The notes under the pieces: model-generated
What the model was told of the DNA's origin: nothing
The model's input: the letters and a program-made list of their open reading frames with translations, nothing else
The model's database searches: none
Origin: Sneathiella sedimenti
Lineage (GTDB): Bacteria; Pseudomonadota; Alphaproteobacteria; Sneathiellales; Sneathiellaceae
Assembly: GCF_017313765.1 (NCBI RefSeq)
Contig: NZ_JAFLNC010000001.1
Span: 992,001-1,056,000 of the forward strand
Reading direction: 5' to 3'
Length of the DNA: 64,000 bases
Position numbers and translations under genes: made by a program
Shown here: piece by piece, positions 1 to 64,000 of the stretch
Layout of the letters: each line of letters opens with the position of its first letter
How positions within the stretch are numbered: position 1 is the stretch's first letter

Positions 1-75
1 GATGCCGGGCAGGAAACGCCGGAACCGGATTTCGGTCGTGTTCATACATCGGACGAAACACCGAAGAAGTCCTGA
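1..75 (+). CDS. C-terminal end of an unidentified gene (partial)
   Basis: An open frame runs from the first base to a TGA at 73-75 and gives 24 residues ending in KKS. The tail is hydrophilic and rich in Asp, Glu and Pro, as expected for a disordered C-terminus. It ends 6 bases before the stop of the convergent DUF2125 gene, which fits a normal tail-to-tail junction. The fragment is too short to name a product. Confidence 0.5.
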   Translation, partial: DAGQETPEPDFGRVHTSDETPKKS

Positions 76-81
76 CGACGC

Positions 82-1191
82 CTATTTGTTCCCGATAACG
101 GAGCCGAGACGCATCAGATAGACGGGTCCAAGATAAACCCCGCCATCCTGTGCGGAAAGGGGCAGCGCGATATAGCGTTTGCCATCATCGCCCTCCTTGG
201 CGAGCAAACTCAAACCGAAGCCAATGGTGCGTGCCGCATTTGCATCGATTTGACGCGTTTCTGTAAGAGCCGCCAGAATTGCCTCATATCCGGAAATGCG
301 GGTCTCGAGCTCCCCTTTTGGTCTCAGGCGATCATCGAGGGTCAGCGCGCCTTTGCCGGAAATGGCGCCATGGCCCCAATCGATATTGATCGCCTGGATA
401 TCAACGTAGCCGCCTGTGTCCCGCCATTCGGCAAGGGTGTCGGATGCGGGAAGTTTGCGCACCGTGCCATAGAGAATAGAGGAGAGGGAGAAATCCTCGA
501 TCCGTTTTCCGAGGGGGAAATCATCGATCCCCTCGATGATCATATTGTCAGCGCGAACAGCGATCTGCTGACCCCCGCCTTCCTCATTTCCTTTCTTGTC
601 GCCCGTATTCTCAGGTGATTTGGGGCGGCCATGTATTTGTAATCGCTCCGCTGTGACTGGCGGACGCCAAGATGGCCGCGCCGACAGTTCCGAAATGTCG
701 ACGGCGACGGTACGTATCCTTCCGCGGGTGTTGAATGTCGCGCTGCCAAGGGCGGAAGAGGCCGTGAAATCCAGGCCTTTTTTCTCGCCTCCTTCCAGCC
801 AGTCAGCCCGCCCGCCACCTTCCACGCCAAAAATCACGTGATTAATGCGCCATGGTTGCACAACAGCCCAAAAGACAGGAATGTCAACTCGGGGTGCCTG
901 CACATGGGTCGGGTTAGCAATAGAGACCGCCTCTGCTGTTATCCTGACGCGATAGGGAAAACCGGACGTGACCAGTGGATTATGACGAATTTCATAGCCT
1001 TCGCTAATCCGCTGTTCTCGCCAGTTTTCAGCCATATCCACCAGCCGGTCGGCGACATGGTGCCACCAGTAGACATAGCCGCCTATAATGAGGAGGAGAG
1101 CCATAATGCCGCCAAAGAGAATACGCATCGCCGGTCCGGGTTGATTGCTTGTGAAACGCTTACGCACTCTATATAGAAAGAATTGCAGCAA
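82..1191 (-). CDS. DUF2125 domain protein, membrane-anchored
   Basis: A 369-residue protein with one N-terminal membrane segment (about residues 23-43) followed by a long periplasmic region. The start of that region (GYEIRHNPLVTSGFPYRV) is typical of the alphaproteobacterial DUF2125 family, whose function is unknown. A low-complexity Gly/Lys/Glu insert lies near residues 195-210. The frame opens with TTG at 1191, preceded by CAGGA about 10 bases upstream. An ATG at 1128 (MRILFGG), just before the membrane segment, is an alternative start without an obvious ribosome site. Divergent from the DMT exporter. Confidence 0.8.
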   Translation of the reverse strand: MLQFFLYRVRKRFTSNQPGPAMRILFGGIMALLLIIGGYVYWWHHVADRLVDMAENWREQRISEGYEIRHNPLVTSGFPYRVRITAEAVSIANPTHVQAPRVDIPVFWAVVQPWRINHVIFGVEGGGRADWLEGGEKKGLDFTASSALGSATFNTRGRIRTVAVDISELSARPSWRPPVTAERLQIHGRPKSPENTGDKKGNEEGGGQQIAVRADNMIIEGIDDFPLGKRIEDFSLSSILYGTVRKLPASDTLAEWRDTGGYVDIQAINIDWGHGAISGKGALTLDDRLRPKGELETRISGYEAILAALTETRQIDANAARTIGFGLSLLAKEGDDGKRYIALPLSAQDGGVYLGPVYLMRLGSVIGNK

Positions 1192-1225
1192 TTACAGAAA
1201 ATCCTGATCCCGGCCCGCATGTGAA

Positions 1226-2134
1226 ATGACAGATAATTTCAACCAGCCCTCTACCGGCCTGTTCGTAAAAGCGATGCCGATCATATTCGTCTTTTTATGG
1301 AGCACCGGCTTTATCGGCGCGAAAATGGGCCTCCCCTTTGTCGAGCCGATGACTTTTCTTGCCATACGATTTGGCATTTGCGTGTTGCTTATGGTGCCAT
1401 TTGTGTTGATTACCCAGACCCAATGGCCTGCCCGCTGGATTGATTATATTCATATCTCTATCGGCGGGCTCTTGATGCATGGTGGGTATCTGGGGTTTGT
1501 CTTTCTCTCCATATCGAAAGGGACACCGGCGGGAATTTCCTCGCTCATTGTCGGTATTCAGCCCCTTATCGTGGCCGCGCTCGCGGGGGTCTTGCTGAAG
1601 GAGACAGTTTCCTTGCAAAAATGGATCGGTCTGTTGCTGGGGCTTGCCGGTGTTTTTCTGGTGGTATCAAACAAACTCTCAATCGGGGAAGGGACGCTTT
1701 TCGGCATGAGCCTTTCCTTCATCGCCCTCGTCAGCATTGCCGCGGCGACCCTGTATCAGAAGAAATTCTGCTCCCAGATGAATATCAAAAGCGGGAACCT
1801 GATCCAGTTTGCGGTTGCGGGGGTTTATTTCTATCTCACCTCGCTCCTGTTCGAGACGGGAGAGGTGATTTGGTCCGGGGAGTTGATCTTCGCGCTGCTC
1901 TGGCTCGTGATCATTTTGTCACTTGGCGCCATGACGCTTCTATACATGCTTTTGCGGACGGGGGCTGCGGCGAATGTATCCAGTCTTTTTTATCTGACGC
2001 CACCATGCACCGCGGTTGTTGCCTATTTCCTTTTCGATGAGACATTGGGCGCGCTTTCCCTTCTGGGAATGGGAATCGCCGTGGCCGGAGTGGCTCTTGT
2101 AAATTACAGGTTCAAGAAGGCAGGTCGTACATGA
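1226..2134 (+). CDS. DMT-superfamily (EamA) inner-membrane transporter
   Basis: A 302-residue protein, almost wholly hydrophobic, with about ten predicted membrane helices in two EamA repeats. The first repeat opens with FVFLWSTGFIGAKMGLPFVEP, a signature of EamA exporters. Members usually export metabolites or drugs, and the substrate cannot be told from sequence. Its TGA overlaps the ATG of the following chaC gene (ATGA at 2131-2134), so the two are probably co-translated. No strong Shine-Dalgarno is seen before the chosen ATG. Confidence 0.88.
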   Translation: MTDNFNQPSTGLFVKAMPIIFVFLWSTGFIGAKMGLPFVEPMTFLAIRFGICVLLMVPFVLITQTQWPARWIDYIHISIGGLLMHGGYLGFVFLSISKGTPAGISSLIVGIQPLIVAALAGVLLKETVSLQKWIGLLLGLAGVFLVVSNKLSIGEGTLFGMSLSFIALVSIAAATLYQKKFCSQMNIKSGNLIQFAVAGVYFYLTSLLFETGEVIWSGELIFALLWLVIILSLGAMTLLYMLLRTGAAANVSSLFYLTPPCTAVVAYFLFDETLGALSLLGMGIAVAGVALVNYRFKKAGRT

Positions 2135-2733
2135 CGCGAAAATTTGATTTGGCCCTGGAACCGGATCTTCCCCCTGTTGATTATCCACTGCCGGAATTGC
2201 CGGATGGAGAAGATCTTTGGATATTCGGGTATGGCTCCTTGATGTGGAGACCGGGTTTTGATCATCTCGGCATACAGGATGCACAGCTTTACGGGTATCA
2301 TCGCGCTTTCTGTGTATCGTCCGTCGTGCATCGGGGTACCCGGGAGAATCCCGGACTGGTCCTTGGTCTTGATCGGGGCGGATCATGCCGTGGGAAAGGT
2401 ATTCTTTGTCCCGCGGATATCCGTGAGCCGGTGATCGACTATCTTTACCGTCGGGAAATGGTGACAAGTGTCTATCGGCCCAAGATGGTGCGGATCAGGC
2501 TCCTGAATGATGGCGTCATGGCATCTGCGCTCACCTTTGTCGCAAATCCGAGCCATGAGCAATATTGCGGTAAACCATCCCTGGAGGACGCCGCGAGGAT
2601 CATCGCCCGCGCGCATGGCAGGGGCGGCCCGAATGTGGATTATCTGAAGAGTACGCTGGAGCATCTCGATGAATTCGGTATTGCCGACGGACCGCTTCAC
2701 CGCATCATGGCGCTGATCGAAAGCGGTAGTTAG
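2131..2733 (+). CDS. chaC: ChaC-type gamma-glutamylcyclotransferase
   Basis: A 200-residue protein that carries the family's N-terminal glycine motif (IFGYGSLMWRPGF, about residues 31-43) and the following region YHRAFCVSSVVHRGT. ChaC enzymes split the gamma-glutamyl bond of glutathione in the cytoplasm, giving 5-oxoproline and Cys-Gly. Length is close to the usual size. Start overlaps the stop of the upstream EamA exporter by four bases. It converges on the VOC gene, with the two stop regions overlapping at 2730-2733. Confidence 0.88.
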   Translation: MTRKFDLALEPDLPPVDYPLPELPDGEDLWIFGYGSLMWRPGFDHLGIQDAQLYGYHRAFCVSSVVHRGTRENPGLVLGLDRGGSCRGKGILCPADIREPVIDYLYRREMVTSVYRPKMVRIRLLNDGVMASALTFVANPSHEQYCGKPSLEDAARIIARAHGRGGPNVDYLKSTLEHLDEFGIADGPLHRIMALIESGS

Positions 2734-3158
2734 GTCGCGAACAGCTGGTCCAGATTCTTGAAAGCCTTCAGCTCAATGGCATTGCCGGCCGGATCGGTGA
2801 AGAACATCGTGGCTTGCTCACCGGGTTCGCCCTTGAAGCGGACATAGGGTTCAATGATGAAGTCAATGCCTGCGGCGGTAAGGCGATCAGCGGTTTCCTG
2901 CCATTCGTCCATTGCCATCACCAGTCCGAAATGCCGACAGGGCACACCATGGCCATCCACATTGCTGGTCTTGGCAGCGCCGATTTCTTCCGGCGCGAGG
3001 TGAGCGACGATTTGATGACCATGGAAATTGAAGTCGATCCATTCCTCGGAACTCCGTCCTTCTCCACACCCTAGCAAGCCTTTGTAAAAGTCCCGGGCGG
3101 CCGTCAAATCATCGACGGGAAACGCCAGATGAAAGGGGCGGATCGTTGTTTCCGTCAT
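2730..3158 (-). CDS. VOC-family (glyoxalase/dioxygenase-type) protein
   Basis: About 142 residues with the two beta-alpha-beta-beta-beta repeats of the vicinal oxygen chelate fold. Candidate metal ligands are the His of PFHLAFPVDDL, the His of CRHFGLV and the Glu of NAIELKAF. Three in-frame ATGs lie at 3170, 3164 and 3158. The last is chosen because GGAG sits six bases upstream of it. Substrate unknown; many such proteins are loosely called lactoylglutathione lyases. It stands alone between chaC and nrdJ. Confidence 0.8.
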   Translation of the reverse strand: MTETTIRPFHLAFPVDDLTAARDFYKGLLGCGEGRSSEEWIDFNFHGHQIVAHLAPEEIGAAKTSNVDGHGVPCRHFGLVMAMDEWQETADRLTAAGIDFIIEPYVRFKGEPGEQATMFFTDPAGNAIELKAFKNLDQLFAT

Positions 3159-3269
3159 TTGCATCTCCATTGCAGACTATCTGGCGTTATTAACGTCTTT
3201 TATCTTATGTTGAAAGCGATATTTCTGCACAAAATTGACCCGAAACAGATTCGTACCGGGGACTGTTGG

Positions 3270-5600
3270 TCAACTGCATTTTGAATAGCCACAAGTTGTG
3301 CAGGTATCGCAGCCTTCAATACGGAGGAGCCCGGCTTCACCGCATTGCGGGCATTGGCGGAGCAGCCCTTCTTTTGGTTTGCTTGTTCCACCCACGACCA
3401 CTTTCGAGACCGCCTCGCTCGTGTCGGACTTCTTCTCGGCAGGTGGAGGAAGGAAGCCGATCTGGATCATGTGGGTCTCGATCACCTCGCCAATCGCCGC
3501 AAGGAGGGAGGGCACATATTTTCCCTTCACCCAAGCGCCGCCCCGCGGATCAAATACAGCCTTTAACTCCCCGACCACGAAGCTGACGTCGCCGCCGCGG
3601 CGGAAAACCGCGGAAATCATGCGGGTCAGGGCGACTGTCCAAGCAAAATGCTCGACATTTTTTGAGTTGATGAAAATCTCGAACGGGCGACGGCGACCAT
3701 CCTGAATGATGTCATTGAGTGTTATATATATGGCATGATTGCTCTCTGGCCAGCGGAGCTTGTAGGTCTGGCCGGGCAGGGTTCCAGGTCGGTCAAGTGG
3801 TTTCGTCATATAGACAATTCCGCCCGCTTCAAAACTATCCGAAGGTTTCGTATAGGGTTCCTGCAGCGGCAGGGCAGGTTGTTCCTCCGCGCCTGTTTCC
3901 TTCTTCACCTCCAGCACCGCGCCGGTGACATCGTTAGGGCGATAGGTCGTGCAGCCCTTGCAGCCCTGCTCATAGGCTTGCAGATAAATATCCTTGAAAT
4001 TCTCGAAGCTGATATCTTCCGGACAGTTGATGGTCTTCGAGATTGAACTGTCGATATATTCCTGCACGGCAGCCTGCATCCGCACGTGATCGGGCGGCGT
4101 CAGCACCTGCGCATCGACGAAGTAGTCGGGAAGCGGCGTATCCGCCCCCTTCAGGCGACGGAACAGCCGAAGTGCATAGTCGGTCACTTCCTCTGACTTG
4201 CGTGTATCGTCGGGCATCAGGACATTTCGGGTGTAGGAAAAGCTGAAAACCGGTTCGATCCCGCTTGAGATATTATCCGCGAGCAGGGAGATTGTTCCCG
4301 TTGGCGCAACGGAAGTGACAAGCGCGTTGCGAATTCCTTTTTCCACGATCGCCTTGCGGATGTCTTTATCGAGGGCACGGATCGTCTCTCCAGCCAGGTA
4401 TTTTTCCTTGTCAAAGAGCGGAAACGCCCCTTTTTCGGCCGCAAGGTCGGCGGAAGCGAGATAGGCAGATCGCTGGATCTGTGCCATCCACTGGCGGGTC
4501 AGGGCGAGCGCCTTGTCCGAACCATAACGAACGCCACACATGATCAACGCATCGGCAAGACCGGTAATACCGAGGCCGATCCGTCGTTTCGCTCGCGCTT
4601 CATCCGCTTGTTCGGGAAGGGGATAGCCCGAAACATCAACCACATTATCCATCAGCCGGATTGCGTCTCGGACCACGCCGTCGAGTTTCTTGAGGTCTAT
4701 AGCCGCCTTCTTCTCAAACGGATGAACAACCATCTTGGTAAGATTGACCGACCCCAGCAGGCAGGCGCCATAGGCGGGCAAGGGCTGCTCTCCGCAGGGA
4801 TTGGTGCCGGTGATGGTCTCTGTATAGTAGAGGTTATTCCGGGAATTGATGCGGTCGATAAAAATAACGCCCGGTTCCGCAAAGGCGTAGGTCGAACGCA
4901 TAATCTCGTCCCAGAGCTCGCGGGCCTGCACGGTCTTGTAGAGGGTGCCGTCAAAGCGAAGTTCCCAGGCGTCATCCTTCTTGACAGCCTCCATAAAGGC
5001 GTCCGTTACAAGGACCGAGAGGTTGAACATCCGGAGACGGCCGGGATCCTGCTTTGCCTTGATGAAATCGAGAATATCGGGATGGTCACAGCGTAAAGTC
5101 GCCATCATGGCGCCCCGGCGGGAGCCCGCGCTCATGATCGTGCGGCACATGCTGTCCCAGACATCCATGAAACTGAGCGGACCGGAGGCATCCGATCCCA
5201 TGCCATGCACGGGCGCACCCTTCGGCCGGAGGGTCGAGAAATTATAACCGATCCCGCCGCCCTGCTGCATAGTGAGCGCCGCCTCCTTCAAATTGTCGAA
5301 GATTGACGACATGTCATCGGCGATGTCGCCCATGACAAAGCAGTTGAATAACGTGACTTTCCGTTTTGTTCCTGCACCGGAAAGAATACGCCCCGCAGGA
5401 AGAAATTTGTAATCCTCAAGGAGTGCGTAGAAACGATCTTCCCATTTTTGACGCTGTTCCACGGGTTCCACCGCAGCCATGGCGCGGGCGACACGTCGCC
5501 AGCTATCCTCGATGGTGCGTTCCTTGGCATTGTCATCGGCAGATTTGTAGCGGTATTTCATATCCCATATCTGCTGCGATATCGGGGCGACGGGCGACAT
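3270..5600 (-). CDS. nrdJ: Adenosylcobalamin-dependent (class II) ribonucleotide reductase
   Basis: A 776-residue enzyme that reduces ribonucleotides to deoxyribonucleotides with adenosylcobalamin as radical source. Key residues are visible: Cys87 (LFNCFVMG) and Cys280 (GACLLGS), the likely redox pair, and N267-P-C269-G-E271, the catalytic thiyl-radical motif. A C-terminal zinc-ribbon-like tail (CPQCG...CTTCGYSKC) ends the protein, as in other NrdJ. It is the short (about 750-800 residue) type rather than the 1200-residue form common in Rhizobiales. No cobalamin riboswitch is recognisable in the 86 bases upstream. No intein is seen. Confidence 0.96.
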   Translation of the reverse strand: MSPVAPISQQIWDMKYRYKSADDNAKERTIEDSWRRVARAMAAVEPVEQRQKWEDRFYALLEDYKFLPAGRILSGAGTKRKVTLFNCFVMGDIADDMSSIFDNLKEAALTMQQGGGIGYNFSTLRPKGAPVHGMGSDASGPLSFMDVWDSMCRTIMSAGSRRGAMMATLRCDHPDILDFIKAKQDPGRLRMFNLSVLVTDAFMEAVKKDDAWELRFDGTLYKTVQARELWDEIMRSTYAFAEPGVIFIDRINSRNNLYYTETITGTNPCGEQPLPAYGACLLGSVNLTKMVVHPFEKKAAIDLKKLDGVVRDAIRLMDNVVDVSGYPLPEQADEARAKRRIGLGITGLADALIMCGVRYGSDKALALTRQWMAQIQRSAYLASADLAAEKGAFPLFDKEKYLAGETIRALDKDIRKAIVEKGIRNALVTSVAPTGTISLLADNISSGIEPVFSFSYTRNVLMPDDTRKSEEVTDYALRLFRRLKGADTPLPDYFVDAQVLTPPDHVRMQAAVQEYIDSSISKTINCPEDISFENFKDIYLQAYEQGCKGCTTYRPNDVTGAVLEVKKETGAEEQPALPLQEPYTKPSDSFEAGGIVYMTKPLDRPGTLPGQTYKLRWPESNHAIYITLNDIIQDGRRRPFEIFINSKNVEHFAWTVALTRMISAVFRRGGDVSFVVGELKAVFDPRGGAWVKGKYVPSLLAAIGEVIETHMIQIGFLPPPAEKKSDTSEAVSKVVVGGTSKPKEGLLRQCPQCGEAGLLRIEGCDTCTTCGYSKCS

Positions 5601-5686
5601 AAGGGCACCTTCACTTTAGAAAAACTCGTCCTACTAAATATAGTTGCAAAGGGGGCTCGCGTAAAATCTAATATCTGCAGCAGTGA

Positions 5687-6415
5687 TCAAGAGATGTATT
5701 TTGTCCGTCCCTCAGCAACCAAAGCCTCGGTTTTGGTCTCAATTCTGGATTTGAGCTCCTTCATGAACACTTTTCGGTCCATTCCGGCCTCGATCGGCGG
5801 TAGAAACTCGATCACCATAACACCCGGTCGGCAGAAAAAGCTCCTTCTTGGCCAGAATAGGCCCGTGTTGAGCGCGACCGGTACCACCGGCTGCTGCAAT
5901 TTCGTATATAGGGCAGCGATTCCCGGCTGAAAGGGGAGATCCTCATCAAGAGGGGAGCGAGTCCCCTCAGGGAAAATAATGATCGGGCGTTGGTCGTCCA
6001 TGGCGTGCTGTGCTTGCGCCAGCATGGATTTCAGTGCGGCTGCGTGGCCCTTGCGGTCCACGGCAATCATCTTTGTCTTGCGGCAGTACCAGCCATAGAC
6101 GGGAATGCTGAGAAGTTCCTTTTTCAGGATTATCGCCGGATCGTCGGTGATCAGGTGAAATATCATGGTCTCAAACGCGGACTGATGCTTGGCGGCGACA
6201 ATAGCGGCTCCGCTCGGGAGATATTCCTCTCCCCGGATCTCCAGGCGCAGATTACAGATACTGCGGAGAAGAACGACAATTCCTCTCGACCAAATACGCT
6301 GCCCGAGAACAATCCACTTCCGGTCAAAGGGAAGGAACGGCAAAAAGGCCAGGTTCATCACCGTAGACCACGCAAAAAAGCAGATAAAGAAGGCTAGGGA
6401 TCTTAGTTGCGTCAC
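5687..6415 (-). CDS. plsC: 1-acyl-sn-glycerol-3-phosphate acyltransferase (PlsC)
   Basis: A 242-residue membrane-associated acyltransferase that makes phosphatidic acid from lysophosphatidic acid. The acceptor motif HX4(D/E) is present as H77-QSAF-E82, and the FPEGTRSP block lies at 148-155. Two hydrophobic N-terminal stretches provide membrane association. It is the last gene of the leftward run ftsE-ftsX-HAD-ydcF-plsC, 18 bases after the ydcF-like gene. Glu in place of the usual Asp in HX4D is a known variant. Confidence 0.92.
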   Translation of the reverse strand: MTQLRSLAFFICFFAWSTVMNLAFLPFLPFDRKWIVLGQRIWSRGIVVLLRSICNLRLEIRGEEYLPSGAAIVAAKHQSAFETMIFHLITDDPAIILKKELLSIPVYGWYCRKTKMIAVDRKGHAAALKSMLAQAQHAMDDQRPIIIFPEGTRSPLDEDLPFQPGIAALYTKLQQPVVPVALNTGLFWPRRSFFCRPGVMVIEFLPPIEAGMDRKVFMKELKSRIETKTEALVAEGRTKYIS

Positions 6416-6433
6416 GCGACTCTCTTTCAGCGT

Positions 6434-7018
6434 CTAATCGTCAAGCCGGGCCCGGACAAGACTGAAAACATACTTATTGAACTCTCCGGCCACCACCATA
6501 AAGGCCCTTGGGTTTTTCCACCAGCCGGTTAGTTCAAGCGTATCACTGGCGACGGGATAGGCAATAAGTTTAATGTCGGGCATCTGCCGTTTCAGCTCTA
6601 CAAGGCTGCGGGGCATATGATAGGCGCTGGTGACGATGGCGAGACTGTTAAAATTATTTGATTTGGCCCAGAGCGAGGTTTCATAGGCATTGCCTTCCGT
6701 ATTGCGGGCAAGCCGGCCGAGATCAACGCAACAATTCATTAATTCCGCGCTTTGCCCGGTGGCTTGACGCAAGGTCTCGCGCGTTACCTTTGAATTCACG
6801 CCGGACACCAGCAACCGCGCCCCGTCATTTTCTTTCAAGAGGTCAAATCCTGCCGTCAACCGCGCTGGCGTGCCGGTCAGGATGACTATCCCGTTGATTT
6901 CATGGGGCAGGGCGGGCAGCCTGCTTTCAACCTCCGCCATGAATGTGAGGAACGCCCCCGTCCAAAGGCACAGAAAGAGAAAGACTGCGGCCACAGTAAA
7001 TTTCCAGCGAAGGGGCAT
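6434..7018 (-). CDS. YdcF/SanA-family DUF218 membrane protein
   Basis: A 194-residue protein with one N-terminal membrane helix (about residues 7-28) and a DUF218 domain. Family landmarks are GIVILTGTPARLTAGFDLL, the NTEGNAYET segment and VTSAYHMPRS. Relatives (ElyC, SanA, YdcF) are linked to envelope integrity, but the reaction is not established. It starts 3 bases after the HAD stop and is embedded in the ftsEX operon, which supports an envelope role. Confidence 0.85.
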   Translation of the reverse strand: MPLRWKFTVAAVFLFLCLWTGAFLTFMAEVESRLPALPHEINGIVILTGTPARLTAGFDLLKENDGARLLVSGVNSKVTRETLRQATGQSAELMNCCVDLGRLARNTEGNAYETSLWAKSNNFNSLAIVTSAYHMPRSLVELKRQMPDIKLIAYPVASDTLELTGWWKNPRAFMVVAGEFNKYVFSLVRARLDD

Positions 7019-7021
7019 ATG

Positions 7022-7567
7022 TTAGAACCTTCCCTCAAGAATGAAACCTGCCGCTTCGTCAAGGTCTTCGGCGACATGGACGGGCATAAGGTGCCGCGGA
7101 AGTCCTTCCGCCAGCGTTTTCTGTCCTTTCCCTGTCCGGACGAGAATGCGATGGCATTCCGCGGATCTCGCCGCCTCAATGTCCCGCGCGCTGTCACCTA
7201 TAAAGACGGTTTCACGGGCCGCAGTGTGATATTTTTGCATTGCTTCAAAAAGCATTCCCGGTCCGGGCTTGCGCCGTGGCGTGGCCGCCCAGGGGGCGTC
7301 AGGGGCGACAATGATATCATCCAGATCACCGGACAGCTTGGCCAGACTATCCTTGAGTTTGCCATGAATGGCTGCCAGCTGTTCTTCATTGATAATCCCG
7401 CGCCCGATACAGGACTGGTTGGTTACAACCACCAACCTGTGTCCATGCGCTTTGAGCCGGGCAATCGCCTCCAGCGCTTTCGGGATGAAAATGAGCTCCG
7501 CCGGCGATTTCACGAAATCCGCCCGGTCTTCATTGATTACCCCATCCCTGTCCAGCAATACAAGCAT
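7022..7567 (-). CDS. HAD-IIIA phosphatase, GmhB-like but without the zinc loop
   Basis: A 181-residue HAD hydrolase. Motif I is LLDRDGVINED (nucleophile Asp6), followed by VVTNQSCIGRG with the motif II Thr, RRKPGPGM with the motif III Lys, and FIGDSARDIEAA as motif IV. The overall pattern matches D-glycero-D-manno-heptose-1,7-bisphosphate 7-phosphatase (GmhB). However, the cysteine/histidine zinc loop normally placed before RKP is shortened to APDAPWAATP, with no Cys or His. The substrate is therefore uncertain. It lies one base after ftsX, in the same operon. Confidence 0.82.
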   Translation of the reverse strand: MLVLLDRDGVINEDRADFVKSPAELIFIPKALEAIARLKAHGHRLVVVTNQSCIGRGIINEEQLAAIHGKLKDSLAKLSGDLDDIIVAPDAPWAATPRRKPGPGMLFEAMQKYHTAARETVFIGDSARDIEAARSAECHRILVRTGKGQKTLAEGLPRHLMPVHVAEDLDEAAGFILEGRF

Positions 7568-7568
7568 A

Positions 7569-8456
7569 CTACATCATCCGGCGAAGCGACTTTAACACGA
7601 CCCGCCGGACGGTGTATTTCGTCAGCAGGGCCACCAAAAAGGGAAGCAACATCAGCGCAACCGTTCCCTCTATACCAACTGAGAGCGGCGGTAACATAGA
7701 CGCTTCCAGCGATCCAACAAGGAAATTGAAAATAAACATCACAATGATGGCGACGATAAGGCCCGGCAAGGCACCCAAGAAGCTAAGGCGGGAGAAATAG
7801 TTCTGGAACTGCTCAGCAATATAATTGTCGCGTGCACCAATGAGGTGCAGGACCTGTATAACCTCCGAATGCATGATCAGGCCGGTGCGGACGGCGAAAA
7901 TCACGATAATCACGGTAACGCAGCCGATCAGCAGCATGATTCCGGCCGCCAGAATCTGAATTGACCTGCCAAGAAGAACCATCTTGTCGAGCCAGGGTCG
8001 ATGGATATCAAGGCGGGCCCCCGGGACAGCCTCGGCCAGTTTCCTGTTTAACGCGGCGAGATCGATGGCGCTGTCTTGCGCAATGATGACTTCAACAAGG
8101 CGAGGGATGGGAAGGCCACCAAGAGCCGCATTCTTTCCAAGGAAAGGCTCCAGCAGTTGCAGTGTTTCGTCCTGCTTGATTGCGCGGGCGGAGGCGACAC
8201 CGGGCGTCGCCGAAAGAAGAGCAACGGCATCCGTTACTTTCTTGTCGAGATCGGCCGAGGGGTCAAACGCAATCTCGACGGTCAAGTTGTCCGTGAGTGT
8301 TTTCGACCAGTCGCTGATGGCATTGCTCAGGGAAAACAGCCCGCCGATTGAAAGCGCGGCAAGAAAGATCATGGCCGCAATCACGACAGGCAGGTAACGG
8401 GTGGAGACATCTTTTTCCAGCTGTAATTCTGCGGATTTTCCGAAAAACTGTATCAT
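7569..8456 (-). CDS. ftsX: Cell-division ABC permease FtsX
   Basis: A 295-residue integral membrane protein with the FtsX layout: a first helix near residues 22-45, an extracytoplasmic domain to about 165, then three helices in the C-terminal half. FtsX works with FtsE at the divisome and in many bacteria activates peptidoglycan hydrolases across the membrane. Its start overlaps the ftsE stop by four bases, the usual coupling of this pair. Confidence 0.93.
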   Translation of the reverse strand: MIQFFGKSAELQLEKDVSTRYLPVVIAAMIFLAALSIGGLFSLSNAISDWSKTLTDNLTVEIAFDPSADLDKKVTDAVALLSATPGVASARAIKQDETLQLLEPFLGKNAALGGLPIPRLVEVIIAQDSAIDLAALNRKLAEAVPGARLDIHRPWLDKMVLLGRSIQILAAGIMLLIGCVTVIIVIFAVRTGLIMHSEVIQVLHLIGARDNYIAEQFQNYFSRLSFLGALPGLIVAIIVMFIFNFLVGSLEASMLPPLSVGIEGTVALMLLPFLVALLTKYTVRRVVLKSLRRMM

Positions 8457-9151
8457 ACCGGATCCTTGCTGAACGTCGCGGGAAGCTCGTCTTGGACGCG
8501 AGTGGTCAGTAGTCCGTCTTTGAGAAACATGACCGGATTGCCAAATCGCTTGATTAACTCCAGATCATGGGTCGCGACAACTACCGTCGTCCCGATTTTA
8601 TTGAGTTCCTGAAAAAGATACATGAGTCGCAGCCCCATCTCGGCGTCCATGCTTCCCGTTGGTTCGTCGGCGATCAAAAGCTGTGGCCGGTTGATCACAG
8701 CACGGGCGATAGCGACCCGTTGTTTTTCCCCGCCAGAGAGCGTCGGTGGTTTTGCATCCACCTGCCGGCCGAGGCCAACCCATTCCAGCAATTCGGCGAC
8801 ATGCTGATAAATTTGGTCGTTCTTTGCCCCAGCGATTTTGAGCGGCAGGGCAACATTTTCCAGGGCGGAGAGATGGTCTAGCAGCCGAAAATCCTGGTAG
8901 ACAACGCCAATTTTCCGGCGCATCGAGGGCAGGTCATCGCGGGCAAGACTGGAGACTTCCTTGTTGAAAAGCGTTATCAGTCCACGACTTGGCCGATGCG
9001 ACAAAGCAAGTAATTTCAGCAGGGAACTTTTACCGGCACCCGTGGGGCCTGTCAAAAAATGAAAGGAACCGGGCCGCAGGTGAAAACTGATATCGCGCAA
9101 TACTTCAGGCCCCAGCCCATAGCGCATGCCAACATTCTCAAACCTGACCAA
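8453..9151 (-). CDS. ftsE: Cell-division ABC ATPase FtsE
   Basis: A 232-residue cytoplasmic ATPase. Walker A is GPTGAGKS (35-42), the signature is [14 protein letters not shown], and Walker B is [12 protein letters not shown]. Start ATG ([12 protein letters not shown]) matches the family N-terminus. It is the first gene of a leftward operon with ftsX, the HAD phosphatase, the DUF218 protein and plsC. The 124 bases upstream are shared with the divergent zinc-ribbon gene and hold a short inverted repeat, GATAAA-N10-TTTATC (9180-9201). Confidence 0.95.
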
Positions 9152-9275
9152 ACTGTCCTCCCAAAATTACGCGACAGAAGATAAACTAAGATAGATTTAT
9201 CAGCCAGTCTTGTGCATGTCCAAGCAAACGCTTATAAAAAAGGAACTTTAATTTGTGAGTTGGTAATCCTGGCCA

Positions 9276-9983
9276 ATGATTCTAACCTGTTCGAGTTGCT
9301 CAACCCGTTATTCGATTGATCCGTCTACGATCGGTCCTGAAGGGCGTGCGGTCAAATGCGCCAAATGTGGCCACAAGTGGCGTGAGTTCCCTCCGGAGGA
9401 CATGCCAAAGAAAGTCGCTGCCGAATCTGCGCCCGATAAACCAGTTGCAAGCACGCCCGACACCCCGCCGGACCAGGGGATGAGCATTGAGCAGATGACG
9501 GCAACCCAGGCCGGTGCTGCTGTAAATGGAAATTCCGGAAGAAAGCGGCGCTGGATAGCCTGGCTTCTCCTCCTTCTGGTGGTGGTGGTTCTTGTTTGCG
9601 GCGCGTATTTTGGCCGCAACTACGTTGTGCAGATCTGGCCGGGATCCTCGACAGCGTATCAATATCTGCAGATCGATGTTGAAACCCAGAATTTACTCGG
9701 GCTTGAAATACATGACCTGAAAACAAAGTCGGTGATGCAGAACGGCGTGACAACCCTGACAGTGTCGGGCGTCATAAAAAATGTTACAGAAAGCCCGCAA
9801 CCCGTTCCGCGCATTAAGATCGCGCTGATGGATGAAGGGGGGCAAAGCGTTTATAGCTGGACGACGGCAACTGAGGATCCCGAGGTTCCACCTTGGGGCC
9901 AGATTGAATTTTCCAGCAGCATGAACCAGCCACCTGACGAGGCAAAGAATGTTAAGGTTGACTTGATCGACCCGGAGAATTAG
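9276..9983 (+). CDS. MJ0042-type zinc-ribbon membrane protein (DUF3426-like)
   Basis: A 235-residue protein. The N-terminus has two CxxC pairs (CSSC and CAKC, residues 5-33) in an MJ0042-type zinc ribbon. An acidic, Pro-rich linker follows, then one membrane helix (about 91-112), then a C-terminal beta-rich domain with VSGVIKNVTESPQPVPRIKI, typical of DUF3426. Such proteins are common near ftsEX and hpt in alphaproteobacteria; function unknown. The two-domain layout suggests a cytoplasmic metal-binding head tied to a periplasmic domain. Confidence 0.85.
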   Translation: MILTCSSCSTRYSIDPSTIGPEGRAVKCAKCGHKWREFPPEDMPKKVAAESAPDKPVASTPDTPPDQGMSIEQMTATQAGAAVNGNSGRKRRWIAWLLLLLVVVVLVCGAYFGRNYVVQIWPGSSTAYQYLQIDVETQNLLGLEIHDLKTKSVMQNGVTTLTVSGVIKNVTESPQPVPRIKIALMDEGGQSVYSWTTATEDPEVPPWGQIEFSSSMNQPPDEAKNVKVDLIDPEN

Positions 9984-10045
9984 GTCCCTCGATACCTGTT
10001 GTATAGAGACCGACGGAACGTCATAGCTATTTTGAAAGGACCACC

Positions 10046-10591
10046 ATGAATATCGCCGAGGCGAAATCAGATATTGAAATCCTGTTCGCAAGCGCGGATA
10101 TCGCCAAACGCAATGAAGAACTGGCAGAGGAAATTGCCAATTCAATGGGGTCAGATATTCTGGTCATCGCCGTGCTGAAGGGGAGTTTTGTCTTCGCCGC
10201 AGACTTGATCCGCGCCCTGCACCATGCGGGCGTAAAGCCGCAGATCGATTTCATGGCGCTTTCCTCCTACGGAGATAAAACCATCAGCAGTGGAAATGTG
10301 ATGATCACGCGGGATATCGTCGATACGGTCAAGGGCCGCAAGGTGTTGCTAATCGATGATATTCTGGAGTCGGGTCGGACTATGGCGTTTGCGACGCAGG
10401 AACTTCTTGATCGGGGAGCCGCGACGGTTAAGACTTGCTTGATGCTGGATAAGAAGGGAAAAAGAGTCTCTGATTTCGAGGCGGATTTCGTCGGCTTTGA
10501 TTGCCCCGATCTCTTCGTGGTTGGCTATGGCCTTGATTATGCTCACTATTACAGGGAGCTTCCTTATATAGGTTATATCGTCAAGAATTGA
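10046..10591 (+). CDS. hpt: Hypoxanthine phosphoribosyltransferase
   Basis: A 181-residue type I phosphoribosyltransferase for purine salvage, converting hypoxanthine or guanine plus PRPP to IMP or GMP. The PRPP-binding motif is VLLIDDILESGRTM, and the flexible-loop region is MALSSYGDKTISSG. GFDCPDLFVVGYGLDYA is typical of Hpt. AAAGGA upstream at a good distance supports the ATG. It is followed after 13 bases by cpdR, a pairing often seen in alphaproteobacteria. Confidence 0.94.
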   Translation: MNIAEAKSDIEILFASADIAKRNEELAEEIANSMGSDILVIAVLKGSFVFAADLIRALHHAGVKPQIDFMALSSYGDKTISSGNVMITRDIVDTVKGRKVLLIDDILESGRTMAFATQELLDRGAATVKTCLMLDKKGKRVSDFEADFVGFDCPDLFVVGYGLDYAHYYRELPYIGYIVKN

Positions 10592-10604
10592 GCGGAATGT
10601 ACAT

Positions 10605-11024
10605 ATGGCGCGGATATTGATTGCAGAGGATGAGGCCGCCCTTCGGGAATTCATCAGCCGCGCTTTAACTCATATTGGGCACGAAACCGTCGCCGTTGAG
10701 GATGGCGCAGAGGCGCTGGCTGTCTTGCAACGGGACAAGCAATTTGACCTGTTGCTTACTGATATTGTGATGCCGGTTATGGATGGCATTGCCCTTGCCC
10801 TCAAAGTGACAAAGGATTTTCCTGATCTCAAGGTTTTGATGATGACAGGATATGCCGCCGAGAGACAACGAGCCTACAATCTTGAAATGCTGATTCATGA
10901 CGTTATCGCCAAGCCTTTCTCGCTTGATGAAATATGCGAGAAAGTCGAAGAAGCACTGACGAGTGACCGCAGCCTCATGAAGCCTGTCACTACGGCCGAC
11001 GAAGGGCTTCGATCCAAAGAATAG
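10605..11024 (+). CDS. cpdR: CpdR-like single-domain response regulator
   Basis: A 139-residue protein made of one receiver domain and a short tail. Acidic pocket residues are E8, D9 and E10. The phospho-acceptor is Asp53 in LLLTDIVMPVMDG, and the conserved Lys is in IAKPFSLDEI. In Caulobacter, unphosphorylated CpdR helps place substrates on the ClpXP protease to drive cell-cycle turnover. The LLLTDIVMPxMDG core and the hpt neighbour support CpdR rather than a generic receiver. No output domain is present. Confidence 0.82.
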   Translation: MARILIAEDEAALREFISRALTHIGHETVAVEDGAEALAVLQRDKQFDLLLTDIVMPVMDGIALALKVTKDFPDLKVLMMTGYAAERQRAYNLEMLIHDVIAKPFSLDEICEKVEEALTSDRSLMKPVTTADEGLRSKE

Positions 11025-11157
11025 CCCCTGATTGTCGGGATACCTAGATCGGCCGGGAATTTAAGATTTTTCAGATATGCCTTCCTTTTTGTTAAGGTTT
11101 TTACGCTAGCTTTTGGCTGAACGGAAACGCGCATTTACTGGAATCAAGGAAACATCT

Positions 11158-12966
11158 GTGACCATCGAACGTGTTTTGATGTTTATTTTGCTTTGGCTGA
11201 CCTGCTTTGTAATCCTGCCCGCGCAGTTTACGTCCGGTCCGAATGCCTTTCAGCCCGAGGGGCCGGATGCCTTCATGCGCTTGGAAAGGGTGAATACTTT
11301 AGTCCAGACAGGAGACTGGTATGAAGGCCGTGTCGCCCGAGCAGCAGGCGAAGGCGGAGCCGATATTCACTGGACGCGACCGATGGATCTGCTGATCCTT
11401 GGCACGGCGGCGCCCCTAATGCCTTTTATGGACATATCAAAGGCAATTGAAACGGCCGGTGTCGCCTTGCCGATATTGATGTCGCTGATCCTCGTTATGG
11501 TCTGTATATGGGCCGTGATGCCGTTAATGCAGCCCGGTAACCTATTTTCAATCGTTCTACTTCTTGCCGTTCAGCCGGTAATTCAGAATTACTTCAATGT
11601 CGGCCGGGTAGATCATCATATGGTACTGGCAGTACTGACTGCTGCTGTTCTTGGCTGCATGATACGCCTCACTTCGGACGGCAGACCACTCCGGCTCGCG
11701 TTGATCGGAGGCATGTTAAGCGGCCTTGGGTTGTGGATCAGCCTTGAATACTTGATTGTGTTTGTTCCTGTTACCCTGGGCCTTGGTCTTTGCTGGCTTT
11801 TCTGGGGGGAGAATTGGAGACGCGCCAATCAGGATTTTGCTGTGGGCGGGCTGTTACTGTGTATAACCGCCATTGCTATTGATGTCGCTCCGGAGAACTG
11901 GCTGGTTGCGCGCTTTGACCGGATTTCCATAGCCCAGCTCTTCTTGGTGGCGTGTCCGGTTCTCTTCTGGTCTGTCTTTGCTGTGTTTATCGGCCGCACA
12001 AACAAGATCGGTCGGCGCCTGACTGGTACGATCGTATTTGGTATTATATGCCTTGGCCCGATTTTCTTCTATTTTCCGGACCTGTTGGTCGGGCCTGTCG
12101 CTGAGGCGGATCCGCGGATTGGGCCGATATGGTACGACAAGGTGAGCGAAATGCTGCCGTTGCTGGACAGCCCACGTATGACGATCCTTTATTGTCTATT
12201 GCCGTTTATTGGCGTTGTTTACGGTGGCTTTGTCCTGATTGGAAAAGGCCATACGGAACACCGTCAAATGTGGGTACGGCTGTTGCCGGTTCTGATCTGT
12301 ACAGGCGTCTTGGCGCTATTTCATATGCGTTCATCCCTTTACCTCGCCGTCGTTGGTGTGATCGCCGCAGGGCAGCTTCTGGAATATCTGCTAAACAGGA
12401 TCAATGCCCATTATCATGGCTGGAAGAAAGGCGCGACGGGACTTCTGGTGCGCGCAGCCATTATTCTTGGGCCGTTCTTTCTGGCATTTCTGGTAGGCAC
12501 TGTTAGCAATGGCCTGAAGTCGTCGGAGGCAGTTGCGGCGGCAAAGCAAAAAGAGCCGCAATGTAGTATCCCCGAAATTGCCGCAACCTTGAGCGATGAT
12601 GCGTTCATTCGCGGCCGTGGTTATCTTAGATTTGCCAATAATCTTGATTTCGGACCAGAACTTATTTATCGGACACCGCATTATTTTCTTGCTGTTCCCT
12701 ATCACCGCAACGGTGAAAGTATTTTCGACGCACACGCACTTTTAACCGCGACAGATTATTCCAGAAGTGATGAGATTCTCCGCAAATACGGCATTGACTA
12801 TATCCTCATCTGCCCCAATGCTTCGTCAAAATCTTACTTTCAGGAGTCAGAATCACCGGAAGTCCTCTATAATAGACTTTTGGGCGGGACCTTGCCGGAC
12901 GACCTAACGGAGATTGATGTACCGCCTCCCTGGAGACTGTTTGCGGTTAGGAATGGTGGAGAATGA
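11158..12966 (+). CDS. STT3-like GT-C membrane glycosyltransferase
   Basis: About 602 residues with a dozen or so predicted membrane helices and a C-terminal soluble part. Features of the STT3/AglB/PglB family are visible: an acidic residue in the first external loop (GPDAFMRLERV, Asp near 37), HWTRPMDLL near 71, and NVGRVDHHM (Asp near 152), which resembles the second acidic motif of AglB proteins. The C-terminal WWDYG motif is not present; NLDFGPE sits roughly where it might be. GTG at 11158 is chosen over the upstream TTG (11113) because AAGGA lies seven bases before it. It overlaps the next GT2 gene by four bases. Probably moves a lipid-linked sugar at the outer face of the inner membrane; acceptor unknown. 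Confidence 0.75.
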   Translation: MTIERVLMFILLWLTCFVILPAQFTSGPNAFQPEGPDAFMRLERVNTLVQTGDWYEGRVARAAGEGGADIHWTRPMDLLILGTAAPLMPFMDISKAIETAGVALPILMSLILVMVCIWAVMPLMQPGNLFSIVLLLAVQPVIQNYFNVGRVDHHMVLAVLTAAVLGCMIRLTSDGRPLRLALIGGMLSGLGLWISLEYLIVFVPVTLGLGLCWLFWGENWRRANQDFAVGGLLLCITAIAIDVAPENWLVARFDRISIAQLFLVACPVLFWSVFAVFIGRTNKIGRRLTGTIVFGIICLGPIFFYFPDLLVGPVAEADPRIGPIWYDKVSEMLPLLDSPRMTILYCLLPFIGVVYGGFVLIGKGHTEHRQMWVRLLPVLICTGVLALFHMRSSLYLAVVGVIAAGQLLEYLLNRINAHYHGWKKGATGLLVRAAIILGPFFLAFLVGTVSNGLKSSEAVAAAKQKEPQCSIPEIAATLSDDAFIRGRGYLRFANNLDFGPELIYRTPHYFLAVPYHRNGESIFDAHALLTATDYSRSDEILRKYGIDYILICPNASSKSYFQESESPEVLYNRLLGGTLPDDLTEIDVPPPWRLFAVRNGGE

Positions 12967-13979
12967 ACCAGAGCGACCTGATTGAAAAGCCAGATGCAGT
13001 GGCCGGACCGGGGGAACTCTGGCGATCCGCATCTCTTGCCGTCATGATCCCTTGCCTCAATGAAGAACAGACGATCGCCGCGGTTATCCGGGATTTTCGC
13101 GCGGCCCTGCCGGAGGCGCGAATAGTTGTCTGTGACAATGCGTCAACAGATAGAACAGCCGAAGTGGCCGCGGAAGCGGGAGCGGATGTAATCTATGAAG
13201 ATATGCCTGGCAAGGGTAACGCAATCAGGCGCCTGTTTTCTGATATTGAAGCGGATATTTATCTGATGGTGGATGGGGACGCGACCTATGAAGCCTCCCT
13301 TGCGCCAGTCCTGGTCGATCATCTGTTGAAACACCGTCTGGATATGGTCTGCGCCAAACGTGTTGCGACCCGGCAGGCGGCCTATCGCAAAGGGCATGTA
13401 TTCGGCAACCGCATGTTCTCGGGGATTGTCGCGCGCGTATTCGGCCGACGCTTTGAAGATATCCTGACGGGATATCGTGTATTCTCGCGCCGGTTCGTCA
13501 AGTCATTCCCGATCCTCTCGGAGGGTTTCGAGATTGAGACAGAACTCACCATTCACGCGCTTGAGCTGAACATGCCGGTCGCCGAAATTGCTAGCACCTA
13601 TCTGGAGCGTCCGGAAGGATCGGACAGCAAGCTCAATACCTTTTCGGACGGATTGAAAATCACGAAGCTGATCGTCAAGCTGATTAAGGACGAGCGGCCG
13701 ATGACTTTCTTCGGCGGATTATTTATCCTGTTCGCCGCAATGTCTGTTGTCCTTGCGATCCCGGTTGTGCTGACCTTTTTTGAGACGGGGCTGGTGCCGC
13801 GGTTGCCGACGGCGGTGCTGTCGAGCGCCTGCATGCTGCTGTCGTTTTTGTTCCTGGCTTGTGGATTTATTCTTGACTCCGTGACCCGTGGACGACGGGA
13901 AAGAAAGCGCATTTCCTATCTTTCCATTGCCGGGCCCGCCACAATAAAAGTGGATGCCGATCGCGGGAAACGCCATTAG
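12963..13979 (+). CDS. GT2 glycosyltransferase, dolichol/undecaprenyl-phosphate type
   Basis: A 338-residue protein. The GT-A domain begins at VMIPCLNEEQTIAAVI (28-43), has VVCDNASTDRTAE (55-67) and the DxD motif in MVDGDATYE (102-110). Two membrane helices (about 242-267 and 278-303) end the protein, as in enzymes that load a sugar onto polyprenyl phosphate (ArnC, GtrB and Dpm1 relatives). Start ATG overlaps the stop of the STT3-like gene. The sugar is unknown. The pairing with a GT-C enzyme suggests that it makes the lipid-linked donor. Confidence 0.88.
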   Translation: MNQSDLIEKPDAVAGPGELWRSASLAVMIPCLNEEQTIAAVIRDFRAALPEARIVVCDNASTDRTAEVAAEAGADVIYEDMPGKGNAIRRLFSDIEADIYLMVDGDATYEASLAPVLVDHLLKHRLDMVCAKRVATRQAAYRKGHVFGNRMFSGIVARVFGRRFEDILTGYRVFSRRFVKSFPILSEGFEIETELTIHALELNMPVAEIASTYLERPEGSDSKLNTFSDGLKITKLIVKLIKDERPMTFFGGLFILFAAMSVVLAIPVVLTFFETGLVPRLPTAVLSSACMLLSFLFLACGFILDSVTRGRRERKRISYLSIAGPATIKVDADRGKRH

Positions 13980-14032
13980 AAAAATATGGGAAAGGGTACG
14001 TCGATTGAGCTGAGTATCGCGTATGCTATTGA

Positions 14033-14752
14033 ATGAACCGAGAGACCACAAATAAAATCAGATTCATCCTGGAAGATTTGCTGCCACCCATTTTAAGGGA
14101 TTCTGTTCTTTTCAAGTGGCTGGCCAAGGCGGTCTGGGGAAATCATATCGTAGCCTTGGCGGAATTTCGGAAAAAAGCGCCTTTCCTGAGTGAAGAGGAA
14201 TATGAAGGTCTTTATCGCAATCACCCCCGGGTTCACGACCTGACAGACAATTCCGAAGCCTGTATCCAGCGTATTGCACAGGGGGTTGTTGGACGTTCAA
14301 TTCTGGATGTCGGTTGCGGCACCGGATTCCTGCTTCAGCGGATTATGGAAATTCGGGGCGACACCTTTGACCGGGTAACCGGAACTGACCTGATCGTGCC
14401 GGACGTACAAGAGGGGCTTGAACTCGTCCCTGCAAAAATCGAGAATCTCCCCTTTTCAGATGGAGAGTTCGATACCGTGATCTGCACTCATGTGATCGAG
14501 CATATTCTTGATTACCGTCAGGCCATACAGGAGCTGCGGCGGGTATGCCGGAAGAAGCTTATCATCGTCGTGCCGCGAGAGCGGGAATATCGCTACACCT
14601 TTAATCCGCATTTCAATTTTTTCCCCTATCCCGAAAGTTTCTTAAGGGCAATGCAGCCGGTGCCGGAGGAGCATACTTGCCTCGATATCGGGCGGGATAT
14701 CTTTTATTGCGAGACAGGTGAAATGTCAGGAGAAAGTCATGGATATAGCTAA
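14033..14752 (+). CDS. Class I SAM-dependent methyltransferase
   Basis: A 239-residue protein with the SAM-binding motif ILDVGCGTGFLLQRI (about 92-106) and post-motif segments FDTVICTHVIEHILDYRQ and ELRRVCRKKLIIVVPRE. Methyltransf_11-type fold; the substrate is not evident. It lies 53 bases after the GT2 gene, and its last 14 bases overlap the small carrier gene, so it probably belongs to this cluster. It may methylate the sugar or lipid handled by its neighbours, which is inference from position. Confidence 0.85.
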   Translation: MNRETTNKIRFILEDLLPPILRDSVLFKWLAKAVWGNHIVALAEFRKKAPFLSEEEYEGLYRNHPRVHDLTDNSEACIQRIAQGVVGRSILDVGCGTGFLLQRIMEIRGDTFDRVTGTDLIVPDVQEGLELVPAKIENLPFSDGEFDTVICTHVIEHILDYRQAIQELRRVCRKKLIIVVPREREYRYTFNPHFNFFPYPESFLRAMQPVPEEHTCLDIGRDIFYCETGEMSGESHGYS

Positions 14753-15092
14753 AGACGCGGCCCTGATCATGCTACCTCTCGTAATCGCGATAGGGCAGGT
14801 ACTGTTTAAACTCACCAGTCGCGATGTCGACGCGGCAAACATGGCGTCGCTCATGAAATTGTCGGTCAATGGATACTTTATTCTTGCCCTAGTGCTTTAT
14901 GGGGCCGCGACGGTTGCCTGGGTTTATGTGCTCCGGCATTTCCCGCTCAACAAGGCGTATTTATTCATGGGGCTGACATTTGTGTTCGTGCCCCTGCTGA
15001 GTTACCTGTTTCTCAAGGAGCCGGTAAATATCCGCTATCTTGCCGGAGCTGCCTTTATCATTTTCGGGATCTGGCTGGCACGAGCTGCCTGA
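14739..15092 (+). CDS. Small four-helix EamA/SMR-type membrane carrier
   Basis: About 117 residues and four membrane helices. HFPLNKAYLFMGLTFVFVPLLSYL and GAAFIIFGIWLA recall the EmrE/ArnE-ArnF size class. ATG at 14739 is preferred over GTG at 14718 because AGGAG lies six bases upstream of it. It overlaps the methyltransferase by 14 bases. ArnE/ArnF-like proteins are thought to flip lipid-linked sugars, and the location beside a polyprenyl-P glycosyltransferase and a GT-C enzyme makes that role plausible. A drug exporter is the alternative. Confidence 0.75.
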   Translation: MDIAKDAALIMLPLVIAIGQVLFKLTSRDVDAANMASLMKLSVNGYFILALVLYGAATVAWVYVLRHFPLNKAYLFMGLTFVFVPLLSYLFLKEPVNIRYLAGAAFIIFGIWLARAA

Positions 15093-15095
15093 GCC

Positions 15096-15617
15096 CTACA
15101 TCACCTTGAAAAATTGATAGAACACCACGAAACCCGCGGCAGCTATGGCAACGCCATAAGGAAGCTGAAGGCCGAGCGCCTTGCCGGTCTGGAGAAGTGG
15201 TGCCGGTTTTTTTAGAACTTTCATGAAAAACCAGTCAATGACACCGGAGACTGCTGGGTTGCGGGAGAGAATGACGGGCAAAACATAGATGAGGGCAAGT
15301 ATGCCGCCCGCCAGGCAAGTCATTAACAGCAGAAGGACCAGGTGATCAGGCCCTGCCCAGAGTGCCAGTGCAGCGAGAAGCTTAACGTCGCCACCGCCCA
15401 GCCAACCGAGGGCAAAAATCATAATCCCGACAACGAGAACGCCCATGCCGCAGAGGAGATGCCAGGGAAGGGAGGACCAGTCGCCGGCGATTGACGCCTG
15501 AAGCAAGTACAGCGCGGCAATGATCAGGGGCAGCATATTCGGAATTCGGCGGGAAAAAACATCCCATATCGCCGCTACTAGGACAAGGCCACCGGCTGAC
15601 ATCATCAGGACAGGCAT
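15096..15617 (-). CDS. cpaA: A24 prepilin peptidase (CpaA/TadV type)
   Basis: About 173 residues, six membrane helices. The two catalytic aspartates of the GxGD aspartyl proteases are in AIWDVFSRRIPN and GWLGGGDVKLLAAL. The N-methylation domain of PilD is absent, as in the short CpaA/TadV class that processes Flp-type pilins and pseudopilins. ATG at 15617 has GAGG nine bases upstream; a GTG at 15626 is less likely. No other tad/cpa gene is in the window. Tail-to-tail with the small carrier gene, three bases apart. Confidence 0.88.
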   Translation of the reverse strand: MPVLMMSAGGLVLVAAIWDVFSRRIPNMLPLIIAALYLLQASIAGDWSSLPWHLLCGMGVLVVGIMIFALGWLGGGDVKLLAALALWAGPDHLVLLLLMTCLAGGILALIYVLPVILSRNPAVSGVIDWFFMKVLKKPAPLLQTGKALGLQLPYGVAIAAAGFVVFYQFFKVM

Positions 15618-15732
15618 TTGATACACCCTCTAAAGGCAAAGCTGTAAGTCTGCCTTAAATCCTACCGGTCAGATATTAGCATATAGTTAAGGAATTCCGT
15701 CGTATCGACCAGATGGTGAGGATGGATTTAAA

Positions 15733-15818
15733 TGGTGCCCCTGGCCTGACTCGAACAGGCACGCCCTATGGACAACAGATTTTGAATCTGTCGCGTCTAC
15801 CAATTCCGCCACAGGGGC
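15733..15818 (-). tRNA. tRNA-Leu (CAA)
   Basis: The reverse strand folds as a class II tRNA. The acceptor stem is GCCCCTG/CAGGGGC, followed by discriminator A and an encoded CCA at 15733-15735. The D-arm is GGCGGAATTGGTAGACGC, the anticodon loop is TTCAAAA (anticodon CAA), a long variable arm is present, and the T-loop is TTCGAGT. The large variable arm and the GGTAGACGC block are typical of bacterial tRNA-Leu. Confidence 0.96.
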
Positions 15819-15835
15819 TACGGTCGAAAATCCGC

Positions 15836-15863
15836 ACTATAGCGATGAATATCGGCGGGTCAA
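15836..15863 (-). promoter_or_regulatory. Promoter of tRNA-Leu
   Basis: On the reverse strand TTGACC (15858-15863) is followed after 16 bases by TATAGT (15836-15841), close to the sigma-70 consensus. The expected start falls about ten bases before the mature tRNA end at 15818. Confidence 0.7.
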
Positions 15864-15981
15864 TAGGTGTTCTGGCAGATACACATCTGTATGATAAATA
15901 ATGATAAAGATTGAGGCGATACAAAAAAGCGGCTAAAAAGACCCGTCTACAATTTTAGTTTATTCAGGTTCTGGCCCGCGC

Positions 15982-16563
15982 ATGCTCCGACGTTTGTATG
16001 ATTTCACTATGGGACTGGCGGCGAAACCGCGGGCAAAATGGTTTCTAGGGGGCATTTCCTTTGCTGAAAGCTCCTTTTTTCCCATTCCGCCGGACGTTCT
16101 GTTGATCCCGATGGTGCTCGCCAACCGCCGGGACGCCTGGCGGCTAGCATTTATCTGCAGCCTGACTTCAGTCGTCGGCGGGCTGTTCGGCTATTTAGTA
16201 GGATATCTCTTTTACGACTTGATCGGTGCCCCGATTATAGATTTCTACGGTTATACCGAAAAATTTGTCAAATTCACGGATTCTTATAATGAGTGGGGCG
16301 GGTGGATTGTCGCCTTTTTCGGGTTGACCCCCTTTCCCTATAAAGTCATCACCATCGCCAGCGGGGTAACCCATCTTGATGTGCTGGTCTTTATCGTCGC
16401 CTCTACTCTCTCGCGCAGCTTGCGGTTTTTCCTGGTCGCAGGCCTCTTGTGGAAATTCGGGGCGCCGATACAGTTGTTTATCGAGAAATATCTTGGCCTG
16501 CTGACTATTCTCTTTTTCGTTTTGCTAATTGGCAGTTTTGTAGCGATTAAATACGTGCTCTAG
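15982..16563 (+). CDS. YqaA-type VTT (DedA-like) membrane protein
   Basis: A 193-residue membrane protein with the SNARE-assoc/VTT core. Family marks are FAESSFFPIPPDVLLIPMVLA (about 27-47), the re-entrant GGLFGYLVGYLF, and the second re-entrant region FFGLTPFPYKVITIASGV. YqaA/DedA proteins are inner-membrane proteins implicated in lipid carrier transport and membrane homeostasis, but this one's role is unknown. It is followed after 23 bases by dsbB. Confidence 0.86.
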   Translation: MLRRLYDFTMGLAAKPRAKWFLGGISFAESSFFPIPPDVLLIPMVLANRRDAWRLAFICSLTSVVGGLFGYLVGYLFYDLIGAPIIDFYGYTEKFVKFTDSYNEWGGWIVAFFGLTPFPYKVITIASGVTHLDVLVFIVASTLSRSLRFFLVAGLLWKFGAPIQLFIEKYLGLLTILFFVLLIGSFVAIKYVL

Positions 16564-16586
16564 ATTTCTAGGAAGGGCGGATTGGG

Positions 16587-17075
16587 GTGACGTACTTGAC
16601 GAAAAACGCGTTGTGGGTAGCCTTGCTTGGAAGTATCGGCGCGCTTGGTACAGCGTTTATTGCGCAATATGTGTTCGATCTCTGGCCTTGCGTTCTGTGT
16701 CTTTACCAGCGCTGGCCCTATGCCGTGGTTATTGTGATATCCCTCGCCGGGATTGCCCTGCGAAAACGCGTCGAGATTGGCCCGCTTCTTCTGCTTTGCG
16801 CCCTTGCGTTTGCTATCACCGCCGCCATCGGCGGATACCATGTGGGGGTAGAGCAAGGCTGGTGGGAAGGCACGGCTGAATGTGTGGGTGATACAGCCAA
16901 AGCCAGCAGTCTGCAGGACTTGAAAGCCAAGATCATGTCGACGCCCATTGTGCGCTGCGATGAAGTTGCCTGGTCGCTCTTTGGCATTTCCATGGCGGGT
17001 TATAATGTCATTTTTGGTGCCGTTCTGGCTGTTTTTTCGGTTTTTGCTGCACTAAGTTCTTTCAGGAACAGATAA
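16587..17075 (+). CDS. dsbB: Disulfide bond formation protein DsbB
   Basis: A 162-residue, four-helix inner-membrane quinone reductase that reoxidises DsbA. The first redox pair is Cys35/Cys38 (WPCVLCLYQRWPY). The second pair, in the large periplasmic loop, is Cys99 and Cys124 (GTAECVGD and IVRCDEVAW). GTG start with AGGAAGGG about ten bases upstream. It is followed nine bases later by coq7, a link that suits its need for ubiquinone. Confidence 0.92.
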   Translation: MTYLTKNALWVALLGSIGALGTAFIAQYVFDLWPCVLCLYQRWPYAVVIVISLAGIALRKRVEIGPLLLLCALAFAITAAIGGYHVGVEQGWWEGTAECVGDTAKASSLQDLKAKIMSTPIVRCDEVAWSLFGISMAGYNVIFGAVLAVFSVFAALSSFRNR

Positions 17076-17084
17076 GGAATGGCG

Positions 17085-17657
17085 ATGCCAGACAAAAAAA
17101 ACATTGATGAGAAACCCGCATTTGGCCGTCAGCCCGGCGATCTTAGCCCGCGGGAGCAGCTGGAGAGAATTATCCGTGTCGATCACGCCGGCGAATTCGG
17201 TGCCGTGCGGATATATGAAGGACAGCTGGCCGTTCTGAAAGAAACAGAGTCGGCGGAAACTCTACAGCACATGAAAGAACAGGAGGAACTTCACAAAAAG
17301 AAATTTGAAGAACTTCTCCGGGATCGCCGCGTTCGTCCGACCTTGTTAAGCCCGCTCTGGCATGTTGCCGGGTTTGCGCTTGGCGCGGGAACCGCCATGC
17401 TCGGGAAAGAAGCGGCAATGGCTTGCACCGAAGCCGTCGAGGAGGTAATCGACGAGCATTACCGCCAGCAGCTTGATACACTTGGAGAGGAAGAAGCGGA
17501 CCTGAAACAGACTATTTCCAAGTTTCGCGATGAGGAAATCGAGCATCGCGATACCGCACGGACGGAAGGCGCCAGTGAGGCGCCTGGTTATGAGCTTCTG
17601 ACGTCCGCCGTTAAAGCTGGCTCAAAGATGGCGATCTGGCTCTCTTCCCGCATTTGA
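17085..17657 (+). CDS. coq7: Demethoxyubiquinone hydroxylase (COQ7 type)
   Basis: About 190 residues. A ferritin-like di-iron monooxygenase of ubiquinone synthesis that hydroxylates 2-octaprenyl-3-methyl-6-methoxy-1,4-benzoquinol. Iron-ligand motifs are visible: RVDHAGEFGAVRIYEGQ, KEQEELHKKKFEE, CTEAVEEVIDEHY and FRDEEIEHRDTA. ATG at 17085 is chosen over ATG at 17079 because AAGGA (17074-17078) abuts the first but sits six bases from the second. Confidence 0.95.
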   Translation: MPDKKNIDEKPAFGRQPGDLSPREQLERIIRVDHAGEFGAVRIYEGQLAVLKETESAETLQHMKEQEELHKKKFEELLRDRRVRPTLLSPLWHVAGFALGAGTAMLGKEAAMACTEAVEEVIDEHYRQQLDTLGEEEADLKQTISKFRDEEIEHRDTARTEGASEAPGYELLTSAVKAGSKMAIWLSSRI

Positions 17658-17667
17658 CGGGAGTTTT

Positions 17668-18396
17668 CTATGGAAAATCGCAGCGTGTTGCAGAAATAGT
17701 AGCGAAGCTCTGTTTGCCGGCCAGTATGCTGAAGCGATATTCATTGGCACCAAAGACAACGCTCTTGTGAAGCGGGAGAACGCCAGTCAGGAGTTCCTTT
17801 TGGCCGCCTAACTGTGTGAAGGTGATTTCGACCGGTTGTTCGGGATCATACCACGCTTCCACCTTGCCTTCCGAGTTGACAACTGATTTTCCGTTTCCGG
17901 TGACCGTAATTGATCCATTGCCGAGGCTGATGGAGTTTCCGGGGCTGGAAAAGATCGGTGTATTGACGATAAACCGCTTGGTTTCGGGCGCCGCGTCACA
18001 ATTCTGGCTGTTCTGCGCGAGCGTGATCAGGGAAAGCAGCCGATCCGGCTCTAATCCGTCTGCCAGCCTGGCTTGCACAAGATCCAGAATATCACGCGTT
18101 GGACCACTTGGGATTTCATTCTCGAATTTATCGCGCCACTGACGGGCTTCGGCGAGTGCCGCGCTCTGTTTATCTAGGGCAGCGCGAGCCTGATCGTTCA
18201 GTCGATCATTTTCACTGGTAAGGACGATGACCTGCCCTTCGATGTCAGCGATACGCCTATCCGCATTGGCCTGACCTTCATAGTAGCCATAGACACCGGC
18301 TCCGGCGAGCAGCGCAATATACAAAACGAACTTGAAAAAGCGGGTGCGGCGCTGCCGTGCCTGCTTTTTCTCTGAAAGACCAAGGCCATAACTCAT
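17668..18396 (-). CDS. Membrane-anchored coiled-coil protein of unknown function
   Basis: A 242-residue protein I do not recognise. A basic N-terminus precedes a single membrane helix (about 22-40). A predicted coiled coil follows (about 48-92, rich in Ala, Glu, Lys and Gln), then a small helical region and a beta-rich C-terminal domain with two cysteines (Cys in QNCDAAP and in TRCDFP) that might pair in the periplasm. Tail-to-tail with coq7. The TM plus coiled-coil layout suggests an envelope scaffold or partner protein. Confidence 0.7.
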   Translation of the reverse strand: MSYGLGLSEKKQARQRRTRFFKFVLYIALLAGAGVYGYYEGQANADRRIADIEGQVIVLTSENDRLNDQARAALDKQSAALAEARQWRDKFENEIPSGPTRDILDLVQARLADGLEPDRLLSLITLAQNSQNCDAAPETKRFIVNTPIFSSPGNSISLGNGSITVTGNGKSVVNSEGKVEAWYDPEQPVEITFTQLGGQKELLTGVLPLHKSVVFGANEYRFSILAGKQSFATISATRCDFP

Positions 18397-18492
18397 TGTG
18401 CGTCACATCTTCAGCGATAAAGAAATATTACAAATTTGTCTCTATATAGACGTCGAAACGCGGGAAAGGCAAGTGCGGGCAGGGAAATTCGT

Positions 18493-19044
18493 TTATTCTT
18501 CGAGCTCGGTATCCCAATAAAGATAGTCACGCCAGCTTTCATGAAGATAGTTGGGGGGGAAGGCGCGACCCTGATGGTTGAGCATTTGCGGGGTGGGTAT
18601 GTAGGGGCGGATTTCCGGGAACATATTAACTTCCCGGGGGAGCCTGCCTCCTTTCTTCATGTTGCAGGGGGCGCAGGCCGTCGTGATATTCTCCCAGCTT
18701 GTCTGCCCCCCGAGGCGGCGGGGCAACACGTGGTCGAAAGTTAATTCCTCTGGAGAGTTGCAATACTGGCACCGAAATCCGTCCCGCAGAAAAACGTTAA
18801 ATCGGGTGAAGGCGGGCTGTTTACTCTGTTTGACATACCGCTTCAGGCAGATCACGCTGGGCAGCCGTATTTCGAAGCTCGGAGACCGGACAACACGGTC
18901 ATATTCCGAGACAATATTGACCCGTTCGAGAAAGACCGATTTAAGCGTGTCCTGCCAGGACCAAAGCGATAAGGGAAAATAGCTAAGGGGCCTGTAATCG
19001 GCGTTCAGAACCAGGGCCGGGTATTTTTCCACAGATGTTTGCAA
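18493..19044 (-). CDS. HNH endonuclease family protein
   Basis: A 183-residue protein with an HNH domain: FRCQYCN (zinc Cys pair), LTFDHVLPRRLGG (catalytic His), WENITTACAPCNMKKG (second Cys pair). This is a widely conserved chromosomal HNH protein of proteobacteria, not associated with mobile DNA. DNA target and role are unknown. It opens with TTG at 19044, with GGAGA about 11 bases upstream. The roughly 200 bases upstream hold a small inverted repeat, GGAAAG-N6-CTTTCC (19078-19095), and otherwise nothing recognised. Confidence 0.85.
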   Translation of the reverse strand: MQTSVEKYPALVLNADYRPLSYFPLSLWSWQDTLKSVFLERVNIVSEYDRVVRSPSFEIRLPSVICLKRYVKQSKQPAFTRFNVFLRDGFRCQYCNSPEELTFDHVLPRRLGGQTSWENITTACAPCNMKKGGRLPREVNMFPEIRPYIPTPQMLNHQGRAFPPNYLHESWRDYLYWDTELEE

Positions 19045-19246
19045 AGCTTAAACTGTCTCCAAACAAAATGTTGTGGTGGAAAGTTTGACCTTTCCCTCTT
19101 CAAATTGCAAACTCTAATACAGTATTTTGTGTGAAATAATTATGAAACCACCGCATCTTGAGAGCTGATGACGTGCCAGATTTATTCACTTTAAGGAATA
19201 TAGTGCCCTGTGCGGTTTTTCTTTAACATCGGAGTAAAATAAATAT

Positions 19247-19888
19247 CTATACAGAGATATTCTTGCGTGTCGGCGCCTGAACCACATCCGCATAATAGCG
19301 CCATAAAATGCGAGCCGCGACCGTCCGATACGGCCGGTACGGTTCTGCCAAATCATCCATTTTCGCCACATCGGGACGAGTCGGAAGTTGTTTAAGATGT
19401 CCGAAGGCGGTTTGCAGCGCCACATCGCCAGCCGGCCAAATATCGGTCCGGCCCAGACAGGACATCATGTAAATTTCCGCCGTCCAGCGACCAATTCCTT
19501 TCACGCTGGTCAGTTGCGTAAGCACTTCCTCATCGTCATGTGCGTGAAGGGAGTCGAGCACGAGTCGTTCACTGATTATATCCTCGGCGAGAGCACGACA
19601 ATACCGTGCCTTTTGACGGCTCAGTCCCAGACCGCGTAATTCTTCCTCCGAATATTGCAGCATACGCTCCGGCAGAAAGGGAGACACGGCGTCAGCCAGC
19701 CTTCTCCATATGGCCGCGGCGCTGGAGAGCGATACCTGCTGCTCAACAATGATCTTGGTGAGATGCTCGAATCCGGCTGGCCGCCGCCGGTCCGGTAGCG
19801 GTTGAATCAGAGACAGCGCACGGCCAATATCCGGATCCTGATTGCAGAGGAATTCAAGCGCCGCCGCGATATCCTCCTTTGCCGTCAT
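19247..19888 (-). CDS. alkA: DNA-3-methyladenine glycosylase II (AlkA-like)
   Basis: A 213-residue helix-hairpin-helix DNA glycosylase for alkylated bases. The HhH motif is LTSVKGIGRWTAEIYMM, and the catalytic Asp lies in WPAGDVALQTAF. IIVEQQVSLSSAAAIW is a family signature. It lacks the N-terminal AlkA_N domain of the E. coli enzyme, as most short homologues do. Start overlaps the stop of the S41 peptidase gene by four bases, so the two share a transcript. Confidence 0.88.
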   Translation of the reverse strand: MTAKEDIAAALEFLCNQDPDIGRALSLIQPLPDRRRPAGFEHLTKIIVEQQVSLSSAAAIWRRLADAVSPFLPERMLQYSEEELRGLGLSRQKARYCRALAEDIISERLVLDSLHAHDDEEVLTQLTSVKGIGRWTAEIYMMSCLGRTDIWPAGDVALQTAFGHLKQLPTRPDVAKMDDLAEPYRPYRTVAARILWRYYADVVQAPTRKNISV

Positions 19889-21171
19889 TGGGAAGTAACA
19901 AGTGCCGTCTTGATATCCGTGGAGCAGTTCAGGCTTTTCGCAGCGAGGGAGATCTGTGCTTCATCACTTTCACCCTCGTGAACGACATGCGGAATGTCCG
20001 GTGTCAGTCCTACCCCGTGAAATGTCGGGCCGCCGCCAGTGGTAAAACGGCCAGTCGTAAGACGGAGGCCGCCGCCATTACGGAGCGGCATCAGCGATTG
20101 CATCAGGCCCTTGCCATAACTCTTCTCACCAAAAAGCTTCGCCCGCGCCTGGTATTTCAATGCACCGGCAACTATCTCCGAAGACGAGGCGGATTTCTTG
20201 TTCAGCATGACGACAATGGGTTTGCCCTGTGTTTCATCGCCCTGAACAGCGTCCCGTGACACCAGCTCCCGCCCGCGGTTTCTGACAGAATAGATGTTTC
20301 CGCTATCTAGAAAGGCGTCGGCGACAATCTCGGCCGCGGACACCAGACCGCCAGGATTGTTCCGCATGTCCAAAACGATGCCGCAGAGGTTGGGTCCCAG
20401 GGTATATTGAATGTCTTTCAACGCCGTAGCCACTCCGGGGCCTGTTTTCCGGGTAAAAGAGAAGATACGGATATAGCCGATATTTCCATCAATACGATGT
20501 TCTACAGCGGCGACCTCTACATCGCGACGCATAACGTCTACCTGCAATGGGGTCGGCGTGTTATTGCGAAGTATCGTAAGGGATGCATAAGAATCTTCGG
20601 GACCGCGCAGCTTCTCGCGCGCCTCGGAAAGGGTGAGACCCTTGATCGGCTCTCCATCCACATGGGTGATAATGTCTTTTTCCTGAAGGCCGGCCTCTTC
20701 CGCGCCTGAACCGCGCAGCAGGCTCATGACCGTCAGATTGTCGTCGATCATTCTGATATGAATACCGAGGCCGACAAAGTGCCCGTCCAGACTTTCGCGG
20801 TAGGACGAGAACCGCTGGGGCGCCATATAGCCAGTGTATCGATCCATCGACGCAAGCATGGCATTCAACGCGCGGGTTGTGGGGTCGCTTTCTCCCCTAC
20901 CTTCTATCGGAACGGACTTCAGTCCTTCAATTGCCTTGTCGATCAGGTCATCGGGATTGACATTATCCACATAGCGCTGGTCTATCGTTTGGAGAACATC
21001 CGCCATAATGCTGATATTTTCATCCATCATCGGGTCGTTCTTGACCGTTTCGCGATAAGCAATTTCATACCGGTTCATTGCGGCATTAACATCATGATTT
21101 CTGGTAATCGGAATTGCACATGCCGTCACCAGCATTAAAATATTCAGCGCGATCAATATTCTTTTAAACAT
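19885..21171 (-). CDS. S41 (CtpA-type) peptidase, putative lipoprotein
   Basis: A 428-residue C-terminal processing peptidase. The N-terminus is a lipoprotein signal with lipobox LVTAC (Cys18). A PDZ domain spans roughly 120-205 (GLGIHIRMIDDNLTVMSLL). The catalytic Ser is in NKKSASSSEIVAGAL and the general-base Lys in GEKSYGKGLMQSL. Such enzymes trim periplasmic or lipid-anchored proteins. It is translationally coupled to alkA and divergent from gluQRS. Confidence 0.9.
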   Translation of the reverse strand: MFKRILIALNILMLVTACAIPITRNHDVNAAMNRYEIAYRETVKNDPMMDENISIMADVLQTIDQRYVDNVNPDDLIDKAIEGLKSVPIEGRGESDPTTRALNAMLASMDRYTGYMAPQRFSSYRESLDGHFVGLGIHIRMIDDNLTVMSLLRGSGAEEAGLQEKDIITHVDGEPIKGLTLSEAREKLRGPEDSYASLTILRNNTPTPLQVDVMRRDVEVAAVEHRIDGNIGYIRIFSFTRKTGPGVATALKDIQYTLGPNLCGIVLDMRNNPGGLVSAAEIVADAFLDSGNIYSVRNRGRELVSRDAVQGDETQGKPIVVMLNKKSASSSEIVAGALKYQARAKLFGEKSYGKGLMQSLMPLRNGGGLRLTTGRFTTGGGPTFHGVGLTPDIPHVVHEGESDEAQISLAAKSLNCSTDIKTALVTSQ

Positions 21172-21311
21172 TCTTCTCGCCCGTTGACATTTTTTATAAT
21201 TAATAAAGTATTAACAAAGGCTAACGCTCGCCCTGACGCCTGACAAGAAAAACAGATAAAATTTTAAACACATTTGAGTATTATTTTCGAAAGCTCCCCC
21301 TTGTTAACTAT

Positions 21312-22157
21312 ATGGTAACTATATCGCGTTTTGCGCCAAGCCCAACCGGATTTCTTCATCTTGGACATGTTTATTCCGCTTCTCTGGCCTGGCAGGCTGC
21401 ACGAGAGAGCGGCGGCAAGTTTCTGCTCCGATTGGAGGATATCGACCAGACAAGATGCCGTCCGGAATTCGAAGAGGCAATCTATGAAGACCTGAGATGG
21501 TTGGGACTGGATTGGGATCCCCCGCTGCGTCGACAGAGCGATCATTTCGATGACTATGCGGCACTCCTCGAGAAGCTCAACGATCGGGATTTGATCTATC
21601 CCTGTTTCTGCACCCGAAAGGAGATATCGGCCGAAATCAATCGCAGCAACTCGGCGCCGCATGGTCCTGAAGGCCCCGTATATCCGGGCATTTGCCGCGA
21701 TATGACGGAGAGCGAGCGGCAGGCGCGGTTTGCGCGGGGGGAAGCTTACGCGTTGCGCCTGAATATGGTTAATGCGATTGCGGCAGTCGAATTATCGAAG
21801 CTCCAGTTTCAGGAAGTCGGGAAGGGATACATACAATGTGATCCGGCCCCGTTTGGGGACATTGTCCTCGCGCGCAAGGAGACCCCGACCAGCTATCATC
21901 TAGCGGTGACATTTGATGATGCAATTCAGGGTGTTAACCATGTTGTTCGGGGTCAGGACCTGTTCGCGTCCACTCATATTCACCGGCTTTTGCAGGCGTT
22001 GCTCGACCTCCCGACGCCGACCTATTTTCACCACGGATTGATCTCGGATGCGAAAGGGCGCCGCCTTTCAAAACGTGACAAGGATGCAACAATCAAATCT
22101 TTAAGAGATTATGGTTACCAGCCTGAAGAGGTGCGGAAAATGGTCGATTATGGTTAA
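21312..22157 (+). CDS. gluQ: Glutamyl-Q tRNA(Asp) synthetase
   Basis: A 281-residue class I synthetase-like enzyme that attaches glutamate to queuosine of tRNA-Asp. It has the HIGH-type motif FAPSPTGFLHLGHVYSA and KMSKS-like RLSKRDKDATIKSL, but no anticodon-binding domain, which separates it from GltX. Zinc ligand candidates are CFC of YPCFCTRKE plus a later YPGICR. No clear Shine-Dalgarno precedes the ATG, and the sequence around it is an imperfect palindrome (GTTAAC...GTAAC). Confidence 0.93.
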   Translation: MVTISRFAPSPTGFLHLGHVYSASLAWQAARESGGKFLLRLEDIDQTRCRPEFEEAIYEDLRWLGLDWDPPLRRQSDHFDDYAALLEKLNDRDLIYPCFCTRKEISAEINRSNSAPHGPEGPVYPGICRDMTESERQARFARGEAYALRLNMVNAIAAVELSKLQFQEVGKGYIQCDPAPFGDIVLARKETPTSYHLAVTFDDAIQGVNHVVRGQDLFASTHIHRLLQALLDLPTPTYFHHGLISDAKGRRLSKRDKDATIKSLRDYGYQPEEVRKMVDYG

Positions 22158-22197
22158 TATTCGGCAGTTTTCCGCGAATCTCCCTCCTCGTTGACGG

Positions 22198-24210
22198 TTA
22201 GGCCACTTCCTCATATTTCATGATCATGTCGACCATGTCGATGACGATGCCAGCCATGTCAAAATCCTTGGGCGTATAGATTGCACTGACGCCAGCCTTT
22301 TTGAGTTTGTCCGCATCTTCGGGTGGGATAATGCCTCCAACTACAACAGGCACATCACCTAAGCCAGCGGCCCGCAGCTTCTCACAAACTTCTGTCGCGA
22401 GCGGAACGTGGGAGCCTGAAAGAATGGATAGGCCGACAAGGTCGACGGTGCCGTTGCGTGCGGCGGTAACAATCTGGTCCGGTGTAAGGCGGATACCCTC
22501 ATAGACCACCTGCATCCCGCTGTCGCGTGCAGCAACCGCGATCTGTTCCGCGCCATTCGAATGACCATCCAGGCCGGGTTTGCCGACCAGAACCTTGAGC
22601 GGCCGCCCGAGGGCTGCCGCCGCCGCCGCGACCTTCTCGCGGGCGGGTTCAAGTATATCGTTCTCTGCATTGGAAACGGCGGAGCTTACACCGGTCGGGG
22701 CGCGATATTCCCCATACACCTGACGGAGCGCTTCGGACCATTCGCCAGTCGTCACGCCTGCTTTCGCGGCGGTAATTGACGGCGGCATGATATTTCGACC
22801 CTCTTTCGCGGCCTGTGATAGGGCGTCGAGCGCTTTTTTAACGGCAGCTTCATCCCGGCTCTCACGCCACGCCCGCAACTGTTCAATCTGTTCGGCTTCT
22901 GCGGCCGGATCGACGGTCATTATGCCGCCATCGGCTTCCTGCGTCAGCGGGGAAGGGGCGGACTCTGTAAATTTATTCACGCCGATAACGGGCAAATCGC
23001 CGGCAATGACCGACTGGACTCGGTTTGTATTTGAATTGACCAGGCTTTCCTTCAGATAGCCCGTATCTACCGCAGCGACGGCGCCGCCCATTTCCTCGAT
23101 AAGTTTAAGTTCCTCGCGCGCGGCGGCCTTCAACTCTTCAACCTTGCGGTCAATCTCAACCGAACCTTCGAAAATATCGCCAAACTCGAGAAGGTCGGTT
23201 TCAAATGCAACAATCTGCTGCAAGCGAAGGGACCATTGCTGATCCCACGGTCGCGGCAGGCCGAGGGCCTCATTCCAGGCGGGAAGCTGTACGGCGCGTG
23301 CACGTGCTTTCTTGGAGAGTACAACAGCCAGCATTTCCAGAAGAATGCGATAGACGTTGTTCTCCGGTTGCTGCTCGGTCAGTCCGAGGGAGTTTACCTG
23401 CACACCATAACGGAATCGGCGGAACTTCTCGTCTTCCACGCCATAGCGATCGCGGAGGATTTCGTCCCAGAGATCGACGAAGGCGCGCATCTTGCACATT
23501 TCGGTAATAAAGCGGATGCCGGCATTGACGAAAAAGCTGATTCTTCCTGTTGCAGCAGGGAAGTCCTCGGCGCTGATCTGCCCGCCTTCTTTAACGGCAT
23601 CCAATACCGCGATGGCCGTTGCCAGTGCGAACGACAGCTCCTGCACCGGAGTGGCCCCGGCTTCCTGCAAATGATAGGAGCAGACATTGGTGGGATTCCA
23701 CTTCGGCATCTGCTGATAGGTATAACTCACCACGTCGGTGATCAGCTTCATGCTCGGCTTTGGTGGAAAGATATAGGTTCCTCGCGACAAATATTCCTTG
23801 ATGATATCATTCTGGACGGTGCCCTGAAGAGCGGAAACATCGGCTCCCTGTTCTTCAGCAACGGCAACATAGAGTGCCAGAAGCCACGCCGACGTCGCAT
23901 TGATTGTCATGGACGTGTTCATTTTCTCGAGCGGAATATCATCAAACAGAGTGCGCATATCCCCAAGGTGACAAATGGGAACACCTACCTTGCCAACCTC
24001 GCCGCGGGCCAGAATATGATCCGAATCATAACCTGTCTGGGTCGGCAGATCGAAAGCGACGGACAAGCCCGTCTGGCCGCGCGCAAGATTTGTTTTATAA
24101 AGCTCGTTCGACGCTTTTGCGGACGAATGGCCCGAATAGGTGCGGAATAGCCAGGGGCGGTCTTTTTTCTGGGCGCCGGTTTTTGCGGCTTCCGTCTTAT
24201 TTTGTGCCAT
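22198..24210 (-). CDS. ecm: Ethylmalonyl-CoA mutase
   Basis: A 670-residue adenosylcobalamin-dependent mutase converting (2R)-ethylmalonyl-CoA to (2S)-methylsuccinyl-CoA. The N-terminal barrel has RTYSGHSSAKASNELY and GLSVAFDLPTQTGYDSD. The C-terminal cobalamin domain carries D548-x-H550-xx-G553 (LDGHSNG) and GLSILSGSH. Its length and single-polypeptide form match Ecm (MeaA), and the divergent ccr gene separates it from methylmalonyl-CoA mutase. It shares a 269-base regulatory gap with ccr. Confidence 0.95.
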   Translation of the reverse strand: MAQNKTEAAKTGAQKKDRPWLFRTYSGHSSAKASNELYKTNLARGQTGLSVAFDLPTQTGYDSDHILARGEVGKVGVPICHLGDMRTLFDDIPLEKMNTSMTINATSAWLLALYVAVAEEQGADVSALQGTVQNDIIKEYLSRGTYIFPPKPSMKLITDVVSYTYQQMPKWNPTNVCSYHLQEAGATPVQELSFALATAIAVLDAVKEGGQISAEDFPAATGRISFFVNAGIRFITEMCKMRAFVDLWDEILRDRYGVEDEKFRRFRYGVQVNSLGLTEQQPENNVYRILLEMLAVVLSKKARARAVQLPAWNEALGLPRPWDQQWSLRLQQIVAFETDLLEFGDIFEGSVEIDRKVEELKAAAREELKLIEEMGGAVAAVDTGYLKESLVNSNTNRVQSVIAGDLPVIGVNKFTESAPSPLTQEADGGIMTVDPAAEAEQIEQLRAWRESRDEAAVKKALDALSQAAKEGRNIMPPSITAAKAGVTTGEWSEALRQVYGEYRAPTGVSSAVSNAENDILEPAREKVAAAAAALGRPLKVLVGKPGLDGHSNGAEQIAVAARDSGMQVVYEGIRLTPDQIVTAARNGTVDLVGLSILSGSHVPLATEVCEKLRAAGLGDVPVVVGGIIPPEDADKLKKAGVSAIYTPKDFDMAGIVIDMVDMIMKYEEVA

Positions 24211-24244
24211 AATTATCTTTCGTTTAGATGTAATTATAGATTCA

Positions 24245-24278
24245 GTTATTACGTGTACCTGCTATCGCACGTAATAAC
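24245..24278. promoter_or_regulatory. Perfect 11-bp inverted repeat between ecm and ccr
   Basis: GTTATTACGTG (24245-24255) and CACGTAATAAC (24268-24278) are exact reverse complements separated by 12 bases. The site is 35 bases upstream of the ecm start and 202 bases upstream of ccr, in the gap between the divergent genes. Spacing fits a dimeric regulator contacting two major grooves. A hairpin role is less likely because the stem is AT-rich and no T-run follows. Confidence 0.6.
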
Positions 24279-24280
24279 AT

Positions 24281-24301
24281 AACTTTGTGCTGCAGTGCAA
24301 A
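24281..24301. promoter_or_regulatory. Imperfect TTTG..CAAA palindrome in the ecm-ccr gap
   Basis: TTTGTGCTGCAGTGCAAA (24284-24301) is an 18-bp palindrome with 7 of 9 half-site positions matching, preceded by AAC. AACTTTG plus GCAAA recalls the sites reported for short-chain fatty acyl-CoA regulators of the RamB/PccR (ScfR) family. It starts six bases after the perfect inverted repeat. This is a motif resemblance only. Confidence 0.35.
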
Positions 24302-24479
24302 AAAAACTTGTTATCTCGGCAAAGGTCAGTAATCTTCTCATATACCGGGCTAATGTAAAGGTCTACGTTTCGTTTTTTGATGCAATGCGATATGTGAAGT
24401 CGGAAAAAAGGAATTTGCGATTTCTAAAGACTAGCGCCCTATAAATTAGACAAAATGCAAAATACGAGGGATACTTTTG

Positions 24480-25784
24480 ATGTCAAATACGCAAGCTTCT
24501 GCGCTTTCCGATGCAGGAAATGAAATGCCGGCTGGCGAAATTAAGGATCTGTACGAAGTCGGAGAAATTCCACCGCTCGGCCATGTCCCGTCCAAAATGT
24601 ATGCTTGGGCGATCCGGAAGGAGCGCCACGGGGAACCGGAAAAAGCCATGCAGGTGGAAGTCGTCGAAACGCCGGAGCTGGACAGTCATGATGTGCTGAT
24701 CCTCGTTATGGCGGCCGGAGTCAACTACAATGGTGTCTGGGCCGCCTTGGGCGAGCCAATCTCTCCATTCGATTATCACAAAGCGCCGTACCATATTGCG
24801 GGATCAGACGCCTCTGGCATCGTTTATGCGGTTGGTAACAAGGTGAAACGATTCAAAATCGGTGATGAAGTTGTTGTTCATTGTAACCAGGATGATGGGG
24901 ATGATGAGGAATGCAATGGCGGCGACCCCATGTTCTCGCCGAGCCAGCGCATCTGGGGTTATGAAACGCCGGACGGATCTTTTGCGCAGTTTGCCCGTGT
25001 TCAGGACCGTCAGTTGATGCCGCGTCCCCGGCATCTGACCTGGGAAGAAAGCGCCTGCTATACGCTGACCCTCGCAACCGCTTACCGCATGCTGTTCGGT
25101 CATCGGCCGCATATCCTGCGTCCTGGCCACAATGTTCTGATCTGGGGTGCATCTGGCGGTCTTGGTTCCATGGCGATCCAGATTTGTGCCGCTGCCGGTG
25201 CCAATGCCATTGGCGTTATTTCCGATGAAAGCAAGCGCGAGTTTGTCATGTCCCTCGGTGCGAAAGGCGTTCTCAACCGTAAGGACTTTGACTGCTGGGG
25301 CCAACTGCCGACAGTTAACGGCGAAGGGTTCGGCGATTACATGAAGAAAACGCGCGAATTCGGCAAGGCTATCTGGGAAATTACCGGCAAGGGTAACGAC
25401 GTCGATTTCGTGTTCGAACATCCCGGAGAACAGACCTTTCCGGTCTCGTGCAATGTGGTAAAGCGCGGCGGAATGGTGGTTTTCTGCGCCGGGACAACAG
25501 GTTTCAACCTGACCATGGACGCGCGGTTTGTCTGGATGCGCCAGAAACGTATTCAGGGCAGCCATTTCGCCAACCTGAAACAGGCATCGCAGGCAAACAA
25601 TCTGGTTGTCGAGCGGCGTATTGATCCTTGCATGTCAGAGGTTTTCTCCTGGGATGATATCCCTCGCGCTCATACAAAAATGATGAATAACGAGCATAAG
25701 CCAGGCAATATGGCCGTATTGGTTTCTGCAAAGTATCCGGGTATGAGAACAATCGAGGATGCAATTGAAGCCGGCAACGAGTAA
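24480..25784 (+). CDS. ccr: Crotonyl-CoA carboxylase/reductase
   Basis: A 434-residue MDR-family enzyme that reductively carboxylates crotonyl-CoA to ethylmalonyl-CoA with NADPH, the key step of the ethylmalonyl-CoA pathway. The N-terminal part has KDLYEVGEIPPLGHVPSKM, a Ccr signature absent from ordinary quinone reductases. The nucleotide-binding motif is WGASGGLGSMAIQICAAAGA. ATG at 24480 has GAGGG nine bases upstream. Followed after 34 bases by mcd. Confidence 0.96.
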   Translation: MSNTQASALSDAGNEMPAGEIKDLYEVGEIPPLGHVPSKMYAWAIRKERHGEPEKAMQVEVVETPELDSHDVLILVMAAGVNYNGVWAALGEPISPFDYHKAPYHIAGSDASGIVYAVGNKVKRFKIGDEVVVHCNQDDGDDEECNGGDPMFSPSQRIWGYETPDGSFAQFARVQDRQLMPRPRHLTWEESACYTLTLATAYRMLFGHRPHILRPGHNVLIWGASGGLGSMAIQICAAAGANAIGVISDESKREFVMSLGAKGVLNRKDFDCWGQLPTVNGEGFGDYMKKTREFGKAIWEITGKGNDVDFVFEHPGEQTFPVSCNVVKRGGMVVFCAGTTGFNLTMDARFVWMRQKRIQGSHFANLKQASQANNLVVERRIDPCMSEVFSWDDIPRAHTKMMNNEHKPGNMAVLVSAKYPGMRTIEDAIEAGNE

Positions 25785-25818
25785 GAAGAAGCCGTAATCA
25801 AACAAGGAAAGAATAATA

Positions 25819-27513
25819 ATGACAATGTCTGAAATGGTTGAGGCGCCCGGCACAATTCTGTTGGATGGCCTGGACGGCCTTTGTGAATCTGCGCTTGGCG
25901 CGGCCGAATCTTTCAAGCAACAGGCGATTATGGCCGTCGCGGATCTGACTCGCGGCAGTAATGGACGGATCAGTGCCGAGCTTGTCGAGGCTAATCAATA
26001 TGCAACGCACGGCCTTGCCTGGCTTGCGACTTATGTGGAGGCCTTGCGCGAAACATTGAATTGGTCTCGCCATCTTGCGGCTGAAGGTAAGTTCGGTGAG
26101 TTGGAGCAGTTGATCCTGCAGGCCGGTTTTAGTGAGTATCTCAACCAGATCACCGGCGGCATCCCCATGTCTCTTGGTGAGATTATCCGTCCCCAGGACC
26201 TTGGGATGGATGACGCGGCAATCGCCAAGTTCAAAACTCCGGAAGTCTTAGCTCTGATAGAGGCGGGTTACAGCGCCGAGGTTAAGGAGCGGATTGCCGA
26301 ACTGGTTGCAGAAGGAATGGATACCGGACATTTCGGCGATCCCGGACTGGATGAGACATTCTCGATGATTCGGGACCAGTTCCGTCGCTTCGCCAATGAA
26401 GAGGTGATGCCCTATGCCCATGAGTGGCATTTGAAGGACGAGCTGATTCCCATGCCGGTTGTCGAGAAAATGTCAGAACTTGGCGTTTTCGGTCTTACAG
26501 TTCCGGAAGAATACGACGGGTTGGGTCTTGGTAAGATGTCCATGTGCGTGGTGTCCGAGGAACTCTCGCGTGGCTATATCGGCGTCGGGTCTCTTGGCAC
26601 GCGTTCCGAAATTGCGGCTGAGCTAATCCTGACCGGTGGAACCGAGGCACAGAAGGAAAAATGGCTTTCTCCTATTGCGACCGGCCAGATCCTGCCGACG
26701 GCTGTCTTTACTGAACCGAACACCGGTTCAGACCTTGCGTCGTTGAAAACGCGCGCAGTGAAGGATGGCGATGTCTACAAGGTGACGGGTAACAAAACAT
26801 GGATCACCCATGCAGCGCGCGCCGATGTCATGACCATGCTGGTTCGCACGAACCCGAATGAGCCTGGCTATAAAGGCCTCTCCATGTTCCTCGCGGAAAA
26901 GCCTCATATGACCGAGGAGGAGGATTTCCCGGCCGACGGCATGACCGGTGGCGAGATCGAGGTTCTTGGCTATCGCGGAATGAAGGAATATGAGCTTGGC
27001 TTCGATAATTTCGAGATCAAGGCGGAAAATTTGCTCGGCGAAGAAGAAGGTAACGGTTTCAAGCAGTTGATGCAGACATTCGAGAGTGCCCGTATCCAGA
27101 CCGCGGCCCGCGCCCTTGGTGTTGCGCAGAACGCAATGGAGCTCGGTCTTCGCTATGCATTGGATCGCGTTCAGTTTGCCCGCCCCATTATCAAATTCCC
27201 GCGTGTTGCCGGCAAGCTCGCCTGGATGGCTGTTGAAATCATGATGGCGCGCCAGCTTACCTATGCGTCTGCGCGGGCGAAGGACGAAGGTCGCCGTTGC
27301 GATCTGGAGGCCGGGATGGCCAAACTGCTTGGGGCCCGCGTAGCCTGGAGTACGGCAGATAATGCCCTGCAAATTCACGGCGGTAACGGGTTCGCGCTCG
27401 AATATCCAATTAGCCGGGTTTTGTGCGATGCGCGTATTCTCAATATTTTTGAGGGCGCTGGTGAAATTCAGGCACAGGTAATTGCACGCCGCCTGCTTGA
27501 GGGTGCAAACTAA
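25819..27513 (+). CDS. mcd: (2S)-methylsuccinyl-CoA dehydrogenase
   Basis: A 564-residue acyl-CoA dehydrogenase oxidising methylsuccinyl-CoA to mesaconyl-CoA with FAD. The usual ACAD core (about 170-560) includes TEPNTGSDLASLKTRA and WITHAARAD, and ends with IFEGAGEIQAQVIARRLL. An N-terminal extension of roughly 160 residues is present, as known for Mcd and not for ordinary ACADs. AAGGAAAG upstream supports the ATG. The likely electron acceptor, ETF, is encoded at 31-33 kb. Confidence 0.94.
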   Translation: MTMSEMVEAPGTILLDGLDGLCESALGAAESFKQQAIMAVADLTRGSNGRISAELVEANQYATHGLAWLATYVEALRETLNWSRHLAAEGKFGELEQLILQAGFSEYLNQITGGIPMSLGEIIRPQDLGMDDAAIAKFKTPEVLALIEAGYSAEVKERIAELVAEGMDTGHFGDPGLDETFSMIRDQFRRFANEEVMPYAHEWHLKDELIPMPVVEKMSELGVFGLTVPEEYDGLGLGKMSMCVVSEELSRGYIGVGSLGTRSEIAAELILTGGTEAQKEKWLSPIATGQILPTAVFTEPNTGSDLASLKTRAVKDGDVYKVTGNKTWITHAARADVMTMLVRTNPNEPGYKGLSMFLAEKPHMTEEEDFPADGMTGGEIEVLGYRGMKEYELGFDNFEIKAENLLGEEEGNGFKQLMQTFESARIQTAARALGVAQNAMELGLRYALDRVQFARPIIKFPRVAGKLAWMAVEIMMARQLTYASARAKDEGRRCDLEAGMAKLLGARVAWSTADNALQIHGGNGFALEYPISRVLCDARILNIFEGAGEIQAQVIARRLLEGAN

Positions 27514-27527
27514 TAAGAGGCTTGAAG

Positions 27528-27953
27528 GTGGAGCAGCGAATATCGCTTATCACGCTTGGCGTCCGGGATCTGGCGCGGAGCACGGCCTTCTTTGAATCTC
27601 TCGGCTGGAAGCGTTCTGTGAAGGATGCTTCCGGCGTTTCCTTCTTTCAGTGCGGCTCGATGGCCATAGGTCTTTTTCCGCGTGATGACCTTGCCAAAGA
27701 TGCGGGCATTTCTGAAGAAGGTACCGGTTTTGAAGGGTTTTCACTCGCCTATAATGCCCGGAGCAAGGACGAGGTGGATGAGGTCCTGAAACAGGTTCAA
27801 TATTTGGGCGCGAAAATTGTCAAACCAGCGGAAGAAGTCTTCTGGGGCGGATATTCTGGCTACTTCCGTGATCTTGACAGCCATCTTTGGGAAGTCGCTT
27901 GGAACCCCGGATTTGAAATCGATGAGTCGGGCGCCGTCAAGCTTCCGGACTGA
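27528..27953 (+). CDS. VOC-family protein, unlikely to be the epimerase
   Basis: About 141 residues with the vicinal oxygen chelate fold (LGVRDLARSTAFFESLGW, FRDLDSHLWEVAWNP). Position after mcd invites the call ethylmalonyl/methylmalonyl-CoA epimerase. However, the first metal-binding His is replaced (ISLITLGVRDL), and the sequence is closer to PhnB/glyoxalase-like VOC proteins. GTG at 27528 is chosen because AGAGG (27516-27520) lies seven bases upstream; the TTG at 27522 is too close to it. Function unknown. Confidence 0.75.
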   Translation: MEQRISLITLGVRDLARSTAFFESLGWKRSVKDASGVSFFQCGSMAIGLFPRDDLAKDAGISEEGTGFEGFSLAYNARSKDEVDEVLKQVQYLGAKIVKPAEEVFWGGYSGYFRDLDSHLWEVAWNPGFEIDESGAVKLPD

Positions 27954-27971
27954 TGATCACCTTTATATTCC

Positions 27972-28814
27972 CTATCTTTTTTCCATGTCGGCGGTGAATT
28001 CGAATCCGAGCACAGCGGCAATGGTTGCGCCAAACAGAACGATTCCCCAACTTACATAGAGCCAGATTAAAAACAGGGGAATGGCCGCCATGGCGCCATA
28101 GACCACCTCATAAGACGGGAAATATTCAAGATAGAGCCTGAACATATGCTTACCTAAAAGGAACAGTGCGGTCGCGACGGCGGCACCGATGAAGGCGTGA
28201 CGCCATTTCACATCGCAGGCCGGTACGATGCGAAATAGGATGAACAATATCGCGAAAGGAAGCAGAAAGGGCATAATAAAACTTAGCAACGCCACCGCTC
28301 CGGTCACTTCAAAACCTGTCGCTTCTTCACTGATATCGACAATCCAGTTTACGAGCGTGAGGCTGGTGCCGACCGCAATTGGGCCGATCAAGGTGATAAC
28401 AATGTAGGTAATCAATCGCTTGAAAGGGTTTCGCGTGGCGGCGACTTGCCAGATCTGGCTAAAAATCTCCTCGATACTGGACATCAGCATAAGTGCGGTA
28501 ATCGCGATGCCCGCGAGGCCGAAATAAGTGAGCTGGCTTGCATTGACGGCAAAGTCGCTGAGGGCGGCGTCTACCGTCGATATTTTGGACGGCAGCAGGT
28601 TATCGAACAACAGTGTTGTCAGTTTCTGCTTTAAGTGAGTGAATGCCGGGATTGCGGTGAAGAGGGCAAAGATAACCGCCGCCAGCGGTACAATGGCGAG
28701 CAGGGTTTGGTAACTGAGCGCTGTCGCCATACGCAGGCAATGCTGATCCTTGAAATGGTGCCAGATCCGGCCCAACAGTGCGATAATGAATATTTTCTGC
28801 GCCTCGTGTCCCAC
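27972..28814 (-). CDS. YihY/BrkB-family inner membrane protein
   Basis: About 280 residues with six membrane helices. Family segments are MATALSYQTLLAIVPLAAVIFAL and GAMAAIPLFLIWLYVSWGIVLFGA. The old name ribonuclease BN is a misannotation; the role is unknown. GTG at 28814 (MGHEAQKIF) is chosen, with AGGG at a good distance, because the longer frame would run into the tautomerase gene. Third gene of a leftward run that begins with the FAD oxidoreductase. Confidence 0.85.
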   Translation of the reverse strand: MGHEAQKIFIIALLGRIWHHFKDQHCLRMATALSYQTLLAIVPLAAVIFALFTAIPAFTHLKQKLTTLLFDNLLPSKISTVDAALSDFAVNASQLTYFGLAGIAITALMLMSSIEEIFSQIWQVAATRNPFKRLITYIVITLIGPIAVGTSLTLVNWIVDISEEATGFEVTGAVALLSFIMPFLLPFAILFILFRIVPACDVKWRHAFIGAAVATALFLLGKHMFRLYLEYFPSYEVVYGAMAAIPLFLIWLYVSWGIVLFGATIAAVLGFEFTADMEKR

Positions 28815-28824
28815 GTTATATACC

Positions 28825-29019
28825 CTAGTCTGGGAATTTCGTTGCGGCGAGTTCGCCGCCAATACCCCAGTCTTCCTTGGCAACATTATTGATCACGACA
28901 TAAACGCTCGCCTCGCTGCAACCGGTGATTCGGGCCATCTCGGTTGTCATGGATTTGACCAGTTCCTGCTTGGTGGCCCGGTCCCGTCCTTCCAACATTT
29001 CTATTTTGATAATCGGCAT
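28825..29019 (-). CDS. 4-oxalocrotonate tautomerase family protein
   Basis: A 64-residue protein beginning MPIIKIEMLEGRDRATKQEL; Pro after the initiator Met is the catalytic base of the tautomerase superfamily. ASVYVVINNVAKEDWGIGG is typical of the short 4-OT group. Such proteins work as oligomers and often act in aromatic degradation, but no such genes are near, so the substrate is unknown. It lies 20 bases after the FAD oxidoreductase. Confidence 0.88.
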   Translation of the reverse strand: MPIIKIEMLEGRDRATKQELVKSMTTEMARITGCSEASVYVVINNVAKEDWGIGGELAATKFPD

Positions 29020-29039
29020 ACCCTGTCCTTTTTACGTAC

Positions 29040-30218
29040 TTAAACGATATTATGCTCTAAAATTGCCTCACCTGTCATCAACCGCGCGAACGAGAAGCGT
29101 TTGAGATCAAAACTGCGGAATTCGCCAAACGTAATCAGCTCGGCAATGGCCCGCCCAACGGCCGGAGATTGCTGCAGCCCATGACCGGAGAATCCGTTGG
29201 CGAAATAGAAATTGGTGACGACCGGGTGGGGCCCGAGAATGGCGTTCTGGTCCAGGGTATTATAGGCATAATGCCCCGCCCAGGCATTTTCGAGTTTAAT
29301 CGCCTCGAAGGCGGGAACGCGGTGGGCCAGGATTGGCCAGATATGGTCCTCAAACCAGCCGTAATCAACCTCGAAATCTTTGCAGTCGGGGTCGTTGTTA
29401 GGGTCGGGGGAGCAGCCCGCCAGAAATTGTCGCCCTTCGGGGCGGAAATGCACACCACTCGGATCAATGACCAGCGGGCAACCGGTAATTTCCGTTCGAC
29501 AGCTGAAGCTATAGGCAAATCTTTTCCGTGGCCGTACGGGTAAGTCGATACCGGCCCATCTTGCAACCATAGCGGCGGCTGGACCTGCTGCATTCACCAC
29601 ATGACCCGCGCCTAGCCGCGTGCCGTCGTCGAGCAGGACGGCAGACACCCTGTTGCCGTCGCTTTCAAATCCGACGGCTTCTCTCCCCAGATAGGAGACT
29701 CCGATAGAAATCGATTTTTTGCGAAAGGCCTGATTGAGACTATATGCGTCCAGCCAGCCTTCCCCGGAAAGGCCCAAGGAGCCCCCGGCGAGATCGGCGA
29801 CATTCATCCAGGGGAACCCCCTTGCAAGATCGTCCACATCCAGCAGGCCGACATTGACGCCTAGACTTCGTTGAATGGCGTTGTTGCTGAAAAGGCGGGG
29901 TATATGGCGATCCTCTGCCAGAAAGAGATAGCCCTGCTCATGATAGCTGACGTCAACGGGTGTATCATCCACTCCGAGCAACCTCGAAATCTGACCAAGA
30001 AATTCTTGGGTGTATTGGGACATCTGGATATTTTCCGGCGTTGAAAACTGCTGCCGGACCCCACCCCAGGATCGCGCTGTCGACCCGAATTCATAACTCG
30101 GATCCTTCTCAATAACAGTGATTGATCCGGCAAATGCTGAAGTGGCCTTCAGGAAATAGGCGATGGCGGAACCGATGACGCCGCCGCCGACAATTACAAC
30201 ATCCCGGGTTGCTTCCAT
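29040..30218 (-). CDS. FAD-dependent oxidoreductase (DAO family)
   Basis: A 392-residue flavoprotein with the N-terminal dinucleotide fold VVIVGGGVIGSAIAYFL and the DAO-family GSTARSWGGVRQQFST segment near residue 46. The C-terminal substrate region includes GHYAYNTLDQNAILGPHP and FSGHGLQQSPAVGRAIAEL. Related to sarcosine oxidase and glycine/D-amino acid dehydrogenases; the true substrate is unknown. First gene of the run DAO-tautomerase-YihY and divergent from the small twin-TM protein. Confidence 0.85.
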   Translation of the reverse strand: MEATRDVVIVGGGVIGSAIAYFLKATSAFAGSITVIEKDPSYEFGSTARSWGGVRQQFSTPENIQMSQYTQEFLGQISRLLGVDDTPVDVSYHEQGYLFLAEDRHIPRLFSNNAIQRSLGVNVGLLDVDDLARGFPWMNVADLAGGSLGLSGEGWLDAYSLNQAFRKKSISIGVSYLGREAVGFESDGNRVSAVLLDDGTRLGAGHVVNAAGPAAAMVARWAGIDLPVRPRKRFAYSFSCRTEITGCPLVIDPSGVHFRPEGRQFLAGCSPDPNNDPDCKDFEVDYGWFEDHIWPILAHRVPAFEAIKLENAWAGHYAYNTLDQNAILGPHPVVTNFYFANGFSGHGLQQSPAVGRAIAELITFGEFRSFDLKRFSFARLMTGEAILEHNIV

Positions 30219-30293
30219 GAAAATTCCTGTCCATATAGGGTGTAACGATGTAGCTTTGGACGCTGCATTCTTATATGACAGATCGGACCGTTC

Positions 30294-30488
30294 ATGATCA
30301 ATTATTTCATTATCGCCGCCGTCGTCGCAACAGCCCTTGTTCTGTTATTTGGCGTGCTAACTTTTGCCCGGGGCGGCGATTTCAATCGCCGATACGGGAA
30401 CAAACTGATGCGACTGCGTATCCTGATGCAGGCAATTGCGGTTGTTCTCATAATGCTCGGGATCTGGGTTGCGAGTTCCGGTAACTAG
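30294..30488 (+). CDS. Twin-transmembrane (HIG1-like) small protein
   Basis: A 64-residue protein with two membrane helices (about 2-24 and 45-60) linked by a basic loop, FARGGDFNRRYGNKLMRLR. That loop matches the small HIG1_N-like twin-TM proteins of alphaproteobacteria. They are frequently placed directly before the cobalamin adenosyltransferase gene, as here (21 bases apart). HIG1 proteins are associated with respiratory oxidases; the bacterial role is unclear. Confidence 0.78.
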   Translation: MINYFIIAAVVATALVLLFGVLTFARGGDFNRRYGNKLMRLRILMQAIAVVLIMLGIWVASSGN

Positions 30489-30509
30489 ACGTAACGACGA
30501 AGGCGGTTC

Positions 30510-31073
30510 ATGGTAAAGCTGACTAAAATCTACACACGTGGTGGAGATAAGGGAAAAACCTCGCTCGGTGACGGCGCACGGGTGAGCAAGACGGACGCGC
30601 GGGTCGAAGCCTATGGCGATGTGGATGAAACCAACGCCGTGATCGGTCTTGTGCGCCTGCATGTGTCGGGTGAAGCTGATGAGATGCTGGCGCGCATCCA
30701 GAATGATCTTTTCGATCTTGGCGCCGATCTTTGCACGCCCGAGCAGGAAAATCCGAAATATCCACCTCTCCGAATTGCTGCCGAACAGGTTGAGCGGCTG
30801 GAGAAAGAGATTGATCGTCTCAACGCGGAACTGTCGCCGCTCAATTCCTTTATTCTGCCGGGCGGGTCAATTGCGTCCGCAAATTTGCATCTTGCCCGGA
30901 CAGTTTGCCGACGGGCGGAGCGGCGGATGATCGCCCTTGGCGATTCGGAAGCCGTCAACCCGATCGCGATTGCCTACATCAATCGGCTCTCCGATTTTCT
31001 GTTTGTTCTGGGCCGCTACCTCAATAACAAGGGGGCAGAGGACGTTCTGTGGGTGCCAGGTGCCAACAGATGA
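30510..31073 (+). CDS. Cob(I)alamin adenosyltransferase, PduO type
   Basis: A 187-residue ATP:corrinoid adenosyltransferase that makes adenosylcobalamin. N-terminal ATP motif TRGGDKGKTSLGDG is followed by VEAYGDVDETNAVIG, and the later RTVCRRAERRM segment carries the conserved Arg residues. The product is the cofactor of Ecm (22-24 kb) and NrdJ (3-5.6 kb), the two B12 enzymes in the window. No corrin-ring genes are seen here. Confidence 0.94.
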   Translation: MVKLTKIYTRGGDKGKTSLGDGARVSKTDARVEAYGDVDETNAVIGLVRLHVSGEADEMLARIQNDLFDLGADLCTPEQENPKYPPLRIAAEQVERLEKEIDRLNAELSPLNSFILPGGSIASANLHLARTVCRRAERRMIALGDSEAVNPIAIAYINRLSDFLFVLGRYLNNKGAEDVLWVPGANR

Positions 31074-31142
31074 CCAATTGAGGCCGATTTGAGCCGAAAA
31101 TCAGCTTCTATGAACTGCGTTAAAATGTCCTGCTTCGGCGAA

Positions 31143-31171
31143 TTGACAGATAGTCATTAGCTATTTATTGT
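31143..31171 (+). promoter_or_regulatory. Predicted sigma-70 promoter of etfBA
   Basis: TTGACA (31143-31148), 17 bases, TATTGT (31166-31171) lies about 100 bases before etfB in the 200-base gap after the adenosyltransferase gene. The -35 box is perfect and the -10 box matches 4 of 6. The rest of the gap shows no other clear element. Confidence 0.55.
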
Positions 31172-31273
31172 GCACTGCCGAATTCAAATGATTTATAACC
31201 TGAAGTTCACACCGCCGGAGAATGGGTTTTCGTCGGATGTGAAAGTACTATAACCCCAGGAGTAGACCGATCC

Positions 31274-32023
31274 ATGAAAGTTCTCGTCGCTGTTAAACGT
31301 GTCGTGGACTACAACGTTAAGATCCGTGTTAAAGCGGACAAGACAGGTGTAGACCTCGCAAATGTCAAAATGTCCATGAACCCCTTTGATGAAATCGCCG
31401 TCGAGGAAGGGCTTCGTCTACGCGAAGCTGGTGTGGCAACAGAAGTTGTTGCCATGTCTGTCGGTCCGCAGGCTGCGCAGGAAACCCTGCGGACAGCACT
31501 TGCGATGGGTGCTGATCGTGGCATCCTTGTCAAAACGGATGAGACGGTAGAGCCGCTTGGCGTCGCAAAGCTGATGAAGGCTGTCGCCGAAGAAGAAAAA
31601 CCGGATCTCATTATCGTCGGGAAACAGGCCATTGACGATGACTCCAATCAGACTGGTCAGATGCTGGCCGCTCTTCTGGGATGGTCTCAGGGCACATTTG
31701 CCTCCAAGGTCAGCCTTGAAGAGGGTACCGCAAAGGTCACGCGTGAAGTGGACGGCGGTTTGCAGACGATTGATCTCAAAATGCCGGCTGTGGTCACAAC
31801 CGACCTTCGCCTGAACGAGCCGCGCTACGCGTCTCTCCCCAACATCATGAAGGCAAAGAAGAAGCCGATCGATGAAAAGACACCGGAAGACCTCGGTGTT
31901 GACATTGCACCGCGTCTGACGACGTTGAAAGTAGAAGAACCGGCAAAACGTGAAGCCGGCGTAATGGTAGAATCTGTCGCTGAACTGGTCGACAAGTTGA
32001 AAAATGAAGCGGGGGTAATCTAA
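31274..32023 (+). CDS. etfB: Electron transfer flavoprotein, beta subunit
   Basis: A 249-residue ETF subunit. It has [19 protein letters not shown] at the N-terminus and the family signature [27 protein letters not shown]. The beta subunit binds AMP and docks the dehydrogenases. With EtfA it passes electrons from acyl-CoA dehydrogenases, including the nearby Mcd, to ETF-ubiquinone oxidoreductase. Its TAA shares one base with the etfA ATG. Confidence 0.96.
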
Positions 32024-32952
32024 TGACTGTTCTTGTTCTTGCCGATCATGACAATGAAGCATTGGGCGCTGCAACATTAAACGCAGTTACCGCCGCAACT
32101 AAACTGGGTGGTGATGTCCATATACTGGTCGCCGGAAACGGTTGTGCCGCTGTTGCGGACGAAGCGGCGAAAGTCGCCGGTGTCGCCAAGGTCCTGCTGG
32201 TAGAAGACGCTCTTTATGCCAACGCGTTGGCAGAGAATATGGCGGCTTTGATCGTTTCGCTAGCAGATGGATATGACGCCATTATTTCTGCTGCGACGAC
32301 TTCAGGCAAAAACATCCTGCCACGTGTGGCGGCACTTTTGGATGTGGCACAGATTTCTGAAATCGTTGAGGTCGTCTCTCCTGATACATTTGTCCGTCCG
32401 ATCTATGCCGGTAACGCTATGGCGACGGTACAGTCCGGCGATGCCAAGAAGGTAATTACGATTCGCTCGACCAATTTCCCAGCGGCCGACGCAACGGGCG
32501 GCTCCGCTTCTGTTGAAGCAGCCGGTGCCGCAGCAGATAGCGGCCTGTCGACTTTTGTTGGCGAGGAACTCTCTGAATCGGAGCGTCCGGAATTGACATC
32601 CGCGAAGATTGTTATCTCCGGTGGTCGTGGCATGCAGTCGGGCGACAATTTCCATCTTCTGGAAAAGGTTGCCGACAAGCTTGGTGCCGCGGTTGGCGCC
32701 AGCCGTGCTGCTGTAGACGCGGGCTTCGTACCCAATGATTATCAGGTCGGACAGACCGGTAAGGTTGTCGCGCCGCAACTGTATATAGCTGTCGGTATTT
32801 CCGGCGCTATTCAGCATCTTGCCGGCATGAAGGACAGCAAGGTGATCGTGGCGATTAACAAGGATGAGGAAGCACCGATATTCCAGGTTGCCGACTACGG
32901 TCTTGTCGCGGATCTGTTCAAGGCATTGCCAGAGCTGGACGAAGCTCTGTAA
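32023..32952 (+). CDS. etfA: Electron transfer flavoprotein, alpha subunit
   Basis: A 309-residue subunit. The FAD-binding C-terminal domain includes [43 protein letters not shown] and [20 protein letters not shown], all hallmarks of EtfA. It forms a heterodimer with EtfB and carries the FAD. It is followed after 64 bases by hbd, as in many fatty acid and PHB loci. Confidence 0.96.
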
Positions 32953-33016
32953 TGGCGCGGAAGGGTCAGAATATCGGCGTTATGATCGCGCTCACCTATA
33001 TGCTTGGAATTAGGCA

Positions 33017-33889
33017 ATGATAAATAAAGTAAGTGTGATTGGCGCCGGCCAGATGGGCAATGGTATTGCCCATGTTCTGGCTGTCGCAGGTATTGATGTG
33101 TTCCTCAAAGATATCTCTAAGGAACAGCTTGATAAGGCCCTACAAACGATTGAGCATAATCTCAGGCGCCAGGTTGGCCGGGGCGCTCTTTCAGAGACCG
33201 ATATTACGAAGGCCCTGACCCATATCCAGCCGGTAACCAATGATGATCACTTGTCCGATGTGGATCTGGTGATCGAAGCCGCGACCGAGAATGAGGAAAT
33301 CAAGAAGAAGATTCTCTCTGCCCTCGGTCCGCAGCTGAAGCCGGAAGCGATCATTGCGACAAATACCTCCTCCATTTCCGTGACCCGCCTTGCGGCGATC
33401 ACGGACCGGCCGGAGAAGTTTATCGGCATGCACTTCATGAATCCGGTACCGGTGATGCAGCTTGTCGAGCTGATCCGTGGTATCGCGACGAATGAGGAAA
33501 CCTTCGAAACGATCAAGGACTTGGCAGTCCGCTTGGATAAGACGCCGACTCCGGCAGAGGATTTTCCGGCGTTTATCGTTAACCGGATCCTGCTGCCGAT
33601 GATCAATGAGGCCGTATACACGCTTTATGAAGGTGTCGGTTCGGTGCGGGCGATTGATACGGCCATGCGCCTTGGCGCCAACCATCCAATGGGCCCGCTA
33701 CAGCTTGCTGATTTCATCGGCCTGGATGTCTGTCTTGCGATCATGCAGGTGTTGTATGAGGGGCTGGCGGATACGAAGTATCGTCCTTGCCCGCTTCTCG
33801 TTAAATATGTCGAGGCGGGCTGGCTTGGGCGGAAATCCGGCCGTGGCTTTTACGATTACACGGGGGATGAGCCCATCCCCACACGGTGA
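33017..33889 (+). CDS. hbd: 3-hydroxybutyryl-CoA dehydrogenase
   Basis: A 290-residue NAD(P)-dependent enzyme interconverting acetoacetyl-CoA and 3-hydroxybutyryl-CoA. The Rossmann motif GAGQMGNGIAHV is at 8-19, catalytic His is in MHFMNPVPVMQLVE, and GRKSGRGFYDY is near the end. Single-domain length matches Hbd/PaaH rather than the fused FadB enzyme. It feeds the crotonyl-CoA pool used by Ccr. A terminator follows. Confidence 0.93.
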   Translation: MINKVSVIGAGQMGNGIAHVLAVAGIDVFLKDISKEQLDKALQTIEHNLRRQVGRGALSETDITKALTHIQPVTNDDHLSDVDLVIEAATENEEIKKKILSALGPQLKPEAIIATNTSSISVTRLAAITDRPEKFIGMHFMNPVPVMQLVELIRGIATNEETFETIKDLAVRLDKTPTPAEDFPAFIVNRILLPMINEAVYTLYEGVGSVRAIDTAMRLGANHPMGPLQLADFIGLDVCLAIMQVLYEGLADTKYRPCPLLVKYVEAGWLGRKSGRGFYDYTGDEPIPTR

Positions 33890-33927
33890 GACTATTCCAA
33901 AGGTCGGTTAAAATCCTTTGAGTCATA

Positions 33928-33956
33928 AAAAAACCCCGGAAACTTTCCGGGGTTTT
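33928..33956. terminator. Bidirectional rho-independent terminator
   Basis: CCCCGGAA and TTCCGGGG form an 8-bp stem with a three-base loop (ACT), flanked by an A-run on the left and a T-run on the right. It sits between the convergent hbd and thiolase genes and can serve both strands. Confidence 0.85.
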
Positions 33957-33975
33957 CTTTTTGAGGGTTGGCTGA

Positions 33976-35160
33976 TCAGTTGACTTCGAAAAGTCCTGCT
34001 GCGCCCATGCCGCCGCCGATGCACATCGTGACAACGACATATTTTGCGCCGCGGCGCTTGCCTTCAATCAGGGCGTGGCCGGTCAGGCGAGCACCGGACA
34101 TGCCGTAAGGATGGCCGATGGAGATGGCGCCGCCATCAACATTAAGCAATTCATTCGGGATGCCGAGCTTGTCGCGGCAGTAGAGAACTTGAACGGCGAA
34201 AGCTTCATTCAGTTCCCAAAGGCCAATATCATCCATCTTCAGGCCATTGCGCTTCAGTAGTTTCGGAACCGCGAACACTGGACCGATACCCATTTCGTCC
34301 GGCTCACAGCCAGCGACAACAAGGCCGCGATAGATGCCAAGCGGTTCAATATTCCGCTGTTCGGCTAGCTTGCTATCCATGACAACACAGGCAGACGCTC
34401 CGTCGGACAGCTGGCTCGCGTTGCCTGCCGTGATGAAGCAATCCTCACCCAGCACCGGCTTCAGGCTGGAAAGCCCTTCCAGTGTCGTGCTCGGGCGGTT
34501 GCCTTCATCCTGGGTCAGCGTAACTTCCTCATGCAGGACCTCGCCGGTTTCCTTGTTCTCCATCACCTTGATCGTGGTCATGGGGACGATTTCCTGATCG
34601 AACCGGCCTGCTTCCTGTGCCGCCGCGGTCCGCATCTGGCTTTGATAGCTGTATTCGTCCATTGCCTCGCGGGTAATGCCATAGCGTGTCGCGACTGTTT
34701 CCGCGGTTTTCAGCATGGGATCATAAATGGACGGCTTGTTTTCCAGCAGCCATTCATTCTGCGCGCGAAAACGGTTCATATGTTCATTTTGCACAAGGCT
34801 GATGCTGTCCATCCCGCCGGCGGCCATGACAGGAACCTTATCGACGATGACCCGCTGTGCGGCCATGGAGATGGTCTGCAGGCCGGATGAACAGAAACGG
34901 TTAACCGTGGTGCCCGATGTTGTGATGGGCAAGCCCGCTCTGAGCAGGGCCTGGCGGGCAATATTTCCGCCGGTTGCCCCTTCCGGGTTCGCGACGCCGA
35001 AGATCACATCTTCAACCTCTGCTGGGTCTATCCCGGCGCGTTCAACCGCATGCTTGATAACATGTCCCCCCATATCGGCACCATGGGTATTGTTGAAAGC
35101 ACCGCGATAGGCTTTGCCGATCGGGGTTCTGGCGGTGGAAACGATAACGGCGTCGGCCAT
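33976..35160 (-). CDS. Acetyl-CoA C-acyltransferase (thiolase)
   Basis: About 394 residues. The acyl-accepting Cys is in [15 protein letters not shown] (about residue 90). The second catalytic block is [20 protein letters not shown] and the third is [17 protein letters not shown]. It may work as acetyl-CoA acetyltransferase or 3-ketoacyl-CoA thiolase; sequence reading does not settle which. ATG at 35160 has GAGGAG at the right distance, so a start at 35175 is discarded. It converges with hbd. Confidence 0.92.
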
Positions 35161-35323
35161 GAATTTTCTCCTCAATTGTTATTTTTTATGCGCCCCGGAC
35201 TACCAGACTAAGACGGGAATTGGCATCAATTCTATATAGAGAGCCTCCTGATGGAAAGGCTGAATCTGCATAGGATCGTGACCGCGGTATCATTTCAGTC
35301 AAAATACGGGAACATATTCCAGC

Positions 35324-35671
35324 TTACAGGATTTCAAGGACCGATTCTGGTGGCCGGCCAATTCGTGCCTTGCCATTGGCGAAGACGATGGGACGCTCAA
35401 TCAACTTCGGAAAATCCACCATGGCCTGAAGGAGAGCGTCATCGCTGAGTGATGGATCTCCAAGGTTATTGTCCTTGTATTCCGCTTCCCCTTTGCGCAT
35501 GAGATCGCGAGGTTTCATATCCAGCAGTTTCAGAGTTGCCACCAGTCGTTCCTTTGTCGGCGGAGATGAGAGATACTCGATTATAACGGGCTCGATACCT
35601 TTTTCCTGCAGGAGTGCGAGGGTTTGTCTGGATTTGCTGCAACGCGGGTTATGGAAAATCTCGACAGGCAT
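35324..35671 (-). CDS. arsC: ArsC-family (glutaredoxin-type) arsenate reductase-like protein
   Basis: A 115-residue thioredoxin-fold protein with the catalytic Cys in HNPRCSKSRQTLALL (Cys11), LIERPIVFANGKARIGRPP near the C-terminus and the ArsC spacing. It can reduce arsenate with glutathione and glutaredoxin. No arsR, arsB or acr3 is adjacent, so a true arsenic role is not supported by context; YfgD-type homologues are also named ArsC. Confidence 0.85.
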   Translation of the reverse strand: MPVEIFHNPRCSKSRQTLALLQEKGIEPVIIEYLSSPPTKERLVATLKLLDMKPRDLMRKGEAEYKDNNLGDPSLSDDALLQAMVDFPKLIERPIVFANGKARIGRPPESVLEIL

Positions 35672-35741
35672 TTTTTGTTATTCTCCGGAATTTATTGGGG
35701 GTCATCTTAACGACAACAAATTTAGCGTAAGGGGGATTGGG

Positions 35742-35816
35742 ATGCTAGCCGTTGATTGCGTGGCAGTCGACTTCGCAATTGAAAGCTTGCCTGTACGCTG
35801 GCAATTGAATATCTAG
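35742..35816 (+). CDS. Possible 24-codon leader ORF before the ABC permease
   Basis: ATG at 35742 is preceded by a strong AAGGGGG about nine bases upstream and reads MLAVDCVAVDFAIESLPVRW plus four residues to TAG (35814-35816), five bases before the permease ATG. The permease itself has no good ribosome site, so translational coupling from this leader is conceivable. No homologue is recognised. Confidence 0.3.
   Translation: MLAVDCVAVDFAIESLPVRWQLNI
35775..35809 (+). repeat. Direct repeat GCAATTGAA, twice
   Basis: GCAATTGAA occurs at 35775-35783 and again at 35801-35809, 26 bases apart, just upstream of the ABC permease and inside the possible leader ORF. Such tandem half-sites can be operator repeats; a chance match is also possible for nine bases. 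Confidence 0.35.
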
Positions 35817-35821
35817 GCTCC

Positions 35822-36661
35822 ATGACATTTGAAACGACTACTCATAAAGACGTACGTAACCCCGGGGCCCTATCCCGGATGGGTTCCAGGATTGGCCTTG
35901 CAAACTGGCAGGGGCTCTCCACCCTGCTTTGGAAGGAAGTACGCCGTTTCCTCAAAGTGCCGTTGCAAACCGTGCTGGCACCGATGATGACGACAATTCT
36001 GTTTCTGGCGATCTTCACCCTCGCCTTTGGGAGCGGAGAGCGGTATGTGGGCGAGGTTTCATACGCGAATTTTCTGGCCCCCGGGCTGATTATGATGGCG
36101 GTGATCCAGAATTCCTTCGCCAACACTTCTTCCTCTATCCTGATTTCAAAAATTCAGGGAAATATAGTCGACATACTGATGCCGCCGCTTTCCGCTGCTG
36201 AATTAACGCTGGCATTCGTTTTGTCCGGTCTTGCGAGGGGATTGACGGTCGCCCTGGTGGTCGGCCTTGTCATGTGGATTCTAATTGATTTTTCGGTTCA
36301 TTCCTGGGCCGCTATCATCTTTTACCTCGTCGGGGCGGGCCTGATGCTCTCCTTGCTTGGAATGATTGCGGGGATCGTGTCGGAGAAGTTCGATCATATG
36401 GCCGCGATGACAAACTTTATTATCATGCCCCTATCGTTTCTCTCGGGCACCTTTTACTCCATCGACCGGCTCACGGGCGTCTGGTACCAAATCAGCCATC
36501 TCAACCCCTTTTTCTACATGATTGACGGGTTCCGATATGGCTTTATTGGAACGTCCGACAGCAGCATTTTGGTTGGCGCCGTATCGATCGCTGTGCTTGA
36601 TATTCTGCTCTATATTGCGGTCTGGGCGCTGATAAAAAGTGGATATCGCCTGAAAGCCTGA
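35822..36661 (+). CDS. ABC-2 type transporter permease
   Basis: A 279-residue inner-membrane protein with six helices. The N-terminal amphipathic part LLWKEVRRFLKVPLQTVLAPM and the MPLSFLSGTFYSIDRLTGVW segment are typical of NodJ/YadH-like ABC-2 permeases. The partner ATPase is not adjacent on either side. Substrate unknown. The ATG lacks a strong Shine-Dalgarno of its own. Confidence 0.87.
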   Translation: MTFETTTHKDVRNPGALSRMGSRIGLANWQGLSTLLWKEVRRFLKVPLQTVLAPMMTTILFLAIFTLAFGSGERYVGEVSYANFLAPGLIMMAVIQNSFANTSSSILISKIQGNIVDILMPPLSAAELTLAFVLSGLARGLTVALVVGLVMWILIDFSVHSWAAIIFYLVGAGLMLSLLGMIAGIVSEKFDHMAAMTNFIIMPLSFLSGTFYSIDRLTGVWYQISHLNPFFYMIDGFRYGFIGTSDSSILVGAVSIAVLDILLYIAVWALIKSGYRLKA

Positions 36662-36777
36662 AAATATTGTCTCAAGCACAAGAGTTTGATTGACAGAAAC
36701 CGCTCTCCTGTCAATACTTTCGCGCTTTCTGGCAGCGGAATTTGGCCGTATGCCCTGTCGTTTCGTGGAGAAAGCAT

Positions 36778-37953
36778 ATGATTCCTGCGTTGTTATCAAA
36801 CTATGCACCTGCTGACCTTTCCTTTGAAAAAGGGGAAGGCATGTATCTCTATGGGAATGACGGGCGACGATACCTGGATTTCGCGGCCGGCGTAGCCGTG
36901 TGCGCGCTGGGTCATGCCCATCCGAAGCTTGTTGCGGCATTGACCGATCAGGCATCCAAAGTGTGGCACGTCTCCAATCTGTTTCGCATTCCGGGACAGG
37001 AGGAGCTTGCCGAGAAGCTGGTTAAGGCGACTTTTGCCGATGCCGCCTATTTCTGTAACTCGGGGGCGGAAGCGAACGAATGCGGCCTCAAGATGGTGCG
37101 GAAGTACTTCAGCGCGAATGGGCATCCTGAAAAATACCGTGTTATCGCTTTTGAAAACTCCTTTCACGGGCGGACGCTTGCAACCATCGCCGCGGCCGGT
37201 CAGCAAAAGCTGCTGGACGGTTTTGGCCCAGCGGTAGAGGGCTTTGATCATGTCCCCGTTGGTGATATTGAAAAGGTCAAGGCAGCGATAACAGATGAAA
37301 CGGCGGCTATCCTGATAGAGCCTGTTCTCGGTGAGGGCGGTATTCAGGTAGTGGAGGTCGAGTTCATGCGTGCCCTTCGTGAGCTGTGTGACGAACATGA
37401 CCTGCTGTTGATGCTGGATGAAATCCAGACCGGTATGGGGCGGACGGGCAAGCTGTTCGCTCATGAGCATGCGGGAATCACCCCGGATATCCTGACGTCC
37501 GCAAAGGCGCTTGGGGGCGGGTTTCCTGTTGGCGCCTGCCTGGCGGTCGAAAAGGTCGCGAAGGCCATGACGGTTGGCAGCCATGGGTCTACTTATGGCG
37601 GCAATCCACTTGCCATGGCTGTGGCGGGTGCTGTTGTCGATGTGATGACGGAAGAAGGTTTCCTTGATCATGTCCAACAGATGGGAAATCACCTCAAGCA
37701 GGGGCTTGCCGGCGTTGTTGACCGCCATCCCGACATTCTAGAGGAAATACGTGGCATTGGCCTGCATCTCGGGCTGAAATGTAAAGTCGAGAACACGCAA
37801 GTTGGCAGCAAGCTGCTTGAGCTTGGCGTGCTAACGGCGAAAGGGGGCGACAATGTGGTTCGCCTGCTGCCGCCACTTATTGTCGAGGATGCGCAGATAT
37901 CTGAATTTATTGGTCTTCTGGATGAAGCCTGTACGGAGCTTGAAAATGGCTAA
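36778..37953 (+). CDS. argD: Acetylornithine aminotransferase
   Basis: A 391-residue class III PLP aminotransferase in arginine synthesis. Markers are [52 protein letters not shown] and the PLP lysine in [19 protein letters not shown] at 36778 has GGAG seven bases upstream; a longer frame from 36742 is discarded. Overlaps argF by eight bases, and the pair is a common alphaproteobacterial unit. Confidence 0.93.
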
Positions 37954-38872
37954 GCCACAACATTTTCTGGATTTGAATGAGTTATCGAAGACCGATTTAC
38001 GGCATATTATTGATGACGGTATTACGCTGAAGCAACAGCGTGCAGGCTTGCCGAAGGGGACGGAAGATAAGGTAACACCGCTTGCGGGATTGACGCTTGC
38101 GGCAATTTTTGAGTTTCCCTCGACCCGAACCCGAGTCTCTTTCGATATGGCAATGCGTCAGCTCGGCGGCCATACCATTGTTCTTAACGGCAATGATATG
38201 CAGCTTGGGCGCGGGGAAACGATTGCCGATACCGCGCGTGTATTGTCGCGCTATGTCGACGCGATCATGCTTCGGACTGATGAGCATGCGAAACTGCTTG
38301 AGCTTGCGGAAAATGCGACTGTGCCGGTCATTAATGGCCTGACCAACGGAAGCCATCCTTGCCAGCTCATGGCCGATGTCATGACCTTTGAAGAACAGCG
38401 TGGCCCGATCAAGGACAAGATTGTCACCTGGTGTGGCGATGGCAACAATATGGTGACGTCCTGGATCCATGCGGCCGGCCTGTTTGATTTCGAGTTTCGC
38501 ATTGCCTGCCCCGAAGAATTGTCTCCGGACCTGAAGGCGCTCGCCTGGGCAAAAGATGTCGGCGCGAAGGTCCATGTCACCCGGGATGCGGCGGAAGCGG
38601 CGTCGGGCGCCCATTGCATAGTTGCGGATACCTGGGTTTCCATGGGGGATGATGTCGCCAATCGCCATAACCTGTTGATGCCTTATCAGGTGGATGAAAA
38701 TCTGATGGCGCGTGCGTCGTCCGATGCGATCTTTATGCACTGCCTGCCTGCCCATCGTGACGAGGAGGCAACGGCCGGTGTTATGGATGGCCCGCAGTCA
38801 GTGATTTTTGATGAGGCGGAAAATCGCCTGCATGCGCAAAAAGCGGTTCTTCGTTGGTGCCTCGGCGCCTGA
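37946..38872 (+). CDS. argF: Ornithine carbamoyltransferase
   Basis: A 308-residue enzyme making citrulline from ornithine and carbamoyl phosphate. Carbamoyl-phosphate motif [20 protein letters not shown] and ornithine-site motif [11 protein letters not shown] are both present. ATG at 37946 lies within the end of argD, with GGAG seven bases upstream. It is followed after 29 bases by hslO. Confidence 0.95.
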
Positions 38873-38901
38873 CATTCCTGTAAATTTGTGAGAGACAACA
38901 C

Positions 38902-39807
38902 ATGGCCCATGATGGTCAGAAAATAATTACCGACGATCTCATCCAGCCTTTTCAAATGGCAAAGGCGGGCGTGCGCGGACGGATTGTGCGAATGGGGAAT
39001 GTCGTTGATTCTATCCTGAAGCGGCATGGTTATCCGGATGAGGTGGCAAAGTTCCTAGGGGAGGGGATCGTACTGGCTGCGATGTTGGGCGGTGCTCTCA
39101 AGTTCGATGGCATATTCACGGTCCAGACCAAGGGCGATGGGGCCATAAGTATGGTCGCGGCGGATATGACGACCCCGGGAAATATGCGTGGCTATGCCTC
39201 CTTTGAGCAGGAAAAGCTTGACCTCCTTACCTCGGGAAATACCCCGATGAATGTTGAGAACTATCTTGGCAAAGGTTATGCCGCCTTTACCATCGACGCG
39301 GGCGAAGAACATAAAAGATATCAGGGCATTGTTGATCTGGAAGGGGAAAACCTTGCCGACTGCATGGAAAACTATTTCGATAAATCCGAGCAGATAGACA
39401 CACTCCTACGCGTTGCGGTCGAAAAGGTCGATGGAAACTGGCGCGCCGGCGGACTGATGATCCAGCGGTTGCCGGATGAAAATGCGACAGAGTTCAATCA
39501 GGACCGGGAGGAAGAAAACTGGCGAAATGCCCAGGCCCTCGCCGGAACGATCACGCCGGAGGAGCTGACGAGCCCGATTCTCAAATCGGCAGAATTGCTT
39601 TACAAGCTGTTTCATGAAGATGGAGTTTGGCTCTACGACCCACTGCAACTTGTTGATCAGTGCAGCTGCAGTGCCGAACGGGTGATGAATACCCTGAAAA
39701 CCTTCGCCGGTGAGGATCTGGAGGACATGGCAGATGACGGTGTGATCACTGCGGATTGCCAGTTCTGCTCCAGTAAATATGAAATCCGGGTTGAAGATAT
39801 CAGTTGA
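38902..39807 (+). CDS. hslO: Hsp33 redox-regulated chaperone
   Basis: A 301-residue cytoplasmic holdase activated by oxidation. The four zinc-binding cysteines are near the C-terminus as CSCS and CQFC, the CxC...CxxC pattern of Hsp33. The N-terminal domain has ALKFDGIFTVQTKGDGAISM. The position after argD-argF is typical of alphaproteobacteria and suggests a shared transcript. Confidence 0.93.
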   Translation: MAHDGQKIITDDLIQPFQMAKAGVRGRIVRMGNVVDSILKRHGYPDEVAKFLGEGIVLAAMLGGALKFDGIFTVQTKGDGAISMVAADMTTPGNMRGYASFEQEKLDLLTSGNTPMNVENYLGKGYAAFTIDAGEEHKRYQGIVDLEGENLADCMENYFDKSEQIDTLLRVAVEKVDGNWRAGGLMIQRLPDENATEFNQDREEENWRNAQALAGTITPEELTSPILKSAELLYKLFHEDGVWLYDPLQLVDQCSCSAERVMNTLKTFAGEDLEDMADDGVITADCQFCSSKYEIRVEDIS

Positions 39808-39906
39808 CGTGGGATTACGCTTCTTGTCCCAATCAGAGGCTTGAATTTGGTTGAAGGACCGTAATAGAGTGGGGACGGTTCAATCCTTTGAAAAGGTGAG
39901 AGTAAA

Positions 39907-40500
39907 ATGACCGGCCTCCGTCGCTTTCTGACAACCCTATCCCTTCTCATGACGACCGCTCTGTTTGGGTGCGTGGATGCGCCACCCAATCCGGTGTACC
40001 CTGAAATCACTTTTCAGCATTTGAATCCGCTTTACCTGAATGTCGGTGAAATCAAGATTGTCGATGAATTCACACCGCCGTTGAAGCATCCTCACGTAGA
40101 GCATGAACTCCCTGTGTCCATTGACCAGTCGGTGCGTAACTGGGTGCGGGACCGGTTGCGTACGACGGGAAACAGTGGCGCGGTCGCGACGATTACCATC
40201 AAGGATGCCAGCGCGATTGAAAAGGGTCTTGAAAAGGATACCGGCCTGAAAGGGCTGATCACGAAGGACCAGTCGGAACTCTATGTGTTTCATCTTCTCG
40301 TGGAGCTAAAAATCACCGAAATCTCCGGCTCTTCCGCTTTTGTCACGGCGGAGGCGACGCGCTCGAAATCGGTACCTGAAGGGATCTCGCTGAATGAGCG
40401 GGAAAAAACCTATTTCAACCAGGTTGAAGCTTTGATGCGGGCGTTCGATAAGGAAATGGAAAAGAATATCCGGACCTTCATGGGAGAATATTTGCGCTAG
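39907..40500 (+). CDS. Putative lipoprotein of unknown function
   Basis: A 197-residue protein with a signal peptide and lipobox ALFGC (Cys near residue 22). The mature part is charged, with an alpha/beta mix and no cysteines; NPLYLNVGEIKIVDEFTPP follows the signal. It resembles conserved alphaproteobacterial lipoproteins without known role. GGTGAG lies upstream of the ATG. It follows hslO by 99 bases and may have its own promoter. Confidence 0.72.
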   Translation: MTGLRRFLTTLSLLMTTALFGCVDAPPNPVYPEITFQHLNPLYLNVGEIKIVDEFTPPLKHPHVEHELPVSIDQSVRNWVRDRLRTTGNSGAVATITIKDASAIEKGLEKDTGLKGLITKDQSELYVFHLLVELKITEISGSSAFVTAEATRSKSVPEGISLNEREKTYFNQVEALMRAFDKEMEKNIRTFMGEYLR

Positions 40501-40619
40501 GGCCTTGTCCTTTGCCCTGAGAAGCAACGCTGATTTCTGCTCCTGCCGACTGATCGCACTTGTATTTGCGAATTGCTTGCCGTAGCGTTATCTTGAGTTC
40601 AAACGACTGACCTAATCCT

Positions 40620-41291
40620 ATGCCAGAAACAACACAAACAGCATCCGACCGGATGATAGAAGCAGCAGGACGGCTATTTTCGGAGCGGCCATTTGATGCA
40701 GTTTCGACGCGCGAAATTGCGTCTGCCGCGGGCGTTAATCTTTCCGCAATTTCCTATCATTTCGAAAACAAGGAAGGGCTTCACCGCGCGATATTCCGCA
40801 AAATCATCCAGGACCTGAAACCCGTTCGCGTCGGGCTGGCCATATTGTTGGAAAACCAGTTGACGGCGGCGCGGGATGATCGAAAAGCCTATGCCGATTT
40901 TATAGCAATTTTTGTTTCCCGAGTTGTGGATAGCGCGTTTTCTCCGTCCACAAGGTGGAAAATGCGGCTACTAAAGCGGGAAACGGAAATGCCGACGGAA
41001 TGCTTCCAGATTCTTATGGAAGGGCATGTTGATGTTATTCATGACTTGTTGGGAATTCTGATTGCCAAGATTTCCGGGGACTCGCCGACGAGCGAGAAAG
41101 TCAAACTCGAAGCCAATGCTATCTTATCACTCTGTTTGCAGTACGCGCTGAATGAGGAATTGGTGAAGGCGCGCTTGGGATGGACGTCGATCGGGCCCTC
41201 CGAAATTCAGAAAATTAAGAATATTACGACGGAAATGATATTGCGGTCCGTTAACCTTGGAGAATATAGCGGCCTGACAACAAAAGGATAA
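40620..41291 (+). CDS. TetR-family regulator of the RND pump
   Basis: A 223-residue repressor-type protein. The helix-turn-helix is STREIASAAGVNLSAISYHFENKEGLHRAIF (given here in part: TREIASAAGVNLSAISYHF). The C-terminal half resembles the CecR/YbiH group (DUF1956-like) with KMRLLKRETEMPTE. It lies four bases before the membrane-fusion gene, so it is co-transcribed with the pump and probably autoregulates it. Confidence 0.86.
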   Translation: MPETTQTASDRMIEAAGRLFSERPFDAVSTREIASAAGVNLSAISYHFENKEGLHRAIFRKIIQDLKPVRVGLAILLENQLTAARDDRKAYADFIAIFVSRVVDSAFSPSTRWKMRLLKRETEMPTECFQILMEGHVDVIHDLLGILIAKISGDSPTSEKVKLEANAILSLCLQYALNEELVKARLGWTSIGPSEIQKIKNITTEMILRSVNLGEYSGLTTKG

Positions 41292-41295
41292 AGGC

Positions 41296-42537
41296 GTGAA
41301 GCTTGTGCTCAAGATACTGTTGCCGCTTCTTATTTTGGGTGCAGGGGCGGCGTTGACCGCTTATCTTGTTGCGACAAAGCCTGTAATCGAACCAGAAATC
41401 GTGGAAGAGCGGATCTGGACAGTTGCGGCGATCCCCATTGTGATAAAGGATCAATCCGTCGACCTAAATCTCTATGGTTCATTGAAAGCCGTGCGTGATG
41501 TCGAATTGAGATCGCTGGTCGGTGGCGAGGTGATCGAGGTCAGCGATAATTTCCGTGAAGGGGCACTTCTTAATAAGGGGGATTTGCTCGTCCGTGTTGA
41601 TTCATTTGAGTTTGAGGCAAAGCTCAATGAGAGCAAGGCTTCCCTACTCGAAGCACAGGCGCGCCTTAATGAACTGTTGGCGTTGCAAAAGTCGGAGGTG
41701 ACGGCACTGGAGCGCGAACGCGAAGTGCTGGAACGGGAAATACGTAATGTCGAAAGATCGGATAGCCTCGCCAAAAGGGGCAACATCTCGATAAAATCTC
41801 TGGATGATGCCAGATCGGCGCTTAGCCGTCAGCGTCTGACAGTTGAATTGCGCGAAGCGCAGCTTGATATCATTAAGCCCCGTATTAGTCAGCAGCGTGC
41901 TGTCATTGACCGGATTGAGGTGGGGGTCAGGCGCGCCGAACGTGACGTGACGAATACCAGCCTCCGCGCACCCTTTAGAGGCTATCTCACGGAAGTAAGT
42001 GCAGAATTTGGCAAGAATATCGGGGCGAGCGATAAGGTGGCGAGGCTGATAGATGCCGCCCAGATGGAAGCGCGCTTTTTACTCTCTGACAGCCAGTTTG
42101 GCCTACTTCTGGGCAGCAGCGCCGGCATAGTCGGCCGCCCAGTCACCGTGTCTTGGCTATCCGGAGATAGCGAGCTTGTCTTTAATGGGCAGGTGGCCCG
42201 TCTCAGCCCGGAAATAAGTTCTGAGACCGGCGGAGTGGAGGTATTTGCCGTTCTGGAGGCGAACGAATATACGCCGCTTCTCCGCCCGGGGGCCTTCGTC
42301 GAGGTGGTTTTGTCCGGCAATCGCTATTCCAGTGTCGCCAAGCTTCCCGACAGTGGCATTTATGAAGACGCCAAAGTGTATGTTGTGAAAGAGGGTCGAT
42401 TAGAGCCCCGCATGATTGACATCGTTGCGCGAAACGGCGGCGAGGTGTTTGTCAGGGGAGATATCAATGAGGGAGAGCTTGTCGTGACGAGCAGGCTGCC
42501 CGAGATCGGACCTAATCTGAAGGTGGAAATACGCTGA
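41296..42537 (+). CDS. RND efflux periplasmic adaptor (membrane fusion protein)
   Basis: A 413-residue HlyD-type adaptor. One N-terminal membrane helix (about 5-26), a lipoyl-like half near 65-100, a long alpha-hairpin (about 105-215, RLNELLALQKSEVTALERE), then the return lipoyl segment TSLRAPFRGYLTEVSAEFG and beta domains. GTG start. Its TGA shares one base with the ATG of the RND permease, indicating tight coupling. Confidence 0.9.
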   Translation: MKLVLKILLPLLILGAGAALTAYLVATKPVIEPEIVEERIWTVAAIPIVIKDQSVDLNLYGSLKAVRDVELRSLVGGEVIEVSDNFREGALLNKGDLLVRVDSFEFEAKLNESKASLLEAQARLNELLALQKSEVTALEREREVLEREIRNVERSDSLAKRGNISIKSLDDARSALSRQRLTVELREAQLDIIKPRISQQRAVIDRIEVGVRRAERDVTNTSLRAPFRGYLTEVSAEFGKNIGASDKVARLIDAAQMEARFLLSDSQFGLLLGSSAGIVGRPVTVSWLSGDSELVFNGQVARLSPEISSETGGVEVFAVLEANEYTPLLRPGAFVEVVLSGNRYSSVAKLPDSGIYEDAKVYVVKEGRLEPRMIDIVARNGGEVFVRGDINEGELVVTSRLPEIGPNLKVEIR

Positions 42538-45500
42538 TGGATCTTAGCCGCCTCGTTAAGATATTTGTCCGTCACAAGAATGCCGCCAATCTTCTGATGA
42601 TCATGATGATCGTCATCGGGGTCGCGTCAATCTATCGGCTCAACACGCAGTTTTTTCCGGACTTCGGTACCGAGGTGATCACCACCAGCATTGTCTGGCC
42701 CGGTGCGAGCGCGGAGGATGTCGACAGTAACATTACGACGGCGATACTGCCAGAGGTTCGCTTTCTCAATGGGGTCAAGCGTGTCACATCCTACTCCGTT
42801 GAGGGCAGCAGCGTGATCGTTGTGGAGTTTGAACCCGGAACGGACATGCAGGCGGCACTTTCGGATGTCGAGCAAGGGGTTGGACAAATCACAACCTTTC
42901 CTGACACTATCGAGACTCCCATTATAAAGCGTTTCGTTATCTATGATCCCATTGCCCGGCTTTCGGTCTCTGGCCCGTATTCCGAGGAAGCCCTCAAGCA
43001 GATCGCTAAAACCATGCGCGATGATCTTCTGGATCTCGGAATTGACAAGATTACCCTGTTTGGCGCGCGAGATGAGGAAATCTGGGTTGATGTCGATAAG
43101 CGGGACTTGCGCAGACTTAATCTCAGTCTCACGGATATTGCCGCCATCATTCGAGAAAATTCCCAGGATGTCCCGCTCGGTACCGTGTCCGGCAGTTTTG
43201 AACGGCAATTAAGATCGCTCGAGCAAAAAACCAACGCGAAGTCGCTTGGGGCGCTGGAGATCAAGTCCTTTGATGATGGGCAGAAAGTTTATTTGCGGGA
43301 CTTTGCCAACGTCCGTGACCGCTTTGCAGAAAAGGGGGCAACCGGCCTGCATCACGGCCGAACCGCGATCGAGATTAGTATTCAACGGGCCCAGTCTACG
43401 GATGCTTTGAAAGCGGCGAAAATAGTTTCCGACTATTTCGAGAGGGAAAAAGGGCGCTGGCCGGCTGAACTTGAAATAAAGCAGTACGACGTGCAGGCAA
43501 GCCTGATTGAAGACCGGATATGGCTATTGCTGAACAACGGCGCAAGTGGCTTGGCGCTAGTCTTGATCATCTTGTTTATCTTCCTCAATGTTCGGGTTGC
43601 ATTTTGGGTCGCGGCGGGAATTCCGGTTGCGATATTTGCGACTGCAGGTGTCATGCTCCTGACAGGGCAATCAATCAATATGATCAGCCTGTTCGCGATC
43701 ATTATGTCACTCGGAATTATTGTTGATGACGCAATTGTCGTCGGGGAGCATGCGTCCTATCTGCGGTCGTCCGGTCTATCTGCGGCTGAAGCGGCGGAGC
43801 GAGGAGCACTTCGGATGCTGACCCCGGTACTTGCCTCCAGCCTGACAACGATCGCTGCCTTTCTACCGATATTCCTGATCGGGGACGTTATCGGCCAAAT
43901 TATCCGGGCCATTCCGGCTGTTGTTGTGTCGGTGTTGATTGCCAGCCTGATCGAGTGCTTCCTGATCCTGCCGGGCCATATGCGACATGCGCTCCGCTCT
44001 GGCGGAAAAGGCGCTAGCAAGCTGCGCCTGAGCTTGGATAAAAAATTCCACTATTTCCAGACCCACATGTTCAGGCGCCTTGTGGAACTCGCGGTGAATT
44101 GGCGGTATGCGACACTCGCAACCGCTATTGCCATGCTGATCATTGCATTCGGCTTTTTCCTCGGCGGGCGGATCGGGTTTAACTTCTTCCCGTCCCCAGA
44201 GGCCAATGTGGTCAATGCCAATATTGTTTTCGCCCCCGGCAGCGCCCGTAGCAATACAGAAGACATGGTGCGGGAGTTGGAGCGCGCGCTGTATAAGGCC
44301 GAGAAAGACCTGACGGATGGAGACGGGGGCCTGATTGTCATGGCGCTGGGCAAGATTGGCATCAGTACAGGCGATCAGTTCAGCTCCGTTTCCGGAGACA
44401 ATCGCGGCGGCCTGATGGCGGAACTCATCTCAGCGGATCTTCGGGATGTAAGAACCGCGGATTTCGTCAAGGCCTGGCGAAAGGAAATCAGGGAAATGCC
44501 CGGACTGCAACGAATTGCTCTGACTGAAAGGATTGGTGGCCCGCCAGGTCGTGAACTGGATATACGATTGAAGGGCGATGACGTCGACGCGTTGAAAGAC
44601 GCAGCGGAGGAGGTAAAAGATCTTCTTAGGCAATTTCGCGGGATCTCGGATATCGAGGATGACCTGCCACATGGCAAGCAGGAAATTATTCTTGATCTCA
44701 CGCCGCGTGGCCGGGCTCTCGGGTTTTCGACCGAGGATATTGCCTCCCAGGTACGGGCCGGGTTTGAAGGTGTGATCGCCCGAAAATTTGCGCGTGGTGA
44801 TGAAGAAGTAACGGTACGGGTACAATTACCCCGTGACCAGATTTCCGCAAGTGCCCTGCGTGATTTCTACCTGAAAAGCGCAGCGGGCATAGAGGTGCCG
44901 CTGTCTGCAGTTGTTACCGAACGTACCCAGGCCGGTTTTGCCCGGATCAAGCGCGAAGACGGGGTGCGAGAAGTCGCCATAACAGCAGAAATAGATGAGA
45001 ATCTTACATCATCAGATCAGGTACTGGCCGCTCTGCCCCAAGGCGGTCTAGACGCGATTGCCGTGACAAATGATCTGAAATACCGTTTTGCCGGTAAATC
45101 GGAAGAGCAGGCGGAGACTATTGCGGATATACAGTTCGGCGCGATAATCGGGCTCTCCGCGATCTATCTCATCCTGGCCTGGGTGTTTTCGTCTTATTGG
45201 CGGCCTGTTGTTGTGATGTCGATCATTCCATTCGGTTTGGTGGGTGCTATCCTTGGTCACTATTTGCTTGGGTTCAATCTCACGATCCTTTCCATGATTG
45301 CGCTGCTCGGCCTCTCCGGGATATTGGTCAATAACTCCATTATTTTGGTCAGCGTTATTGAAGAGCGGCTGACCAAGGGCCAAGCCTATTTGGAGGCAGT
45401 GATCGATGGAACATGCGATCGCTTGCGGGCGGTACTGCTAACCTCGCTGACGACGATCGGCGGCCTGACTCCCTTGCTATTCGAGACCAGCCTGCAGGCA

Positions 45501-45659
45501 CAGTTCCTGATTCCCATGGCCATTACCCTGGTGTTCGGATTAATGGCCGCGACGTTCCTTGTCCTTTTCCTGGTACCGGCTTTGCTGATAATTCAGGAGG
45601 ATTTTGGTCGCATGACAAACTGGGTGAAGGCGCTCTATTTGCCGAAAGAAAAAGCCTGA
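42537..45659 (+). CDS. RND-family efflux permease (AcrB/HAE1 type)
   Basis: A 1040-residue, twelve-helix proton-driven transporter with two large periplasmic loops. The proton-relay aspartates are in helix four (LGIIVDDAIVVGEHASY). GGRIGFNFFPSPEANVV marks the start of the second half. No outer-membrane TolC partner is next to it. Substrate unknown; the TetR neighbour suggests inducible efflux. Tail-to-tail with trkH, four bases apart. Confidence 0.93.
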   Translation: MDLSRLVKIFVRHKNAANLLMIMMIVIGVASIYRLNTQFFPDFGTEVITTSIVWPGASAEDVDSNITTAILPEVRFLNGVKRVTSYSVEGSSVIVVEFEPGTDMQAALSDVEQGVGQITTFPDTIETPIIKRFVIYDPIARLSVSGPYSEEALKQIAKTMRDDLLDLGIDKITLFGARDEEIWVDVDKRDLRRLNLSLTDIAAIIRENSQDVPLGTVSGSFERQLRSLEQKTNAKSLGALEIKSFDDGQKVYLRDFANVRDRFAEKGATGLHHGRTAIEISIQRAQSTDALKAAKIVSDYFEREKGRWPAELEIKQYDVQASLIEDRIWLLLNNGASGLALVLIILFIFLNVRVAFWVAAGIPVAIFATAGVMLLTGQSINMISLFAIIMSLGIIVDDAIVVGEHASYLRSSGLSAAEAAERGALRMLTPVLASSLTTIAAFLPIFLIGDVIGQIIRAIPAVVVSVLIASLIECFLILPGHMRHALRSGGKGASKLRLSLDKKFHYFQTHMFRRLVELAVNWRYATLATAIAMLIIAFGFFLGGRIGFNFFPSPEANVVNANIVFAPGSARSNTEDMVRELERALYKAEKDLTDGDGGLIVMALGKIGISTGDQFSSVSGDNRGGLMAELISADLRDVRTADFVKAWRKEIREMPGLQRIALTERIGGPPGRELDIRLKGDDVDALKDAAEEVKDLLRQFRGISDIEDDLPHGKQEIILDLTPRGRALGFSTEDIASQVRAGFEGVIARKFARGDEEVTVRVQLPRDQISASALRDFYLKSAAGIEVPLSAVVTERTQAGFARIKREDGVREVAITAEIDENLTSSDQVLAALPQGGLDAIAVTNDLKYRFAGKSEEQAETIADIQFGAIIGLSAIYLILAWVFSSYWRPVVVMSIIPFGLVGAILGHYLLGFNLTILSMIALLGLSGILVNNSIILVSVIEERLTKGQAYLEAVIDGTCDRLRAVLLTSLTTIGGLTPLLFETSLQAQFLIPMAITLVFGLMAATFLVLFLVPALLIIQEDFGRMTNWVKALYLPKEKA

Positions 45660-45663
45660 CAGG

Positions 45664-47115
45664 TTAGCGCTGCCAGAACCGCCTCGAAAACAATACGAGC
45701 ACCGTGAAAAGCTCAAGCCGACCGAGTAACATGCCGAGAGACATCAGCCATTTCGCCGGATCGGAGAGCGATTTAAAGGTCCCCGAAGGCCCGACTGTTT
45801 CCCCAAGGCCGGGCCCGACATTCGTGATGGACGTTGCTGCGCTGGAAAGTGCCGTCAGAAAGTCCAAGCCGGTAAGACCCAGGGCGATGGTCAGCAGGGC
45901 AAATATAACGAGAAAAAGAAAGACAAAGCTCGTTACGGAGCCAATGGTTTCTTCAGGAAGTGCCCGACCGTTATAACGTGGCTTATAGATTGCGCTCGGT
46001 CGGATCATCTGCATCAGCTGACAGCGCGCGGTTTCAACAAGAATCTGAACCCTGAAGACTTTGATGCTGCAGGATGCCGATCCCGCACATCCCCCGACGA
46101 ACATGAAAAAGAAAAAGGCCGCCGTCCCGAAGCCTCCCCAGCTGCTGTAATCGGCCGTCGCATAACCCGTGCCGGTGATAATCGACGTCACGTTGAAGGT
46201 GGCATGCCTCAAGGCAAGCCAGAAAGAGATCCCGTCATGCCGTATTTGCCAGAAAGTCATCGCCAGAATGCCGAGCAATACGATCGATAGAAACCACCTG
46301 ACCTGGCTGTCCGTCAGAAAACTGCCAGGCTTTCCCTTGACTATCTGCAGGTACATCAGGAAGGGCAGCGCCCCCATAATCATGAAAACGACCATGATGC
46401 TTTCAACGAGGGGACTTTCGAAATCCCCCGCGGATTGATCTGATGTGGAAAATCCGCCTGTTGAGATTGTCGTCATCGCATGGGTAACAGCGTCGAACAA
46501 CGACATCCCAGTCATCCAAAGGGCAAGCGTGCAAATCAGGCTAAGCACCAGATATATATATCCGATAGCCTTGACGATATCGGCAACCCGTGGCAAAGCT
46601 TTTTCAGAGGTGGCTTCCGAGGCTTCCATCCGGAAAAGCTGCATACCGCCGACACGGAGCAAGGGCATGATGGCAATGGCCATGACGATAATGCCAATGC
46701 CACCGAACCACTGGAGCAACGCCCGCCACATCAATATGCCGGGCGGCGCCGTATCGAGGCCGGTCAGAACCGTTGAGCCGGTCGTCGTCAGGCCGGACAT
46801 GGCCTCAAAAAAAGCATCCGTATAGGGAATGTCCATCTCGCTGAAGGCGAAGGGCATGGCCGCGGCCGCAGGCAGGATGATCCAGACAGCCGTGGTCAGA
46901 ATGAACGCTTGGCGCCTGCCGAGTTCCAAGCCGCTACTTCGGTTGGAAAGAAACAGCCCGCCCCCGAAAAATATCGCTACTGTCGCCGAGACAAGGAAAA
47001 CCTGCCAGTCCTTATTTCCGTCCGCAAGGTCCACCACTGCAGGCACGAGCATGGCGAGTCCGATAAATACGAGAAGAATTCCGTTAATGGCGAAAATCAG
47101 GCGAAAATTAAACAC
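45664..47115 (-). CDS. trkH: TrkH-family potassium uptake protein
   Basis: A 483-residue channel-like K+ transporter with the four selectivity-loop repeats visible: GLTTTGSTVLTGL, TTISTGGFSTSD, ITGTGYATADYSSWG and TSITNVGPGLGE. Each carries the filter glycine. Works with the cytoplasmic NAD-binding subunit TrkA, which is not in the window. It follows folE by 13 bases on the same strand, probably by co-transcription. Confidence 0.92.
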   Translation of the reverse strand: MFNFRLIFAINGILLVFIGLAMLVPAVVDLADGNKDWQVFLVSATVAIFFGGGLFLSNRSSGLELGRRQAFILTTAVWIILPAAAAMPFAFSEMDIPYTDAFFEAMSGLTTTGSTVLTGLDTAPPGILMWRALLQWFGGIGIIVMAIAIMPLLRVGGMQLFRMEASEATSEKALPRVADIVKAIGYIYLVLSLICTLALWMTGMSLFDAVTHAMTTISTGGFSTSDQSAGDFESPLVESIMVVFMIMGALPFLMYLQIVKGKPGSFLTDSQVRWFLSIVLLGILAMTFWQIRHDGISFWLALRHATFNVTSIITGTGYATADYSSWGGFGTAAFFFFMFVGGCAGSASCSIKVFRVQILVETARCQLMQMIRPSAIYKPRYNGRALPEETIGSVTSFVFLFLVIFALLTIALGLTGLDFLTALSSAATSITNVGPGLGETVGPSGTFKSLSDPAKWLMSLGMLLGRLELFTVLVLFSRRFWQR

Positions 47116-47128
47116 GGCGTTGCCGCAC

Positions 47129-47719
47129 TCAGCCTTTATCGATGAAAGAAAGCAGCTCGCGGCGTGTAATATCGGATCGGCGGAATATGCCGAGCATCGT
47201 GCTCGTTATCATCGTGACGCCATCTTTATGGACGCCCCGCGTCGTCATGCATTGATGGGCGCTTTCGATGATGACGGCGACCCCTTTCGGCTGCAGCGTC
47301 CTCTCGATCGTTTCCGCAATCTGCCGAGTCAATTTTTCCTGAATTTGCAAGCGTTTCGCGTAGGCGTCCACGACACGCGCCAGCTTTGATATGCCGACGA
47401 CCCGGTTGCTGGGCATATAGGCGACATGGGCTACACCGATAATAGGCACCATGTGATGCTCGCAATAGCTCTCGACCCGGATATCTTTCAGGACCACCAT
47501 TTCATCATATCCGTTTACCTCCTCAAAGGTACGGGAAAGATATGCGTCCGGGTCTTCGTTGTAGCCTGCAAAAAACTCCATATATGATCGTGTCACCCGG
47601 TCCGGCGTTCCTAGTAACCCTTCGCGAGCCGGATCATCCCCTGCCCAGCGGATCAGGGTCCGCACGGCCTCTTCTGCCTGATCTTTTGTCGGTTTTTTTG
47701 GGTGGCTATGTTTGTTCAT
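47129..47719 (-). CDS. folE: GTP cyclohydrolase I
   Basis: A 196-residue enzyme opening folate synthesis by converting GTP to dihydroneopterin triphosphate. Zinc ligands Cys86 and His88/His89 are in [17 protein letters not shown], with the third in [13 protein letters not shown] (about 157). [18 protein letters not shown] is the second signature. The upstream neighbour is apaG (36 bases), and trkH follows. Confidence 0.96.
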
Positions 47720-47755
47720 ATCTGAATTATTTCCTGGGATGGGCTGCGCCGCCTC

Positions 47756-48163
47756 TTAGTGAAGGGAAGACATGGCGTCCGGGCTATCCAGTGAGAACGC
47801 CGGAATGTCGACTGCGAACAAGGTTCCTTCTTCCGATTCCATATCGTAAGAGCCGACCATGATGCCGGATGGCGTCGTTAGCGGCGTTCCGCTGGTATAT
47901 TCATAAATATCGCCAGGCGCAAGAACAGGTTGCTCACCGACAACGCCTTCGCCGTCCACTGTTTCCGTATGTCCTTCTGCGTTGGTGATGCGCCAATGGC
48001 GGTGCCTAAGGGTAATCGTCCGCGTTCCCTGATTCTCAATCCTCACCTGATAGGCCCAGACATAAAGTCCGTCTTCCGGGCGGGAGCGATCGCTCAGATA
48101 GATAGGTGTCACCGAGACGAGGACATTTTCCGTGATCTTGCTATAGGAGCCAGCCTCCGTCAT
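47756..48163 (-). CDS. apaG: ApaG-domain protein
   Basis: A 135-residue single ApaG (DUF525) beta-sandwich protein. Family markers are YVWAYQVRIENQGTRTITL, LRHRHWRITNAEGHTE and GVVGEQPVLAPGDIYEYTS. ApaG was linked to Co2+ resistance in Salmonella and the fold may bind pyrophosphate-like ligands; the role is not settled. First gene of apaG-folE-trkH on this strand. Confidence 0.93.
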   Translation of the reverse strand: MTEAGSYSKITENVLVSVTPIYLSDRSRPEDGLYVWAYQVRIENQGTRTITLRHRHWRITNAEGHTETVDGEGVVGEQPVLAPGDIYEYTSGTPLTTPSGIMVGSYDMESEEGTLFAVDIPAFSLDSPDAMSSLH

Positions 48164-48256
48164 ATCCTACACCATTTGCCTCGATTATCAGATTGGTTTT
48201 AGTCCCCTGAATATTGCGCCATAGGACAGCTTTGTCCAGTAAATCGGTAAAAAAGG

Positions 48257-48290
48257 GTAAAAAGGAACGGCGGTGTGATTAGTTCCGCCG
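48257..48290 (-). terminator. Terminator of metZ
   Basis: On the reverse strand CGGCGG (48285-48290) and CCGCCG (48268-48273) form a 6-bp stem with an 11-base loop, followed by TTCC and TTTTT. It lies directly after the metZ stop, in the 136-base gap before apaG. An overlapping GGAAC/GTTCC pairing is also possible. Confidence 0.6.
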
Positions 48291-48299
48291 CCCGGATTT

Positions 48300-49517
48300 T
48301 CAATCCTTTTGGCTGCTGAGCGCATAGCCCAGATCGTCTATCAGGTCGTCCGCATCTTCAAGTCCGACGGATAGTCTCAATAACCCTTCCGTGATACCGA
48401 GCTCCTGTTTGGTGGCGTCATCTACGCTGGAATGGGTCGTCGTCGTCGGATGCGTGATCAGAGATTTTGCATCGCCAAGGTTATTACTGATATCAATCAA
48501 TGAAAGACGGTTAAGGGCCTCGAAGGCTGCATCCTGTCCACCCGCAACTTCAAAAGCGACAAGCGTGCCGCCGCGCGCCATTTGTTGTTTGGCGAGGGCA
48601 TGTTGCCGGTGGGACTCGCTCCCGGGAAAAATGACGCGGCTGACGGCCGGATGCCCTTCCAGGAAGGTGGCGACCTTCTCCGCGTTGTCGCATTGTTTTT
48701 CGACGCGCAGTTCCAGCGTTTCGAGGCCTTTCAGCAGGTTCCAGGCATTAAACGGGCTGAGCGCCGGACCGGTGTGTTTCAGGTAAGGCGCGAGGGTGTC
48801 CTCGACAAATTCCTCAGACCCCAGAACAATACCGCCCAGGCACCGCCCTTGCCCATCTATATGCTTGGTGGCTGAATAAACCACAATATCGGCACCAAGG
48901 GTGAGGGGATGCTGCAACACCGGTGTTGCAAAAACATTATCGACAATGACCTTTGCGCCGACCTTGTGGGCAAGGTCGGAAATGGCCGCGATATCCATGA
49001 TCTCGAGGGCAGGATTGGAAGGGGTTTCAAAGAAAACACAGGCTGTTTTTTTATTCAGGGCGTGCTTCCACTGATCAATATCGGTCCCGTCAATCAAGGT
49101 GACTTCAATCCCGAACCTCGGCAGGATCGTCTCGATAATATAGAGGCAGGAACCAAAGAGCGCCTTGGGCGCCACCACATGATCGCCGGCCTTGAGCTGC
49201 GACATCAACGCGCCATTTACTGCGGCCATACCGCTTGCCGTCGCGCGCGCAGCCTCCGCGCCGTCTTCGAGGAGGATCATGCGTTCCTCGAACATTGAAA
49301 GGGTCGGATTGGCATAGCGGGAGTAGATAAATCCGTCGTTTTCACCCTTGAAGCGACCTGCCGCCTGCTCCGCGCTGTCATAGACAAAGCCCGAATTCAT
49401 GAAGATCGCTTCGGATGTTTCGTTAAACTTGGAGCGTTTGGTGCCACCACGAACAAGATTTGTAGCGGTTCGGTAGTTTCTGGCGCGATCCGGCGCCGTT
49501 TCTTTTTCAACAGTCAT
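48300..49517 (-). CDS. metZ: O-succinylhomoserine sulfhydrylase
   Basis: About 405 residues, a PLP enzyme of the Cys/Met metabolism family that makes homocysteine directly from O-succinylhomoserine and sulfide. The PLP lysine is in VVYSATKHIDGQGR, with RYANPTLSMFEERM and GDHVVAPKALFGSCLY upstream. ATG at 49517 has GAGG five bases before it; a frame from 49550 would start inside the terminator and is rejected. Expression is placed under a SAM-II riboswitch and terminator just upstream. Confidence 0.93.
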   Translation of the reverse strand: MTVEKETAPDRARNYRTATNLVRGGTKRSKFNETSEAIFMNSGFVYDSAEQAAGRFKGENDGFIYSRYANPTLSMFEERMILLEDGAEAARATASGMAAVNGALMSQLKAGDHVVAPKALFGSCLYIIETILPRFGIEVTLIDGTDIDQWKHALNKKTACVFFETPSNPALEIMDIAAISDLAHKVGAKVIVDNVFATPVLQHPLTLGADIVVYSATKHIDGQGRCLGGIVLGSEEFVEDTLAPYLKHTGPALSPFNAWNLLKGLETLELRVEKQCDNAEKVATFLEGHPAVSRVIFPGSESHRQHALAKQQMARGGTLVAFEVAGGQDAAFEALNRLSLIDISNNLGDAKSLITHPTTTTHSSVDDATKQELGITEGLLRLSVGLEDADDLIDDLGYALSSQKD

Positions 49518-49533
49518 GTTATCCTCGAGGCAC

Positions 49534-49560
49534 AAAAAAACCCCGACCATCGATCAGGGT
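49534..49560 (-). terminator. Riboswitch-controlled terminator of metZ
   Basis: On the reverse strand ACCCTGA (49554-49560) pairs with TCGGGGT (49540-49546, one G-U pair), followed by a run of T at 49534-49540. It lies 11 bases after the SAM-II aptamer and 17 bases before the metZ start. The 5' arm can instead pair with GTCGGGG at the aptamer 3' edge, giving an antiterminator. Confidence 0.8.
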
Positions 49561-49571
49561 TCCTGCGAGCC

Positions 49572-49628
49572 CCGACTTTTTAGCGTTTCTTTTACGTGGC
49601 CGCAAGCCGGTCGGCACAAATCACCACG
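49572..49628 (-). promoter_or_regulatory. SAM-II riboswitch aptamer
   Basis: The reverse strand shows the SAM-II pattern. P1 is CGTGG...CCACG, followed inside by TGATTTG, a CTTGC block, and a 3' CGCTAAAAAGTCGG. The last GTCGG pairs with CCGAC after TGATTTGTG, making the pseudoknot helix. SAM-II RNAs bind S-adenosylmethionine and turn off methionine genes in alphaproteobacteria. The location before metZ is the classical one. Confidence 0.88.
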
Positions 49629-49634
49629 GCAAAA

Positions 49635-49663
49635 TCTTTATCGAGACGGTTACGGGCTGTCAA
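49635..49663 (-). promoter_or_regulatory. Promoter of the metZ leader
   Basis: On the reverse strand TTGACA (49658-49663) is followed after 17 bases by TAAAGA (49635-49640). The -35 box is perfect, the -10 box weak. A start about seven bases downstream falls at the 5' edge of the SAM-II aptamer, which supports the call. Confidence 0.6.
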
Positions 49664-49672
49664 GAATTTCTG

Positions 49673-49701
49673 TTGCGGAAAAACTGTACTTTCTGTACTT
49701 A
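49673..49701 (+). promoter_or_regulatory. Weak candidate promoter of tRNA-Gly
   Basis: TTGCGG (49673-49678), 17 bases, TACTTA (49696-49701), ending ten bases before the tRNA. It is back to back with the metZ promoter. CTGTACTT is repeated twice in the spacer. The -10 match is poor. Confidence 0.35.
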
Positions 49702-49711
49702 CTGAAGGAAC

Positions 49712-49785
49712 GCGGGCGTAGCTCAATGGCAGAGCAGAAGCTTCCCAAGCTTACGACGAGGGTTCGATTCCCTTCGCCCGCTCCA
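49712..49785 (+). tRNA. tRNA-Gly (CCC)
   Basis: A 74-base tRNA with acceptor stem GCGGGCG/CGCCCGC, discriminator T and encoded CCA (49783-49785). D-arm GCTCAATGGCAGAGC, anticodon loop TTCCCAA (anticodon CCC), T-loop TTCGATT. Closely matches bacterial tRNA-Gly(CCC). Confidence 0.96.
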
Positions 49786-49797
49786 ATTTTCTCCCAA

Positions 49798-51186
49798 CTA
49801 TTTCCCCACCATATCTTCAGGTCGGACCCAGTTGTTGAACTGGTCCTCGGTGAGGAGATCCAGGGCGAGGGCGGCTTCTTTCAGGCTGCTGTTGTCCGCA
49901 TAGGCCTTTTTGGCAATCCTGGCGGCATTGTCGTAGCCGATATGTGGATTTAAGGCGGTCACAAGCATCAGTGATTGCGCCATGAGATCGTCAATGCGGC
50001 CTTTGTTCGCCTCGATCCCGACGACACAATTATCTGTAAAGCTACGCAGCGCGTCGCCCAGAAGCCGTATGGATTGCAGGACATTAAAGATTATTACCGG
50101 CTTAAAGGCATTCAATTCGAAATGACCGTTGGAACCGGCGATGGTGACGGTAACATGATTGCCCATGACTTGTGCACAAACCTGCGTGACGGCCTCGCAC
50201 TGGGTCGGATTGATCTTGCCCGGCATGATGGAGGAGCCGGGCTCGTTCGCTGGCAGGATCAACTCGCCAAGACCGCTTCGCGGGCCGCTTGCGAGGAAAC
50301 GGATATCATTGGCGATCTTCATGGCGCTTGTCGCGATTACATTCAGAACACCGGAAAGCTCCACCAGGGCATCATGCGCGGCAATCGCCTCAAACTTGTT
50401 TTCCGCGCTGGTAAAGGGAAGGTCGGTCAACTCGCGGAGGGTCGAAACAAACATGTCCGCGAACCCCGGGGCGGCGTTTAACCCGGTGCCGACAGCAGTA
50501 CCGCCTTGCGCGAGCTCCATCACCCGAGGGAGTGTATCTTTCAGGCGCGCCATGCCGAGTTCCACTTGTCTGGCGTAACCCGAAAACTCTTGGCCGAGTG
50601 TGATGGGGACCGCGTCCTGAGCATGCGTCCTGCCGATCTTGATGATATCGGCAAAGGCCTCGCTTTTTTGTTGTAGTGCCTGATGGAGATGAGCGAGCAC
50701 AGGTAGCAAATGATGTGTAACCTGCTCGGCCGCGGCAATGGACATGGCCGTCGGAAAGCTGTCGTTAGAGCTTTGACTCATATTGACATGATCATTGGGG
50801 TGAACCGGGTTCCTGGAACCGAGCGGCGCGCCCAGAATTTCGTTGGCCCGGTTGGCGATCACCTCGTTGGCGTTCATATTACTTTGCGTGCCGGATCCTG
50901 TCTGCCAGATGACCAATGGGAAATGATCCAGAAGATCTCCGGTGATCACGGCATCGGCGGCCATGAGAATGGCATCCGCGAGCCGGTTGTCAAGCCGTCC
51001 CAGCTTTTGATTGCTGAGCGTCGCCGCTTTTTTCTGGAGGCCGAGCGCACGAATAAGGGGGGTAGGCAGGTGCTCCGTTCCGATCTCGAAATTCTTGAGG
51101 GATCGTTCAGTCTGTGCTCCCCAGTAGCGATCGTCGGGGACCGAGATTTCCCCCATCGTATCCGTTTCTATTCGTGTGGCACACAT
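49798..51186 (-). CDS. fumC: Class II fumarate hydratase
   Basis: A 462-residue oxygen-stable fumarase of the TCA cycle. Signature [17 protein letters not shown] is present, with [14 protein letters not shown] near 100 and [21 protein letters not shown] near 186. ATG at 51186 has AGGAG seven bases upstream. Stop faces the tRNA-Gly gene. Upstream on the same strand lies the small membrane protein gene. Confidence 0.96.
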
Positions 51187-51230
51187 ATTCGAGCTCCTGT
51201 TGTATCACCAGCTTGCCTAACTATCTGGTA

Positions 51231-51404
51231 TCATGCCATCGCATATACAAACAGTGCCTGTAGTCCGAGATAAATTGCGATGGCGATCAGAAAAAGATTA
51301 AGGGTGCGGTCGGCAGCCTTCCCCATTTCCTTTAGCTTTCGGGCGAATAATATTCTTGCGATAAACAGGATTATAAAAACAACCGAGAGGATTTTAAGAA
51401 TCAT
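51231..51404 (-). CDS. Small two-helix membrane protein coupled to the diguanylate cyclase
   Basis: A 57-residue frame beginning MILKILSVVFIILFIARILF, with a basic linker (ARKLKEMGKAADR) and a second helix (LNLFLIAIAIYLGLQALFVY). Its ATG overlaps the TGA of the GGDEF gene (ATGA at 51401-51404), which strongly suggests translation by coupling. No known family is recognised. Both helices are about 18-20 residues, fitting an inner-membrane hairpin. Confidence 0.68.
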   Translation of the reverse strand: MILKILSVVFIILFIARILFARKLKEMGKAADRTLNLFLIAIAIYLGLQALFVYAMA

Positions 51405-52600
51405 CCGGCCGCCACCAGATCTTCTTGCTCCGGGTCTTTTCCGTTATCATCGGTTGGGCGATAGACGGCTATATCATTTCCGCCCCGCGATTTTGCCTCA
51501 TACATCTGGTTGTCCGCTATATCAACCAGCGCAGACCAGTCCCCGACATTGACATCTTGTCGATCAACGATGCCGAAGCTGGCCGTTACCATCTTGCCGT
51601 CCGGACGAGTTCCAAGGCCGATATTGCGGAGTCTTCGGATGGATTTGAGTGCCCCTTTGGCATCCGTATTCGGCAAAAGGATTACAAACTCCTCCCCGCC
51701 CCATCGGACGATAACATCCGATCCACGTGCGTTGCGGCGGATGTTCGCCGCGGCATTGGCAAGAACCCGATCACCGGCTTCATGACCGTAGCGGTCATTT
51801 ATGGACTTGAAGCTGTCCAGATCAATAAATACCAGGGAGAAGGGCATGTTCTGGCGCTTCGATATCTTGAACTGTACGTCGATAATCTCCTCGCCACTAT
51901 TTCGACTGTAGCAACGGGTCAGCGAGTCGATAGATGCCTGGTCGATCAGCAGCGACATGTAAAGGAGCTGGCTGATGGCGGCGAATGTACAGAGCAACCC
52001 GGTAACCGTCAAAACGAGCAGGATGCCGAGGCGCTGGTGCGGATCGGCGTTCTCGGGCATCAGAATGAGGATCAGCATCTGCACGACGAAAAACAGAACC
52101 AGCGTGAGAACTGCTTCCTTGACGGTAAGCGGGAAAATGGCGATGCAGCCAACAATCAGGAACGGGAACAACAGATACCCCGCGGCGGCGAAGTTGGTAA
52201 CCGCGAAAATATCGGTAATTTCCAGTAGCGGCTGGTACATCGTCTGAAAGGTCAGCAGGATCGCAAAGAAAATGCCTAGCGCCCGATACGCGTCCCGCAT
52301 AGTTTCCCCGCTGCTTATCCCGAAGAAAAGCGAGAGAAAAAGAACGGCCATCAGGATACGTGTGATTCCGAGAGTGACATAGCTTTCGAAATCAAACGTT
52401 ACCAGATCGAGCAGGAAACCGAGAGGAAAGGCAACCATACACAGTAGGCTTAAAAAGCGAACCCGCGACAGGATAACACGCGCCCTGCGACGCCTTAATA
52501 GGGGGGAATGGCTTTCATTAGAAAAAAGGCGATCCAGCCCCTCAACCGACAGCGATTGGCGGCCGCCTCCAGAAAACACATCATATAAATAAACCAACAC
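51401..52600 (-). CDS. Membrane diguanylate cyclase (GGDEF)
   Basis: A 399-residue protein. Five or six membrane helices (about 47-215) precede a GGDEF domain with active site GGEEF (301-305). An inhibitory I-site R292-G-S-D295 lies five residues before it, so product inhibition is expected. It makes cyclic di-GMP. No PilZ or EAL gene is close. GTG start after GGGGGTGG. Coupled to the 57-residue membrane protein. Confidence 0.9.
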   Translation of the reverse strand: MLVYLYDVFSGGGRQSLSVEGLDRLFSNESHSPLLRRRRARVILSRVRFLSLLCMVAFPLGFLLDLVTFDFESYVTLGITRILMAVLFLSLFFGISSGETMRDAYRALGIFFAILLTFQTMYQPLLEITDIFAVTNFAAAGYLLFPFLIVGCIAIFPLTVKEAVLTLVLFFVVQMLILILMPENADPHQRLGILLVLTVTGLLCTFAAISQLLYMSLLIDQASIDSLTRCYSRNSGEEIIDVQFKISKRQNMPFSLVFIDLDSFKSINDRYGHEAGDRVLANAAANIRRNARGSDVIVRWGGEEFVILLPNTDAKGALKSIRRLRNIGLGTRPDGKMVTASFGIVDRQDVNVGDWSALVDIADNQMYEAKSRGGNDIAVYRPTDDNGKDPEQEDLVAAG

Positions 52601-52705
52601 TGACTGCCCACCCCCGACGCGGCAAGAAATATGGCCCCTTCATAACAAATTATTGCCGTTTAAGGTACTGAATTTCCGTGAATCTGTTGGGCGGGACTTA
52701 TAGTG

Positions 52706-53476
52706 CTAGCGGGGTCTGTTCAGGAATGCTTCCATCATTTGCCGCGGCTCTGTACTTTCGTAGGCAAGGGAAAATGCGTCAATCCCGAGCTGGATGCCGT
52801 CGCGTAGCGTATTATTCTCCCAGTCGTTGCAAAGCTGTTTCTGGATGGATATTGCATTTCTGCCGCCTTCAAGAATCTCCTCAATGACCCTGTCGGTTTC
52901 ATCATCAAGGGCATTGTCTTCGACGAGCCGCTGCACGAATCCCGCTTGTTTTGCTTCTGTCGCATCCAGGCTCCGGCCCGTCAGCACCAGATCACGCGCG
53001 AGATTGAAACCCAGAATTCTCGGCAGAAGCGCGGCATCAATAACCGAAGGGATGCCAACTCGCACTTCGGGCATGGCAAATTGGGCGCTCTTGCAGGCAA
53101 TGATGATGTCACAGGCCGCCGCAAGTTCCATGCCGGCCCCGAGGGAGAGTCCGTTGACCCGGGCGACAACCGGCGCATGGAAATGCCGCACTTTATGGCA
53201 GGCATGGTGCAAATTCGTAATAAAACTACGGGCGGAATCGGGGGTGAGCCCAGCCATTTCGGAGATATCAGCCCCACCGATAAAGCTCTTGTTTCCAGCG
53301 CCTGTCAGAATGAGAATGGCAATGTCCTTATCATTATCGAGGCGCGTGAGTGTTTCATTCAACTCGCCAATCACAGAGGAGTTCAGCGTGTTGAGTTTAC
53401 GCTGATTGTCGATTGTCGCGCGCGCGACCTTGCCTTCCGGTTTATCCTCTATTTCGGTGATGATAAACTTCGCCAT
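52706..53476 (-). CDS. Enoyl-CoA hydratase/isomerase family protein
   Basis: About 256 residues with the crotonase fold. Oxyanion-hole segments are GAGNKSFIGGADISEM (about 60-75) and VNGLSLGAGMELAAACDI; AMPEVRVGIPSVIDAALLPR follows. The second catalytic Glu of the classical hydratase pair sits near PEVRVG, while GIPSVIDAALLPRILG differs somewhat from FadB-like enzymes. It could supply crotonyl-CoA for Ccr, but that is inference. ATG at 53476 has CGGAG six bases upstream. Confidence 0.87.
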   Translation of the reverse strand: MAKFIITEIEDKPEGKVARATIDNQRKLNTLNSSVIGELNETLTRLDNDKDIAILILTGAGNKSFIGGADISEMAGLTPDSARSFITNLHHACHKVRHFHAPVVARVNGLSLGAGMELAAACDIIIACKSAQFAMPEVRVGIPSVIDAALLPRILGFNLARDLVLTGRSLDATEAKQAGFVQRLVEDNALDDETDRVIEEILEGGRNAISIQKQLCNDWENNTLRDGIQLGIDAFSLAYESTEPRQMMEAFLNRPR

Positions 53477-53579
53477 TGTTTTCTCCGTTTTTATTATTAA
53501 TTTAGGACTAGGTGAAAGCGAACTTTGTGACATTATCACTGTAGTCAATCTTCACATAAGTGAGAATAGAGACATAAAC

Positions 53580-54401
53580 ATGTTTATCCAGACGAAGCCA
53601 GGCGACACAGCAACCGAGCTTGAATTCTTTCCCACTGAAAAGGTTCATGAAAATGGTCCTCTCGCGGTCGCACGGGAAGAAGCAGCCAAGATATCACCGC
53701 TTGCAGCGCGCCTTTACGAGATTGAGGGTGTCGCGGCGGTCACTTTGACGGCTGACAGCATTGTCATCGTGAAGACGGATGTACGAGACTGGACCTCAAT
53801 TCGGACGGAAATTTTCAGCGCGATTGTGGCGCATTTTAACAGTGGCGACCCGGCAGTGAACGACGATGCCGAGGGCGAAGAGCCGGGAGAATTTGACGCA
53901 GAGGTTATTGACCAGATCAAGGACCTGCTTTCAACGCGGATTGTGCCGGCTGTGACCCAGTCGGGGGGCGACGTTTCGTTCCACAGCTACAAGAACGGGA
54001 AACTTTTTCTGAAATTCCAGGGCCCTGCCTTTTCCATGCTGACCGGTATCCAGAATATGCTGCGTCACTATATCCCGGAAATCACCGCCGTCCTTGATTA
54101 TCGGGAGTCACTTCCGAAACCAGGGCTGAAAACGCCGGAAGGCATTGCCATACGGAAGCTGCTGGAGGAGAAGGTCAACCCCTCCATTGCCGCACATGGC
54201 GGGCGAATTACGCTAGTAGATTTACAGAAAGATCGTGCCTATGTCCGTCTTGACGGCGGTTGCCAGGGGTGCGGTATGGCCGATGTAACGCTGAAGCAGG
54301 GCGTTGCCGTGGAAATCCAGAATCTGGTGCCTTCCATTACGGAAGTGCTGGATGTGACGGACCATGCGGACGGAACCAACCCTTACTATCAACCCTCCTG
54401 A
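53580..54401 (+). CDS. Tandem NifU-domain Nfu-type Fe-S carrier
   Basis: A 273-residue protein. Residues 1-87 form the Nfu N-terminal domain (MFIQTKPGDTATELEFFP). Residues about 105-174 look like a NifU C-domain (EVIDQIKDLLSTRIVPAVTQ, LRHYIPEITAVL), but the segment that should carry CxxC reads FQGPAFSMLTGIQN, with no cysteine. Residues 186-260 form a second NifU domain with an intact C228-QG-C231. Usual Nfu proteins have one such domain and about 190 residues. Start ATG 53580 begins with the conserved MFIQT. Probably delivers Fe-S clusters. Confidence 0.85.
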   Translation: MFIQTKPGDTATELEFFPTEKVHENGPLAVAREEAAKISPLAARLYEIEGVAAVTLTADSIVIVKTDVRDWTSIRTEIFSAIVAHFNSGDPAVNDDAEGEEPGEFDAEVIDQIKDLLSTRIVPAVTQSGGDVSFHSYKNGKLFLKFQGPAFSMLTGIQNMLRHYIPEITAVLDYRESLPKPGLKTPEGIAIRKLLEEKVNPSIAAHGGRITLVDLQKDRAYVRLDGGCQGCGMADVTLKQGVAVEIQNLVPSITEVLDVTDHADGTNPYYQPS

Positions 54402-54408
54402 TAGCGTT

Positions 54409-56277
54409 CTAGTCTACCAATTGATAGATTGTTACCGGGTCTTGCCGGCCTTTTAGCTGGTAGGCCCCAATTTTTATCGCGCCGATGCCGGGGCTGGCGT
54501 CAACGGTGGCGTCCGTCAACAGGATGAACACTTCATCTGCCTGGTCTGGTGACAATGTCTTGCCGTATTGTTCCATGCGTTGGGCGATATTCACCGTGTC
54601 ACCGACCACCGTATAGTTTAGCCGTCCGGCGGAGCCGATATTGCCGACAACCAGCGGACCTGTGTGGATGCCAATGCGCATATGAACCTCGCGAAGGCCC
54701 GCATTCCGGCGTTTTTCATTGTCGGCCATTATGGTTTTTCTTATCGCCGTGGCCGCACGACAGGCGCGAGCTGCATGATCATCCTGCCGCTCGGGCGCCC
54801 CCCAGAATGCCATTACCGCATCTCCGATAAACTTATCTACGGTTCCGCCTTCTGCTTCGATACAGGCAGTGACAAGCTCAAAATGATGATTGAGGAAGTC
54901 CGCAACCTCGTTTGTTTTCATGCTTTCCGCCTGTGGCGTAAATCCCGCGATATCTGTAAACATAACAGTAATGACCCGCTGCTCCAAACGGGCTTCCCCA
55001 CTTTCCATTAGTTTGTGGACAAGAGTTTTCGGAACATAAGTCTCGAACCAGGAGAGACCTCGGAGCATGCTGTTGTAGGCGTTGTTCGCTTCATTCACTT
55101 CGGTGAAGCGACTGGCGGGGAGGGCGTTTACGGCGTTGAAGTCAAGTTTGGAAATTTGCCGTGACGCTTTGGATAGGGCGAGCACAGGACGCGAAATCTT
55201 TCGTCCGATAACTATGGCGACAACGGTGCTCAACAACATGATGCCTAGACCAGCAAGGCCCGCAATCAATAGTCGCCGCATTTCAGTGGAAACCTCGTCA
55301 TTAAGGAGCCAGTAACCAACAGTGAAAGGTTTGTCAGCATATCCTGTAATTTCTTTGTAAACATAGATATAGCCTTGTCCGTTCACCTCCAGATAATGAC
55401 TGTTGAATGCGGTCTGATCAGCCAGCAGCTTCAGTTTTTTTGCTTTGTCGGACCAGATCGCCCGCAACACGGGGTCCTCTATCTCATCGAGTTTTGGAAC
55501 CGCTTCCGTGATATTGAGGCCCATCGTTGCTTGTGAGGCGGTTACCCCTTGTTCCATCATAACGCGGTCATCGCCATACAAAATAAACCGCTTGCTGTTT
55601 TTCAGCGCAGGCGCCGCATTCATTCGTGTGTTTACAGTGGACACAGTAATTGACGCGATTAACGCACCTATAAATTTTCCGTCTTTAAATACCGGCTCCC
55701 TGAAGTTCAGAACTGTTTGACGGAGCGTCGGTACATAGACAAGGGGTCCCCAACTGCCTTTACTACGGGTTGCAAGGTCGGCAATGCTTGTTTGCGCAAC
55801 AGGGTCTTTGCTTTCATCGAATGAAAGGATTTCTTTGCTTTGTCGATGTACGCCTGTTACTTGTAAATCCGGTGTTACAAAAGCAAGGGTGTTGACTTGC
55901 GGCGTGCCGGAGATAGCCCCCAAGAGAAAATCAATAAGCTGTTGGCGATTATTAACATCAACCCTGTCCGCGTTAATCAATTCCGCCAAATAGACGGCCT
56001 CATATGCAGCCGGATTGAGAAGTTCAATAAAATCATTTTGCGTCGCAGACATTGCTGCGCTCGCCTTGTCAACCAGAAGATCCCTTGTATTGGTAAGGCC
56101 GGATATAAGGCTGATACCAAGAACGATGACGACGGTTATCACGACCAATGTGCCAAAGCTGACAGCCAAAACAGTGGCAATTGGCAGGGATTTGACAGGC
56201 TTATTTGGCGGCTTTTTAATCGGATATCTCCTGATTTTAGGGTTGTTTCCGATAGCATGAAGCCGCGAAATGATCAA
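54409..56277 (-). CDS. Sensor class III adenylate cyclase
   Basis: A 622-residue membrane protein. Helix one (about 33-60), a periplasmic sensor region of about 270 residues resembling dCache/CHASE-type domains, helix two (335-358), a HAMP-like linker (359-410) and a cyclase domain (435-610). Metal aspartates D442 (MFTDIAGFT) and D486 (KFIGDAVMAFWG), with K482 and D560 (VVGDTVNIAQRM), favour ATP as substrate. TTG at 56277 is the first possible start; no strong ribosome site is seen. Ends seven bases from nfu, tail to tail. Confidence 0.88.
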   Translation of the reverse strand: MIISRLHAIGNNPKIRRYPIKKPPNKPVKSLPIATVLAVSFGTLVVITVVIVLGISLISGLTNTRDLLVDKASAAMSATQNDFIELLNPAAYEAVYLAELINADRVDVNNRQQLIDFLLGAISGTPQVNTLAFVTPDLQVTGVHRQSKEILSFDESKDPVAQTSIADLATRSKGSWGPLVYVPTLRQTVLNFREPVFKDGKFIGALIASITVSTVNTRMNAAPALKNSKRFILYGDDRVMMEQGVTASQATMGLNITEAVPKLDEIEDPVLRAIWSDKAKKLKLLADQTAFNSHYLEVNGQGYIYVYKEITGYADKPFTVGYWLLNDEVSTEMRRLLIAGLAGLGIMLLSTVVAIVIGRKISRPVLALSKASRQISKLDFNAVNALPASRFTEVNEANNAYNSMLRGLSWFETYVPKTLVHKLMESGEARLEQRVITVMFTDIAGFTPQAESMKTNEVADFLNHHFELVTACIEAEGGTVDKFIGDAVMAFWGAPERQDDHAARACRAATAIRKTIMADNEKRRNAGLREVHMRIGIHTGPLVVGNIGSAGRLNYTVVGDTVNIAQRMEQYGKTLSPDQADEVFILLTDATVDASPGIGAIKIGAYQLKGRQDPVTIYQLVD

Positions 56278-56334
56278 AGACTAATACTTTATGGGTTTGT
56301 AGACTAAAGTCGCGACAAAGAGTATACTCGGCAC

Positions 56335-56922
56335 ATGAATCTGGTTGTCGCGTTCGAAGCAATACTTGTTGTATGTTGCCTGATTTCACTCAATTTGGCG
56401 CGACAGGCCTTTTTTCCGGCAAATCTTTTCTGGGCATTCGGGGTGGTCACCATAGGTGTAACGGCGACCCTTGGTGGCTTCAAATTCGCCGGATATGGCG
56501 GAGTAGAACCCTATCACATAACGGCGAAACATTTTGCCGCGTCAATTGGCATTGCGGCCTTTGCACTTGGGGCCCTGGCCGGTCTTTTTGCTGATTTTTT
56601 CATCCGCTTTTACTGGTGGATACTGTTGGCGCTACTTGTTGTGCTTTGTGCATCCTTGCTGCTTGGACATTGGCGTTTTTCACCGACCATACAGGTAGGT
56701 CTGGTCGGCATCATTTTTCTGGTCGGGCTGGTTCGGCTCCTTTCGTCAGGGATGCTTGCAATATACCTGATTTTGGGCGTTATCTGTCTTGGACTTTCAG
56801 ATGTCGCGGTAAAATGGCTGGCGTTGAATACAGGCATGGACCCGCTGAATATTTATCACATACTGGTTTCGCTCGCGGTGGTTTCCTTCGGACTATCAGC
56901 ATCCCGTGATAGCTGGGAATAA
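56335..56922 (+). CDS. Seven-helix membrane protein of unknown function
   Basis: A 195-residue, highly hydrophobic protein with six or seven membrane helices. The only polar stretch is GFKFAGYGGVEPYHITAKH (about 48-66). It carries no family signature I can name. ATG at 56335 is 57 bases from the divergent cyclase start. It may be functionally linked to the cyclase, but nothing in the sequence shows that. Confidence 0.72.
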   Translation: MNLVVAFEAILVVCCLISLNLARQAFFPANLFWAFGVVTIGVTATLGGFKFAGYGGVEPYHITAKHFAASIGIAAFALGALAGLFADFFIRFYWWILLALLVVLCASLLLGHWRFSPTIQVGLVGIIFLVGLVRLLSSGMLAIYLILGVICLGLSDVAVKWLALNTGMDPLNIYHILVSLAVVSFGLSASRDSWE

Positions 56923-57023
56923 ACCATTAATATATTGCGTTGAAATATACTGCAATTTTGGGCAATGTCGCTATATCCGGGCAATATATTAAGTGCGTCC
57001 AAACATTTTGATGAAGGAATGCT

Positions 57024-57239
57024 ATGCCAGAGGCAAAATCAAAGTTAACGAAGGACCTGTTCGTTGTCTTCGGCGGCAAGGTAACAGATACCAGAGGCAA
57101 GGATTTTGTGGATCCGGAGGCCATGGATGTCCGAGGTTTTTATAGCAATTATGACGACGCGCTTGCTGCCTGGCGGGCTGCGAGTCAGATGAAGGTCGAC
57201 GACGCATTCACCAAATATGTGATTGTTCGTCTTTGGTAA
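57024..57239 (+). CDS. DUF4170 domain protein
   Basis: A 71-residue soluble protein. KDLFVVFGGKVTDTRGKDF, GFYSNYDDALAAWRAASQ and VDDAFTKYVIVRLW match the small DUF4170 family, found mainly in alphaproteobacteria and without known function. GAAGGA is located a few bases upstream of the ATG. It stands alone; a short hairpin follows its stop. Confidence 0.82.
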   Translation: MPEAKSKLTKDLFVVFGGKVTDTRGKDFVDPEAMDVRGFYSNYDDALAAWRAASQMKVDDAFTKYVIVRLW

Positions 57240-57251
57240 AGCCGCGCCTTC

Positions 57252-57268
57252 TTTCCACAGGGTGGAAA
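57252..57268 (+). terminator. Hairpin after the DUF4170 gene
   Basis: TTTCCAC (57252-57258) and GTGGAAA (57262-57268) form a 7-bp stem with a three-base loop, 12 bases after the stop. No T-run follows, so it would be a weak terminator or an RNA end protector. Confidence 0.35.
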
Positions 57269-57361
57269 ACTTTCCGATATGAGATGTTGTGATTTTACAC
57301 AACGGTTCAACTTGGCCTATTGTCCCATTTCTCCAATCACGCAAGAAAAAGAGGGTATCCT

Positions 57362-58951
57362 GTGCGCAATTTCTATAAAGCTGGCCGTTCCGTAACATAT
57401 GGGTTAACAGGTGCCGTCGCTTCTTCCAGTCCGCACGCCTCTCAGGCGGCTTTGAGTATCCTGAAAGCAGGCGGGAACGCAATGGATGCTGCGATTGCAG
57501 CCTGCGCAATACAATGCGTTGTAGATCCGATGCAGACCGGTATTGGCGGGGACTGCTTTGCCCTGGTCGCCATGGGGGGCGGGAGCCAGGTTGAGGGTCT
57601 GAATGGTTCCGGCAAGGCCCCAATGGCATTGACGGCGGATTACCTGCTGTCAAACGGCTTCGATAAAATGGATCCGACTAGCCCTCATGCGATCACCGTT
57701 CCGGGAGCGATAGACGCCTGGACAAGACTTCACGAAAAATATGGCAGCATGGACTTCGCCGACTTACTGGCTCCTGCCATTGATTGCGCGGAAAATGGTT
57801 TTGTCGTGACCCAGCGTACGTCTGTTGACTGGGAGATGGGGGTTGCGAAGCTGCTGAAGAACCCAGCCGCGAGCGATATGTATCTGAATAACGGAAAGCC
57901 ACCGGCGGCAGGGACAATCTGGCGCTTGCCGAAACTGGCAGCGACCTTGAAGGCGATCGCGAAAAAAGGGCGCGCGGCATTCTATGAAGGCGATCTTGCC
58001 GCTCAGATGGCAGACAGCCTGAAAGCGGCAGGGGGACTCCATGAGGCAGAGGATTTTGCGGCGACCGGAGCAGACTTTGTGGCGCCTATTCATAGCGAGT
58101 ACCAGGGTCACCAGGTGCATCAGATACCGCCAAATGGACAGGGCATTACTGCTCTGATCATGCTCAATATCCTGAAACGGTTTGATCTTGATGGTCTCGA
58201 TCCAAACGGCGCCCAGCGGCTGCATCTTGAGGCGGAGGCTGCGCGGCTTGCCTATCTCACACGTAACAAGTATGTCGCGGACCCGACCAAAGCTGATGTC
58301 CCGACCGAGATGCTGCTGTCAGACGAATTCGCGGATCATCTTTGCAAGTATATCGAGGTTGGCAAAGCAGGCGATCCGACTGGTGCCAACGCGCTTGAGC
58401 GGCATCGGGACACTGTCTATTTGACAGTGGTCGATAAGGACAGGAACGCCGTCTCCTTCATCAACTCACTATTCCAGGGCTTCGGGTCGGGGATTGCCTG
58501 CCCGAAAACGGGAGTTCTTTTCCAGAACAGGGGATTTGGTTTTGTCGTCGATCCCGATCACCCGAACTGTGTTGCTCCGGGCAAGCGTCCAATGCATACG
58601 ATCATTCCTGGGATGGTTACGAAAGGCGGAAAGGCAGTTCTCAGCTATGGCGTCATGGGTGGTGGATATCAGCCTGTAGGGCACGCGCATGTTCTTACCA
58701 ACATCTGGAATTACGGCATGGATGTGCAGGAAGCCATCGATAGCCCGCGCGCATTTTACGATGGCGGTATCCTCGAAGTCGAGGAAGGTGTTCCTGCGTC
58801 TGTTCGGGCTGAACTGACCGCTATGGGATATCAGCTGGCGGATACGTCAATGCCGCTCGGCGGTGGTCAGATGATCGCAATCGATGCCAATACTGGTGTT
58901 CTCTCCGCTGGTTCCGAATCTCGAAAAGATGGTTGCGCAATTGCCTATTAA
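57362..58951 (+). CDS. ggt: Gamma-glutamyltransferase family protein, no signal peptide
   Basis: About 529 residues, Ntn-hydrolase family made as one chain and self-cleaved. The predicted catalytic Thr is in HRDTVYLTVVDKDRNAVSF, and GGGQMIAIDANTGVLSAGSESRKDG is near the C-terminus. DPMQTGIGGDCFALV is a family block. No export signal is present, so the enzyme probably acts in the cytoplasm on glutathione or another gamma-glutamyl substrate. GTG at 57362 has AGAGGG six bases upstream; a TTG at 57320 is discarded. Confidence 0.87.
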   Translation: MRNFYKAGRSVTYGLTGAVASSSPHASQAALSILKAGGNAMDAAIAACAIQCVVDPMQTGIGGDCFALVAMGGGSQVEGLNGSGKAPMALTADYLLSNGFDKMDPTSPHAITVPGAIDAWTRLHEKYGSMDFADLLAPAIDCAENGFVVTQRTSVDWEMGVAKLLKNPAASDMYLNNGKPPAAGTIWRLPKLAATLKAIAKKGRAAFYEGDLAAQMADSLKAAGGLHEAEDFAATGADFVAPIHSEYQGHQVHQIPPNGQGITALIMLNILKRFDLDGLDPNGAQRLHLEAEAARLAYLTRNKYVADPTKADVPTEMLLSDEFADHLCKYIEVGKAGDPTGANALERHRDTVYLTVVDKDRNAVSFINSLFQGFGSGIACPKTGVLFQNRGFGFVVDPDHPNCVAPGKRPMHTIIPGMVTKGGKAVLSYGVMGGGYQPVGHAHVLTNIWNYGMDVQEAIDSPRAFYDGGILEVEEGVPASVRAELTAMGYQLADTSMPLGGGQMIAIDANTGVLSAGSESRKDGCAIAY

Positions 58952-58972
58952 CGGCTGCTGAGAGTATATAGC

Positions 58973-60706
58973 TTATTCAGGTTCTTCCGCGAGGCCGGCC
59001 AAAGCAATCTTTTTTGCCTCGTCAAAGCTGGCGGCGAGATGAAGATGTGCGCCTGCATTCTCATTCTGCAGCCGATGAAGCAGCTCGCGTGTTGAGGGTT
59101 GTGGTTCGGACAGAATGACAACCCTGCCCTTGCTCTGGCTCCTGGATATGAAATCTGCAAGAGCGGAGGTGCCGGTTGCGTCAATTAGGGGGACATTCCG
59201 CAGGCGCAATATAATAATCTTCGTGTTCGCGTCTATTCGCTCGAGCACATCGACAAGAAGCGAGACCGTTCCAAAAAAGAACGGACCGGTAATTTCATAG
59301 GTCTCAACTCCATCTGGCAGCCCATGACCTGGAATATAGGCTTTTGCCGGGAAGCCGTTCAAATCATCATGGTCCTCCTCAATCAGGGAGACATGGGTCG
59401 CCACTTCCACTGCGCCGGCCATTCGATGCATAAAGACGAGCGCGGACATAACCACGCCAACTTCTATGGCGACTGTCAAATCCACAAGGACCGTCAGCAA
59501 AAAGGTGCTGATTAATACCAGCCGGTCGCCAATCGGCGCGGACATAAACTGTGCGAACCTGCCTATTTCACTCATGTTCCAGGCAACAATCACCAACACA
59601 GCGGCTAGGCAGGCAAGCGGAACATAACCCGCAAGCGGCGCAAACAGAAACATGATGAGGAGCAGGAAAGCGGCGTGCAACATGCCCGATACTGGCGTTC
59701 GGCCTCCGGATTTGATGTTGGTTGCTGTCCGCGCAATCGCACCGGTTGCGGGCAGGCCGCCGAAAAACCCTGACGCCATATTGGCCACCCCTTGCGCAAC
59801 AAGCTCGCAATTGGAGCGATGGCGTCGACCCGTCATGCCGTCGGCAACCACCGCAGAGAGAAGGGATTCCACGCCGGCAAGAAAAGCGATTGTTGCAGCG
59901 CTCGGCAGCAGGTCCGGAATATCTGCGATATTAAAAGTAGGAATGCTGGGAGCTGGCAAAAAATGCGGTAGATCGCCAAACTGCGATCCAATGGTTGAAA
60001 CGGACAGACCCAGGAGAGGGGCAATCGCCGCACCCACTGTCAGCGCGATCAGGAAGCCGGGTGCCTTTGGTGCATAATTTCGCAGCAGAATAATCAGGGC
60101 AAGCGTACCTGCCGCCAGCAAAAGAGTGACAGGGCTAATTTTATGAAGTTGAGAAAAATAAGTTTGCCATTGTCCCAAAACATCTGCTGACAGGCCGTCA
60201 ATTCCAAAGCCGAAGAATGCGTTCATCTGACTGGAGAAAATAATGACAGCGATCCCCGTTGTGAATCCGGTCACAACCGGTTGGGGGATGTATTTAATGA
60301 AGGTCCCAAGCCGAAATATTCCGGCGATGATGAGCATGAACCCCGCCAATATTGTCGCCATGATCAGGCCGTCATACCCATGGCGGCTAATGACATCGAA
60401 CACGACAACAACAAATGCACCTGTCGGGCCACCAATCTGGAAGCGGCTACCACCAAGGGCGGAAATCAGGAATCCGGCGATGATGGCCGTGATCAGCCCT
60501 TTATCAGGCGTGGCACCGGATGCGATTGCCAATGCCATGGCGAGGGGAAGGGCAACGATGGCAACCGTCAGGCCGGCAACCGTATCGTGCCTTAAGTCGG
60601 CCCAAGAATATCCCTGTCTAAGAACTGTATATAGTTTGGGTACAAATAGGTGCCATTCAGGCGGGCGCGACGTGGAACTCTTGATATGGAGGTCGCGATT
60701 ATACAT
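58973..60706 (-). CDS. SulP-family anion transporter with STAS domain
   Basis: A 577-residue protein with about 12-14 membrane helices (YSWADLRHDTVAGLTVAIVALP near the start) and a cytoplasmic C-terminal STAS domain (about 440-560; RLRNVPLIDATGTSALADF). Substrate may be sulfate, bicarbonate or another anion. SGGRTPVSGMLHAAFLLL is the usual central signature. Nine bases after marR, so likely controlled by it. Confidence 0.9.
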   Translation of the reverse strand: MYNRDLHIKSSTSRPPEWHLFVPKLYTVLRQGYSWADLRHDTVAGLTVAIVALPLAMALAIASGATPDKGLITAIIAGFLISALGGSRFQIGGPTGAFVVVVFDVISRHGYDGLIMATILAGFMLIIAGIFRLGTFIKYIPQPVVTGFTTGIAVIIFSSQMNAFFGFGIDGLSADVLGQWQTYFSQLHKISPVTLLLAAGTLALIILLRNYAPKAPGFLIALTVGAAIAPLLGLSVSTIGSQFGDLPHFLPAPSIPTFNIADIPDLLPSAATIAFLAGVESLLSAVVADGMTGRRHRSNCELVAQGVANMASGFFGGLPATGAIARTATNIKSGGRTPVSGMLHAAFLLLIMFLFAPLAGYVPLACLAAVLVIVAWNMSEIGRFAQFMSAPIGDRLVLISTFLLTVLVDLTVAIEVGVVMSALVFMHRMAGAVEVATHVSLIEEDHDDLNGFPAKAYIPGHGLPDGVETYEITGPFFFGTVSLLVDVLERIDANTKIIILRLRNVPLIDATGTSALADFISRSQSKGRVVILSEPQPSTRELLHRLQNENAGAHLHLAASFDEAKKIALAGLAEEPE

Positions 60707-60715
60707 CCGCGTGTT

Positions 60716-61159
60716 TCACGAATCCTCGCGGGCGATAATCAGGTTCTTCTTTACCTGGTCGAGTAAGGTCAGCAGTTTTTCCTGATCTTCCTTTGAGATG
60801 CCGGAAATCGCCTGCGCTCGGACATCGTCCCCGACCTGCTCAAGTTCGGATAGAATCGGGTGGGCGGTCTTGGCAATATATATCCGGAATATCCGCCGGT
60901 CTTTTGGATCTTTCTCGCGCCGGATAAACCCTCTCTCCTCCAGCCGGTCAAGAAGACGGCCGATAGTCGACTTGTCGAGTTCGAGATAGTCAGCCAGTTC
61001 GGTTTGTGTAATTCCTTCTCGGCGATCAAGCACGCCGAGCGCAAGCCATTTGGCTCGCGTGAGGTTATAAGGCTCGACCCGCCGATCAATATGGATCCTG
61101 AGCAGATGGGCGACTTCATGGACCAGCGTACCAAGTGTATTGTCTTTTTTGCTTAACAT
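60716..61159 (-). CDS. MarR-family transcriptional regulator
   Basis: A 147-residue winged-helix protein. ITQTELADYLELDKSTIGRL is the recognition helix region and RREKDPKDRRIFRIYIA the wing. LLRIHIDRRVEPYNLTRAKW is the typical N-terminus. First gene of a two-gene unit with sulP. A perfect 10-bp palindrome lies directly before the ATG, suggesting self-control; the ligand is unknown. Confidence 0.9.
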   Translation of the reverse strand: MLSKKDNTLGTLVHEVAHLLRIHIDRRVEPYNLTRAKWLALGVLDRREGITQTELADYLELDKSTIGRLLDRLEERGFIRREKDPKDRRIFRIYIAKTAHPILSELEQVGDDVRAQAISGISKEDQEKLLTLLDQVKKNLIIAREDS

Positions 61160-61160
61160 A

Positions 61161-61170
61161 ATGAGCTCAT
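61161..61170. promoter_or_regulatory. Palindrome at the marR start, possible operator
   Basis: ATGAGCTCAT is a perfect 10-bp palindrome one base upstream of the marR ATG. Just beyond it, ATAGTTG occurs twice 15 bases apart, around TTGC-TATG-GCAA. These could be MarR sites; short palindromes also occur by chance. Confidence 0.35.
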
Positions 61171-61203
61171 TATAGTTGCTATGGCAATAGTTGGCAAGGC
61201 AAC

Positions 61204-61235
61204 AAAAAAAGGCCGCATCAAAAATACGGCCTTTT
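61204..61235 (-). terminator. Rho-independent terminator of fba
   Basis: On the reverse strand AAAAGGCCG and CGGCCTTTT form a stem around the loop TATTTTTGATG, followed by a run of T (61204-61210). It lies 22 bases after the fba stop, upstream of marR on the same strand. Confidence 0.85.
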
Positions 61236-61256
61236 AGGAGTTTTTTTTAACGAGCT

Positions 61257-62339
61257 TTAAGCTTCTGCAATGGACTTACCTGTTGCTCCGAGTTCGTTGC
61301 AGGCCTGCTGAACACGCTCTGCCATGGATTTTTCGCATTCTCGTAACCAGGCGCGCGGATCATAATGCTTCTTGAACGGCGTACCGTCTTCCGGGTCAAT
61401 TTGGTATTTGAAGGCTTTTGGATGAGCGTCTACATATGCGCCAACAGGTTTGGAAAAGGCGAATTGCGTATCGGTGTCCACGTTCATCTTGAAGACGCCG
61501 TAGCTGACGGCCTCGGCAATTTCTTCCGGGCTGGATCCGGATCCGCCATGGAATACAAAATCAAGCGGTTTTTCCTTGGTGTCATAAATGCCCTGCACAT
61601 GTTTTTGCGACGCCTGAAGTATCTCAGGGCGAAGCTGGACATTGCCGGGTTTATAGACGCCGTGAACGTTGCCAAACGCGGCGGCCACAGAGAAGTGTCC
61701 GATTGGGGAAAGGCGTTCGTAGGCCTGCAGGACTTCTTCAGGTTGGGTATAGAGCTTGCTGTTATCCATGACATCTATGTCACTGCCAACGCCGTCTTCC
61801 TCGCCGCCGGTAACACCCAGCTCAATTTCAAGGCTCATGTCAATTTTCGCAAGGCGACTCAATATCCGTTCACATTCAGCAAGGTTTTCTTCAATCGGCT
61901 CTTCTGAAAGGTCGAGCATGTGAGAGCTGAAAAGTGGCTTACCAGTTGCGTTATACTCATCTTCGCTGGCGTCGATCATGCTCTCAACCCAGGGGATAAG
62001 CCCTTTGTTCGCATGGTCTGTGTGCAGGACGACGCAGATACCGTAGGCCTTGGCAACCGTATGTGCATGGCGGGCGGCTGAGACTGCACCGATGACACGG
62101 GCCTCGTCGACATCTTTGATGCCCTTGCCAGCGAAGAATTGTGCCCCACCGTTGGAGAGCTGAATAATAATGTCGGACTTGCTGAGCATTGCCCCTTCCA
62201 GCGCGGCATTGAGGGTATTGGTGCTGGTGACATTGATTGCGGGCAGGGCAAATCCCTGCGCCTTGCAGTTTTTGACAAGGGTCAGGTAATCGCTACCTGT
62301 CACAACACCCGGTTTCAGTTTCTTGATTTCGTCTTGCAC
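61257..62339 (-). CDS. fba: Class II fructose-bisphosphate aldolase
   Basis: A 360-residue zinc aldolase of glycolysis and gluconeogenesis, FbaA length. Metal-site and substrate motifs are VVLHTDHANKG, SLEIELGVTGGEEDGVG, AAAFGNVHGVYKPG and VFHGGSGSS. GTG start with AGAGGA at good spacing. It has its own terminator and lies 70 bases after the argS stop on the same strand. Confidence 0.95.
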   Translation of the reverse strand: MQDEIKKLKPGVVTGSDYLTLVKNCKAQGFALPAINVTSTNTLNAALEGAMLSKSDIIIQLSNGGAQFFAGKGIKDVDEARVIGAVSAARHAHTVAKAYGICVVLHTDHANKGLIPWVESMIDASEDEYNATGKPLFSSHMLDLSEEPIEENLAECERILSRLAKIDMSLEIELGVTGGEEDGVGSDIDVMDNSKLYTQPEEVLQAYERLSPIGHFSVAAAFGNVHGVYKPGNVQLRPEILQASQKHVQGIYDTKEKPLDFVFHGGSGSSPEEIAEAVSYGVFKMNVDTDTQFAFSKPVGAYVDAHPKAFKYQIDPEDGTPFKKHYDPRAWLRECEKSMAERVQQACNELGATGKSIAEA

Positions 62340-62409
62340 GGTTTAATTCCTCTTAATGACTGTTTTCGTGTTTTGCGCGAAAAGATAGGAGACAAACATT
62401 TAAAATTCT

Positions 62410-64000
62410 TTACATCCGCTCTGGGACGTCAATACCCAGAATATAAAGGACCTGTTCCATCTGTCGAAGTGTGATGGCGCAAAGGCGTAAACGTGACGCG
62501 CGGATTGCGGCATCTGTCTCGCCGAGCACCTGGCATTCGTGATAGAAGGCGTTGAATTCCTGGCTCAAAGTGTAAACATGATCGCAGAGGATATTCGGCG
62601 CGTTTTTCTCTGTCGCCCCTTTCACCGCTTCGGGCAAGGCCGCGAGCGCCAGAATCAGGTTCCGTTCCGTATCATGTGTTGCCTGCAGAAGACCTTCGGT
62701 TAGACCCTGATCCATGGCTTTACGTAACATGGACTTGATGCGGACTGCGGCATACATCTGGTAAGGACCGGTGCGGCCTTCAAACTTAGTAAATCTCTCC
62801 AAGTCAAAAACATAGTTCGACATACGCTGGTTGGAAAGATCCGCATATTTGATGGCGGCAATGCCGACCTTTGTGGCAATGTCGTCCAACTCCTCAGCGT
62901 CTAACCGCTCCGACATGCCCGATTCTTTGACTGTTTTCCGGGCTTCCGCGATTGCATCTTCGATTAGGCTGCGCAAACGGACAACGCCGCCATCCCGTGT
63001 TTTGAGAGGCTTGCCGTCCTTGCCATTGACGGTGCCAAAACCGATATGTTCCAAATGGCAACCCGGCTTGATGCTGTGGCACTTGCGGGCCGCCCGAAAG
63101 ACTTGTTCAAAATGTAGGCTCTGCCTCGCATCCACTACATAGAGGATAACGTCGGGATCATGTTGTCCCTGCCGCATTTCAATCGTTGCGAGGTCGGTAG
63201 TGCCATACATCACGGCTCCATCCGATTTTTCCAGGATGAGAGGGGGCATCTTTTTCTTGTCACCCTCTTCCGCCACATCAACAACAATGGCACCTTCGGA
63301 TATCCGCGAAAAACCCTCCTTCTTAAGACGGGACATCATTTCGGGGATATGATCGTTAGTATCAGCCTCTCCGTTCCATTCGGTAAATTGCGCGCCCAGA
63401 AGATCGAAGTCAGTGCGTGTTTCGTCGATTGAGATATCGCGCATATGTTGCCAGAGGGCGCGGTAGCCTGCGCGGCCTTTCTGCAATTCGAAAGTGGCGA
63501 TGCGGGCACTTTCTAGAAACGCCGGGTCTTCCTTAGAGCGGGTGGACGCGGCGGGATAAAGATCTTGCAATTGCTCGACAGAGACGGGAGAGGTTTCTGG
63601 ATAGGGGCCGGTGAAGTCGGAATCGAAATAGGGTAGGTCCGGTTGCTCCCGCTCAATCTCCTTGATCAGGAGGCCCATGGGAAGGCCCCAGTCGCCAAAA
63701 TGCACATCGCTGATTACATCGTCACCTAAGAACTCGCGCAGACGGCGGAGGCTCTCGCCGATAATGGTGGCGCGCAGGTGACCGACATGCATCGCTTTTG
63801 CGACATTCGGCCCCCCGTAATCGAGAATCACTTTTTGAGAAGGGTGCTCGCTACGACAGCCGAAATGCGAATCTTCCGCCAGGTCACTTATATGACCGAG
63901 CAGGAAATCGTCATTCAAGCGCAAGTTTATGAAACCGGGTCCGGCAAGGGTCAATTCTGTAAAGAGGCCTGTTTTTTCAAGTTCCGCGACAACTTCCTGC
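62410..64000 (-). CDS. argS: Arginyl-tRNA synthetase (partial, N-terminus outside window)
   Basis: 529 residues to the stop, open at the window edge; about 60 N-terminal residues are missing relative to typical ArgS. Visible are the end of the N-terminal Add-1 domain (TLAGPGFINLRLND), GPNVAKAMHVGHLRATIIGE (HIGH motif as HVGH), and the C-terminal anticodon domain ending LRQMEQVLYILGIDVPERM. Class I enzyme charging tRNA-Arg. Confidence 0.95.
   Translation of the reverse strand, partial: QEVVAELEKTGLFTELTLAGPGFINLRLNDDFLLGHISDLAEDSHFGCRSEHPSQKVILDYGGPNVAKAMHVGHLRATIIGESLRRLREFLGDDVISDVHFGDWGLPMGLLIKEIEREQPDLPYFDSDFTGPYPETSPVSVEQLQDLYPAASTRSKEDPAFLESARIATFELQKGRAGYRALWQHMRDISIDETRTDFDLLGAQFTEWNGEADTNDHIPEMMSRLKKEGFSRISEGAIVVDVAEEGDKKKMPPLILEKSDGAVMYGTTDLATIEMRQGQHDPDVILYVVDARQSLHFEQVFRAARKCHSIKPGCHLEHIGFGTVNGKDGKPLKTRDGGVVRLRSLIEDAIAEARKTVKESGMSERLDAEELDDIATKVGIAAIKYADLSNQRMSNYVFDLERFTKFEGRTGPYQMYAAVRIKSMLRKAMDQGLTEGLLQATHDTERNLILALAALPEAVKGATEKNAPNILCDHVYTLSQEFNAFYHECQVLGETDAAIRASRLRLCAITLRQMEQVLYILGIDVPERM

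Follow-up and report, generated by a model that had tools for sequence, protein, structure and literature searches.

A removable gene cassette of Sneathiella encodes a putative GT-C protein related by profile comparison to archaeal AglB, with a putative sugar loader and flippase

Results

Four co-directional genes encode a putative GT-C protein and putative partners

We analyzed a 64,000-nucleotide stretch of the Sneathiella sedimenti genome (hereafter the window), in which four genes lie on the forward strand. The first starts with GTG and encodes a putative AglB-like GT-C glycosyltransferase of 602 aa (hereafter GT-C; 11158..12966, +), with a membrane part (residues ~1-450) and a predicted extracytoplasmic domain resembling the AglB core (~465-602). 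Overlapping it by 4 bases is the gene for a 338 aa GT2 protein (12963..13979, +), a predicted polyprenyl-phosphate sugar synthase, or loader, of the AglJ/Dpm1 kind. A class I SAM methyltransferase of 239 aa follows (14033..14752, +; PF08241, E 4e-16), and its gene overlaps by 14 bases that of a 117 aa EamA half-unit similar to ArnE/ArnF (14739..15092, +), the probable flippase of a lipid-linked sugar. All four reading frames are open, on one strand and with two overlapping junctions, as the initial annotation had described. Beyond them, on the opposite strand, lies a gene for an A24 prepilin peptidase (15096..15626, -; PF01478, E 9e-17).

That annotation had also proposed a Dpm1-like loader with two C-terminal membrane helices and a carrier of the ArnE/ArnF type, and these assignments held up. 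The GT2 protein scores above the cut-off of PF00535 and is nearest to AglJ (TIGR04182, E 2.5e-62; 210.9 bits, below the cut-off of 325). Its D104xD106 motif is invariant in 15 rows, and C-terminal hydrophobic helices lie at 252-270 and 285-303. The 117 aa protein is hydrophobic over its whole length and passes the EamA model PF00892 (31.7 bits, cut-off 28.2), with weak matches under the curated cut-offs to ArnE (E 5.5e-11; 42.7 of 92 bits) and ArnF (E 8.5e-11; 42.4 of 99 bits). The ArnE-like profile matched Sneathiella only.

GT-C, GT2 and the ArnE-like gene form a removable cassette

Related Sneathiella genomes (Alphaproteobacteria) carry these genes downstream of cpdR, with identities of 50-77% for GT-C and 73-91% for GT2, and because they are retained at this site, their association is not due to chance. 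GT2 adjoins GT-C in all 10 Sneathiella genomes that possess GT2, and GT-C, GT2 and the ArnE-like gene occur together in 8/8 loci on contigs that reach far enough (window included). The methyltransferase gene is present in five and absent in four of the nine loci where its position is visible, which rules it out as a fixed part. In two sister genomes (L192 and L193), the whole cassette is cleanly missing between cpdR and the prepilin peptidase gene. Of the four genes described in the initial annotation, GT-C, GT2 and the flippase gene thus stay together across relatives as a cassette, whereas the methyltransferase is an optional tailoring gene.

The prepilin peptidase was considered as a further member and excluded because its gene is still at the site in both cassette-free genomes. 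It may serve the first Tad locus of the S. sedimenti genome; a tblastn search with it against 18 kb of that locus gave no match.

Family profiles relate GT-C to archaeal AglB

Of the 386 alphaproteobacterial genomes sampled (requested at ≥80% completeness), 57 carry the GT-C family; the counts of GT-C and GT2 presence are lower bounds because up to 3 or 5 candidates were scored per genome. A contig scan using the single GT-C protein as query had reached two loci only. The family has no curated Pfam match, a literature search on the LA_3751 family found nothing, and no such AglB-like alphaproteobacterial enzyme is named among the matches listed from the open-access literature. For alignment, we took 85 GT-C reading frames from 75 fetched loci, several of which share one genome or genus, removed seven that were truncated or had fewer than 540 aa, and added the window protein, giving 79 rows.

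Compared by hhalign, the 79-row profile matched Halocatena AglB at 95.9% (E 5.5e-9) over residues 73-399, placing Asp-His-His on Asp-His-His, Lys-Val-Ser-Glu on Thr-Ile-Gly-Glu, and Arg391 on the equivalent of A. fulgidus AglB (AfAglB) Arg426. Control comparisons stayed low: ArnT 0.7%, ArnC 1.3%, GT87 0.2%, DUF2142 0.1%, reversed AglB 0.3%, five shuffles at most 0.2%, a 152 aa fragment 0.1%, and a further pair of membrane proteins from the window 0.2 and 0.3%. A value of 12.5% came from another family of large membrane proteins, which adjoin GT2 and are presumed to be GT-C as well. Searching the PDB with a 44-row family profile and a limit of E 10 returned two matches, each of them an AglB core domain; the C-terminal domain matched the A. 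fulgidus core domain 3vgp at E 1.4e-9 and 3vu0 at E 2e-7. The C-terminal part of the profile by itself did not align with Halocatena AglB (0.07%), and the single window protein had no PDB match up to E 10; the relationship is visible solely with family profiles. A plasmid search for further AglB returned one record. AlphaFold2 models, for which three input sequences were usable, had mean pLDDT values of 35.4 for the whole protein and 40.5 for the C-terminal domain, too low to show a fold.

TIGR04154 matched 29/44 family members (best E 5.1e-13) and gave the window protein 18.9 bits against a cut-off of 450, PF02516 (STT3) had no match to the GT-C protein in its own genome, and the scores and E-values listed for the family stay far from the cut-offs of both models; we therefore rejected an assignment to STT3 proper. 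A relationship to ArnT/PMT was likewise rejected, given the 0.7% for ArnT and the absence of a PMT_2 match in the same genome. Profile matches thus support the STT3/AglB-like GT-C proposed in the initial annotation, but not membership in STT3 proper, and they indicate a family related to archaeal AglB.

Active-site residues of AglB are kept and the WWDYG tryptophans are absent

GT-C keeps the AglB active-site residues Asp37, His71, Asp152-His-His154, Glu331 and Arg391, whose roles we take from PMC8342417. Asp37, corresponding to the first DXD metal aspartate (AfAglB Asp47), is found in 77/79 rows with gaps in the other two; as it lies outside the hhalign stretch, we assigned it by motif and by its equal 34-residue spacing to His71/His81. 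The second DXD, in its archaeal Asp-His-His form, is similarly conserved (D in 72, H in 76 and H in 77 of 79 rows), so both motifs picked out from the sequence at the start, Asp37 and DHH at 152-154, are features of the family. Glu331, matching the TIXE/SVSE glutamate of EL5, is present in 78 rows and Arg391, matching the phosphate-binding arginine, in all 79. All six AglB positions are filled in 60 rows, and all except His71 in 68. These residues rank with the best-conserved positions of a family that reaches down to 18% identity.

The acceptor side differs. Neither aligned position of the WWDYG tryptophans holds Trp in any of the 79 rows (WWD or WWE occurs elsewhere in the sequence in three), and close to that position a Tyr-His-Arg-Asn motif is conserved. 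Because the Trp pair is absent despite the kept active site, GT-C is best described, on this comparison, as AglB-like rather than as a classical oligosaccharyltransferase, and together with the conserved Tyr-His-Arg-Asn this suggests an acceptor site unlike the N-X-S/T pocket. Pfam lists no carbohydrate-binding module in the C-terminal domain.

GT2 and appendage genes recur near GT-C in other lineages

Outside the family of Sneathiella, GT-C lies beside the same type of GT2 in eight loci of four families. GT2 is present in 34/57 GT-C genomes vs 45/329 others (Fisher p 8.7e-13, phylogeny ignored). At the threshold used, the GT2 subfamily was not found in the remaining 23 GT-C genomes, and in 24 of the 34 holding both genes, GT2 lies outside the fetched stretch. 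Clustering of neighbors found only GT2 (seven genus labels) and an ABC-ATPase group (five) recurring in at least five genera. GtrA genes occur in 12/75 GT-C loci; they were found with our own profile and each is above the Pfam cut-off, and a thirteenth (L036) was dropped as it overlaps the GT-C gene.

A Flp pilin gene lies within 2.5 kb of GT-C in 9/75 loci, as compared with 0/40 GT2 loci, and adjoins it (gap <0.4 kb) in seven. Four of the matches were seeds of our search profile, and all nine counted, L105 included, exceed the Pfam cut-off. Flp genes occur in 44/57 GT-C genomes vs 135/329 others (p 5e-7, phylogeny ignored), leaving 13 GT-C genomes lacking them; genomes with GT2 showed no such association (p 0.31). 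In Sneathiella, 23 of 24 genomes have Flp regardless of the cassette, and in S. sedimenti the Flp genes are on a different contig from the cassette. A flagellin gene lies near GT-C in two of the 75 loci, both above the Pfam cut-off; as the profile was built from these same two loci, only its absence elsewhere counts as a result.

Discussion

The arrangement of loader, flippase and GT-C transferase is of a known kind (PMC11127046, PMC8035078), and its transferase is unusual. We consider it probable that the cassette, taken as a class, is such a system for periplasmic glycosylation. On the cytoplasmic side, GT2 would use a nucleotide sugar to load polyprenyl phosphate with what is probably a hexose, as its similarity to AglJ/Dpm1 suggests; the ArnE-like protein would flip the lipid-linked sugar across the membrane; and the AglB-like GT-C would move the sugar from this lipid monophosphate donor to an extracytoplasmic acceptor. 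As a class, these three steps are probable. Within GT-C, Asp37, Asp152, His154 and a water-linked Glu331 would form an AglB-type metal site, His71 and Arg391 would hold the donor phosphate, and the C-terminal domain, homologous to the AglB core by sequence profiles, would hold the acceptor. The methyltransferase, where present, may methylate the sugar.

Because Flp genes adjoin GT-C in seven loci and flagellin genes lie near it in two, we guess that the acceptors in the wider family are appendage proteins, namely pilins of the Flp/Tad type, plus flagellin in one lineage. This is a tentative proposal that may quite possibly be right; for the Sneathiella cassette specifically, an appendage acceptor is a guess. 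The fullest version of this reading is a bacterial AglB branch across Alphaproteobacteria, with an archaeal active site, no sequon pocket, AglJ-like loaders and exchangeable ArnE-like or GtrA flippases, that places single sugars on type IVc (Flp/Tad) pilins, or flagellin in one lineage, with no need for N-X-S/T; as a whole, we regard it as rather unlikely.

A substantial possibility, short of probable, is that the cassette decorates lipopolysaccharide, lipid A or an envelope polysaccharide, with the C-terminal domain binding glycan or lipid. ArnC/E/F/T, GtrB/A/C and Rhizobium Rgt enzymes are examples of such decoration. The ArnE-like flippase, the loss of the sequon Trp-Trp, the 13 GT-C genomes without Flp pilins and the 12 loci with GtrA are all consistent with this, as is the fact that the characterized loader-flippase-GT-C systems covered by PMC11127046 and PMC8035078 modify mostly polysaccharides, teichoic acids or O antigens. 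However, family profiles tie the C-terminal domain to the part of AglB that binds the acceptor, and no carbohydrate-binding module is listed for it; ArnT and GT87 fail to align with the GT-C profile, and a count directed at appendage genes placed pilin genes near GT-C in nine and flagellin genes in two of the 75 loci.

It is improbable that GT-C works as a genuine N-glycosylating oligosaccharyltransferase whose altered pocket accepts Asn of N-X-S/T. The retained catalytic residues of AglB would fit, and sequons occur in the Flp tails of 7/10 Sneathiella genomes with the cassette vs 2/11 without (Fisher p 0.03, genomes not independent; the count covered 10 of 11 and 11 of 13 genomes, respectively, some with one pilin only). 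But these sequons hardly exceed the shuffled expectation (11 vs 7.85), and we dropped them as proof of N-glycosylation. Among Flp pilins adjoining GT-C, N-X-S/T is seen by eye in L110 and L112 and is lacking in the readable part of those in L103 and L106, and the absence of both WWDYG tryptophans throughout the family argues against this reading. Finally, a degenerate protein not acting on sugars, or genes assembled by chance, is very improbable given the conservation of the active site, the occurrence or loss of the cassette as one unit at a constant genomic position and the recurrence of GT2 in other families.

The favored reading, a loader-flippase-transferase system, has parallels in several known ones. 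With archaeal AglB, and with STT3 and PglB, GT-C shares the two DXD positions, in archaeal Asp-His-His form, the TIXE/SVSE glutamate, the phosphate-binding arginine and the C-terminal core domain (roles as given in PMC8342417). In contrast to AglB, it has Tyr-His-Arg-Asn instead of the WWDYG tryptophans, its C-terminal domain is only ~140 residues long, and its partner genes point to a single sugar on lipid phosphate. GT2 would share the loader role of AglJ/Dpm1 polyprenyl-phosphate hexose synthases but scores under the AglJ cut-off, and a bacterial carrier lipid is expected. The ArnC/ArnE-ArnF/ArnT and GtrB/GtrA/Gtr systems also combine a loader, a small flippase and a GT-C protein, with a single sugar on lipid monophosphate expected in each case (PMC11127046, PMC8035078), and the former source also covers pilin O-glycosylation with arabinofuranose. 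Unlike ArnT, the Sneathiella GT-C appears related to AglB. An AglB-type active site with a changed acceptor side in 57 of 386 genomes would illustrate in what way the oligosaccharyltransferase scaffold is able to serve other acceptors, and the family would also open glycosylation of the surface or of pili in Alphaproteobacteria to testing. In the TfpW-type pilin glycosylation of Pseudomonas, a GT-C protein is likewise presumed to put a lipid-phosphate monosaccharide on pilin; that system has another pilin type and another GT-C, and it is not known to be linked to Flp/Tad. Were the fullest version of the appendage reading to hold, the family would be the bacterial equivalent of the systems that glycosylate archaeal pilins and archaellins, with no N-X-S/T sequon required.

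A four-gene cassette beside cpdR in Sneathiella

The cassette consists of four open reading frames on the + strand, encoding the GT-C protein (11158-12966), the GT2 enzyme (12963-13979), a methyltransferase (14033-14752) and an ArnE-like protein (14739-15092). It is flanked on the GT-C side by cpdR (10605-11024) and on the ArnE-like side by an A24 prepilin peptidase gene on the - strand (15096-15626). Eleven of 24 Sneathiella genomes carry the GT-C gene (77% identity to the window protein in a related Sneathiella locus) and 10 carry the GT2 gene; the eleventh GT-C contig stops within the GT-C gene. cpdR precedes GT-C in all 11 loci, and GT-C, GT2 and the ArnE-like gene are all found in each of the eight loci of sufficient reach, window included. 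The methyltransferase gene is present in five of the nine loci where its position is visible and missing from the other four, in which the ArnE-like gene directly follows GT2. We also read the cpdR site in 12 of the 13 cassette-free Sneathiella genomes (all except G017). In two of them (loci L192 and L193) a prepilin peptidase gene lies 11 and 22 bases past cpdR, indicating that the four genes are absent as a block; other genes occupy the site in the remaining 10.

The transferase resembles archaeal AglB

The window GT-C had no Pfam match above chance, and a PDB search using it as a single query returned nothing. One NCBIfam model, TIGR04154 (archaeal oligosaccharyltransferase), gave a weak match to it (E = 3.9e-4, 18.9 of 450 bits, 360 residues). 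The same model was the commonest across the GT-C family, matching 12 of 17 and then 29 of 44 members, with a best E of 5.1e-13. In a PDB search, a 17-member family profile found two related entries, both Archaeoglobus fulgidus AglB core domains (E = 1.3e-4 and 4.4e-4); dodecins accounted for two further hits (E > 0.4). A 44-member profile found AglB core-domain entries only (E = 1.4e-9 and 2e-7). Against full-length Halocatena AglB, the 44-row profile scored 93% (E = 3.5e-7) and a 79-row profile 95.9% (E = 5.5e-9, hhalign). Controls for the 79-row profile scored low: ArnC (1.3%), ArnT (0.7%), reversed AglB (0.3%), GT87 (0.2%), DUF2142 (0.1%), two window membrane proteins (0.2 and 0.3%), a short fragment (0.1%) and five shuffles (none above 0.2%); a second large membrane-protein family found beside GT2, presumed to be GT-C, scored 12.5%. 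Counting against the relationship, the C-terminal part of the profile by itself did not match Halocatena AglB (0.07%).

PMC8342417 gives Asp47, Asp161 and His163 as metal ligands of A. fulgidus AglB (AfAglB), Glu360 of the TIXE motif as taking part via water, and His81 and Arg426 as lying near the phosphate. The predicted GT-C counterparts are Asp37, Asp152, His154, Glu331, His71 and Arg391, respectively. The hhalign alignment covers Asp152/His154, Glu331 and Arg391, with AfAglB numbering counted by hand; Asp37 and His71 fall outside it and were placed by motif and an equal 34-residue spacing. All six positions are filled in 60 of the 79 rows, or in 68 if His71 is excepted. Glu197 (window 11746-11748) is invariant in the GT-C family (79/79 rows), and we know of no counterpart to it among AglB active-site residues.

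On the acceptor side, the Ser/Thr pocket for the sequon is formed by WWDYG together with a DK or MI motif, as described in PMC3703281 and PMC8342417. None of the 79 rows has a Trp at either WWDYG tryptophan position, and three have WWD or WWE elsewhere in the sequence. Near the place of AfAglB Phe570-Gln571, of which Gln571 is close to the peptide (PMC8342417), the family has Tyr515-His516-Arg517-Asn518, kept in 74, 68, 63 and 49 of 79 rows, in a register that is unsure: the 44-member alignment sets His516 on the Gln, and the 17-member alignment has a gap there. The absence of Trp-Trp and the retention of Tyr-His-Arg-Asn indicate that the acceptor side of the family is altered relative to AglB and that this alteration is conserved.

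One probable loader type and two probable flippase types accompany the transferase

The nearest relative of the GT2 enzyme, which has two C-terminal helices, is archaeal AglJ (E = 2.5e-62, 210.9 bits against a cut-off of 325), and the 117-aa protein is an ArnE/ArnF-like EamA half-unit. Across 386 alphaproteobacterial genomes, the GT-C family occurs in at least 57, the GT2 subfamily in at least 79, and both in 34. GT2 is thus present in 34 of 57 genomes with GT-C compared to 45 of 329 others (p = 8.7e-13, phylogeny ignored). Outside Sneathiella the two genes lie together in eight loci from four families; GT2 lies outside the fetched GT-C stretch in 24 of the 34 genomes having both. A GtrA gene, in every case confirmed by Pfam, is near GT-C in 12 of 75 GT-C loci, three of which (L136, L137 and L138) hold GtrA, GT2 and GT-C together. 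The loader partnering GT-C is thus of a single type, the AglJ-like GT2, and its probable flippase is of one of two types, ArnE-like or GtrA. In three loci an FAD amine-oxidase-like gene sits between GtrA and GT-C (L091:8301-9875, L095:5054-6643 and L097:7748-8833; Pfam for L091).

In the 40 GT2-only loci, frequent flanking genes of GT2 are GtrA and one for a large hydrophobic protein outside this GT-C family. Seven of these loci combine the AglJ-like GT2, GtrA and another large membrane protein (L155:5458-8075, L158:5226-8241, L159:4253-7271, L164:5161-8313, L172:5883-8904, L174:5868-8840 and L176:6160-9274), as do some more besides. Pfam identifies the large membrane protein of L155 as GT87 and gives no match for its counterparts in L158 and L164, so an undescribed GT-C family is possible.

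Pilins and flagellin as acceptor leads

An Flp pilin gene, over Pfam's cut-off in every case, lies within the fetched stretch in nine of 75 GT-C loci versus none of 40 GT2 loci. The gap to GT-C is below 0.4 kb in seven of the nine and 1.6 and 2.5 kb in the other two. These loci span five families; a rough chance estimate for five of 33 families is 3e-6 if each genome is simply assumed to have two pilin clusters. Placed on the tree, the Flp-neighbor label needs four changes, two of them forced by well supported branches, so independent origins of the adjacency are few. CpaB or secretin genes adjoin the pilin in two g39 loci, and the five non-Sneathiella loci with an A24 peptidase near GT-C are Flp loci of g39 and g160 (Pfam for two). 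By genome, Flp occurs in 44 of 57 with GT-C versus 135 of 329 others (p = 5e-7), with no such link for GT2 (41 of 79 versus 138 of 307, p = 0.31).

A Pfam-confirmed flagellin gene lies approximately 1.5 kb from GT-C in two loci, from two genomes of one genus, where two AglB-like GT-C genes, GT2 and flagellin span about 7.4 kb (L033:3464-10904 and L090:6044-13469). At a further locus, L184:4856-8351, flagellin accompanies an AglJ-like GT2 and a DUF2142 membrane protein, and no AglB-like GT-C was detected in that genome.

For Sneathiella itself, two observations speak against a pilin as the acceptor: the window's genome carries its Flp genes on a different contig from the cassette, and 23 of 24 Sneathiella genomes have Flp, cassette or no cassette. 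At the first Tad locus of this genome, L207 (C2:696000-714000), CpaB and secretin genes come after a pair of Flp pilin genes. The window A24 peptidase had no match in the 18 kb read there and may serve this locus. An A24 peptidase of its own is present at the second Tad locus, L208. N-X-S/T occurs in Flp tails (L207, L209-L228) of seven of 10 Sneathiella genomes with the cassette versus two of 11 without (p = 0.03, genomes not independent); the sequon count barely exceeds the shuffled expectation.

Comparison with known glycosylation systems

A loader, a flippase and a GT-C acting on a lipid-phosphate sugar form a known scheme, as outlined in PMC11127046 and PMC8035078. Since a search for WWDYG found it missing, we class the cassette as a variant of these three-component glycosylation systems rather than as an STT3 oligosaccharyltransferase. 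Judged from its sequence, the unusual element is the transferase, a probable bacterial relative of AglB, and no description of such an enzyme appeared among the literature matches listed. It lacks the WWDYG tryptophans that AglB uses for the sequon but shares with AglB the archaeal-type Asp-His-His.
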